Below, piece after piece: positions 1-37,017 of a stretch of DNA of 37,017 nt. A program made the translations under genes and the position numbers. This DNA comes from Ferruginibacter sp. (GTDB lineage: Bacteria; Bacteroidota; Bacteroidia; Chitinophagales; Chitinophagaceae). Every line of letters begins with the position of its first letter. The first letter of the stretch is position 1. The stretch covers positions 1 to 37,017 of the forward strand of contig JACMPR010000008.1 in the NCBI GenBank assembly GCA_014377385.1, written 5' to 3'. The notes below the pieces were generated by a model, which did no database searches, had not been told where the DNA came from, and worked only from the letters and a program-made list of their open reading frames with translations.

Positions 1-219
1 CAGCAGGGAAAAGGAACCGGAAGATCCCTGGTAAATTATATTGTGAATGAAATAAAAAAAATTGGCGGACAAATACTGGAATTGAATGTTAACCGGCATA
101 ATCCGGCAGTTTCTTTCTATAATAAAATGGGCTTTGTTATCGCCCGTGAAGAAAATATTGATATTGGGAATGGATTTTTTATGAATGATTATGTGATGGA
201 GTTGAGCGTTAGGAGTTGA
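1..219 (+). CDS. GNAT-family N-acetyltransferase, C-terminal fragment (5' end outside window)
   Basis: Open frame from base 1 to TGA 217-219: QQGKGTGRSLVNYIVNEIKKIGGQILELNVNRHNPAVSFYNKMGFVIAREENIDIG...; GxGxG/A acetyl-CoA loop and 'N.PAVSFYNKMGF' are typical of GNAT. Confidence 0.85.
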   Translation, partial: QQGKGTGRSLVNYIVNEIKKIGGQILELNVNRHNPAVSFYNKMGFVIAREENIDIGNGFFMNDYVMELSVRS

Positions 220-364
220 GAATTATAGATTCGCTTTCTCTAAATCAAGCTTTTCTCTCTTATTGCAAGAATTTGGAGATAACGTTAATATTGTAATTGA
301 ACTTTTGAGAATCTCAGTTTAAACTCCGCCGATTTAAAAGCTTCCACTCTCAATTCTAAACTGC

Positions 365-865
365 TTACCACAGCAACTGGTGTGTCTGCTTTATGATACC
401 CATTACAAACACACTTTGTACATTTCCCATATTCTCTATTTGGCTAAGGCGGTTAACATGGAAGTCATAATAGCTGTCCATGTTTTCTTCTACCACCTTT
501 AGCATAAAATCAAATTCTCCGGAAATATTGTAACATTCGATCACTTCATTTAAAGCATTGATCGTTTTAATGAATTTAACACCGGCATTTTTACTATGCT
601 CCTTTAAACTTACGTAACAGATTACCATTAAACCTTTTTTTACTTTGGCATGATCCACCAGCGTTGCATATTGTTTGATTACGCCACTTTGCTCAAGTCT
701 TTTTATACGCTCATGCACCGGCGTTGTACTCAGGTGAATTTTGGCTGATATTTCTTTAACTGTAATGCGGGCATTTTCCTGCAACAGTTTTAGTATAGCA
801 AGGTCCATTTTATCGAGCGCAGGAAGTGTAATAGTCATTTGTTCTTTTTGCTCCGTTTTTTTCAT
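365..865 (-). CDS. Lrp/AsnC family transcriptional regulator
   Basis: LDKMDLAILKLLQENARITVKEISAKIHLSTTPVHERIKRLEQSGVI HTH plus C-terminal ligand-binding (RAM) domain; divergent from ahcY. Confidence 0.93.
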   Translation of the reverse strand: MKKTEQKEQMTITLPALDKMDLAILKLLQENARITVKEISAKIHLSTTPVHERIKRLEQSGVIKQYATLVDHAKVKKGLMVICYVSLKEHSKNAGVKFIKTINALNEVIECYNISGEFDFMLKVVEENMDSYYDFHVNRLSQIENMGNVQSVFVMGIIKQTHQLLW

Positions 866-956
866 GGTAAACTATAGTTTTATTCTACAAAATACTACAA
901 AAAAGATACTTTATCCCAAATTTACAATTATACATAGAATTTAATACCATAAAAGG

Positions 957-964
957 TAAATTTG
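957..964 (+). promoter_or_regulatory. Candidate Bacteroidetes -7 promoter element (TAnnTTTG) for ahcY
   Basis: TAAATTTG exactly matches TAnnTTTG, 19 bp before the ATG at 984; no clear -33 TTTG seen. Confidence 0.4.
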
Positions 965-983
965 TGTTCTAAAAATAAATAAC

Positions 984-2312
984 ATGTCAACACTAGTAGA
1001 AAAAGGAATTGATTTCGGCCTTGAGTACAAGGTAGCGGATATGAGCCTTGCTGCATGGGGCCGCAAGGAAATTATGTTAGCCGAAGCAGAAATGCCCGGC
1101 CTGATGTCTTTAAGAAAAGAATACGGTGCAAGCCAGCCATTGAAAGGCGCACGCATCGCAGGTTGTCTTCACATGACGATCCAAACAGCAGTATTAATTG
1201 AAACACTGATCGCTTTAGGCGCAGAAGTTAAATGGAGCAGTTGCAACATTTTCTCCACGCAAGACCAGGCTGCCGCGGCTATTGCTGCTACCGGTGTGGG
1301 TGTGTATGCATGGAAAGGTCAAACACAGGAAGAAGCAGACTGGTGTATTGAGCAAACGTTGTTTTTTGGCAGTGGAGATAAACCTTTGAATATGATCCTC
1401 GATGATGGCGGTGATCTTACCAATATTGTTTTTGATTAATATCCTGAGTTGATCGGAAACCTGAAAGGCCTTAGTGAAGAAACCACAACCGGCGTTCATC
1501 GCTTATACGAGCGCATGCAAAAAGGCACTTTGCCTATTCCTGCTATCAACGTAAATGATTCTGTTACCAAATCCAAATTTGATAACAAATATGGTTGCAA
1601 AGAATCATTGGTAGATTCTATCCGTCGTGCTACAGATGTAATGATGGCTGGCAAGGTTGCAGTTGTTGGTGGATACGGTGATGTTGGTAAAGGTTCTGCA
1701 GAAAGCTTACGCGGAGCAGGTGCCCGTGTAATCGTTACCGAGATCGATCCTATCTGTGCTTTACAGGCGGCGATGGATGGTTTTGAAGTGAAGGAAATGA
1801 TTGATGCAGTGAAAGAAGCAGATATCATTGTTACAGCCAGCGGTTGCCGTGACCTGATCACTGCAAAGCATTTTGAAGCAATGAAAGACAAAGCGATTGT
1901 TTGTAACATCGGCCACTTTGATATAGAAATCGATATGGCCTGGTTGAATCAAACACACGGCGAAACAAAAAATACCATTAAACCACAGGTTGATCTTTAT
2001 ACCATTAATGGCAAAGATGTAATCATTCTTGCAGAAGGCCGTTTGGTAAATTTAGGCTGTGCAACAGGCCATCCTAGTTTTGTAATGAGTAATTCATTTA
2101 CTAACCAGACACTTGCCCAGATTGAGCTTTGGACAAACACTGATAAATATGAGAACAAGGTTTATGTATTACCAAAGCACCTTGACGAAAAAGTTGCCCG
2201 TTTACACCTTGCAAAAATCGGTGTTGTATTGGAAGAATTAACTACCGAACAATCAGAATATTTAGGCGTTTCCAAAGAAGGCCCGTTTAAATCTGAAATG
2301 TATCGTTATTAA
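984..2312 (+). pseudogene. ahcY: Adenosylhomocysteinase (S-adenosyl-L-homocysteine hydrolase), interrupted by one in-frame TAA at 1437-1439
   Basis: ORFs 984-1439 and 1449-2312 are in the same frame; joined product reads ...[67 protein letters not shown]...[10 protein letters not shown], collinear with known SAH hydrolases, with stop where a Lys is normally found. Confidence 0.9.
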
Positions 2313-2361
2313 GAAAGCTACCAGTTATAAGCTTTAAGCTACAGCTACATATGTTTATTGT

Positions 2362-2397
2362 AAAACCCGCCTCGTAATGATGCGGGTTTTATTTTTT
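2362..2397 (+). terminator. Rho-independent terminator downstream of ahcY
   Basis: AAAACCCGC-CTCGTAATGAT-GCGGGTTTTATTTTTT. Confidence 0.8.
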
Positions 2398-2422
2398 GTC
2401 CAGGCAGCAGCAGCAATTCTCA

Positions 2423-2446
2423 GCTTCAGTGGCGTCGCACACTTGT
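2423..2446 (+). repeat. Copy of dispersed repeat GCTTCAgtGGCGTCGCACACTTGT
   Basis: 22/24 identity to 31580-31603, about 29 kb away, both intergenic. Confidence 0.6.
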
Positions 2447-2649
2447 GCAGCAGATATCAATTCGGGAAAATAATGTTTAATTACAGAAGCATCCCCGGTA
2501 AAAAAACATTTGACAGTTTGCTATGAAAAAACTGTAAAGGGCTTCAGTAAATAGATTGATGCGAACTAATAATCGCAAAGGTTAAAATATCTTCTTTACA
2601 TTTTATTTAACGCACTGCCAGCTACATTTGGGTAACCAAAAAATGACAT

Positions 2650-3057
2650 ATGTTACAAAAACCATCCAATGCTTTTATTGCTGCCTCATGGATAGCGTTG
2701 GGAACAGGCATGACAGGGTTTATGATAGGACTTTGGAATGCAGAAATGATGCTAAACGAAAAAGGTTATTATTTCACTGTATTGATGTTTGCACTCTTTG
2801 CAGTTGTGTCCCTGCAAAAAAGTGTGCGGGACAGGCTGGAAGGTTTAGCGGTAACCGACATTTATTACGGCCTGTGCTGGTTTGCCAGCATGTTGTCTAT
2901 CATATTATTGGTTATAGGTTTATGGAATACAGGATTATTACCGAGTGAAAAAGGGTTTTATGCTTTCTCTTTTTTGCTGTCATTATTCGGTGCCGTTACC
3001 GTGCAGAAAAATACCAGGGATCTCAACAATGCCCTACACAGCATTCCAAAAGATTAA
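2650..3057 (+). CDS. YiaA/YiaB-family inner membrane protein
   Basis: Two internally similar halves (FIAASWIALGTGMTGFMIGLWNAEMMLNEKGYYF... / YGLCWFASMLSIILLVIGLWNTGLLPSEKGFYA...) as in the YiaA/B domain. Confidence 0.85.
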   Translation: MLQKPSNAFIAASWIALGTGMTGFMIGLWNAEMMLNEKGYYFTVLMFALFAVVSLQKSVRDRLEGLAVTDIYYGLCWFASMLSIILLVIGLWNTGLLPSEKGFYAFSFLLSLFGAVTVQKNTRDLNNALHSIPKD

Positions 3058-3285
3058 TTGAACCATTCCTAATGCCATTTTGAATTGAACAGTTCCCGAC
3101 CGGAGCCGCTCAATTTATTTTAAGAAGGCGCATCAACTTCAATCTTTAAAAAAAATATCCAATTACTCAAATTAACAGGCTTTGCATTGCCGTAGACGGG
3201 CTTGTAGCAAATAAATTCCTGGTAATATCGTCGATACCATGTGTTATTTCGCAAAAGTTGGATAGAAAAAATGCAGCGCCAGGGC

Positions 3286-4335
3286 TCAATGTTCTTCCTC
3301 AAAATATATTTTATAAAACTTCTTGCCGCTTTCATCCGTTCCTTTTTCAATAAGGTCGCGGCGCCCATGAATATAAATATGAAAATTCTTATCAAGTTTT
3401 AAGACTGATTTAAAAAGCTTTTGTTGCTTTTTAACTGCCGCTAAACTAATATCAAACTCATCTTCTATTTCATAATTACGTGCCGCTTCAAAATTCTTTT
3501 TGTAGTTCTTAAAACTGTCAACCACTTCAGGCTGGTGAATGACTTCGGTTGCAAATTCATCCATATTGAACTGGTCATGTGTTTTAAAATAATCCATGCT
3601 GCGGTTCATCATTTCCAGTTGATCAGATTTACCTGCATTAAATTGTTCAGGAAATTCATTGCCGGCGAATTGCCGGCACAAGGCAAGGTATTTATCGGTA
3701 TGATGATAATTATCTGCAATCGGTTGTACCTGTAAAAAATCATTTACCCAATATTGTGCATCCTGTTGTTTATTGGTGTGGTCAATCACGCAAACTTTAT
3801 ACCCATCAGCAGCATTGGATTTGAAAATAAGACAACCTTTATCCGGTTTGTTCACATTTATTCCATCCTCCCGGATCATCTCCAGGCTTTCCCCGTGCTC
3901 AAATATTTTTAAAAAAGTTTCTTTGTTCTCTGATTTAAAAATACCAAGTGCCTGTACAACGTCGTTTTCAAACGGAACATTGTCCAGCAATACCACACAC
4001 AACTCCCCTTCTTTCACTTTTACATGGGTAGATTTACTGTAAAGAAATTGCGCCAGTTGGTTACTGTGTTTTATGAAATTTTCTTTGTCGTGAAAAATAC
4101 GTGTCACATACTGATACACCTCATTCATTTTTACATCATGCAGATGCGTAAAACGATTTAACTCATTTTCGTTTATGGAGCTCAGGAAATATTTCAATAA
4201 CAATTTGTGCAGCAAGCCATCGTTTAAAGTAAGGGTATTTAAAGACAGCCTCAGTTCTTCCCCGCGTGTTGGATTACCAATTTTGTGAACGATGGCTCTC
4301 AGTAGGGTTACATTTTCAATTCCAGTCATGCGCAA
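3286..4335 (-). CDS. Nucleoid-associated protein (NdpA/YejK family)
   Basis: N-terminal HKIGN...RGEELRLS and overall architecture (LLDNVPFENDVVQALGIFKSENKETFLKI...) typical of Bacteroidetes NdpA-family proteins. Confidence 0.8.
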   Translation of the reverse strand: MRMTGIENVTLLRAIVHKIGNPTRGEELRLSLNTLTLNDGLLHKLLLKYFLSSINENELNRFTHLHDVKMNEVYQYVTRIFHDKENFIKHSNQLAQFLYSKSTHVKVKEGELCVVLLDNVPFENDVVQALGIFKSENKETFLKIFEHGESLEMIREDGINVNKPDKGCLIFKSNAADGYKVCVIDHTNKQQDAQYWVNDFLQVQPIADNYHHTDKYLALCRQFAGNEFPEQFNAGKSDQLEMMNRSMDYFKTHDQFNMDEFATEVIHQPEVVDSFKNYKKNFEAARNYEIEDEFDISLAAVKKQQKLFKSVLKLDKNFHIYIHGRRDLIEKGTDESGKKFYKIYFEEEH

Positions 4336-4397
4336 AAGTAAGTAGTATGCCGTTAAATGAAGGGTGGCAGCTTCTCAAAATTCACCTGCCTTTTTAA

Positions 4398-5471
4398 TCA
4401 GGCTACAGTGATGTCTTTTGCGAGGTAAACATCCTGAATGGTATTCAAAATCCTGACACCATCAGCCATTGGCTTCTGAAATGATTTTCTTCCGGAGATT
4501 AATCCCGTTCCGCCGGCCCTTTTATTGATAACTGCGGTGATGGCTGCCTCTTTAAGATCAGTGTCACCGGCAGATGCACCGCCGGAATTTATCAGGCCAG
4601 CCCTGCCCATGTAACAATTTGCCACCTGGTACCGGCAAAGATCGATGGGATTATCTGAGGCGAGGTCTGTGTACATGCGTTTGTCTAACTTGCCATAGCT
4701 GCTATTGCCAGTATTCATTGCTTTAAAGCCGCCATTGTTTTCCGGCAGTTTTTGCTTGATGATATCGGCCTGGATAGTTGCACCCAGGTAATTCGCCTGC
4801 CCTGTCAGATCTGCCGAGACGTGATAATCCACGCCGTCTTTTTTAAAGGAATCATTCCGTAAGTAACACCAAAGGATAGTCGCCATTCCCATTTCATGCG
4901 CTTCCGCAAATGCCCTGGCTACTTCTACTATCTGGCGGCCAGCTTCCGGCGAACCAAAATAAATGGTGGCACCAACTGCAGCAGCTCCCAAATTCCATGC
5001 TTCTCTTACCGTGCCATACATAATCTGGTCAGCCTTATTGGGATATGTAAGTAATTCGTTGTGATTTATTTTTACGATGAATGGGATCTTGTGCGCATAT
5101 TTTCTTGCCAGCATTCCCAATCCGCCATATGTTGTAGCTACTGCATTACAGCCCCCTTCAATACCAAGTTTGATAATATTTTCGGGATCAAAATAAATGG
5201 GGTTTGGCGCAAAAGAAGCACCGGCACTGTGCTCCACGCCCTGGTCCACCGGCAATATGGATAAATAGCCGGTACCTGCAAGTCTTCCAAAATTGAATAT
5301 GCGGGAAAGGTTATTGAGCGTTTGAATATTTCTGTCGGATAAAGCATATATATCATCAACAAAATCGGGAGACGGTAATTTAAGTTTGTCCTTTGTAATT
5401 GCTGAACAGGTATAAGTCAGTAATTTTTCATTCTCAGGGCCAATTAGCGTAGCAATGTCATTTTGATTCAT
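4398..5471 (-). CDS. fbaB: Class I fructose-bisphosphate aldolase (FbaB/DhnA type)
   Basis: [47 protein letters not shown] ... [38 protein letters not shown]. Confidence 0.92.
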
Positions 5472-5680
5472 ACAGCAGTTTTAGACAATAAATGTAGACT
5501 TAAATATTTTCTTCCGGCAACGGTTGGTTATAATATTTCTAATAAATGACAGGTCAGTGCAAAGTATTATTTTATTCAGCTTGATGGACCTCATAAAAAC
5601 TGAATCAGGGATCGAATTCTCACGGGTCGTTCAGTTTGGCCGGAATACGCAGCGCAAATAAAGTTTGTCTCATCCCGGAG

Positions 5681-5717
5681 CTTTGCATCTTTGCGTGAAA
5701 TTCCTTTGCATCTTTGC
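5681..5717 (+). repeat. Direct repeat CTTTGCATCTTTGC (2 copies, 23-bp period) in the pdxJ upstream region; possible duplicated promoter
   Basis: CTTTGCATCTTTGC at 5681-5694 and 5704-5717. Confidence 0.6.
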
Positions 5718-5732
5718 ATAATAAATCACTGA

Positions 5733-6461
5733 ATGACAAAACTTTCCGTAAATATCAACAAACTTGCCACGTTGCGCAATTCCCGTGGCGGCGACAATCC
5801 AAACCTGGTGCAGGCAGCGAAAGATATTGAACGTTTTGGTGCAGATGGGATAACGGTGCACCCGCGGCCAGATGAGCGTCATATCAGATACCAGGATGTG
5901 TTTGATCTTAAAAAAATAATCACAACAGAATTTAATATAGAAGGAAATCCAACTGAGAAAAGATTTGTTGACCTTGTACTGGCAAATACACCTACGCAGG
6001 TGACTTTGGTTCCTGACACATTGGGACAACTTACAAGTAATCACGGCTGGAATACGGTTGAGCATCAAGCTTATTTGAAAGGGTTAATAGCCGTTTTTAA
6101 AAATGCAGGCATAAGGGTTTCCATATTTGTTGACGCGGACGTACGCATGGTGGAAGCAGCAAAAGCAACGGGCACAGACAGAATTGAATTGTACACCGAA
6201 GCATATGCAACCGGCTGGGCAAGTGGCAACGGGGAGGCTGCTATTGAACCATATATAGCAGCTGCATTAAAAGCAACTGAACTCGGAATGGGTATCAATG
6301 CAGGGCATGATCTTGACCTGGATAATTTGAACTATTTTGCTCAAAAGATACCCGGGCTGGCGGAGGTTTCCATCGGGCACGCGTTGATCTGCGATGCCAT
6401 CTATTTAGGTTTGGAAAACGTAGTACAATTGTATAAGGGCCGACTGAAAGAAAGGATGTAA
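5733..6461 (+). CDS. pdxJ: Pyridoxine 5'-phosphate synthase
   Basis: MTKLSVNINKLATLRNSRGGDNPNLVQAAKDIERFGADGITVHPRPDERHIRYQDV ... GINAGHDLDLDNLNYFAQKIPGLAEVSIGHALICDAIYLGLENVV. Confidence 0.96.
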   Translation: MTKLSVNINKLATLRNSRGGDNPNLVQAAKDIERFGADGITVHPRPDERHIRYQDVFDLKKIITTEFNIEGNPTEKRFVDLVLANTPTQVTLVPDTLGQLTSNHGWNTVEHQAYLKGLIAVFKNAGIRVSIFVDADVRMVEAAKATGTDRIELYTEAYATGWASGNGEAAIEPYIAAALKATELGMGINAGHDLDLDNLNYFAQKIPGLAEVSIGHALICDAIYLGLENVVQLYKGRLKERM

Positions 6462-6524
6462 CCGGGGAAAAAGCCGGAGTATCCAAATGATTCTACCTGC
6501 ATTTAACTTCCGGCGCCTCTCAAA

Positions 6525-7598
6525 TTATTTTATTACACTCGCCAATTTACTTTCCAGGGCTGAGCCACGAAGATTTTTACCGATAACGATACCGGAAGGA
6601 TCAACAAGGAAATTCTGTGGTATGCTTTGGATCTGGAATTGCTGGGCCACAGCATTGCTCCAGAATTTAAGGTCACTGACATGTGTCCAGGTAAGTCCAT
6701 CAGCAGCGATTGCGTCTATCCATGGCTGTTTTGTTTTATCAAGAGAAATACCGAGTACAGTGAAATTTCTATCCTTATATTTATTGAAAACACTTACCAC
6801 GTTGGGATTCTCCTGGCGGCAAGGGCCACACCAGCTCGCCCAAAAATCAACCAAAACATATTTACCGCGGAATGAGGAAAGGCTAACCATCTTTCCTTCC
6901 GTATCTTCCTGCGAAAAATCCGCCAATGGTTTACCGAGGGGATTTTTTTTGGCTTCGCCGATCAGTTGGGCAATGTAGTTTCCTATGGGAGATGCCTGTA
7001 TCTTGGGATCCAGGTTACCATACAATTCCTCCGTCAATTCCGCTTTTCCGGTCAGCTGGTTGTTCCGGTAAATTGCCAGTGGAGCTATGTATGAGGACTT
7101 ATTTTTTCGGGCAAAATCTTCCATCATGCCGGCTACTTTTTTTATGGAAGCAGAATCGGTACTGCCTTCCTGCGCAAATAATTTTTCGTAGGGTTTTACC
7201 AACTTATTATAGACGGCAAAATCATCGTTCGTTTTAGAACCTTTGATCACAGCCTGGTCCAATGCATCTTTTTTCGCACTAAGTGTGACAATACTATTGT
7301 CAAGAAACATCGTGATATAGGGCGCTGTTTTATTAAATGAGATGAGTTTAAAATCCGGGAATTGCAATTTGCCGGTAAAACTAAAATTACCGTGTTCAAT
7401 TTTAGTAGTTAATTCAGGCTGACCATTATTGCCGTTTAGTAAATCCACGGTAGTCCCTTCCGGAAATCCTGTTACAGTACCGTTTATCTGGTAGCTATCT
7501 GCCGCAGAGACAGGCTTTGCGGTTGTTCCTTTAGATTTTAACTGCGATAATCCAACCAATGGCATTAATAGTAAAATAAGCAGGTATTTCTTCATCAT
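6525..7598 (-). CDS. TlpA-like thioredoxin-fold protein with N-terminal DUF4369-type domain (secreted)
   Basis: Signal peptide MMKKYLLILLLMPLVGLSQ; YQINGTVTGFPEGTTVDLLN; VDFWASWCGPCRQENPNVVSVFNKYKDRNFTVLGISLD CxxC motif. Confidence 0.92.
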   Translation of the reverse strand: MMKKYLLILLLMPLVGLSQLKSKGTTAKPVSAADSYQINGTVTGFPEGTTVDLLNGNNGQPELTTKIEHGNFSFTGKLQFPDFKLISFNKTAPYITMFLDNSIVTLSAKKDALDQAVIKGSKTNDDFAVYNKLVKPYEKLFAQEGSTDSASIKKVAGMMEDFARKNKSSYIAPLAIYRNNQLTGKAELTEELYGNLDPKIQASPIGNYIAQLIGEAKKNPLGKPLADFSQEDTEGKMVSLSSFRGKYVLVDFWASWCGPCRQENPNVVSVFNKYKDRNFTVLGISLDKTKQPWIDAIAADGLTWTHVSDLKFWSNAVAQQFQIQSIPQNFLVDPSGIVIGKNLRGSALESKLASVIK

Positions 7599-7679
7599 GA
7601 TTTTTTTTTAAATTTCCATTTAAGGCGGTACCGCAATCTAACTTTTTTCGCCATTTTTACCTAACCATTCAACGAAAAT

Positions 7680-8468
7680 TTAACAAGCCAGGGGTAATTC
7701 CCCCTTGATACAGGAAATAAATGCCTTTGTACCATCACCCACAGGCACCTGTGTTCCCAACATTTTTATGTACGCACTTCCAATGATCGCCCCGGCGGCA
7801 TAGCGACATGCATTGTGAAATCGCTCTTGATTGTTAATCCCAAACCCGATCATAACCGGGTTTTGCAGTTGTAATTTTTTAAGCTTTTCAAAATAACGTT
7901 TTTGGCTCGTAATATCCACAGCATTACCTGTAGTAGCCGAAGCCGATACCGCATATAAAAAACCAGTACTCAATTTATCTGCCATCCGGATACGGTGTTC
8001 ACTTGTTTCGGGCGTTATTAAAAAAATAAAAGAGAGCCCGTTCTTTTTAAACAATTGTTTATAATGCTTTTCAAATTGATACATTGGAAGATCTGGTAAA
8101 ATGATACCGCTTACCCCGGCATGACTTGCATCGGCGCAAAATTGTTCTATTCCATACTGCAATACGGGGTTTAGATAACCCATCAAAATAACGGGAATGG
8201 TCATTCGATCTTTAACTGATTCAAGCTGTTTGAAAAGTAAAGGCAGGTTCATGCCGTTATCTAAGGCTACCATATTGCTTTCCTGGATAACGGGACCATC
8301 TGCGATTGGATCTGCATAGGGCATTCCTATTTCAACCATATCAGCACCATGCTGTTCAAGCGCTAACATTACTTCAGCAGTACTATCAAGCTGCGGATAG
8401 CCTGCGGTACAATAAATATTGAGCAGGTTCTCTTTTTTTATTTTGAATTGCTTCTCTAATTGATTCAT
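7680..8468 (-). CDS. trpA: Tryptophan synthase alpha chain
   Basis: YCTAGYPQLDSTAEVMLALEQHGADMVEIGMPYADPIADGPVIQESN ... GFGINNQERFHNACRYAAGAIIGSAYIK. Confidence 0.96.
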   Translation of the reverse strand: MNQLEKQFKIKKENLLNIYCTAGYPQLDSTAEVMLALEQHGADMVEIGMPYADPIADGPVIQESNMVALDNGMNLPLLFKQLESVKDRMTIPVILMGYLNPVLQYGIEQFCADASHAGVSGIILPDLPMYQFEKHYKQLFKKNGLSFIFLITPETSEHRIRMADKLSTGFLYAVSASATTGNAVDITSQKRYFEKLKKLQLQNPVMIGFGINNQERFHNACRYAAGAIIGSAYIKMLGTQVPVGDGTKAFISCIKGELPLAC

Positions 8469-8497
8469 ACTATTATTTATATTTTTTGAATCCAGGC

Positions 8498-8520
8498 TAC
8501 TTCGCCTGACAGGCGAGGTA
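8498..8520. repeat. Intergenic palindrome between trpB and trpA (REP-like)
   Basis: TACTTCGCCT-GAC-AGGCGAGGTA: 10-bp near-perfect inverted repeat with 3-nt loop. Confidence 0.65.
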
Positions 8521-8560
8521 CTATCAGGGAATTTTAAATTAATTTACCTTTAAAGCCTTG

Positions 8561-9772
8561 CTATAAATAGGTCATGTAAGTTGCCAAATCTTTGTCACCT
8601 CTTCCGCTCAAACAAATCACTACGCGGTCGTTTTTTTTAAATGAAATATCTTTCAGTACAGCAAATGCGTGAGCGGTTTCAAGGGCAGGAATAATTCCTT
8701 CTGTCTTCGCAAGGTGAAAAGCGGCCTGCAATGCTTCTTCATCTGTTGCATTTTTAAACAGTACCCTTCCCTGTTTAAAAAGATTTGCATGCAACGGTCC
8801 AATCCCGGGGTAATCGAGGCCCGCTGAAATGCTGTGCGGTTCAGTAACCTGGCCATCGGCTGTTTGCATGAGCAAACTTTTACTTCCATGCAATATGCCG
8901 GTGGTTCCCAGTTGGGTGGTGGCGGCTGTTTTACCGGATGTTAATCCCATGCCGGCAGCTTCTACCGCAATTAATTTTACTTTTTTTTCTTCGATGAAAT
9001 GATAAAAGGCACCTGCTGCGTTGCTACCACCGCCCACGCAGGCTATTACATGCGACGGGCAACGATCACCTGTTTCTTTTAGTAACTGCTGCCTGATTTC
9101 TTTACTGATAATACTTTGAAACCGGGCTACCATATCGGGGTATGGATGTGGGCCAACGACGCTTCCAATGATGTAATGGGTATTGTGAGGGTGGTTGATC
9201 CAATCCCTGATTGCTTCATTTGTTGCATCTTTTAGCGTCTGGCTGCCACTCAATGCTGGTATCACAGTTGCCCCAAGCATTTTCATCCGGGCTACATTGG
9301 GTGCCTGGCGCTCAATGTCTTTGGCACCCATAAACACGATGCACTCAAGTCCCCGCAAAGCACAAACGGTGGCAGTTGCAACTCCATGCTGCCCGGCACC
9401 GGTTTCGGCAATGATTCGTTTTTTGCCCAGCCTCTCAGCCAGCAACACCTGCCCGATGGTGTTGTTAATCTTGTGCGCACCAGTGTGGCACAAGTCTTCC
9501 CGCTTTAGATAAATATTGGTGTTGAATTCTTTGCTTAACCTTTCGGCATGAAACAAGGGTGTTGGCCTGCCTGCAAAATCTTTTAATAAAAGGCTTAACT
9601 CTTTTTTGAAAGAATTTTCCCCGGTTATTTTTTTATACTTTTTTTGAAGCTCCTCCACATTCGGGAAAAGCATTTCAGGAATGTAAGCCCCGCCGAATTC
9701 ACCGTAATATCCATGCTTGTCAGGACGACTTAAATTGTTCTTGTTATTTTTCATAATTAGCTTCTTGTACAT
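8561..9772 (-). CDS. trpB: Tryptophan synthase beta chain
   Basis: GYYGEFGGAYIPEMLFPNVEEL ... KREDLCHTGAHKINNTIGQVLLAERLGKKRIIAETGAGQHGVATAT ... GGGSNAAG; ATG overlaps trpF stop (TAATG); internal Met at 9754 is an alternative start. Confidence 0.97.
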   Translation of the reverse strand: MYKKLIMKNNKNNLSRPDKHGYYGEFGGAYIPEMLFPNVEELQKKYKKITGENSFKKELSLLLKDFAGRPTPLFHAERLSKEFNTNIYLKREDLCHTGAHKINNTIGQVLLAERLGKKRIIAETGAGQHGVATATVCALRGLECIVFMGAKDIERQAPNVARMKMLGATVIPALSGSQTLKDATNEAIRDWINHPHNTHYIIGSVVGPHPYPDMVARFQSIISKEIRQQLLKETGDRCPSHVIACVGGGSNAAGAFYHFIEEKKVKLIAVEAAGMGLTSGKTAATTQLGTTGILHGSKSLLMQTADGQVTEPHSISAGLDYPGIGPLHANLFKQGRVLFKNATDEEALQAAFHLAKTEGIIPALETAHAFAVLKDISFKKNDRVVICLSGRGDKDLATYMTYL

Positions 9773-10401
9773 TATTTCATACCATGCATAAATTTTAATA
9801 CTAAGGCCATATCCTTAACCCCTGGCTCTTTTTCAAAATGGCTGTTCAGATCTACCCCATAAAAATCCGGGTGCTTAAACTTTTTGACAAGGGCCGCATC
9901 TTCCGGACCGATGCCGCCACTTATAAAAAATGGCTTTTCGATCTTACTCTCTTTGATCTTTTGCCAATCAAATTTTTCTCCCGTACCTCCATACATTGTT
10001 GTTGAAGCTGTATCGAACAGATAATAATCACAGGTATCATCGTATTCTTCCAATAAATGGTCAATCGATTTTTTTGTATTTTTTTCTACCCGAAAAACTT
10101 TGATCACTTCTGTTTCCGCAGAAATAGCCTCGCAAAAATCCGGCGTTTCATCTCCATGAAGCTGCACCATATCAAGCCCATAATCTTCTACAGCCTGTAA
10201 AATTCTGTCGTATTCATCATTTACAAACACACCGATCGTCCGGATGTCCATATCCGCAGCTTTGATCTCCTTTTTGGGCATTTTATCGCCAACATAGCGA
10301 GGTGAATCCTTGTGAAAAATGAGGCCGGCAAAATCTATATTCAGCATTTCAAGTTGTTGCAACTGTTTCATGCTTGTAATTCCACACACTTTAATATTCA
10401 T
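9772..10401 (-). CDS. trpF: Phosphoribosylanthranilate isomerase
   Basis: MNIKVCGITSMKQLQQLEMLNIDFAGLIFHKDSPRYV ... VQLHGDETPDFCEAI ... FFISGGIGPEDA. Confidence 0.95.
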   Translation of the reverse strand: MNIKVCGITSMKQLQQLEMLNIDFAGLIFHKDSPRYVGDKMPKKEIKAADMDIRTIGVFVNDEYDRILQAVEDYGLDMVQLHGDETPDFCEAISAETEVIKVFRVEKNTKKSIDHLLEEYDDTCDYYLFDTASTTMYGGTGEKFDWQKIKESKIEKPFFISGGIGPEDAALVKKFKHPDFYGVDLNSHFEKEPGVKDMALVLKFMHGMK

Positions 10402-10433
10402 TGTTGAAGTTTTTTCTATTTGGCAATGTCGGT

Positions 10434-11228
10434 TTATTTCTTTGAAGCATCGCTTAATTGTGCCGCAAATACTTCAAAAGCTTTTCCGGGGTCGGGTTCT
10501 TTCATAAAATACTCACCTATCAAAAAGCCCTTGTAGCCGGCGTCTTTGAACCTCATAATAGTTTCTATGTTATCAATACCGCTTTCTGCAATTTTAATCA
10601 TTTCAAGGGGAATCAATTTACTCAACGCGATGGCATTGTAAATATCCACTTCAAAAGTTTTTAAATTACGATTATTAATTCCAACCATGTCAATATTATG
10701 ATTTATGTGCCCGAGCTCGGCCTCGTCGTGAATTTCCAGCAATACTTCAAGCCCAAGCTGTTTTGCATAAGCAGCTAACTCTTTTACTTCCCCGGCAGAC
10801 AAGCACGCAGCGATCAATAATATTACATCTGCACCCATTGCCTTAGATTCTGTAAGCTGGTACTTGTCGATAATGAATTCTTTTCTTAAAACAGGAACCT
10901 GGTTATCGCTCGCGAGCAAAAAGTCTTCTCTGGTACCTCCAAAAAACAGTTGGTCTGTAAGCACCGACAAACCTGCGGCCCCGTACCTTGCATAATCAGC
11001 CGTTACTTTATCTACAGGCGCAAATGAATTAATGATGCCTTTCGACGGCGACTTTCTTTTAAACTCTGCTATAATGCCTGTTGTATTCCCTAAAGCCAAT
11101 ACCTGTTTTAAAGAAATAATTTTTCTTTCAAAAGCGGGTGATGAAAAAAGTGTTTCCTCTAGTACTGACGATTTAAGGACTTCCACTTCTCTCCTTTTAT
11201 GCGCAATTATTTTGTCGAGTAAATTCAT
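10434..11228 (-). CDS. trpC: Indole-3-glycerol phosphate synthase
   Basis: MNLLDKIIAHKRREVEVLKSSV ... IAEFKRKSPSKGIIN ... VLRKEFIIDKYQLTESKAMGADVILLIAA ... GINNRNLKTFEVD ... IAESGID. Confidence 0.96.
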   Translation of the reverse strand: MNLLDKIIAHKRREVEVLKSSVLEETLFSSPAFERKIISLKQVLALGNTTGIIAEFKRKSPSKGIINSFAPVDKVTADYARYGAAGLSVLTDQLFFGGTREDFLLASDNQVPVLRKEFIIDKYQLTESKAMGADVILLIAACLSAGEVKELAAYAKQLGLEVLLEIHDEAELGHINHNIDMVGINNRNLKTFEVDIYNAIALSKLIPLEMIKIAESGIDNIETIMRFKDAGYKGFLIGEYFMKEPDPGKAFEVFAAQLSDASKK

Positions 11229-11231
11229 GCG

Positions 11232-12218
11232 TTAAGGGATTAAAGTTTTCAGAGAATTATAAGCAGCACCACTCTCCAGGCTTTCTACTGCGAGTTGATA
11301 GCAGGTTTCATAGTCATTGTATTTTCCGGTGCAATGCAATCCCATAGCTGCATTTGAAATAACAACGGCATTCTGCGCCCAGCTGCCTTCGCCCCTGATA
11401 ATTTTTAAAAATATTTTAGCTGACTCTTCTACCGTGCTGCCTCCCAAAATATCGGAAGCAGCAACCAATCTTTTACCCAAAGCAGTTGCACTCATCATTT
11501 TTTCGCCTTGCCTTGTAATTACTTTTGTATCTCCGGTTAATGAGATTTCGTCATACCCTTCCATGCTGTGAACAATCGTGTAAGACGAAGTTTCCTCTTG
11601 CAACAAATAATTATAGATACGGGCCATTTCCAGGTTATAGACGCCAACCAGCCGGTGCGCCGGGGCAGCAGGATTTACCAGAGGGCCCAACATATTAAAG
11701 AACGTACGAACTCCCAGATTTTTACGGACAATTCCTACTGCTTTTAAGGCCGGGTGAAACAGGGGCGCATGAAGGAAACAAATATTTGCTGTTTCTAATT
11801 CTTTATTCAGTTGATCACTGTTAGTAGTAAAGTGATAGCCCAGCTGCTGCATCAGATCCGACGCCCCACTTACCGAAGACGCTCCATAATTTCCATGCTT
11901 GGCAACTTTGTTGCCGGTACCTGCAACGATAAAACTGCTTAATGTTGAAATATTAAACGTATTTTTTCCATCTCCGCCAGTGCCCACGATATCAAGTAAC
12001 TGGTTGTCTTTTAAATCAACCGGGGTACAGAGTTGCAATAGTGCATCTTTAAAGCCAAGTAATTCTTCAATGGTAATACTACGCATAAGGTACACTGTTA
12101 TAAAAGCAGTAACCTCGTGTTCGGTGTATGAATTACCGGAAATATTCTTCAATACTTCTGCAGCCTGCTGCCTGCTCAGGCTTTTGTATTCAAATAAATG
12201 TTGCAATATTTTTTTCAT
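11232..12218 (-). CDS. trpD: Anthranilate phosphoribosyltransferase
   Basis: LLDIVGTGGDGKNTFNISTLSSFIVAGTGNKVAKHGNYGASSVSGASDLMQQLGYHF ... RTFFNMLGPLVNPAAPAHRLVGVY. Confidence 0.96.
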   Translation of the reverse strand: MKKILQHLFEYKSLSRQQAAEVLKNISGNSYTEHEVTAFITVYLMRSITIEELLGFKDALLQLCTPVDLKDNQLLDIVGTGGDGKNTFNISTLSSFIVAGTGNKVAKHGNYGASSVSGASDLMQQLGYHFTTNSDQLNKELETANICFLHAPLFHPALKAVGIVRKNLGVRTFFNMLGPLVNPAAPAHRLVGVYNLEMARIYNYLLQEETSSYTIVHSMEGYDEISLTGDTKVITRQGEKMMSATALGKRLVAASDILGGSTVEESAKIFLKIIRGEGSWAQNAVVISNAAMGLHCTGKYNDYETCYQLAVESLESGAAYNSLKTLIP

Positions 12219-12277
12219 AATTGTACGTTAAAAGAAACAAAATTTACTTACTTCACACAAAGGAGCCGCGGTCTGAA

Positions 12278-12856
12278 TTAATATGAAAGCCAGTTCCTGA
12301 TAAGCGTTTCGCCGCAGGGCGTGAGTACGCTTTCCGGGTGAAACTGTACGCCCTGAACATCAAAACTTTCATGTTGAACAGACATGATGTAACCGTTCCC
12401 GTCAACAGAGGTAATCTGTAACGCCGGGGGTAAATCCTTCCGGGAGATGATCCAGCTGTGATACCTGCCCGCCATCATTTCAGGATAGAGCCCTTTAAAA
12501 AGTATCGACTGTTGTGCTATTATTTTCACAGGGGTGGCAATACCATGGAAAACAATGTCCAGATTTTCCAGCGTTGCTCCAAAAGCCTCTCCAATGGCCT
12601 GGTGTCCGAGGCATACACCCAGGATCGATTTAGTGGCAGCGTATTCTTTTATTAAAGGCAATAATAAATTTGCTTCAACAGGTATCCCGGGGCCGGGTGA
12701 TAAAATTATCTTATCATATTTCTTTACAGCTTCAAGTTCAATCTCGTCATTTCTAAAAACATCGATTTTTGTATGTACTATTTTTTCAACCAGGTGTACC
12801 AGGTTATAAGTGAAGGAATCATAATTGTCAAATACAAGAATTTTTGTAACAGCCAT
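12278..12856 (-). CDS. trpG: Anthranilate synthase component II (glutamine amidotransferase)
   Basis: ILVFDNYDSFTYNLVHLVE ... IILSPGPGIP ... ILGVCLGHQAIGEAFG ... GVQFHPESVLTPCGETLIRNW. Confidence 0.96.
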   Translation of the reverse strand: MAVTKILVFDNYDSFTYNLVHLVEKIVHTKIDVFRNDEIELEAVKKYDKIILSPGPGIPVEANLLLPLIKEYAATKSILGVCLGHQAIGEAFGATLENLDIVFHGIATPVKIIAQQSILFKGLYPEMMAGRYHSWIISRKDLPPALQITSVDGNGYIMSVQHESFDVQGVQFHPESVLTPCGETLIRNWLSY

Positions 12857-12861
12857 AATTG

Positions 12862-14283
12862 TTAATTTGATATAGTTTGAGCAAGCACAACTGCATTTTT
12901 CAGTGCACGTAATTTATTATTTACCTCCTGTAATTCATCCTCTGGTTTACTGGCAGCGACGATCCCCGCACCGGCCTGGCTGACCAATGTATTGTTTTTG
13001 CTTAAAAATGTCCTGATCATGATGGCATGATTACAACTGCCATTAAAGCCAATATATCCGATCATCCCGCCATAAAAGCCACGAGCAGTTTCTTCATTTT
13101 CGTCTATCAACTGCATGGCTTTATACTTTGGCGCCCCACTGAGCGTGCCGGCGGGAAAAGTAGCACCCAGGATCTTAAATGGATTTTTTTCCTGCCCAAG
13201 TTGTCCCTGCACCTCACTAACAAGGTGTATCACATGAGAATAATAATTAACTTTTTTAAATTGTGTAACAATAACGTTGGTGCATACCCGACTAAGGTCA
13301 TTTCTCGCAAGATCAACCAACATCACATGCTCAGCATTTTCCTTTACGTCGCTTTCAAGTTCAATGGCCAGCTGTTTGTCTGTATCATCATCACCGGTAC
13401 GTTTAAACGTTCCGGCGATCGGGTGAACAATGGCGATATTATTTTGGATAATCAGTTGGCTCTCCGGAGAGGAGCCCATTAGCTTGTAATCCCCGTAATC
13501 GAAATAAAAAAGATACGGACTGGGATTGATGCTTCGCAGGGCCCTGTACACATTAAATTCATCACCGGTGAAGGGCTGGCTGAAGCGGCGGCTTAGAACT
13601 ACCTGGAAACTGTCTCCGCGCTGGCAAGCGGCAATTCCATTAGTGACCATATTTTTATATACGTCATCCGAAATGGAAGAGCGCTCTTCGCCGGCCACCC
13701 GAAAAGGAAAGGCAGGAACATCCTTGTTTTTAATGAGGCTCTCTACATCCTCTACTCCACTTTCCAGTCCTGCAAAATGATGCTCGCAAATATATAATTC
13801 GTCTTTAAAATGATCAATTACAATCACGTATTGGTAAAGCCGGTATCGAATCAAAGGTATCGACATGGCGTCATCCGCCTTAGCCTGCAACTTTATTTTT
13901 TCAAAAAAAGGAATGGAATCATAACAGGTGTAGCCAAAAATACCCTGAGCAATCTTTACAGGTTTGAGGATAGCTTCTTCCGTTTGAAAACGCTGTAAAA
14001 AGTCGTACATGATATCTGCAACAACCGCATCTTTACCGAGATTTATTTTCTCAGGTTGTTTTGCAGGAAGTTTAAATTCGAGGATCAAAGGATCGATCAC
14101 TTCAATTCCCGCGATCGCATTAACGCCGATAATAGAATAATTATTTTCCCCTGCATGAAAGTCAGTACTTTCCAGCAGGATCGTATCCCGGAAGCGATCA
14201 CGCAGCCGAAGGTAAATTCCAACAGGAGTATAAATATCTCCCAGCATTTTTTTATAGGTCGTGGTAAAAATTATTTTTTTCAT
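12862..14283 (-). CDS. trpE: Anthranilate synthase component I
   Basis: FQVVLSRRFSQPFTGDEFNVYRALRSINPSPYLFYFDYGDYKLMGSSPESQL ... HPIAGTFKRTGDDDTDKQLAIELESDVKENAEHVMLVDLARNDLSRVC ... PAGTLSGAPKYKAMQLIDE. Confidence 0.97.
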   Translation of the reverse strand: MKKIIFTTTYKKMLGDIYTPVGIYLRLRDRFRDTILLESTDFHAGENNYSIIGVNAIAGIEVIDPLILEFKLPAKQPEKINLGKDAVVADIMYDFLQRFQTEEAILKPVKIAQGIFGYTCYDSIPFFEKIKLQAKADDAMSIPLIRYRLYQYVIVIDHFKDELYICEHHFAGLESGVEDVESLIKNKDVPAFPFRVAGEERSSISDDVYKNMVTNGIAACQRGDSFQVVLSRRFSQPFTGDEFNVYRALRSINPSPYLFYFDYGDYKLMGSSPESQLIIQNNIAIVHPIAGTFKRTGDDDTDKQLAIELESDVKENAEHVMLVDLARNDLSRVCTNVIVTQFKKVNYYSHVIHLVSEVQGQLGQEKNPFKILGATFPAGTLSGAPKYKAMQLIDENEETARGFYGGMIGYIGFNGSCNHAIMIRTFLSKNNTLVSQAGAGIVAASKPEDELQEVNNKLRALKNAVVLAQTISN

Positions 14284-14309
14284 TTTAAAGTTTGCTGATT
14301 ATTAACAAT

Positions 14310-14336
14310 AAAAAACCCCAACGTTGTGTCGGGGCT
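14310..14336 (-). terminator. Attenuator (Rho-independent terminator hairpin) in trpE leader
   Basis: Minus-strand AG-CCCCGAC-ACAAC-GTTGGGG-TTTTTT: 7-bp stem, 5-nt loop, six U's, ending about 27 nt before the trpE ATG. Confidence 0.8.
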
Positions 14337-14361
14337 AAAATATTCGGTAACAGGAATAAAG

Positions 14362-14424
14362 TTATGACACATCAATGTACAATATCTGCCAAAGCCAACT
14401 TCCTGTGTGTATGTTTGTAATCAT
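14362..14424 (-). CDS. trpL: Putative trp leader peptide, 20 aa: MITNIHTGSWLWQILYIDVS*
   Basis: Minus-strand ATG ATT ACA AAC ATA CAC ACA GGA AGT TGG CTT TGG CAG ATA TTG TAC ATT GAT GTG TCA TAA; two Trp codons (14395-14397, 14389-14391), followed by terminator hairpin and trpE. Too short for the supplied ORF track. Confidence 0.75.
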   Translation of the reverse strand: MITNIHTGSWLWQILYIDVS

Positions 14425-14494
14425 TTCTACTGCAAATATGGAGGAGAAATCCGGATTTAAAAAAGATTTTTACTTAATTCAGGAAAATGAAAAT

Positions 14495-14848
14495 ATGCGG
14501 ATAAATAAAAATATGACGCCTAACGGCCACATATTTTTTGTTGAAGGAGCCAGTCAAAGGCTGGCAGCGCTTGATTTTAGGATATCTTCCGGCGTCATGA
14601 TGATTGAACTCACGGAAGCAGAAGACAGGCAAAAGGGCAAATATGTTAAGTATGAACTGGTTGAGCACGCGGCTGTATATACCAGGGAAAAACACCTGAA
14701 GGTCATGCGCATTCAACCTCTGCCAGGGCCATTTTTGATAAAAGAAAGAGGAGTTCGGGGATGTCGAGGTTACGAAACCATCGCTTTAAGATTGCTTTAC
14801 CTGAGTTTGGTTGACTATGTTTTTTTGTTTGTCTGCATCAGGTGTTAA
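14495..14848 (+). CDS. Hypothetical protein (start uncertain; tracked ORF begins 14375 but that would overlap the trp leader antisense)
   Basis: ORF track 14375-14848; MRINKNMTPNGHIFFVEGASQRLAALDFRISSGVMMIELTEAEDRQKGKYVKYEL...; no family recognised; competing ORF on opposite strand 14474-14716. Confidence 0.3.
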   Translation: MRINKNMTPNGHIFFVEGASQRLAALDFRISSGVMMIELTEAEDRQKGKYVKYELVEHAAVYTREKHLKVMRIQPLPGPFLIKERGVRGCRGYETIALRLLYLSLVDYVFLFVCIRC

Positions 14849-14899
14849 TTTTTTCAGCAGCTTAACTTAAATCTTTATAAATACTTGAACTTTGTTAAT

Positions 14900-15304
14900 A
14901 TGTACACATTGAAGTCGATCGTGACTATTCTAATTATAGGCTGTTGTGCCGTGGCGAATGCACAAAAAATAGACAGCATTTATGTCAACCTATATACGGA
15001 TAGTTTAAAAAAAGGCACTTACAATTATATAAATATCGATGGGCTGTTACCCAATGGTAGATACATCCCGCTCGACAGTTCCCAAATCAGTTTTACGAGT
15101 TCTCATGGAAAATTCTATGGCAATAGTTTATGGCTGGAGCCGGATTGTAAAGAGGAAAAAGTGAGCATCCACGCGGTATTAAAAAACAACGCCCTGCTGC
15201 GGAAAGACTTCGTCATCTACGTAAAGCGGAAACCGGATAACCAGCAGTTAAAAACCGAGAAGCAGGTTCTGGAAGAAATGAAAAATAAGAGTAAGAAAGC
15301 CTGA
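14900..15304 (+). CDS. Hypothetical secreted protein
   Basis: MYTLKSIVTILIIGCCAVANAQKIDSIYVNLYTDSLKKGTYNYINIDGLLPNGRYIPLDSSQISF... signal peptide; ORF track starts upstream at 14885. Confidence 0.6.
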   Translation: MYTLKSIVTILIIGCCAVANAQKIDSIYVNLYTDSLKKGTYNYINIDGLLPNGRYIPLDSSQISFTSSHGKFYGNSLWLEPDCKEEKVSIHAVLKNNALLRKDFVIYVKRKPDNQQLKTEKQVLEEMKNKSKKA

Positions 15305-15441
15305 AACATCAAACGGCTTGCTTACGAAAGTACAGCGCTGCCTGTTTGAAACCAGACTTTTCTTTAACAACAATTTGTGCCTGAAAAAAATCTCCATTTA
15401 TATGCAGCCCTGCCTATTTTTTGAGAGTATTAAAATTTGAA

Positions 15442-16095
15442 TCAACTAAATTTCTTTGCATCTTCCAGGAATTTGGCCAGGCCAATATCAGTCAAAGGAT
15501 GTTTTAACAGACCAAGTATCGAATCTAACGGGCAGGTACAAACGTCGGCGCCCGCTTCGGCACATTTAATAATATGATTTGGGTTGCGTATGGACGCTGC
15601 CAATATTTCTGTCTGGTATCCCTGGATCGTAAATATCTGCCTCAACTGGTGGATAAGCTCCATTCCATCCCAGCCACTGTCATCAATACGACCAATAAAG
15701 GGAGAGACATAGGCCGCACCTGCTTTTGCAGCAAGGATCGCCTGCCCGGCTGAAAAAACAAGCGTACAATTGGTCCGGATACCGTTTTCCGTAAACCATT
15801 TAATTGCCTTTATTCCCTCTTTGATCATGGGTACTTTTACCACAATATTCTTGTGAATGGTTATCAGTTTTTTTCCTTCTGCGATAATACCATCAAAATC
15901 TGTGGAGATTACTTCTGCACTGATATCCCCATCCACCATCTCACAAATTGTTTTGTAATGCTGCATAACCGCGTCCTGGCCTTTAATACCTTCCTTTGCC
16001 ATCAGTGACGGATTGGTTGTTACACCATCTAATATTCCAAGTTCATTGGCTTCTTTAATTTGAGCAAGATTTGCTGTATCGATAAAAAATTTCAT
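15442..16095 (-). CDS. fsa: Transaldolase / fructose-6-phosphate aldolase family (TalC/FsaA-like)
   Basis: MKFFIDTANLAQIKEANELGILDGVTTNPSLMAKEG ... VVKVPMIKEGIKAIKWFTENGIRTNCTLVFSAGQAILAAKAGAAYVSPFIGRIDD. Confidence 0.93.
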   Translation of the reverse strand: MKFFIDTANLAQIKEANELGILDGVTTNPSLMAKEGIKGQDAVMQHYKTICEMVDGDISAEVISTDFDGIIAEGKKLITIHKNIVVKVPMIKEGIKAIKWFTENGIRTNCTLVFSAGQAILAAKAGAAYVSPFIGRIDDSGWDGMELIHQLRQIFTIQGYQTEILAASIRNPNHIIKCAEAGADVCTCPLDSILGLLKHPLTDIGLAKFLEDAKKFS

Positions 16096-16277
16096 GATGA
16101 TTTTTCAGAACCCGGGAAAGGGTTTTATTTTAAAGTTGAAGAACAAAATTCCATTACAAAACTAATCCAATTAACAGATTATCCTGTAAAATATTTAGGT
16201 TATTCAGCAAGAGAAAAAGAAATAGGCTTATTTGTGAACGTCTTTATAGCCAGGTGGAGATTTGAGGAAATAAAAAA

Positions 16278-16374
16278 CGGCAAGTTACTTACATCGCACC
16301 GCTCAACCATCTACCCTTGCTACCTTCCGGTCCTGGGGGAGTTCAACAGGAGCTGGTCGTATAAGACTTGCCGG
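16278..16374 (-). ncRNA. ffs: Signal recognition particle RNA (small bacterial / 4.5S type)
   Basis: Minus strand CCGGCAAGTCTTATACGACCAGCTCCTGTTGAACTCCCCCAGGACCGGAAGGTAGCAAGGGTAGATGGTTGAGCGGTGCGATGTAAGTAACTTGCCGTTTTTT: conserved 'CAGGACCGGAAGGTAGCAAGGG' apical region, GGCAAGT/ACTTGCC terminal stem, U-tract. Confidence 0.9.
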
Positions 16375-16512
16375 CTGCAAATATAGGGGAATGGTTTGAA
16401 ATTAAAAGATTTGAAGTACAATTTGAATTGAAAATTTAAATGCCAAGAACCTCCACCGTTTTTACGGGATTTTCAACCCAAGAAAAGTTTACATATTCCG
16501 GTTCCCCTATCT

Positions 16513-17805
16513 TCAAAAGCTAAACCCCGGCCTGTCATTCCTTGAATTCAGGCTACTTACGCCTATCAACTGATCGCTTCGATCAGTAAATGATTTATAA
16601 TAAATCAACACGGTATATTGATTTTCTGTTTCCCAATAATTCCCTTCCAATTCAGTTTTTTGTGTTGGATCTGACTTATCAACAGCTATATAAGTATAAT
16701 TATAATATCCCTGTTTCATGAAAGCTGTTGTTTCGTATTTCATTGTTTCCGGGTTGAAGGTCATCTTCCATTTATCATTTAACTGATAACCTGTAAACAT
16801 TCCTGCGAGATAGATATCCTTATTCGGGTACTGGGTACCGTCAGGTTTTGCGAGGTAAAAATGAACAGTTGCATAATCGCCTTGCCAGAAAGGATTGATG
16901 CTTTCATACGTAATGATATTGTACATTCCATCGTAGTCGGGGAAGTACACATAGCGTTGCCCGTTTCTATCGATATCGGTTTTTAAGAATATTTCAGTAG
17001 CATTTTTTCCATAAGTCGCGTTTTCAACCCGGTCGCTCTGCAGGCGAAAACTCCTGAGATCAAGCCATCGCCACTCTTTACCGCCGGGAAAAATCCCAAT
17101 ATTTTCAGCACTGTAATCAAGTGTATTTCCCCGAACGAACGTCGGTACAATGTCCCGTTGGGAAATATCCCAACGGTTATTCTGCAGTATTACAACTTTA
17201 GTTTGTTGGGCAGCACTAAAACTATTCAGCCCCTGGATATTTGCTGTAAATTTTACCTTTTGATGTGTGCTGTATTTATCCGGGGTAAATGGCTGTACGA
17301 TTGCGGCCGCAATAGAAGCCTTGGGATCAAGTACCAGCATCTGTTTGGTAAATGCAAGTTTAGTTGTATCCCCATCAAGAAATACTTTTAACAGGTAATT
17401 TCCTGAACGGGTTGGCCTGGAATTATTATCCGGTAGAAATGCCTGGTAATGAACATAACGGGTAAGGGCAAGGGATGAATAGCGATACGTTGTGATACGG
17501 TTTTGTGTAAATCCTTTTATGTAATCGAAAGGACTGATATTAACAGGTTGCCAGTTGTAATCACAAAGCACATAAGTATAGTAATAACTTTTGTTATTGG
17601 CATCCATATCATCAAACTCAAGTTCGAGCCTGCCGCCGCCACTTAGATTGTACACAGGAAGTCCGGTTTGATCACCGGACATATACAATTGTGCTGTATG
17701 AATATTTGAATGATAAACCCGTTCTACGGCCTGCGCTGCCAGCTGATGCGAGATAAAACAAAATAATAATAAAATAAAGGGGCGCTGTAGCTGATTGAAG
17801 TTCAT
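16513..17805 (-). CDS. DUF5103 / type IX secretion system plug-like protein
   Basis: Signal peptide; VERVYHSNIHTAQLYMSGDQTGLPVYNLSGGGRLELEFDDMDANNKSYYYTYVLCDYNWQPVNISPFDYIKGFTQNRITTYRYSSLALTRYVHYQAFLPDNNSRPTRSGNYLLKVFLDGD. Confidence 0.85.
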   Translation of the reverse strand: MNFNQLQRPFILLLFCFISHQLAAQAVERVYHSNIHTAQLYMSGDQTGLPVYNLSGGGRLELEFDDMDANNKSYYYTYVLCDYNWQPVNISPFDYIKGFTQNRITTYRYSSLALTRYVHYQAFLPDNNSRPTRSGNYLLKVFLDGDTTKLAFTKQMLVLDPKASIAAAIVQPFTPDKYSTHQKVKFTANIQGLNSFSAAQQTKVVILQNNRWDISQRDIVPTFVRGNTLDYSAENIGIFPGGKEWRWLDLRSFRLQSDRVENATYGKNATEIFLKTDIDRNGQRYVYFPDYDGMYNIITYESINPFWQGDYATVHFYLAKPDGTQYPNKDIYLAGMFTGYQLNDKWKMTFNPETMKYETTAFMKQGYYNYTYIAVDKSDPTQKTELEGNYWETENQYTVLIYYKSFTDRSDQLIGVSSLNSRNDRPGFSF

Positions 17806-17823
17806 TTAATAGCTTAATTAATT

Positions 17824-17831
17824 TACTTTTG
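17824..17831 (+). promoter_or_regulatory. Candidate Bacteroidetes -7 element (TAnnTTTG) upstream of the permease gene
   Basis: TACTTTTG, 22 bp before the TTG start at 17854. Confidence 0.3.
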
Positions 17832-17853
17832 AAAGGTAGCAAATTTATGCCGA

Positions 17854-19083
17854 TTGAATGTATCATTATTTATAGCAAAGCGTATTACCTCTGTTAATAA
17901 AAAAACATTTTCCCGTTTTATCATCCGGCTGGCAATAAGTGCTACCGCTCTCAGTGTGGCAGTAATGATTGTGGCATTGAGTTTTGTAAATGGGTTTCAG
18001 CGTGTTATCAGCAACAAGGTTTTTAGTTTTTGGGGGCATGTACGGGTACAGCAAACCATCGATGACAATGAAACCATTTCGGAAGAATTTCCTATTTATC
18101 AAAATGATACGGTTGAGCATTACCTGCATTCGCTCCCTGAAGTTGCTTCGGTTGAAAGGTATGCAACAAAATCTGCCATACTAAAATTTGAAACAGGAAT
18201 CGAAAGCGTTATCCTGAAAGGTGTTGACAGCAGTTTTGATTTTAACCGGCTTGCTTCCTTTTTAAAAGTAGGCCGCTGGCTTTCTTTTGCAGACAGCGGC
18301 TACAGCAAACAAATAAATATAAGTGCCTATACCGCCAATCAATTGGGTATGAAAATTGGTGACAGCCTTCTGGTGTTTTTTTTCCGGCCGGACAAAAGTT
18401 ATTCTGCCAGGCGTTTAACCGTAGCTGGTATATTCAAAACAGGTATAGAACAATATGACAACAGGCTGGCCATGTGCGACATCAATCTCCTGCGCAGGTT
18501 AAACAATTGGGAACCCAACCAAATCGGCGGTTACGAAGTTTTTTTGAAAAATTACAAGAATACAGATAGTATTGCTAACAAGGCTTATCACGAATTGCCG
18601 CAAAGCTGGTACAGTAAGAGCATAAAAGAAATCTACCCAAATATATTTGACTGGCTAAACCTGCAGGGGCAACTGAAAAATATTCTCCTCGTAATTATGA
18701 TGATTGTAGCAGTTGTAAACCTGATAACCTGTCTCATCATCCTGGTATTGGAAAGAACTACCATGACCGGTATATTAAAGGCCCTTGGCGCATCGGACTG
18801 GAAGTTGCAGAAAATATTCCTTTACAATACTTCCTTTATTGCTGTTAGCGGCATTATCGCGGGCACGCTGTTTGGCTTAGGCATTTGCCTGCTTCAACAA
18901 AAATTTGGATTCATAAAACTTAATGAAGAGTCCTATTATATGAGCACCGCAAGCGCCGAAATAATCTGGTGGCAAGTGGTATTAGTAGACCTGGTAACTC
19001 TGATTGTTTGCTTTGCTACATTGATTATTCCAACCCTCCTGATTAAGAAAGTTAACCCGGTGAAGGCCATACAATTCAGGTAA
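17854..19083 (+). CDS. FtsX/LolE-type ABC transporter permease
   Basis: TTG start; [65 protein letters not shown] ... [50 protein letters not shown]. Confidence 0.9.
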
Positions 19084-19219
19084 GATCCGGGGCAGCGTCT
19101 ACCCCCTACCAAGTTTTAAAAAACCGGGCAACACTTTACAGCTAACAAGGATGCTATTGGTTTTTTTTAGTGAAATTGATTTTTTGCCGCTGCAGACTTT
19201 TGCTTTTCGGCCCATAGCA

Positions 19220-19966
19220 TTACCCAGTAAAGGCGTACAAAATAATTGCCGTCGCCACAGCAGCATTCAGGGATTCTGCCGGACCGCTTCCGGGAATTGA
19301 AATATTTTTGTCGGCCAGTTTAAGAACGGCATTGCTGATTCCTTTTGATTCATTGCCGATGATTAGTACCGCTTCCCTAATATGACATAATTCTTTCAAA
19401 GAACTGCCATTAATTGTTGCCGCAAGTTTAATCGGGCCCGCGGTGTTATTGAGCCATTTTTCCAGGTCTGTGTAAAGCACATTCACTCTGCCAAGACTCG
19501 CCATCGTGCTTTGAACAACTTTGGGATTATACATATCTACCGTATTTTCAGAGCAGATGATATTTTCTATTCCAAACCAATCAGCCGTTCGTATGATCGT
19601 TCCAAGATTACCGGGATCACGAATATCATCCAACACCACAGTGAGTTTTTGCTTAACCATGATGTTTTGCGCAGGCAATCTTTTATCGAACACTGCCAAT
19701 ACTTTATTAGCAGTTGCATAGGACGTGATTTTTTCTAACTCAAAATCTTTTATAATTTCTATATAACTTTCCATTGCCAGGGCGGTCCCTTTTTCAAGCC
19801 CTGTAACCCAATCCTGCACAGCATACAGGGCTTTACATGTAAACTTATTTGATTGAAAAAGCTCGGTAACTACTTTTGGCCCTTCTGCAACAAAAACATG
19901 GTATTCATCCCTGAATTTTTTGTGCTGTAAACTTTGAATATATTTGACGGTGGATTTGTTTAACAT
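19220..19966 (-). CDS. TrmH/SpoU-family RNA methyltransferase
   Basis: KYIQSLQHKKFRDEYHVFVAEGPKVVTELF ... VVLDDIRDPGNLGTIIRTADWFGIENIICSENTVDMYNPKVVQSTMASLGRV ... LIIGNESKGIS ... IPGSGPAESLNAAVATAIILY. Confidence 0.94.
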   Translation of the reverse strand: MLNKSTVKYIQSLQHKKFRDEYHVFVAEGPKVVTELFQSNKFTCKALYAVQDWVTGLEKGTALAMESYIEIIKDFELEKITSYATANKVLAVFDKRLPAQNIMVKQKLTVVLDDIRDPGNLGTIIRTADWFGIENIICSENTVDMYNPKVVQSTMASLGRVNVLYTDLEKWLNNTAGPIKLAATINGSSLKELCHIREAVLIIGNESKGISNAVLKLADKNISIPGSGPAESLNAAVATAIILYAFTG

Positions 19967-19979
19967 TGCCCGACTTTTT

Positions 19980-22421
19980 ATGCCTCGTATTTTTTTGAAT
20001 GATACAAAATACCTTATTCGTTCGTGTAATTTTTTATTTTTTATTATTTTATTTTCTTCCTGCTTTGGACCAATTGTTAAAAGAGCACCAAAAGAAAAGC
20101 CTTACCTATTTAGAAACAGCATTGAAGTTAAGGGAGGAAAGATTAGCAAAACCGAAAAGTCCACCCTCCAGCAGCGATTGAGCAGCCAGTTAGATGACAG
20201 TGCTGTTATCAGAACAAAAGACAAGTATTTTATTCTCCATTATATTATTAAACCGCCTGCTTACGACAGCAGTTATTCGGGCCAATCTTCCAGGAATATG
20301 CAGGCATCTATGTTCCATATTGGATATTACAACGCAAAAGTTAGCTACAAGGCCGATACAAGTAACCGAAAGGTTCATGTTAGGTACACGGTAATACCTG
20401 GAAATCCGACGTTAATAGATACCGTTAGGTACCTGCTCAGCAGGCCGGATCTGCAGCAATTGGCAAAGGATTATAAAAAAGAGTCGCTTTTAAAAGAAAA
20501 AGATATCATCACCAAAGCTGCCGTGCTGGCCGAAATAAACAGGCTGGTAGATAGTTTCAGAAACAATGGTTATTTCAAATTTACTGCAGCCGAATTAAGG
20601 GTAAGAGGTGATACTACTATTGAGTCGCTCACCTCTGTAAGCGATGACCCATACGAACAGCTCCGGCTGCTGGCGGAAGCGCAGGAGAAAAAAGATTCGC
20701 CACAGGTGAAGCTGGCAGTAGTATTAGTGCCACCCGCTGACTCATCCAAATTAAATAAATTCTACATCAATAAAATTTACATCCTGACCGATTACAGGGT
20801 TGAAGACACATTTTTGGATACGGGCTCTGTTACCGAAATAAGAGGCAGGAATTTCATTACACGTTACCATCAGAAGATTGTGCGCACAGCGTTTTTAACG
20901 AGAATCGTGACATTGCGGCCAAACGATCTTTACCGGCAAAATGATTATTATGAAACGCTTACGAATCTTTCCAAAGTTGGTGTGTGGCAAAGTGTGAATG
21001 TACAACTCGTTGAAATACCCGGAGACAGCAGTAAAATTGATGTGATCATTGAACTGATCCCTAATAAAAAACTTGGCTTCCAGGTTGCACTGGAGGCGAG
21101 TTACTCGGCATCCAATAACACATCCAATATTGTTTCGGGAAACCTTTTTGGAATTTCCGGCAACCTGTCGCTGATCAACAGGAATGTTGGCAAAGAAGGC
21201 ATAAGAATGACACACAATATCCGGGCGGGAATAGAGTTGAACAACAACAGCCGCGGATCAAGTAGTCAGCTTATTAATTCAAATGAACTTGGTTACACCA
21301 ACACCATAGCTATTCCGCGGTTAATTTTTCCAAAGCTGGCAAATCTTTTCAGTAAAAATAAAAAACAAACAAGGGGAGAAACTTTTATTAATACTGATCT
21401 TTCTTATAATAACAGGCTTAACCTCTTTAACCTGCAATCGGTAAACCTGAATTTTGGGTGGAACAGAACCTGGAAAAAGTGGAACTTCACGGTACGACCA
21501 TTTTTCCTGGGATACAGTAAATTATTTAATGAAACAGACAGTTTCAAAACTATTTTAAGAGACAATCCATTCCTTCAATATTCCTACAATACAGCTTTTG
21601 TTATGGGTACAGGTGTAGGTGCCGCAAATGTTTATAGCAATCCGGTTCATCCAAACAGCCTGTCAAAAATAAGGTCATTCAGGGCAAACCTGGAAGAGTC
21701 CGGCCTTACCTGGGGTTTGATACCGGTGCTGAATAGATACAAACGGCGTTATATAAAATTAGACGCCGAATATAAATACACGGTCAATTACCGGAAGACT
21801 GCCGTGGCGTTTCGTGTATTCGGTGGCGTTGGTGTACCACTTTTAGGTTCAGATACAAACAGGACGCTGCCTTTTTTTAAACAATATTATGGCGGCGGCA
21901 GCAATAGTATGCGGGGCTGGCCGGTTAGAGGCATTGGCCCGGGAGGAAGGCCTTTAACGCCGTTTAGTTCTGATAAAACCATCTTCAACGACAGAACGGG
22001 AGACATGCAACTGGAATACAATGTGGAATATCGCTACGATATTGCCCGCATCATCCCAAACACCCTAACGTTAAGGGGTGCACTTTTTATTGATGCGGGA
22101 AATACATGGAATTTACGCAATACAAAAACGGATGGTAGCATCGATAGTGCCCAGTTCAGGTTTAAAAATATTTACAGGCAATTAGGCGTATCAGCCGGAA
22201 CTGGTTTCAGGCTTGATTTTAACTACCTGATCTTACGTTTCGATTTAGGCTTCCGGTTTAAAAGGCCAGAACTATATTATGTTAATGACGGTTGGAAAGC
22301 ACCACCAATTGGATTTAATGACATCTTAAGCAAGCTATTCACCCGTGGTCCGGATTCGAAATACAGGAAATGGAGGTATGAGAACTTTAATTTTACCATT
22401 GGAATTGGTTACTCATTTTAA
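19980..22421 (+). CDS. BamA/TamA-family outer-membrane protein, lipoprotein form (TamL-like)
   Basis: Lipoprotein-like signal ...FIILFSSCFG; POTRA-like N-terminus; C-terminal barrel with YYGGGSNSMRGWPVRGIGPGGRPL and terminal ...NFTIGIGYSF; ORF track opens at 19944, ATG at 19980 is in frame. Confidence 0.88.
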   Translation: MPRIFLNDTKYLIRSCNFLFFIILFSSCFGPIVKRAPKEKPYLFRNSIEVKGGKISKTEKSTLQQRLSSQLDDSAVIRTKDKYFILHYIIKPPAYDSSYSGQSSRNMQASMFHIGYYNAKVSYKADTSNRKVHVRYTVIPGNPTLIDTVRYLLSRPDLQQLAKDYKKESLLKEKDIITKAAVLAEINRLVDSFRNNGYFKFTAAELRVRGDTTIESLTSVSDDPYEQLRLLAEAQEKKDSPQVKLAVVLVPPADSSKLNKFYINKIYILTDYRVEDTFLDTGSVTEIRGRNFITRYHQKIVRTAFLTRIVTLRPNDLYRQNDYYETLTNLSKVGVWQSVNVQLVEIPGDSSKIDVIIELIPNKKLGFQVALEASYSASNNTSNIVSGNLFGISGNLSLINRNVGKEGIRMTHNIRAGIELNNNSRGSSSQLINSNELGYTNTIAIPRLIFPKLANLFSKNKKQTRGETFINTDLSYNNRLNLFNLQSVNLNFGWNRTWKKWNFTVRPFFLGYSKLFNETDSFKTILRDNPFLQYSYNTAFVMGTGVGAANVYSNPVHPNSLSKIRSFRANLEESGLTWGLIPVLNRYKRRYIKLDAEYKYTVNYRKTAVAFRVFGGVGVPLLGSDTNRTLPFFKQYYGGGSNSMRGWPVRGIGPGGRPLTPFSSDKTIFNDRTGDMQLEYNVEYRYDIARIIPNTLTLRGALFIDAGNTWNLRNTKTDGSIDSAQFRFKNIYRQLGVSAGTGFRLDFNYLILRFDLGFRFKRPELYYVNDGWKAPPIGFNDILSKLFTRGPDSKYRKWRYENFNFTIGIGYSF

Positions 22422-22527
22422 AAATGATAAGGGAGATTTCGCGACCTTTCATTTATAAACAAATGTTGGAATGTCGGCATGCCAAATATTTTCAACCCCT
22501 GGACTATGTGTTGTTAACTACCCATTG

Positions 22528-23340
22528 TCAACTATCAGCTATTAACTCCTCCATGAACTGCTCCATCGTTTTTGCATCGGTAACTTCAAATTCCCCGATT
22601 CGGTTTCGGCGTAGTTCGCTGAGGTAAGCGCCACAGCCCAATGCAATGCCAAGGTCATGAGCAATACTACGTATATACGTTCCCGTGGAGCAAATAATTC
22701 TAAACCTAACAAGAGGCAGACTTACTGATACTATCTCAAACGCGTGGATAAAAACCGTCCTGGATTGTAATTCTACAGTTTCTCCCCTCCTTGCGAGTTC
22801 ATATAAAGGGGTTCCCTGTTTTTTTATTGCTGAGTAGATCGGTGGCATTTGCCGGATTTCCCCGGTAAAAGAAATGATGGCCTGTTGAATTATTGATTCT
22901 GTAATGCCGGCAAAATCCCTGTGCTGTTCCGGTAAACTTTCAAGATCGTAGGTAGGCGTTATGGCTCCCAAAGTAAAAGATCCGGTGTATTCTTTTTCCT
23001 GCGCCATGTATTCGTTGATCTTTTTTGTGAATTTCCCGGTACATAAGATCAGCAGGCCGGTAGCCAATGGATCCAGCGTTCCGGCATGCCCTACTTTTTT
23101 TATACGCAACCGGCCCCGGATCTTTCTTACCACATCAAAGGATGTCCAGTGGAGTGGTTTATCGATTAAAAGCAGTTTGCCCGCTTCGTACTGTTCCTTA
23201 AGTGAATCGTTTATCGCCGGTAAGGCCTGTCTTTCCTGTCGGGCGAAAGTATCATCGCCGGATTTTTCTGCATGTTTCTGCCTGTATGAACCTTTATTTG
23301 CCAAAAGATTATTTTTGCGAATGTAGCGATTCAGTAGCAA
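22528..23340 (-). CDS. truB: tRNA pseudouridine(55) synthase
   Basis: LLIDKPLHWTSFDVVRKIRGRLRIKKVGHAGTLDPLATGLLILCTGKFTKKI ... TGEIRQMPPIYSAIKKQGTPLYELARRGE ... STGTYIRSIAHDLG. Confidence 0.96.
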   Translation of the reverse strand: MLLNRYIRKNNLLANKGSYRQKHAEKSGDDTFARQERQALPAINDSLKEQYEAGKLLLIDKPLHWTSFDVVRKIRGRLRIKKVGHAGTLDPLATGLLILCTGKFTKKINEYMAQEKEYTGSFTLGAITPTYDLESLPEQHRDFAGITESIIQQAIISFTGEIRQMPPIYSAIKKQGTPLYELARRGETVELQSRTVFIHAFEIVSVSLPLVRFRIICSTGTYIRSIAHDLGIALGCGAYLSELRRNRIGEFEVTDAKTMEQFMEELIADS

Positions 23341-23344
23341 GTGA

Positions 23345-24688
23345 TCAGATTGCTTGTTTTGATTTTAACTCGAGGTATTTATTTACCGTACTGATGCTAA
23401 GATTTTCGGGCGTAGTTAAGATAGAGAGGATACCGTACTTCATTAGTTCTTTTACGATCAGTTTTTTCTCATAAACAAATTTATCAGCGATCGTTTTTAT
23501 ATAAACATCTTCGACAGTCACAGCCTCTGCATGCGATAGTTTGCTTAGCCCTGTATTCTCAAAAAAGACAACCAGCAAAAGATGGTGCCTTGCGATAGAA
23601 CGCAGGTAACTGATCTGCCGCCGAAGCCCGTTTAAAGATTCAAAATTGGTGTACAATATTAGCAGGCTGCGTTGCCTTATTTTACTTCTTATCTGCAGGT
23701 ACAACATTTCAAAATCACTTTCCAAAAAAGCAGTTTGCTGTTTATAAAGTACTTGCAAAATATTTTCACGCTGAACCGGTTTCCGGTCGGCAGCAATGAT
23801 GGTTCCTATTTTATCAGCGAAAGTTAGTAACCCGATCCTGTCTCGTTTTTGGAGGCAAACATTACTTAGCACCAACGTGCTATTAATGGCGTAGTCAAGG
23901 AGGGAAAGTCCGCCAAATGGCATCTTCATGAGCCGGCCCTTGTCGATGATACAGTAAACCTGCTGGGATTTTTCATCGGTGTAATTATTAACCATCAACA
24001 TTCCTCTGCGGGCAGTTGCTTTCCAGTTAATATTGCGTATATCGTCACCAGCTATGTAATCCTTTATCTGCTCAAATTCCATACTCTGCCCTATTTTTCT
24101 TACCCTTTTACCCCCGCTCTCCTGCGGCAGCGTAGCAGCACTGATAAGCTGGTAATTGCGCAGCTGCATGTACGACGGATAAACAGGGACAGCCTGGCTG
24201 CTTTCTTTTTCAAACCGCCTGATAAGCAATCCAAGCAGGGAACTGGTATAAAGCAATATCCTGCCAAAATTATACACGCCACGTTCTTTAGGCTTTACTG
24301 TGTAGCTGATATTTCTTTCCTGTTTTGGCAAAAATTGATTTGTTAAACTAAAATCCCTGGCCTGGAACTGTTCAGGCAATTCGTCAATAATCTCCATTTT
24401 TACCGGAAAATTCATCCGGTTGTTGATCTTGAGCGTAATCTTATTATCATCCCCATTGCTCAGCCGGTCGCTCATTAACCTTTCCGCAGCCGGTGGCTTT
24501 CCCAAAAGAAACAGGAATACATAGTCAGCCAGCACGAGCAAAACAAACACCCAAAAAATAACTTTCACAAACGGTAAAAAAGACGGCACAAAAAAACAGC
24601 CTGCGAACAGGAGAATGCATATTCCTGCGAAAAGATAAAATCTCAGGGGAATAAAAAGATCACTTATGTATTTTTTGATAAGGGACAA
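23345..24688 (-). CDS. DUF58 domain-containing protein
   Basis: Two N-terminal TM segments; FEQIKDYIAGDDIRNINWKATARRGMLMVNNYTDEKSQQVYCIIDKGRLM DUF58 core. Confidence 0.92.
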   Translation of the reverse strand: MSLIKKYISDLFIPLRFYLFAGICILLFAGCFFVPSFLPFVKVIFWVFVLLVLADYVFLFLLGKPPAAERLMSDRLSNGDDNKITLKINNRMNFPVKMEIIDELPEQFQARDFSLTNQFLPKQERNISYTVKPKERGVYNFGRILLYTSSLLGLLIRRFEKESSQAVPVYPSYMQLRNYQLISAATLPQESGGKRVRKIGQSMEFEQIKDYIAGDDIRNINWKATARRGMLMVNNYTDEKSQQVYCIIDKGRLMKMPFGGLSLLDYAINSTLVLSNVCLQKRDRIGLLTFADKIGTIIAADRKPVQRENILQVLYKQQTAFLESDFEMLYLQIRSKIRQRSLLILYTNFESLNGLRRQISYLRSIARHHLLLVVFFENTGLSKLSHAEAVTVEDVYIKTIADKFVYEKKLIVKELMKYGILSILTTPENLSISTVNKYLELKSKQAI

Positions 24689-24758
24689 TGTTTCGATTGA
24701 TTTTAGAGATGTAGTTACTTGCGTCGGACTGGAAAAGTTTCAACACCAGCAGTACTTT

Positions 24759-25739
24759 CTAACGGGGAACTTCTGCTGTTTTCAATATTGCCTCAATAAG
24801 TTCATCCGGACTTAAACCTTCCATTTCCTTCTCTGGCGTAAGCATGATGCGGTGTCGAAGCACATGGGGTGCCATCTCTATGATGTCTTCAGGTATCACG
24901 AAATCCCGCCCTTTCAATGCTGCAGCAGCTTTGGAAGATCTCAATAATGCGAGGGAAGCCCGGGGGGATGCGCCAAGAAACAACGAAGGTGTATTTCTTG
25001 TTTCATGAATAATATGTGCAATGTATTCCACGAGCTTTGGTTCTATTTTAACCTGCTGCAGCAATTGCCTGAAATGCCGGAGCGCTTCCGGCGAGAGTAT
25101 TTTATTTACCTGCTGCAACATTTCATTTTGCGTTTTTCCTTGCTGGTTCTGGGGGATCATGATCTCTTCCTGCAGTGTTGGGTAATTTACCACTACCTTA
25201 AAAATGAAACGGTCCAGCTGTGCTTCCGGCAAGCGGTATGTTCCCTCCTGCTCCACAGGATTTTGAGTAGCCAGCACGATGAACGGATAATCCATCAGGT
25301 GCGTATAACCGTCAACGGTAACCTGCCTTTCTTCCATTACTTCAAATAATGCGGCCTGGGTTTTGGCAGGTGCACGATTTATTTCATCTATTAACACAAT
25401 GTTACTAAAAACAGGACCCGCCTTAAAGTTGAAACCGCCTTCTTTTGGATTGAAAACAGCCGTACCAATCACATCACTTGGCATCATATCAGGGGTAAAC
25501 TGGAGACGGGAAAATTTTACGTCGATTATCTTCGCTATTAATTTGGCGGCTAGTGTTTTTGCAACACCGGGTACTCCTTCAATCAGGATATGCCCATCAC
25601 ACAAAAGACCTATCAATAGCAATTCTACCAGTTGATGCTGACCAACAATAACTTTTGATATCTCCGCCCGGATGTTATGAATCGCCTCATTCAATTCAGC
25701 AATGTGCGAACGCTCTTCAAATAAATTTTCTTCCATCAT
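24759..25739 (-). CDS. MoxR-family AAA+ ATPase
   Basis: LLCDGHILIEGVPGVAKTLAAKLIA ... RLQFTPDMMPSDVIGTAVFNPKEGGFNFKAGPVFSNIVLIDEINRAPAKTQAALFEVMEERQVTVDG ... ATQNPVEQEGTYRLPEAQLDRF. Confidence 0.96.
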   Translation of the reverse strand: MMEENLFEERSHIAELNEAIHNIRAEISKVIVGQHQLVELLLIGLLCDGHILIEGVPGVAKTLAAKLIAKIIDVKFSRLQFTPDMMPSDVIGTAVFNPKEGGFNFKAGPVFSNIVLIDEINRAPAKTQAALFEVMEERQVTVDGYTHLMDYPFIVLATQNPVEQEGTYRLPEAQLDRFIFKVVVNYPTLQEEIMIPQNQQGKTQNEMLQQVNKILSPEALRHFRQLLQQVKIEPKLVEYIAHIIHETRNTPSLFLGASPRASLALLRSSKAAAALKGRDFVIPEDIIEMAPHVLRHRIMLTPEKEMEGLSPDELIEAILKTAEVPR

Positions 25740-26932
25740 TTTCTTTTTTTATAAAATTGTTGAATTTGCTCGTTTAAGGATAACAGTTGATAGTCATCCA
25801 GCTTACCTGCCTGGTTTGCATGATCAATTGCACGATACAGGGAAATTGTTTTCTCTAAGGAAACACCACTTTTCCTGCTAAGTGCCTGGATGAAATCATC
25901 GCTGCCTGCATTGGCGTACAGAAAATAATTCGTACGTATATATTCGCTAAAATAGGTGATCATTTTTTCCGCGATATTCTTATTGTCTTTTTTCTGCAGG
26001 TAAAGCCGGGCAATCGTTTCGGCAAAGATCACTGAACTGTTATCATTTGGCTGCAGCTGCCTGATCATGCGCTGCCTGCGCTTCATACCAAACAATACAT
26101 ACATTATCAACAAGAACAGGGCCAGCCAAAAAGCCCCTGAAAAAGATGGATATTTCAATATTTCATCCATTGTGGAAAAAGAACTTTCCGTAGCCCGCCT
26201 GTTCTTCCTGTAATAATAATCATTCCAGTACACATGTTCCGGCTCTGGCGGCATTAATTGCAACAGGCGCTGCATGTACAGGTAATTGTCATTCTTCAAC
26301 AAAAAGTAATTGCTGAAGGCACGGGGATCGGTATGGAGAAATAATTTTCCCTTCCCCCAAAAGAATACGGTGCAATTCGGCTGCATGTTACCGTTATACC
26401 CAATTGTGCGGTAATAATTTTTATTCAACTCAGAAAAATAACTGGTGAACGGTTTATAAAAATAACCATGTGCTGAACTATCGAGATCATCAATGAGTTT
26501 CACGCCAGTATTTTCGTAGTAGCTGCCTTGTTGATTAACGGGCTGGCCGGCCTCCACTTTACAAAATATCCTGTGCAGTAGTATTGTGTCGATGTTGGCC
26601 GCTGACAGGAAAAAGCTGTTACCATGATACACGTAATCCAATATTGCGTCCGCCTCCGCAGGTTTTGTATAAAAGTTCCTGGCCAAACAAAAATAAACAG
26701 CAGCAGTATCACTGTAAGACAACACGCCCTGTTCGAAAGCAAGTTTTGTTGACTGAACATAATTATCAGGGAAACTATTTTGTAAAATACTGAATGCAAT
26801 CTTTCCACCAAATGGTTTTGTATCAGTGGCAGCATAAGTTTCCCGCAAATCGGGTAACGGATTTTTTTTACCACAACCTGCGAACAGAATTGCAGTACCA
26901 AAAAACAAGCGATATAGAATACTTTTATTCAA
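25736..26932 (-). CDS. DUF4350-type membrane-anchored protein (lipoprotein-like signal)
   Basis: LFFGTAILFAGCGKKNPLPDLRETYAATDTKPFGGKIAFSILQNSFP; single TM then cytosolic tail; 4-bp overlap with the MoxR gene. Confidence 0.75.
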   Translation of the reverse strand: MNKSILYRLFFGTAILFAGCGKKNPLPDLRETYAATDTKPFGGKIAFSILQNSFPDNYVQSTKLAFEQGVLSYSDTAAVYFCLARNFYTKPAEADAILDYVYHGNSFFLSAANIDTILLHRIFCKVEAGQPVNQQGSYYENTGVKLIDDLDSSAHGYFYKPFTSYFSELNKNYYRTIGYNGNMQPNCTVFFWGKGKLFLHTDPRAFSNYFLLKNDNYLYMQRLLQLMPPEPEHVYWNDYYYRKNRRATESSFSTMDEILKYPSFSGAFWLALFLLIMYVLFGMKRRQRMIRQLQPNDNSSVIFAETIARLYLQKKDNKNIAEKMITYFSEYIRTNYFLYANAGSDDFIQALSRKSGVSLEKTISLYRAIDHANQAGKLDDYQLLSLNEQIQQFYKKRK

Positions 26933-26935
26933 TCA

Positions 26936-27868
26936 TTAAATTTTGTTGTAAAAAGTGGTGTAGTCTTTCTCCACCTCCGCATATTGTTCCCGGCTGATAA
27001 TGAAGCGGCCATACCATATATATTCATATTTCAACACCAAAGCGGCAAATTCATTTTTTTTTGCAGGGGCAATTTCCCGGACGTATTGAAAATTTGTTTT
27101 ATCCACGGAACGCTCCAGCAAACCTTTGTCGCAAAGCTTCCACAATGTTTTCAAAAAAAGGTAACGCACTGCCATGCGGTAATCAGACAATTTGAAAGAC
27201 TGCTGGATCAGTTTATCATAATCAGAGACATCTGCAGGAATAGGTTCGTCTTCCACCAGGCCTTTCACGGGCAATTCCGTTACCTTCCGCTGGAAAATAC
27301 CCTGGTTCAAAAATAATTTGTATAAAATAAAAAGCACCAGGGAGACGGCGAATGCCCATAAGATGGTGCTTAAAATATTTGAAGACAACAGGTTTTCCGC
27401 AAAAGAAGGTGCCTTATCTTTGGGCGTTGACCCGTAGCCGTTACCAGGTCCGTTTCGCTCTTTTTCATCATCCTTCAACTCCTGCTCTTTTAACTTGAGA
27501 AGGCTGTCGAGGTTCCTGATATAAGAATACCTGGAGTCTTTCTTCCATGCAATAAGTGTATCTGCGGAAATATTGATGACATGCGTATACAGCGTTGTGT
27601 CCGTGAGAAAATTCTTTTCGCCTATTGCATCAGCATTATCTTTTTTCGGCTCCCCCAGTAAAGATGAATCAATGTATACATATCCGCCACTGGTTTGGGC
27701 TGCAGTATTCGTTAAAAATCCTCCCAGCAGGCAACACGTTAAAAAAAAACCGGCGAATTGTTTTGGAAGCAAAGAGTTCCGCAATGCACGAGGAATAGAG
27801 CGGCTTACAATTGCAAGATCAATTGAAGGAGCGAAAATTATTGAAAGCCATCTATGCATTTGTTTCAT
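26936..27868 (-). CDS. DUF4129-like membrane protein
   Basis: Signal, TM ILSTILWAFAVSLVLFILYKLFL, C-terminal DYDKLIQQSFKLSDYRMAVRYLFLKTLWKLCDKGLLERSVDKTNFQYVREI...EYIWYGRFIISREQYAEVEKDYTTFYNKI. Confidence 0.75.
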   Translation of the reverse strand: MKQMHRWLSIIFAPSIDLAIVSRSIPRALRNSLLPKQFAGFFLTCCLLGGFLTNTAAQTSGGYVYIDSSLLGEPKKDNADAIGEKNFLTDTTLYTHVINISADTLIAWKKDSRYSYIRNLDSLLKLKEQELKDDEKERNGPGNGYGSTPKDKAPSFAENLLSSNILSTILWAFAVSLVLFILYKLFLNQGIFQRKVTELPVKGLVEDEPIPADVSDYDKLIQQSFKLSDYRMAVRYLFLKTLWKLCDKGLLERSVDKTNFQYVREIAPAKKNEFAALVLKYEYIWYGRFIISREQYAEVEKDYTTFYNKI

Positions 27869-28874
27869 TTAACCGGCTCACAATGCCATCATTTTTTATA
27901 AAAAAACCACGCCTGTTCAGTTTTATAGGAAGTATGACGAAATACCAGATGATTAACGCTAACGATCCGGCTAATATCAACACACTGCTCCACACAGGAA
28001 TGCCAGCCTGCTGCCCTTTTTCATAAGTCTGGCTCATCAAACGGGTGATGTAACTCTCGAGGAAAGCAGCTGTGATAAAAAACGGAATAAGGCAAATTAA
28101 TATCTTGGCTGCATCTTTTACGCTTCTTTTAAATGATATTATCCTTGAATAAGTGCCGGGGAAAAGAATGCCGTTGGCCAAGATAAATCCTGCGGTTCCG
28201 GCGATGATGATAGATGATATTTCAATGGTGCCATGGATCCAGACTACCAACACATATTCTAATCCCATACCGTGTGAAAAAAATAAATATTGAAAGCTAC
28301 CCAGCATGATGCCGTTTCCCCACATTGCCATTAGTGTAAAGATACCAAGGGTGAAGCCACCTAAAAAAGTTTTCAGGGCAACACCGATATTATTAAAAGC
28401 AATTTGCACAAACATGTTGAAAGGGCTTTCCTTACTGTATATCCCGAACGGATCTCCGTTGGCGATCATGTCTTCTGTTTTATCTACATAGGCATCCCCC
28501 AACACGCCCCTTACGAACGAGGGATCATTGACAGAAGAAAAATAACCGATAGAAACAAACAAAATAAAAATAACGGTGGTGAATAAAAAAACAGCGTGGT
28601 ATTTTCTAAACAGAAGCGGAAGTTCGAATTTCCAAAATTGAAAAATGCGGCTGTATTTCTCCTTTTTATTGCGGTAAATACTTTGATAAATTGAAGCCGT
28701 AATACCATTTATCCACCGGGTTGCCTTGCTCTTTGGATAAAAAGTTTTGGCATAGGAAAGATCATCTATCAGCGTAACAAAACGTTCTGCAGTTTCATCG
28801 GGATTTTCCGTTTGCTGATGCTGGTAAGTTTTCCACTTTTCCGCATTCTTTTTTATGAACATTGCTTCCCTCAT
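27852..28874 (-). CDS. Stage II sporulation protein M (SpoIIM) family integral membrane protein
   Basis: MFIKKNAEKWKTYQHQQTENPDETAERFVTLIDDLSYAKTFYPKSKATRWINGI ... FNMFVQIAFNNIGVALKTFLGGFTLGIFTLMAMWGNGIMLG ... WIHGTIEISSIIIAGTAGFILANGILFPGTYSR. Confidence 0.9.
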   Translation of the reverse strand: MREAMFIKKNAEKWKTYQHQQTENPDETAERFVTLIDDLSYAKTFYPKSKATRWINGITASIYQSIYRNKKEKYSRIFQFWKFELPLLFRKYHAVFLFTTVIFILFVSIGYFSSVNDPSFVRGVLGDAYVDKTEDMIANGDPFGIYSKESPFNMFVQIAFNNIGVALKTFLGGFTLGIFTLMAMWGNGIMLGSFQYLFFSHGMGLEYVLVVWIHGTIEISSIIIAGTAGFILANGILFPGTYSRIISFKRSVKDAAKILICLIPFFITAAFLESYITRLMSQTYEKGQQAGIPVWSSVLILAGSLALIIWYFVILPIKLNRRGFFIKNDGIVSRLNETNA

Positions 28875-29121
28875 AAATATTGTTCCCGGGCTTCATTGAA
28901 AGCACATTTCCGGGCTCAACCTAACCTGGTTCGTAAATCCCGTCCTTCTATTTTACAACTGGATAAAATAAGCATACCTACCATCTAAAGCGATAGTTGT
29001 TCATCTTTGGCAGTACAAAATCATTTATCACGAGACGTTTTAAAGCTACTTTTTACCAATACAATTTGCTTCATTTTTCATAAATAAAAAAATATCCTTT
29101 TAAACTATCCCAATCAGTAAA

Positions 29122-29916
29122 TTGCGTAATATGTCCATCATACGGATAACAACCGCTTTTAATATTGACCTTGAATTTGAAATTGCACCCTTTCACAAAA
29201 GGCTGTTGGCTTACCTGATTGATTTTGTGTTGTTGATTATTTACCTGCTTGCGATGAAATCGCTTTTATACGATGGACTCAACATTAGCCGTGAAGGCAA
29301 TGTGGGTTTCGACATGCTGGTGATCTCTCTGCCAATGCTCCTCTATTCGCTGCTGTTTGAACTTTGGCTGAATGGACAAACCATCGGCAAAAAACTGATG
29401 GCTATCCGGGTGATTAGTCTTGATGGAGGAGAACCGACGCTTGGCCAGTACATTTTACGCTGGATCACCAAATTTTTTGAGTGGCCTTTTCTATTTGGTT
29501 ACATGGTTTATTCTGAGAGATCGTTGTATATGTACATTTTCATAACAGGTTTTTTTGGAATCGCGGTCATAATCATTATTTCTGCAACAAAAAAAAGCCA
29601 GCGGCTGGGGGACCTTTCCGCGGGCACAGTTGTGGTTGATACAACGTCATCCCTCAGCATTGCCGACACCGTATTTATGGATGTAAGCGATCAAAATTAC
29701 AAGGTACAATTCCCGGAAGTTATGCGGCTAAGCGACAGCGATATTAACACGATCAAGACTGTCATCATCCAATCAAAAAAAAGAAACAGTGACGACATGA
29801 GCTATCGCGTGGAAGCCAAGGTAAAACAGGTTCTCGCCATTCAATCAAGCCTTTCTCCCAACGATTTCCTGGAAAAATTATTAGAAGATTATAACTATCT
29901 GGCAACAAAGGAATGA
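29122..29916 (+). CDS. RDD family membrane protein
   Basis: FHKRLLAYLIDFVLLIIYLLAMKSL ... NGQTIGKKLMAIRVISLDGGEPTLGQYILRWITKFFEW ... SQRLGDLSAGTVVV. Confidence 0.92.
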   Translation: MRNMSIIRITTAFNIDLEFEIAPFHKRLLAYLIDFVLLIIYLLAMKSLLYDGLNISREGNVGFDMLVISLPMLLYSLLFELWLNGQTIGKKLMAIRVISLDGGEPTLGQYILRWITKFFEWPFLFGYMVYSERSLYMYIFITGFFGIAVIIIISATKKSQRLGDLSAGTVVVDTTSSLSIADTVFMDVSDQNYKVQFPEVMRLSDSDINTIKTVIIQSKKRNSDDMSYRVEAKVKQVLAIQSSLSPNDFLEKLLEDYNYLATKE

Positions 29917-30038
29917 GCGTAACTGATAAGCTGACCGGGCAAATGCTTCAATTCGTATTTTTATACTGCTTTGAATAGAATTAATAGCTGTTTTTTATAA
30001 GTTGCAGCACGAATCTATTTCCGCATTCGTTCATGGAA

Positions 30039-31517
30039 TTAATAAGCTCTTGCAAACAATACCCGTTGTCCACTCGGCATTCCCGTGAGTATGCATTTTC
30101 CTTCCTCCATCTTATTGTTCATCGGTATGCACCGGATGGTTGCCTTGGTCTGATCTTTAATTTTATCTTCCGTTTCACCCGTACCATCCCAATGCGCCGA
30201 AATAAAACCACCCTTTTCGTCCAGTAATTTTACAAATTCATCCCAGCTATTGGCTTCCCGGATATTTTCATTGCGGAAAGCAAGTGCCTTGTTATAAATA
30301 TTTCGTTGTATCTCTTCCAATAATTTTTTTACCGTTTCAGGCAATCCGTCAACAGAAACAGATTGTTTTTCTTTGGTATCTCTCCGGGCAAGTTCCACCA
30401 CATTGTTTTCCAGGTCACGCATGCCCAGGGCTATTCTCACGGGAACGCCTTTCAATTCATACTCAGCAAATTTCCATCCTGGCCTGGCATTGTCGCTGTT
30501 ATCATATTTTACCCGTATACCCAGCGCTTTAAATTCCTTTACAAGTATTTCTACTTTTGCGTCTATCACCGGCTTGCTTTCTTCCCCTTTGTAAATGGGC
30601 ACAATTACTACCTGCAAGGGAGCGATCTTTGGAGGCATGATCAATCCCTGGTCGTCACTATGAGCCATAATAAGCGCACCGATCAACCTCGTAGAAACTC
30701 CCCAGCTGGTAGCCCAGACATATTCCAGTTTATTTTCTTTGTTCATAAACTGCACATCAAATGCCTTTGCAAAATTCTGCCCGAGGAAATGAGAAGTCCC
30801 GGCCTGCAATGCTTTACCATCCTGCATCAGCGCTTCTATGCAATACGTATCTTCCGCCCCGGCGAAACGTTCATTGGCAGTCTTTATTCCTTTAATAACG
30901 GGCACGGCCATGTATTCTTCCACAAAATCTGCATATACATTCAACATCTGTTCCGTTTCGGCTATGGCTTCCTGTTTGGTTGCGTGGGCGGTATGTCCTT
31001 CCTGCCACAAAAATTCAGCGGTACGTAAAAATAATCTTGTACGCATTTCCCACCGCACTACATTGGCCCACTGGTTTATTAATAAAGGCAGGTCGCGGTA
31101 TGACTGTATCCAGCCTTTGTATGTATTCCATATAATGGCCTCGCTTGTTGGCCGGACGATTAGCTCTTCCTCCAGTTTTGCCTCCGGATCCACGATTAGT
31201 TTTCCTTTATTATTAGGATCAGTCTTTAACCTGTAATGCGTTACAATGGCGCATTCCTTGGCAAATCCCTCGGCATTTTTTTCCTCCGCCTCAAACAAAC
31301 TTTTGGGAATGAACAAGGGAAAATAAGCATTCACGTGCCCGGTATCCTTAAACATTTTATCCAGTTGGTCACGCATGTTTTCCCATAACGCATACCCATA
31401 GGGTTTAATTACCATACAGCCACGTACGGCAGAGTAATCTGCCAGTCCGCCTTTAATTACAAGATCATTGTACCATTGCGAATAATCTGCCGCCCTTGTT
31501 GTAAGTTCTTTACTCAT
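30039..31517 (-). CDS. proS: Prolyl-tRNA synthetase (class lacking the editing insertion, archaeal/eukaryotic-like)
   Basis: [61 protein letters not shown] ... [58 protein letters not shown]. Confidence 0.97.
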
Positions 31518-31579
31518 TTGATCCTTTTATATAAATTTTATCTTTCCAGTTCATTGTCCCGACTATATACCTGCGCCCG

Positions 31580-31653
31580 GCTTCACAGGCGTCGCACACT
31601 TGTTCATTTGTTCGCTGTGCTGCCATCATTGCCGCAGTACAAGTGTGCGACGC
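31580..31653. repeat. Inverted-repeat element GGCGTCGCACACTTGT ... ACAAGTGTGCGACGC (second site of the dispersed repeat)
   Basis: 31588-31603 and 31639-31653 are 15-bp perfect inverted copies separated by 35 bp; left arm matches 2423-2446. Confidence 0.75.
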
Positions 31654-31853
31654 AACGATGTTGAGTCCTGTTCAAATGCCCGGACAACAACAACTGCGTT
31701 TCTTTCGCAGATCTTTAACATCAATCCGTTACCAAGCGCTGCCATCTGATTGTAGCTTTGTCAGGCTGACCTGCTACCCGAATGTATGGCTAACCTATCT
31801 CAAAACTGCACAAAAGTAGTAACTTCAACTTATAATTTTTTAATCGTTGCACC

Positions 31854-32513
31854 ATGAATCTTAAAATTTTACTTTTTGCTTTGTCTGCCGCGGCTGCAAG
31901 CAGTTGCAGCACCACCTACAGAAGTGGCCAAACGCCTGATGATGTGTATTATTCACCCGCGAGGGCTGTGCAGGCAACGGTTAAGGTTGAGAAAAAAGAA
32001 GAGGTAAGACCGGTAAGACGGGGTTATACGGACAGGCAGATCGTCATGCGTACGTACGACAGGCGCTGGCGTTACTTCAATGATGACTACGATGCCTTTT
32101 ACGATCCATACCGCTATGGATACAATTGCGGCTACTATTACAATCCTTACTATTACCCATCCCCGGTTTACATCTCCGGGGCTGTGTTTCAGAATCCGAA
32201 GAATACAACGCCAAGGATGACCAACCTGGGGAGTTATAATTATTCAAGTATGGTGGTTGTAAATCCTAAAACGGGTGCTACGCAAACCATCAGGTCGACG
32301 AGGGCGTATAATAACAGCAACAATGATAATTTGATCAGGAGAATTATTACGCCGCGTGCAGGCGACAATAATTCTTACAACAATTCCTACCGGCCTGCAG
32401 ACAATAATTCAAGAACATATACCCCATCAAATAATAACAGCAGCTCCACGCCTTCGTCTGGCAGCAACAGTGGTAGTTCCGGCACACCGGTGACCAGGCC
32501 CCCCAGGAATTGA
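31854..32513 (+). CDS. Hypothetical lipoprotein with Tyr-rich middle and Asn/Ser-rich C-terminus
   Basis: MNLKILLFALSAAAASSCSTTYRSGQTPDDVYYSPA lipobox; YRYGYNCGYYYNPYYYPSPVY; NNSYNNSYRPADNNSRTYTPSNNNSSSTPSSGSNSGSSG. Confidence 0.75.
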   Translation: MNLKILLFALSAAAASSCSTTYRSGQTPDDVYYSPARAVQATVKVEKKEEVRPVRRGYTDRQIVMRTYDRRWRYFNDDYDAFYDPYRYGYNCGYYYNPYYYPSPVYISGAVFQNPKNTTPRMTNLGSYNYSSMVVVNPKTGATQTIRSTRAYNNSNNDNLIRRIITPRAGDNNSYNNSYRPADNNSRTYTPSNNNSSSTPSSGSNSGSSGTPVTRPPRN

Positions 32514-32576
32514 AACTGCAACCTTATATCAATAAAATTCCGTCCCCGTTGTACAGGTCAGGAAAATCGCAAAGTA

Positions 32577-34132
32577 TGAAGAAAAATATACTGTTAGTTC
32601 TAATAATAATAAGTGCAAAGGTTTTTGGACAGATACCCGGGGATGCCATTCGGTACAGCTGGTTTCCACTAAACGGAACAGCCCGCAATATGGCCATCGG
32701 CGGTGCCATGGGTTCGTTAGGTGGTGATCTCACTGCAGGTTTTGTTAATCCTGCCGGGCTTGGCTTTTACAAAACAAATGAACTGGTTTTAACCCCGGGA
32801 CTTTTTATGAATAACAACAAATCTAATTTCAGGCAGGCGGAAACGTTAGCTGGCAACAACGCTTTTTCCCTTGGTCCAACTGGTGTGATCCTGGCATATC
32901 CTTCCCGTTTTAGTTCAGAAAAAAATAATACCATTAGCTTTGCAATTAACCAAACGGCCAATTTCAATAATTCGTTTCGTTACAAAGCGCTGAATAATTA
33001 CAGTTCTTTTAGTGAGCAGTTTGCCGAAGAACTGGCAAAGAGTAATATCCCGATCAGCGATTATTTATTTACAAATTCTATTGCACCTTACACCGTAGCA
33101 CCGGCATGGACAGCCTACCTGATAGACACAAGCAGCATCAACGGAATAACCCGTATAAGAGGCGCTTCAGAAAATATCCTCGACTCCGGACAGGCTTTAC
33201 AACAAGAGCTGATAAAAACAACCGGTGGCGGCATCTACGAACTGGCCTTTTCATTTGCGGAAAATACCAATAAAAAATTATTGTGGGGATTAACTGTGGG
33301 CATACCGATCGTTCAGTACAAAAGCAATACAACATTTACAGAAAAGGATACGTCTGCCAACAGGTTTAATGGTTTTAATAATTTTACCTACAGTGATAAT
33401 TTTAAAACAACGGGTGTTGGCGTAAATTTAAAATTAGGCATTATTTACCGCCCGCGTGATTACATACGGTTAGGCTTAGCCGTACATACGCCCTCCTTTA
33501 TATCCTTAAAGGACACCCGAACCGTTAACATTGAAACTCAACTGGAAAGCGATTCCGGAATGCAGGAACAACCCAACCGCGTAAGTTCTACTGAGTTTAC
33601 CAATGGGCAGCCGGGTGAATCGAAATATTTCCAGTCAACCGCCTGGAAGGCCATCATCAGTGCTTCCTATGTTTTCCGCGAGGTACAAGACGTAAACAGG
33701 CAGCGTGGTTTTATAACCGCGGATATTGAATATGTAAACCACAGCGGAAGCCGTTTTAGCAGCAACAATGAACAACCCACACCCGAAGAAACGCAATACT
33801 ATAAAGCTTTAAATAAAGTTGTAAAGCGTGAATTCAAATCCACGGCTAATTTTAAAATAGGTGCAGAATTAAAATTCAACATCATTATGGCCAGGCTGGG
33901 GTTTGCTTATTACGGCAACCCATACAAAGACAATGCTTTTAAAGGAACCCGTACGTTACTCAGTGGCGGGCTTGGTTACAGGAACAAAGGTTTTTTTATT
34001 GACCTCACGTATGTTTACAATGTAACCAAAGACGTGAACCTGCCTTACCGCCTGGAGGACAGGGCTAATACATTTGCAACAATAAAAAACCAGCAGGGGA
34101 ATGTGATTGCGAGTGTGGGGTTTAAGTTTTAA
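32577..34132 (+). CDS. Outer-membrane protein of the OmpP1/FadL-like type
   Basis: Signal MKKNILLVLIIISAKVFGQ; GTARNMAIGGAMGSLGGDLTAGFVNPAGLGFYKTNELVLTPGLF; C-terminal ...GNVIASVGFKF; ORF track extends upstream to 32510 but the Met at 32577 carries the signal peptide. Confidence 0.8.
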
Positions 34133-34244
34133 TCACGGGCGTAGGTTCTCAATGCTTTGGTTCGTATGCCCCGGTTTGTGCCTCGCGAACCGACGTTTTC
34201 AACCAAGCAACAACACAGAAAATAAAATTTTTTAAAACAGAGAT

Positions 34245-34601
34245 ATGCTGACGAACGTACACCCAAAATTGCCCATGCGCAATAAAACCACAACAAAAGA
34301 ATTCTATATAAATAAGTTAGCATTTAAGAACGTTGGAAATTCTGATTACGATGGTTATTTAATGGTTGAGAAAGACAGCGTAGAAATCCATTTTTTTGAA
34401 TTTAAAGAAATCGACCCAAAGGAAAACTATTCAGGGGTATATATCCGAACAAACGATATTGAAAATTTGTACCAATCATTGCTGGACAATAATGTGAGTA
34501 TACATCCCAATGGAGCACTGGAAACAAAATCCTGGGGACAGAGGGAATTTGCCCTGCTTGACCCGGATAATAATCTTCTAACTTTTGGTCAGGCTATATG
34601 A
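34245..34601 (+). CDS. VOC (glyoxalase/bleomycin-resistance-like) family protein
   Basis: TTKEFYINKLAFKNVGNSDYDGYLMVEKDSVEIHFFEFKEIDPKENYSGVYIRTNDIENLYQSLLDN...KSWGQREFALLDPDNNLLTFGQAI. Confidence 0.88.
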   Translation: MLTNVHPKLPMRNKTTTKEFYINKLAFKNVGNSDYDGYLMVEKDSVEIHFFEFKEIDPKENYSGVYIRTNDIENLYQSLLDNNVSIHPNGALETKSWGQREFALLDPDNNLLTFGQAI

Positions 34602-34963
34602 TGGAAGCCGATAATATAGTACCCCTAAAAGAGTGCATGGAGGTTAACATTTGATGGCCTGGTTGTGTCCCAACTAAACAAATAGCTCTTTTTTGTGAAA
34701 ATGTGCCATTGCATCAATTCGGGTGTTACGAAATAATCGACGACTTGTCAATTGGCCTACACGACAAACCTCAGTTGTTAATTGCCATTGTTGGGGCGCG
34801 TAGAAGCAACTATTCTCATCCGGATCCTTCCTGTTATCTTCGCGCCTGGGAGATCGATCGCCGAACTTCCTTCGTTTCACAGCTCCTTTGTTACGCAGAA
34901 AAAATACCTTTGTACTTTTTGCTTCGCCAAATAGAAGGCAAAAAGGGACCGCCATTCGATGAC

Positions 34964-35083
34964 GGTTGCATAAAAAATAAAAAAAAGAATTATGCAACCA
35001 CACTGGTTGCGTAAAATATAAAAAAAGAAATGATGCAACCACACTGGTTGCTTTTTTTATTTTTAAAAATTTCATGCAACCAG
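34964..35083. repeat. 41-bp tandem repeat, ~2.9 units, GGTTGC-N22-ATGCAACC-ACACT
   Basis: Units at 34964-35004, 35005-35045 and 35046-35083 (third truncated); GGTTGC to ATGCAACC offset is exactly 28 bp in all three. Confidence 0.9.
35035..35065 (+). terminator. Candidate Rho-independent terminator formed at a repeat junction
   Basis: GCAACCA-CAC-TGGTTGC-TTTTTTTATTTTT. Confidence 0.6.
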
Positions 35084-35638
35084 TAATAATATTATTTGAG
35101 ACACAATTCTCCCTGCAAATCCGGCAAAATCGGCCAATACCGGTAATAAGGGTCATCTCCGGACACGACATTTGGAATCAATAAGGGTCCTCAATTATTT
35201 TTGTTCAACAATTAAATTAAAGGGGAGGGGGAAATAGAAACGATTTAAAACGTTCCAACTTAAGAAAAGCTACGTTTGGCAACCGATTGGCGGAAGCAAC
35301 TTTGGAATACTTCGGCAAAAAGTAAATTGAATTTTAGAAATTTTACCGGGCATTACTTGTAAGGATTTTGCTGCATTCTACGTCGCGGCTTGGTATTTTT
35401 ACCTCCTTGCATTGTCAAAACACCGCATATATTCGGGAAATAAATACTTCCAGCGGAATAATAGCACTTCTAAAATAGGCATAGATACAAGTGGGTCAAG
35501 ACGAAAAAAGGTTGATATGAATATGTGAAAAGGAAAACACGACCGTTCAATCACCATAATTCCGTATTTGTCTAACGGATGTAACGCAAGTTTTAATACC
35601 CAGAAATTGGGCCAACCTACTTAGTAAATGTTTCTCCT

Positions 35639-36349
35639 TTAAATTACTTTGAACGCAGCGAAGTAGTAATTATTTGCTACGGCAATTAATTGTAATTTGA
35701 AGTAATAAGCGTCTACAAAATTTTGATAAGCTAAAAATTCATGCGTTGGCACTACGAATTCGTCAAATAATATAATGTCATTCTTCTTGAGGTAAGGTGC
35801 AAGGGAGGTCAAAGTGAATAAAGTCGCTGAATATATATCAGCATCCAGCATTACCACCGTCTTCTTGCGATTGTCAAACCCCTTTAAGAATTTCGGTAAT
35901 GTCTGCTGAAATAATCCTTGATAAAACTTCCCTCTTTCATCCTTAATACCTGGTATTGTACCGGAATTAAAGGTTCCTTTTTTATATGGACCGAAATCCT
36001 CGGGTAACCCTGTGAACGTATCAAAGCCATAGAAGCAAGACTGTTTATGTGTATTTTCCGTCATCCACCAATTAAAAGACTCGCCATCAGCAACTCCAAA
36101 TTCCAAATAATTTATTTCCTCAGTAAGGTATTCTGCCTTGATTACGTTGCTATATAATTTGAACCGCTTTTGATAGTCCCATTTTGAATAGAAATCATTT
36201 CCAACAACAGTTTTATTCTCGTCTGCCCATTTTGAAAGTCTGGTCAAATTTGCTAATTGTAAAAAAAAGCCCGTAAAGGGTCCAAAAACAATGTGTAGCC
36301 GAAGTTTGATAAAAATTGATTTTGTTAGCCTGATGATCTTAAATTTCAT
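35639..36349 (-). CDS. SAM-dependent methyltransferase, TylF/MycF-like
   Basis: EYLTEEINYLEFGVADGESFNWWMTENTHKQSCFYGFDTFTGLPEDFGPYKKGTFNSG ... KKTVVMLDADIYSATLFTLTSLAPYLKKNDIILFDEFVV. Confidence 0.8.
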   Translation of the reverse strand: MKFKIIRLTKSIFIKLRLHIVFGPFTGFFLQLANLTRLSKWADENKTVVGNDFYSKWDYQKRFKLYSNVIKAEYLTEEINYLEFGVADGESFNWWMTENTHKQSCFYGFDTFTGLPEDFGPYKKGTFNSGTIPGIKDERGKFYQGLFQQTLPKFLKGFDNRKKTVVMLDADIYSATLFTLTSLAPYLKKNDIILFDEFVVPTHEFLAYQNFVDAYYFKLQLIAVANNYYFAAFKVI

Positions 36350-36633
36350 AATCGCAAATATAAATTATTGTATCCGAACTTGAAATTAGCATCCCGATAA
36401 TTGAACTTCAAGACCCATAAATTGCTGGATAAAAAAGGTAATCACATTTTCACTTTATCAATTACTGCTTGCCGTAAAAGACTAATAGAGAAAGTCTGGA
36501 TAGCTGCAAAATTTGTAGATGCCACACCAGGCAAAACCGCAGTTGCACGAAACCTGCGAGGCTGTACAATCAACTTATTGTTTGTTAATCTTCATGAGTT
36601 CCAGCCGACGATAAATCAAAGCCGTGGTTCTCA

Positions 36634-36879
36634 TCAGTATTTCGTAACTCCCTTTAGCATCTGTTCAAGATTAACCATTTTTTTAACTACGGCTACAAAA
36701 ATCGTCAAGCCCAAACAGATATTAAATTTACTTCCAGCTTTGCTTTTCCGGTTAGACAGTCTCAATAATTCCAATTCGTTCAACAAGTCTTTTGAATTCA
36801 CTGACAGTTGGGGCTGGCCGATGCGCCGGCTCCCGGCGTCGTCAAAACTCAAACATAGGCTGATATATTTGGAGATCAC
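36634..36879 (-). CDS. Short hypothetical ORF, uncertain
   Basis: ORF track only; C-terminal part LLNELELLRLSNRKSKAGSKFNICLGLTIFVAVVKKMVNLEQML has a plausible hydrophobic stretch but no recognised family. Confidence 0.25.
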   Translation of the reverse strand: MISKYISLCLSFDDAGSRRIGQPQLSVNSKDLLNELELLRLSNRKSKAGSKFNICLGLTIFVAVVKKMVNLEQMLKGVTKY

Positions 36880-36882
36880 ATT

Positions 36883-37017
36883 TCAAAGTCTGGCATCCAC
36901 CAATTTCAACACTTCTTCTATTGAAGGTTCACAATATCTATTCTCCACATCCTTCTTAAACCACGTCATTTGCCTTTTAGCATACTGCCGGGTATGTTGT
37001 TTTATAAGTTCGGTAGC
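36883..37017 (-). CDS. miaA: tRNA dimethylallyltransferase, C-terminal fragment (runs off window)
   Basis: Minus-strand ATELIKQHTRQYAKRQMTWFKKDVENRYCEPSIEEVLKLVDARL*; 'QHTRQYAKRQMTWFKKD' is the MiaA C-terminal motif. Confidence 0.88.
   Translation of the reverse strand, partial: ATELIKQHTRQYAKRQMTWFKKDVENRYCEPSIEEVLKLVDARL

Follow-up and report, generated by a model that had tools for sequence, protein, structure and literature searches.

A probable tryptophan-codon transcription attenuator ahead of the trp operon in Ferruginibacter and its relatives in the Bacteroidia

The enterobacterial trp attenuator (E. coli trpL; Rfam Trp_leader) is built from a short ORF with Trp codons and from competing stems, in which a U-tailed terminator loses its 5' arm to an antiterminator and the position of the ribosome serves as the sensor. 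Classical attenuation needs a ribosome that closely trails RNA polymerase. Attenuators in Bacteroidetes/Chlorobi have reportedly been listed by Vitreschak et al. in 2004. The Rfam family RF01692, Bacteroid-trp (Weinberg et al. 2010, PMC2864571), lies before trpE in Bacteroidota, and its members have WWW leaders (e.g. MRTILNNTWWWNNLRQTS) and a terminator with pairing between the leader and the terminator loop. In the same phylum, the main text on Flavobacterium psychrophilum (PMC9723704) speaks of "strong clues" of leader-peptide attenuation before amino-acid operons but names no trp element or structure. Leader-peptide attenuation has been hinted at in B. thetaiotaomicron (PMC7366714), and the main text of Naville and Gautheret 2010 (PMC2965389) deals with neither Bacteroidetes nor trp. 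The trpLE(G) system of Sinorhizobium meliloti (PMC7298713), which is alphaproteobacterial, has a leaderless trp leader peptide, with attenuation as the sole control.

The DNA analyzed here, called the window, is a stretch of 37,017 nucleotides from Ferruginibacter sp. (contig JACMPR010000008.1). Its minus strand carries a trp operon that opens with trpE (anthranilate synthase component I, 12862..14283; Pfam Anth_synt_I_N and Chorismate_bind) and continues with trpG, trpD, trpC, trpF, trpB and trpA (7680..12856), the gene order trpE, G, D, C, F, B, A being upheld by Pfam and NCBIfam. Along the minus strand there follow one another a -33-like element, a -7 box, a leader ORF, a spacer, a terminator and then trpE from 14283. 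From the sequence comparisons described below, we put the probability that the element ahead of this operon is a ribosome-mediated transcription attenuator at roughly nine in ten. The comparisons used the regions upstream of trpE in 109 loci of the same family, 27 extra loci of the same genus and some 50 from the class; the same-genus relatives number 29 (L003, L004 and L180-L206), and one locus (L149), for which the wrong end of trpE had been taken, was excluded. The trpE of the window is 56-74% identical to the relatives' trpE at the closest loci. About half of the sampled genus genomes carry no trpE resembling that of the window, which suggests many Trp auxotrophs or incomplete assemblies. 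On the plus strand, an ORF at 14375-14848 points away from trp and has a sub-threshold match to a GCN5-like acetyltransferase (E 5.8e-5); because its first ATG overlaps the trp leader of the opposite strand, its real start is probably further in, near or beyond the trp promoter. Elsewhere in the window, a Bacteroidales_small_SRP RNA (Rfam RF04183) is found at 16274-16380 on the minus strand with 94 bits.

The leader ORF (MITNIHTGSWLWQILYIDVS*, 20 codons, 14362..14424, minus strand) runs from an ATG at 14424 to the stop codon TAA at 14364-14362 and is identified by its Trp cluster and by its homologous position in relatives. It contains the putative regulatory codons TGG CTT TGG (Trp-Leu-Trp, 14389..14397, minus strand), with the individual TGG codons at 14397-14395 and 14391-14389; the ORF thereby has the enrichment in codons for the end product of the pathway that a ribosome-mediated attenuator shows. 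The short ORF with Trp codons that the initial annotation had pointed out has same-position counterparts in nearly all relatives: a Trp-cluster leader ORF precedes trpE in 106 of 109 family loci and in 28 of 29 same-genus relatives (the exception being L190). The cluster is WWW in most relatives and WW, WCW or WLW otherwise. A short ORF with WW or WLW starts with ATG in 105 of the 109 family loci and with GTG in L074; L090 and L092 have single-Trp leaders, and in L103 the leader is absent. Most of the family shares the leader consensus MK...NNxWWWHTNSxRGL*, and by this comparison the WLW of the window is a reduced form of the usual WWW cluster. Two loci from another family of the class, L134 and L135, have leaders that begin MINNIHTWLWQ... 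and MINNIHAWLWQ..., with WLW and NIH in common with the window's MITNIHTGSWLWQ.

Taken by itself, the window leader, with WLW and thus two Trp codons that are not adjacent, is only mildly unusual, as a short ORF with W.{0,2}W arises in 1.65% of shuffles of the window's own upstream region. It is the relatives, and not the window alone, that place the leader ORF beyond chance: such an ORF occurs in 123 of 127 relatives' regions against 5.3% of their shuffles, and WWW occurs in 109 of 127 against 0% of shuffles and none of 460 window tiles. These figures bear on an alternative in which the ORF and the terminator form part of a small RNA or an upstream unit, the trpE promoter lies downstream and the Trp codons are coincidental. 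A U-tailed hairpin before a gene could indeed just close an upstream transcript, but the neighbor upstream of trpE is read in the opposite direction, and the Trp-cluster rate is far above chance. Moreover, the Trp cluster, promoter box, terminator and trpE occur together in nearly all relatives, and their linkage persists although the gap from the ORF stop to trpE, 78 nt in the window, runs from 67 to more than 400 nt in relatives. We consider this alternative very improbable.

A predicted promoter lies directly ahead of the ORF. Its -7 box (CATATTTG, 14433..14440, minus strand) is located 8 nt before the leader AUG and follows the Bacteroidota sigma-A consensus TAnnTTTG, while a -33-like TTTT element (14461..14464, minus strand) corresponds to a family consensus of an A-tract and then TTT(G/T) that sits 28-31 nt ahead of the final base of that box. 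The box was aligned in 116 loci by its final G and TT, and the free columns flanking this anchor show CATA and C at 71-95%. The gap between CATATTTGC and the ATG is 7 nt in 52 of 98 family loci, and the box lies 8-9 nt from the ATG in 18 of 29 genus loci. Since the TAnnTTTG box in F. psychrophilum lies at -12 to -5 (PMC9723704), transcription is predicted to start 3-4 nt ahead of the leader's AUG, which would make the leader RNA nearly leaderless. A sigma-70 scan found no site, as expected for Bacteroidota. Unlike E. coli trpL, the leader thus has its AUG almost at the predicted transcription start and has no Shine-Dalgarno sequence; the S. meliloti RNA differs in starting at the AUG itself.

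Between the ORF and the first structural gene lies the intrinsic terminator (AGCCCCGACACAACGTTGGGGTT followed by a U run, 14310..14336, minus strand), as a ribosome-mediated attenuator has it. The hairpin CCCCGAC/GTTGGGG, whose TTTTTT ends at 14310, is present just before trpE exactly as first described, and the terminator scan found no other terminator-like site in 501 bp. Its arms covary in relatives: across 68 aligned leaders 95.8% of the cells are paired, 8 of 9 pairs show double changes, and double-change cells number 61, where shuffles give 16.1 +/- 4.7 (0/500). RNAalifold on the same 68 leaders returns the terminator, a trivial 3-pair hairpin and nothing else, which is expected where two structures compete. 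This conserved U-tailed terminator with covarying arms speaks against translational coupling, or control of trpE translation by the leader peptide, in place of transcription termination. Leader genes close to a start codon can help reinitiation (PMC4833913), but the stop codon here is 78 nt from trpE and in relatives up to more than 400 nt away, and we regard control at the level of translation as no more probable than the upstream unit considered above. In L090 and L092, about 100 nt before trpE, the single-Trp leader (e.g. MKLNQTNNGWHIIPFQG*) is accompanied by a retained CAGGGG strand and terminator.

The candidate antiterminator strand UGUGUC (14366..14371, minus strand) starts 17 nt past the last Trp codon, and its partner GACACA (14325..14330, minus strand), supported by duplex swapping, lies in the loop of the terminator and the inner part of its 5' arm. 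The genus loci have GUGUC or GUGCC as the antiterminator strand, located at the stop codon or immediately after it, and GACAC or GGCAC as the partner. The matched pairs are CGTGCC:GGCACG in L183, CGTGTC:GACACG in L186 and L193, TTGTGCC:GGCACAA in L003, L184 and L203, and TGTGTC:GACACA in the window. Most family loci have, at the ORF end (CGGGGC...), a duplicate of the terminator 3' arm that is thereby able to pair with the 5' arm. Counting in fixed columns gave weak covariation for the antiterminator, because it is shifted by one base between RGL-type and SGVL-type leaders, and alignment-free duplex swapping was used in place of column counting. With kinship ignored, own partners paired better than swapped ones in the genus (-12.0 vs -9.85 +/- 0.34 kcal/mol), the family (-14.5 vs -12.5 +/- 0.23 kcal/mol) and the class (-12.1 vs -9.5 +/- 0.36 kcal/mol), with 0/20,000 in each case; three control pairings between unrelated regions showed no own-over-swapped excess. 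Several unrelated sequence solutions of one pairing make shared ancestry a poor explanation. The compensatory changes in the genus and the preference for own partners argue for the pairing of UGUGUC with GACACA that the initial annotation had proposed. In the window this duplex has 6 bp and -8.7 kcal/mol and is weaker than the terminator. In L016, L025, L031 and L058 the antiterminator strand (CGGGG or TGGGG) gives the leader peptide one more Trp codon at its C-terminal end.

A further stem would compete with the antiterminator. ACAGGAA (14400..14406, minus strand), just before the Trp codons, is its 5' strand and UUCCUGU (14350..14356, minus strand) its 3' strand, and within it an inner stem joins UGGCA (14391-14387) to UGUCA (14369-14365), spanning 14365..14391 on the minus strand; the UGGCA arm includes the second Trp codon. 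Both stems are in the minimum-energy fold, where the inner one covers the antiterminator strand and would hide it in the absence of a ribosome. Shuffled versions of the leader RNA fold less well than the leader itself (z -2.34, 2/200). The competing stem, which had also been proposed from the window, has counterparts in relatives by the swap test, own pairing being set against swapped pairing at 0/20,000 in the family and 26/20,000 in the genus with kinship ignored. The ORF, the Trp codons and the hairpins are all kept in close relatives, whose lack of them had been named beforehand as a ground for giving up the attenuator, and every coordinate in the initial annotation is correct to the base.

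The spacing of these parts agrees with a ribosome as the sensor. Among genus loci the midpoint of the antiterminator lies 18.5 nt past the last Trp codon with an sd of 1.0, against an sd of 4.2 nt when measured from the stop codon; by this spacing the strand is anchored to the Trp codons and not to the stop codon, as stalling of a ribosome requires. In 100% of genus and family loci the antiterminator begins 10 nt or more beyond the last Trp codon, and in 99-100% of them it lies within the footprint that a ribosome would have at the stop codon; in the genus it falls just beyond the footprint expected for a Trp-stalled ribosome. When the window leader was folded with the ribosome blocked in, the nascent antiterminator had 7.2 and 7.3 pairs with the ribosome at the two Trp codons, 0.95 with it at the stop and 0.27 without a ribosome, in a test that blocks the very strand that the hypothesis blocks and so checks geometry only. 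Folding of the genus and family loci gave the same pattern, and across genus loci the nascent antiterminator formed in all with the ribosome at Trp and in 10% with it at the stop. An antiterminator that excludes the terminator, is exposed at a stall and is covered at the stop is thus indicated by comparison and by folding, and the earlier proposal that a stalled ribosome would free UGUGUC and one at the stop would mask it fits both. Once complete, the terminator prevails at equilibrium whatever the ribosome state, so the switch must be kinetic.

In the mechanism that we propose, transcription would begin about 4 nt before the AUG, and a ribosome, with no Shine-Dalgarno sequence to guide it, would immediately start translating the 20 codons of the leader. 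With charged tRNA-Trp scarce, it would stall on UGG CUU UGG and block both ACAGGAA:UUCCUGU and UGGCA:UGUCA, and UGUGUC, 17-22 nt further on, would stay free. UGUGUC would then pair with GACACA once that is transcribed; with the terminator's 5' arm captured in this way, RNA polymerase would enter trpE. With plentiful Trp, the ribosome would reach the stop codon and cover UGUGUC; with no ribosome, UGUGUC would be held by the competing stem. Whenever UGUGUC is unavailable the terminator would form, and transcription would stop near 14310. We infer the transcription start, the translation of the ORF, the stalling and the Trp-dependent readthrough from sequence; together, the elements with their conservation, covariation and spacing support the enterobacterial type of attenuation logic first suggested for this leader. 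Because the leader and the RNA switch are common to nearly all relatives, the trp genes are very probably controlled by Trp and, as in E. coli, switched on only when tryptophan is short.

TrpR, TRAP and T-boxes govern trp operons in other bacteria, and such a sensor could act here with the ORF as a passenger; it would, however, leave the spacing between Trp codons and antiterminator unexplained. TRAP (TrpBP) was absent from 21 of 21 genomes while the positive control, Bacillus subtilis, matched. Trp_repressor (TrpR) was not found in the window genome (G000, 84% complete) or in the 12 sampled genus relatives, and one distant member of the order scored above the cut-off. Rfam covariance models gave no T-box match at the leader, either at the gathering threshold or at E up to 10. 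Another Trp sensor is in our estimate the least probable of the alternatives, slightly behind the other two.

The attenuator reading, in turn, places the element in a known kind, as assessed against prior literature in open-licence papers. At the gathering threshold and at E up to 10, Rfam gave no relevant match at the leader site, and the Trp_leader covariance model, too, does not match. RF01692 matches 17 of 198 genomes of a phylum sample, all in one other family, with no match in the window (E up to 10) or in 20 sampled family loci, and it differs from the present element in leader sequence and in antiterminator. The arrangement, judged by sequence, spans the Bacteroidia, with part of it already covered by Rfam (RF01692). 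In contrast to E. coli trpL, the antiterminator strand here is placed inside the ORF or right at its end, and much of the present family uses a copy of the terminator 3' arm (CGGGGC) for it. A broader generalization, for and against which we see about equal odds, is that trp attenuation without Shine-Dalgarno sequences is Bacteroidia-wide, with a near-leaderless 5' end and an antiterminator that is encoded in the final codons, keeps a constant spacing to the Trp codons and often copies the terminator 3' arm, so that a single ribosome position would set the switch.

These results add a leader-peptide gene and a control element that Rfam lacks for the present family. A class-wide attenuator read by ribosomes that do not use Shine-Dalgarno sequences would be a natural reporter of transcription-translation coupling in Bacteroidota, and it would likewise report on initiation on nearly leaderless RNA in this phylum.
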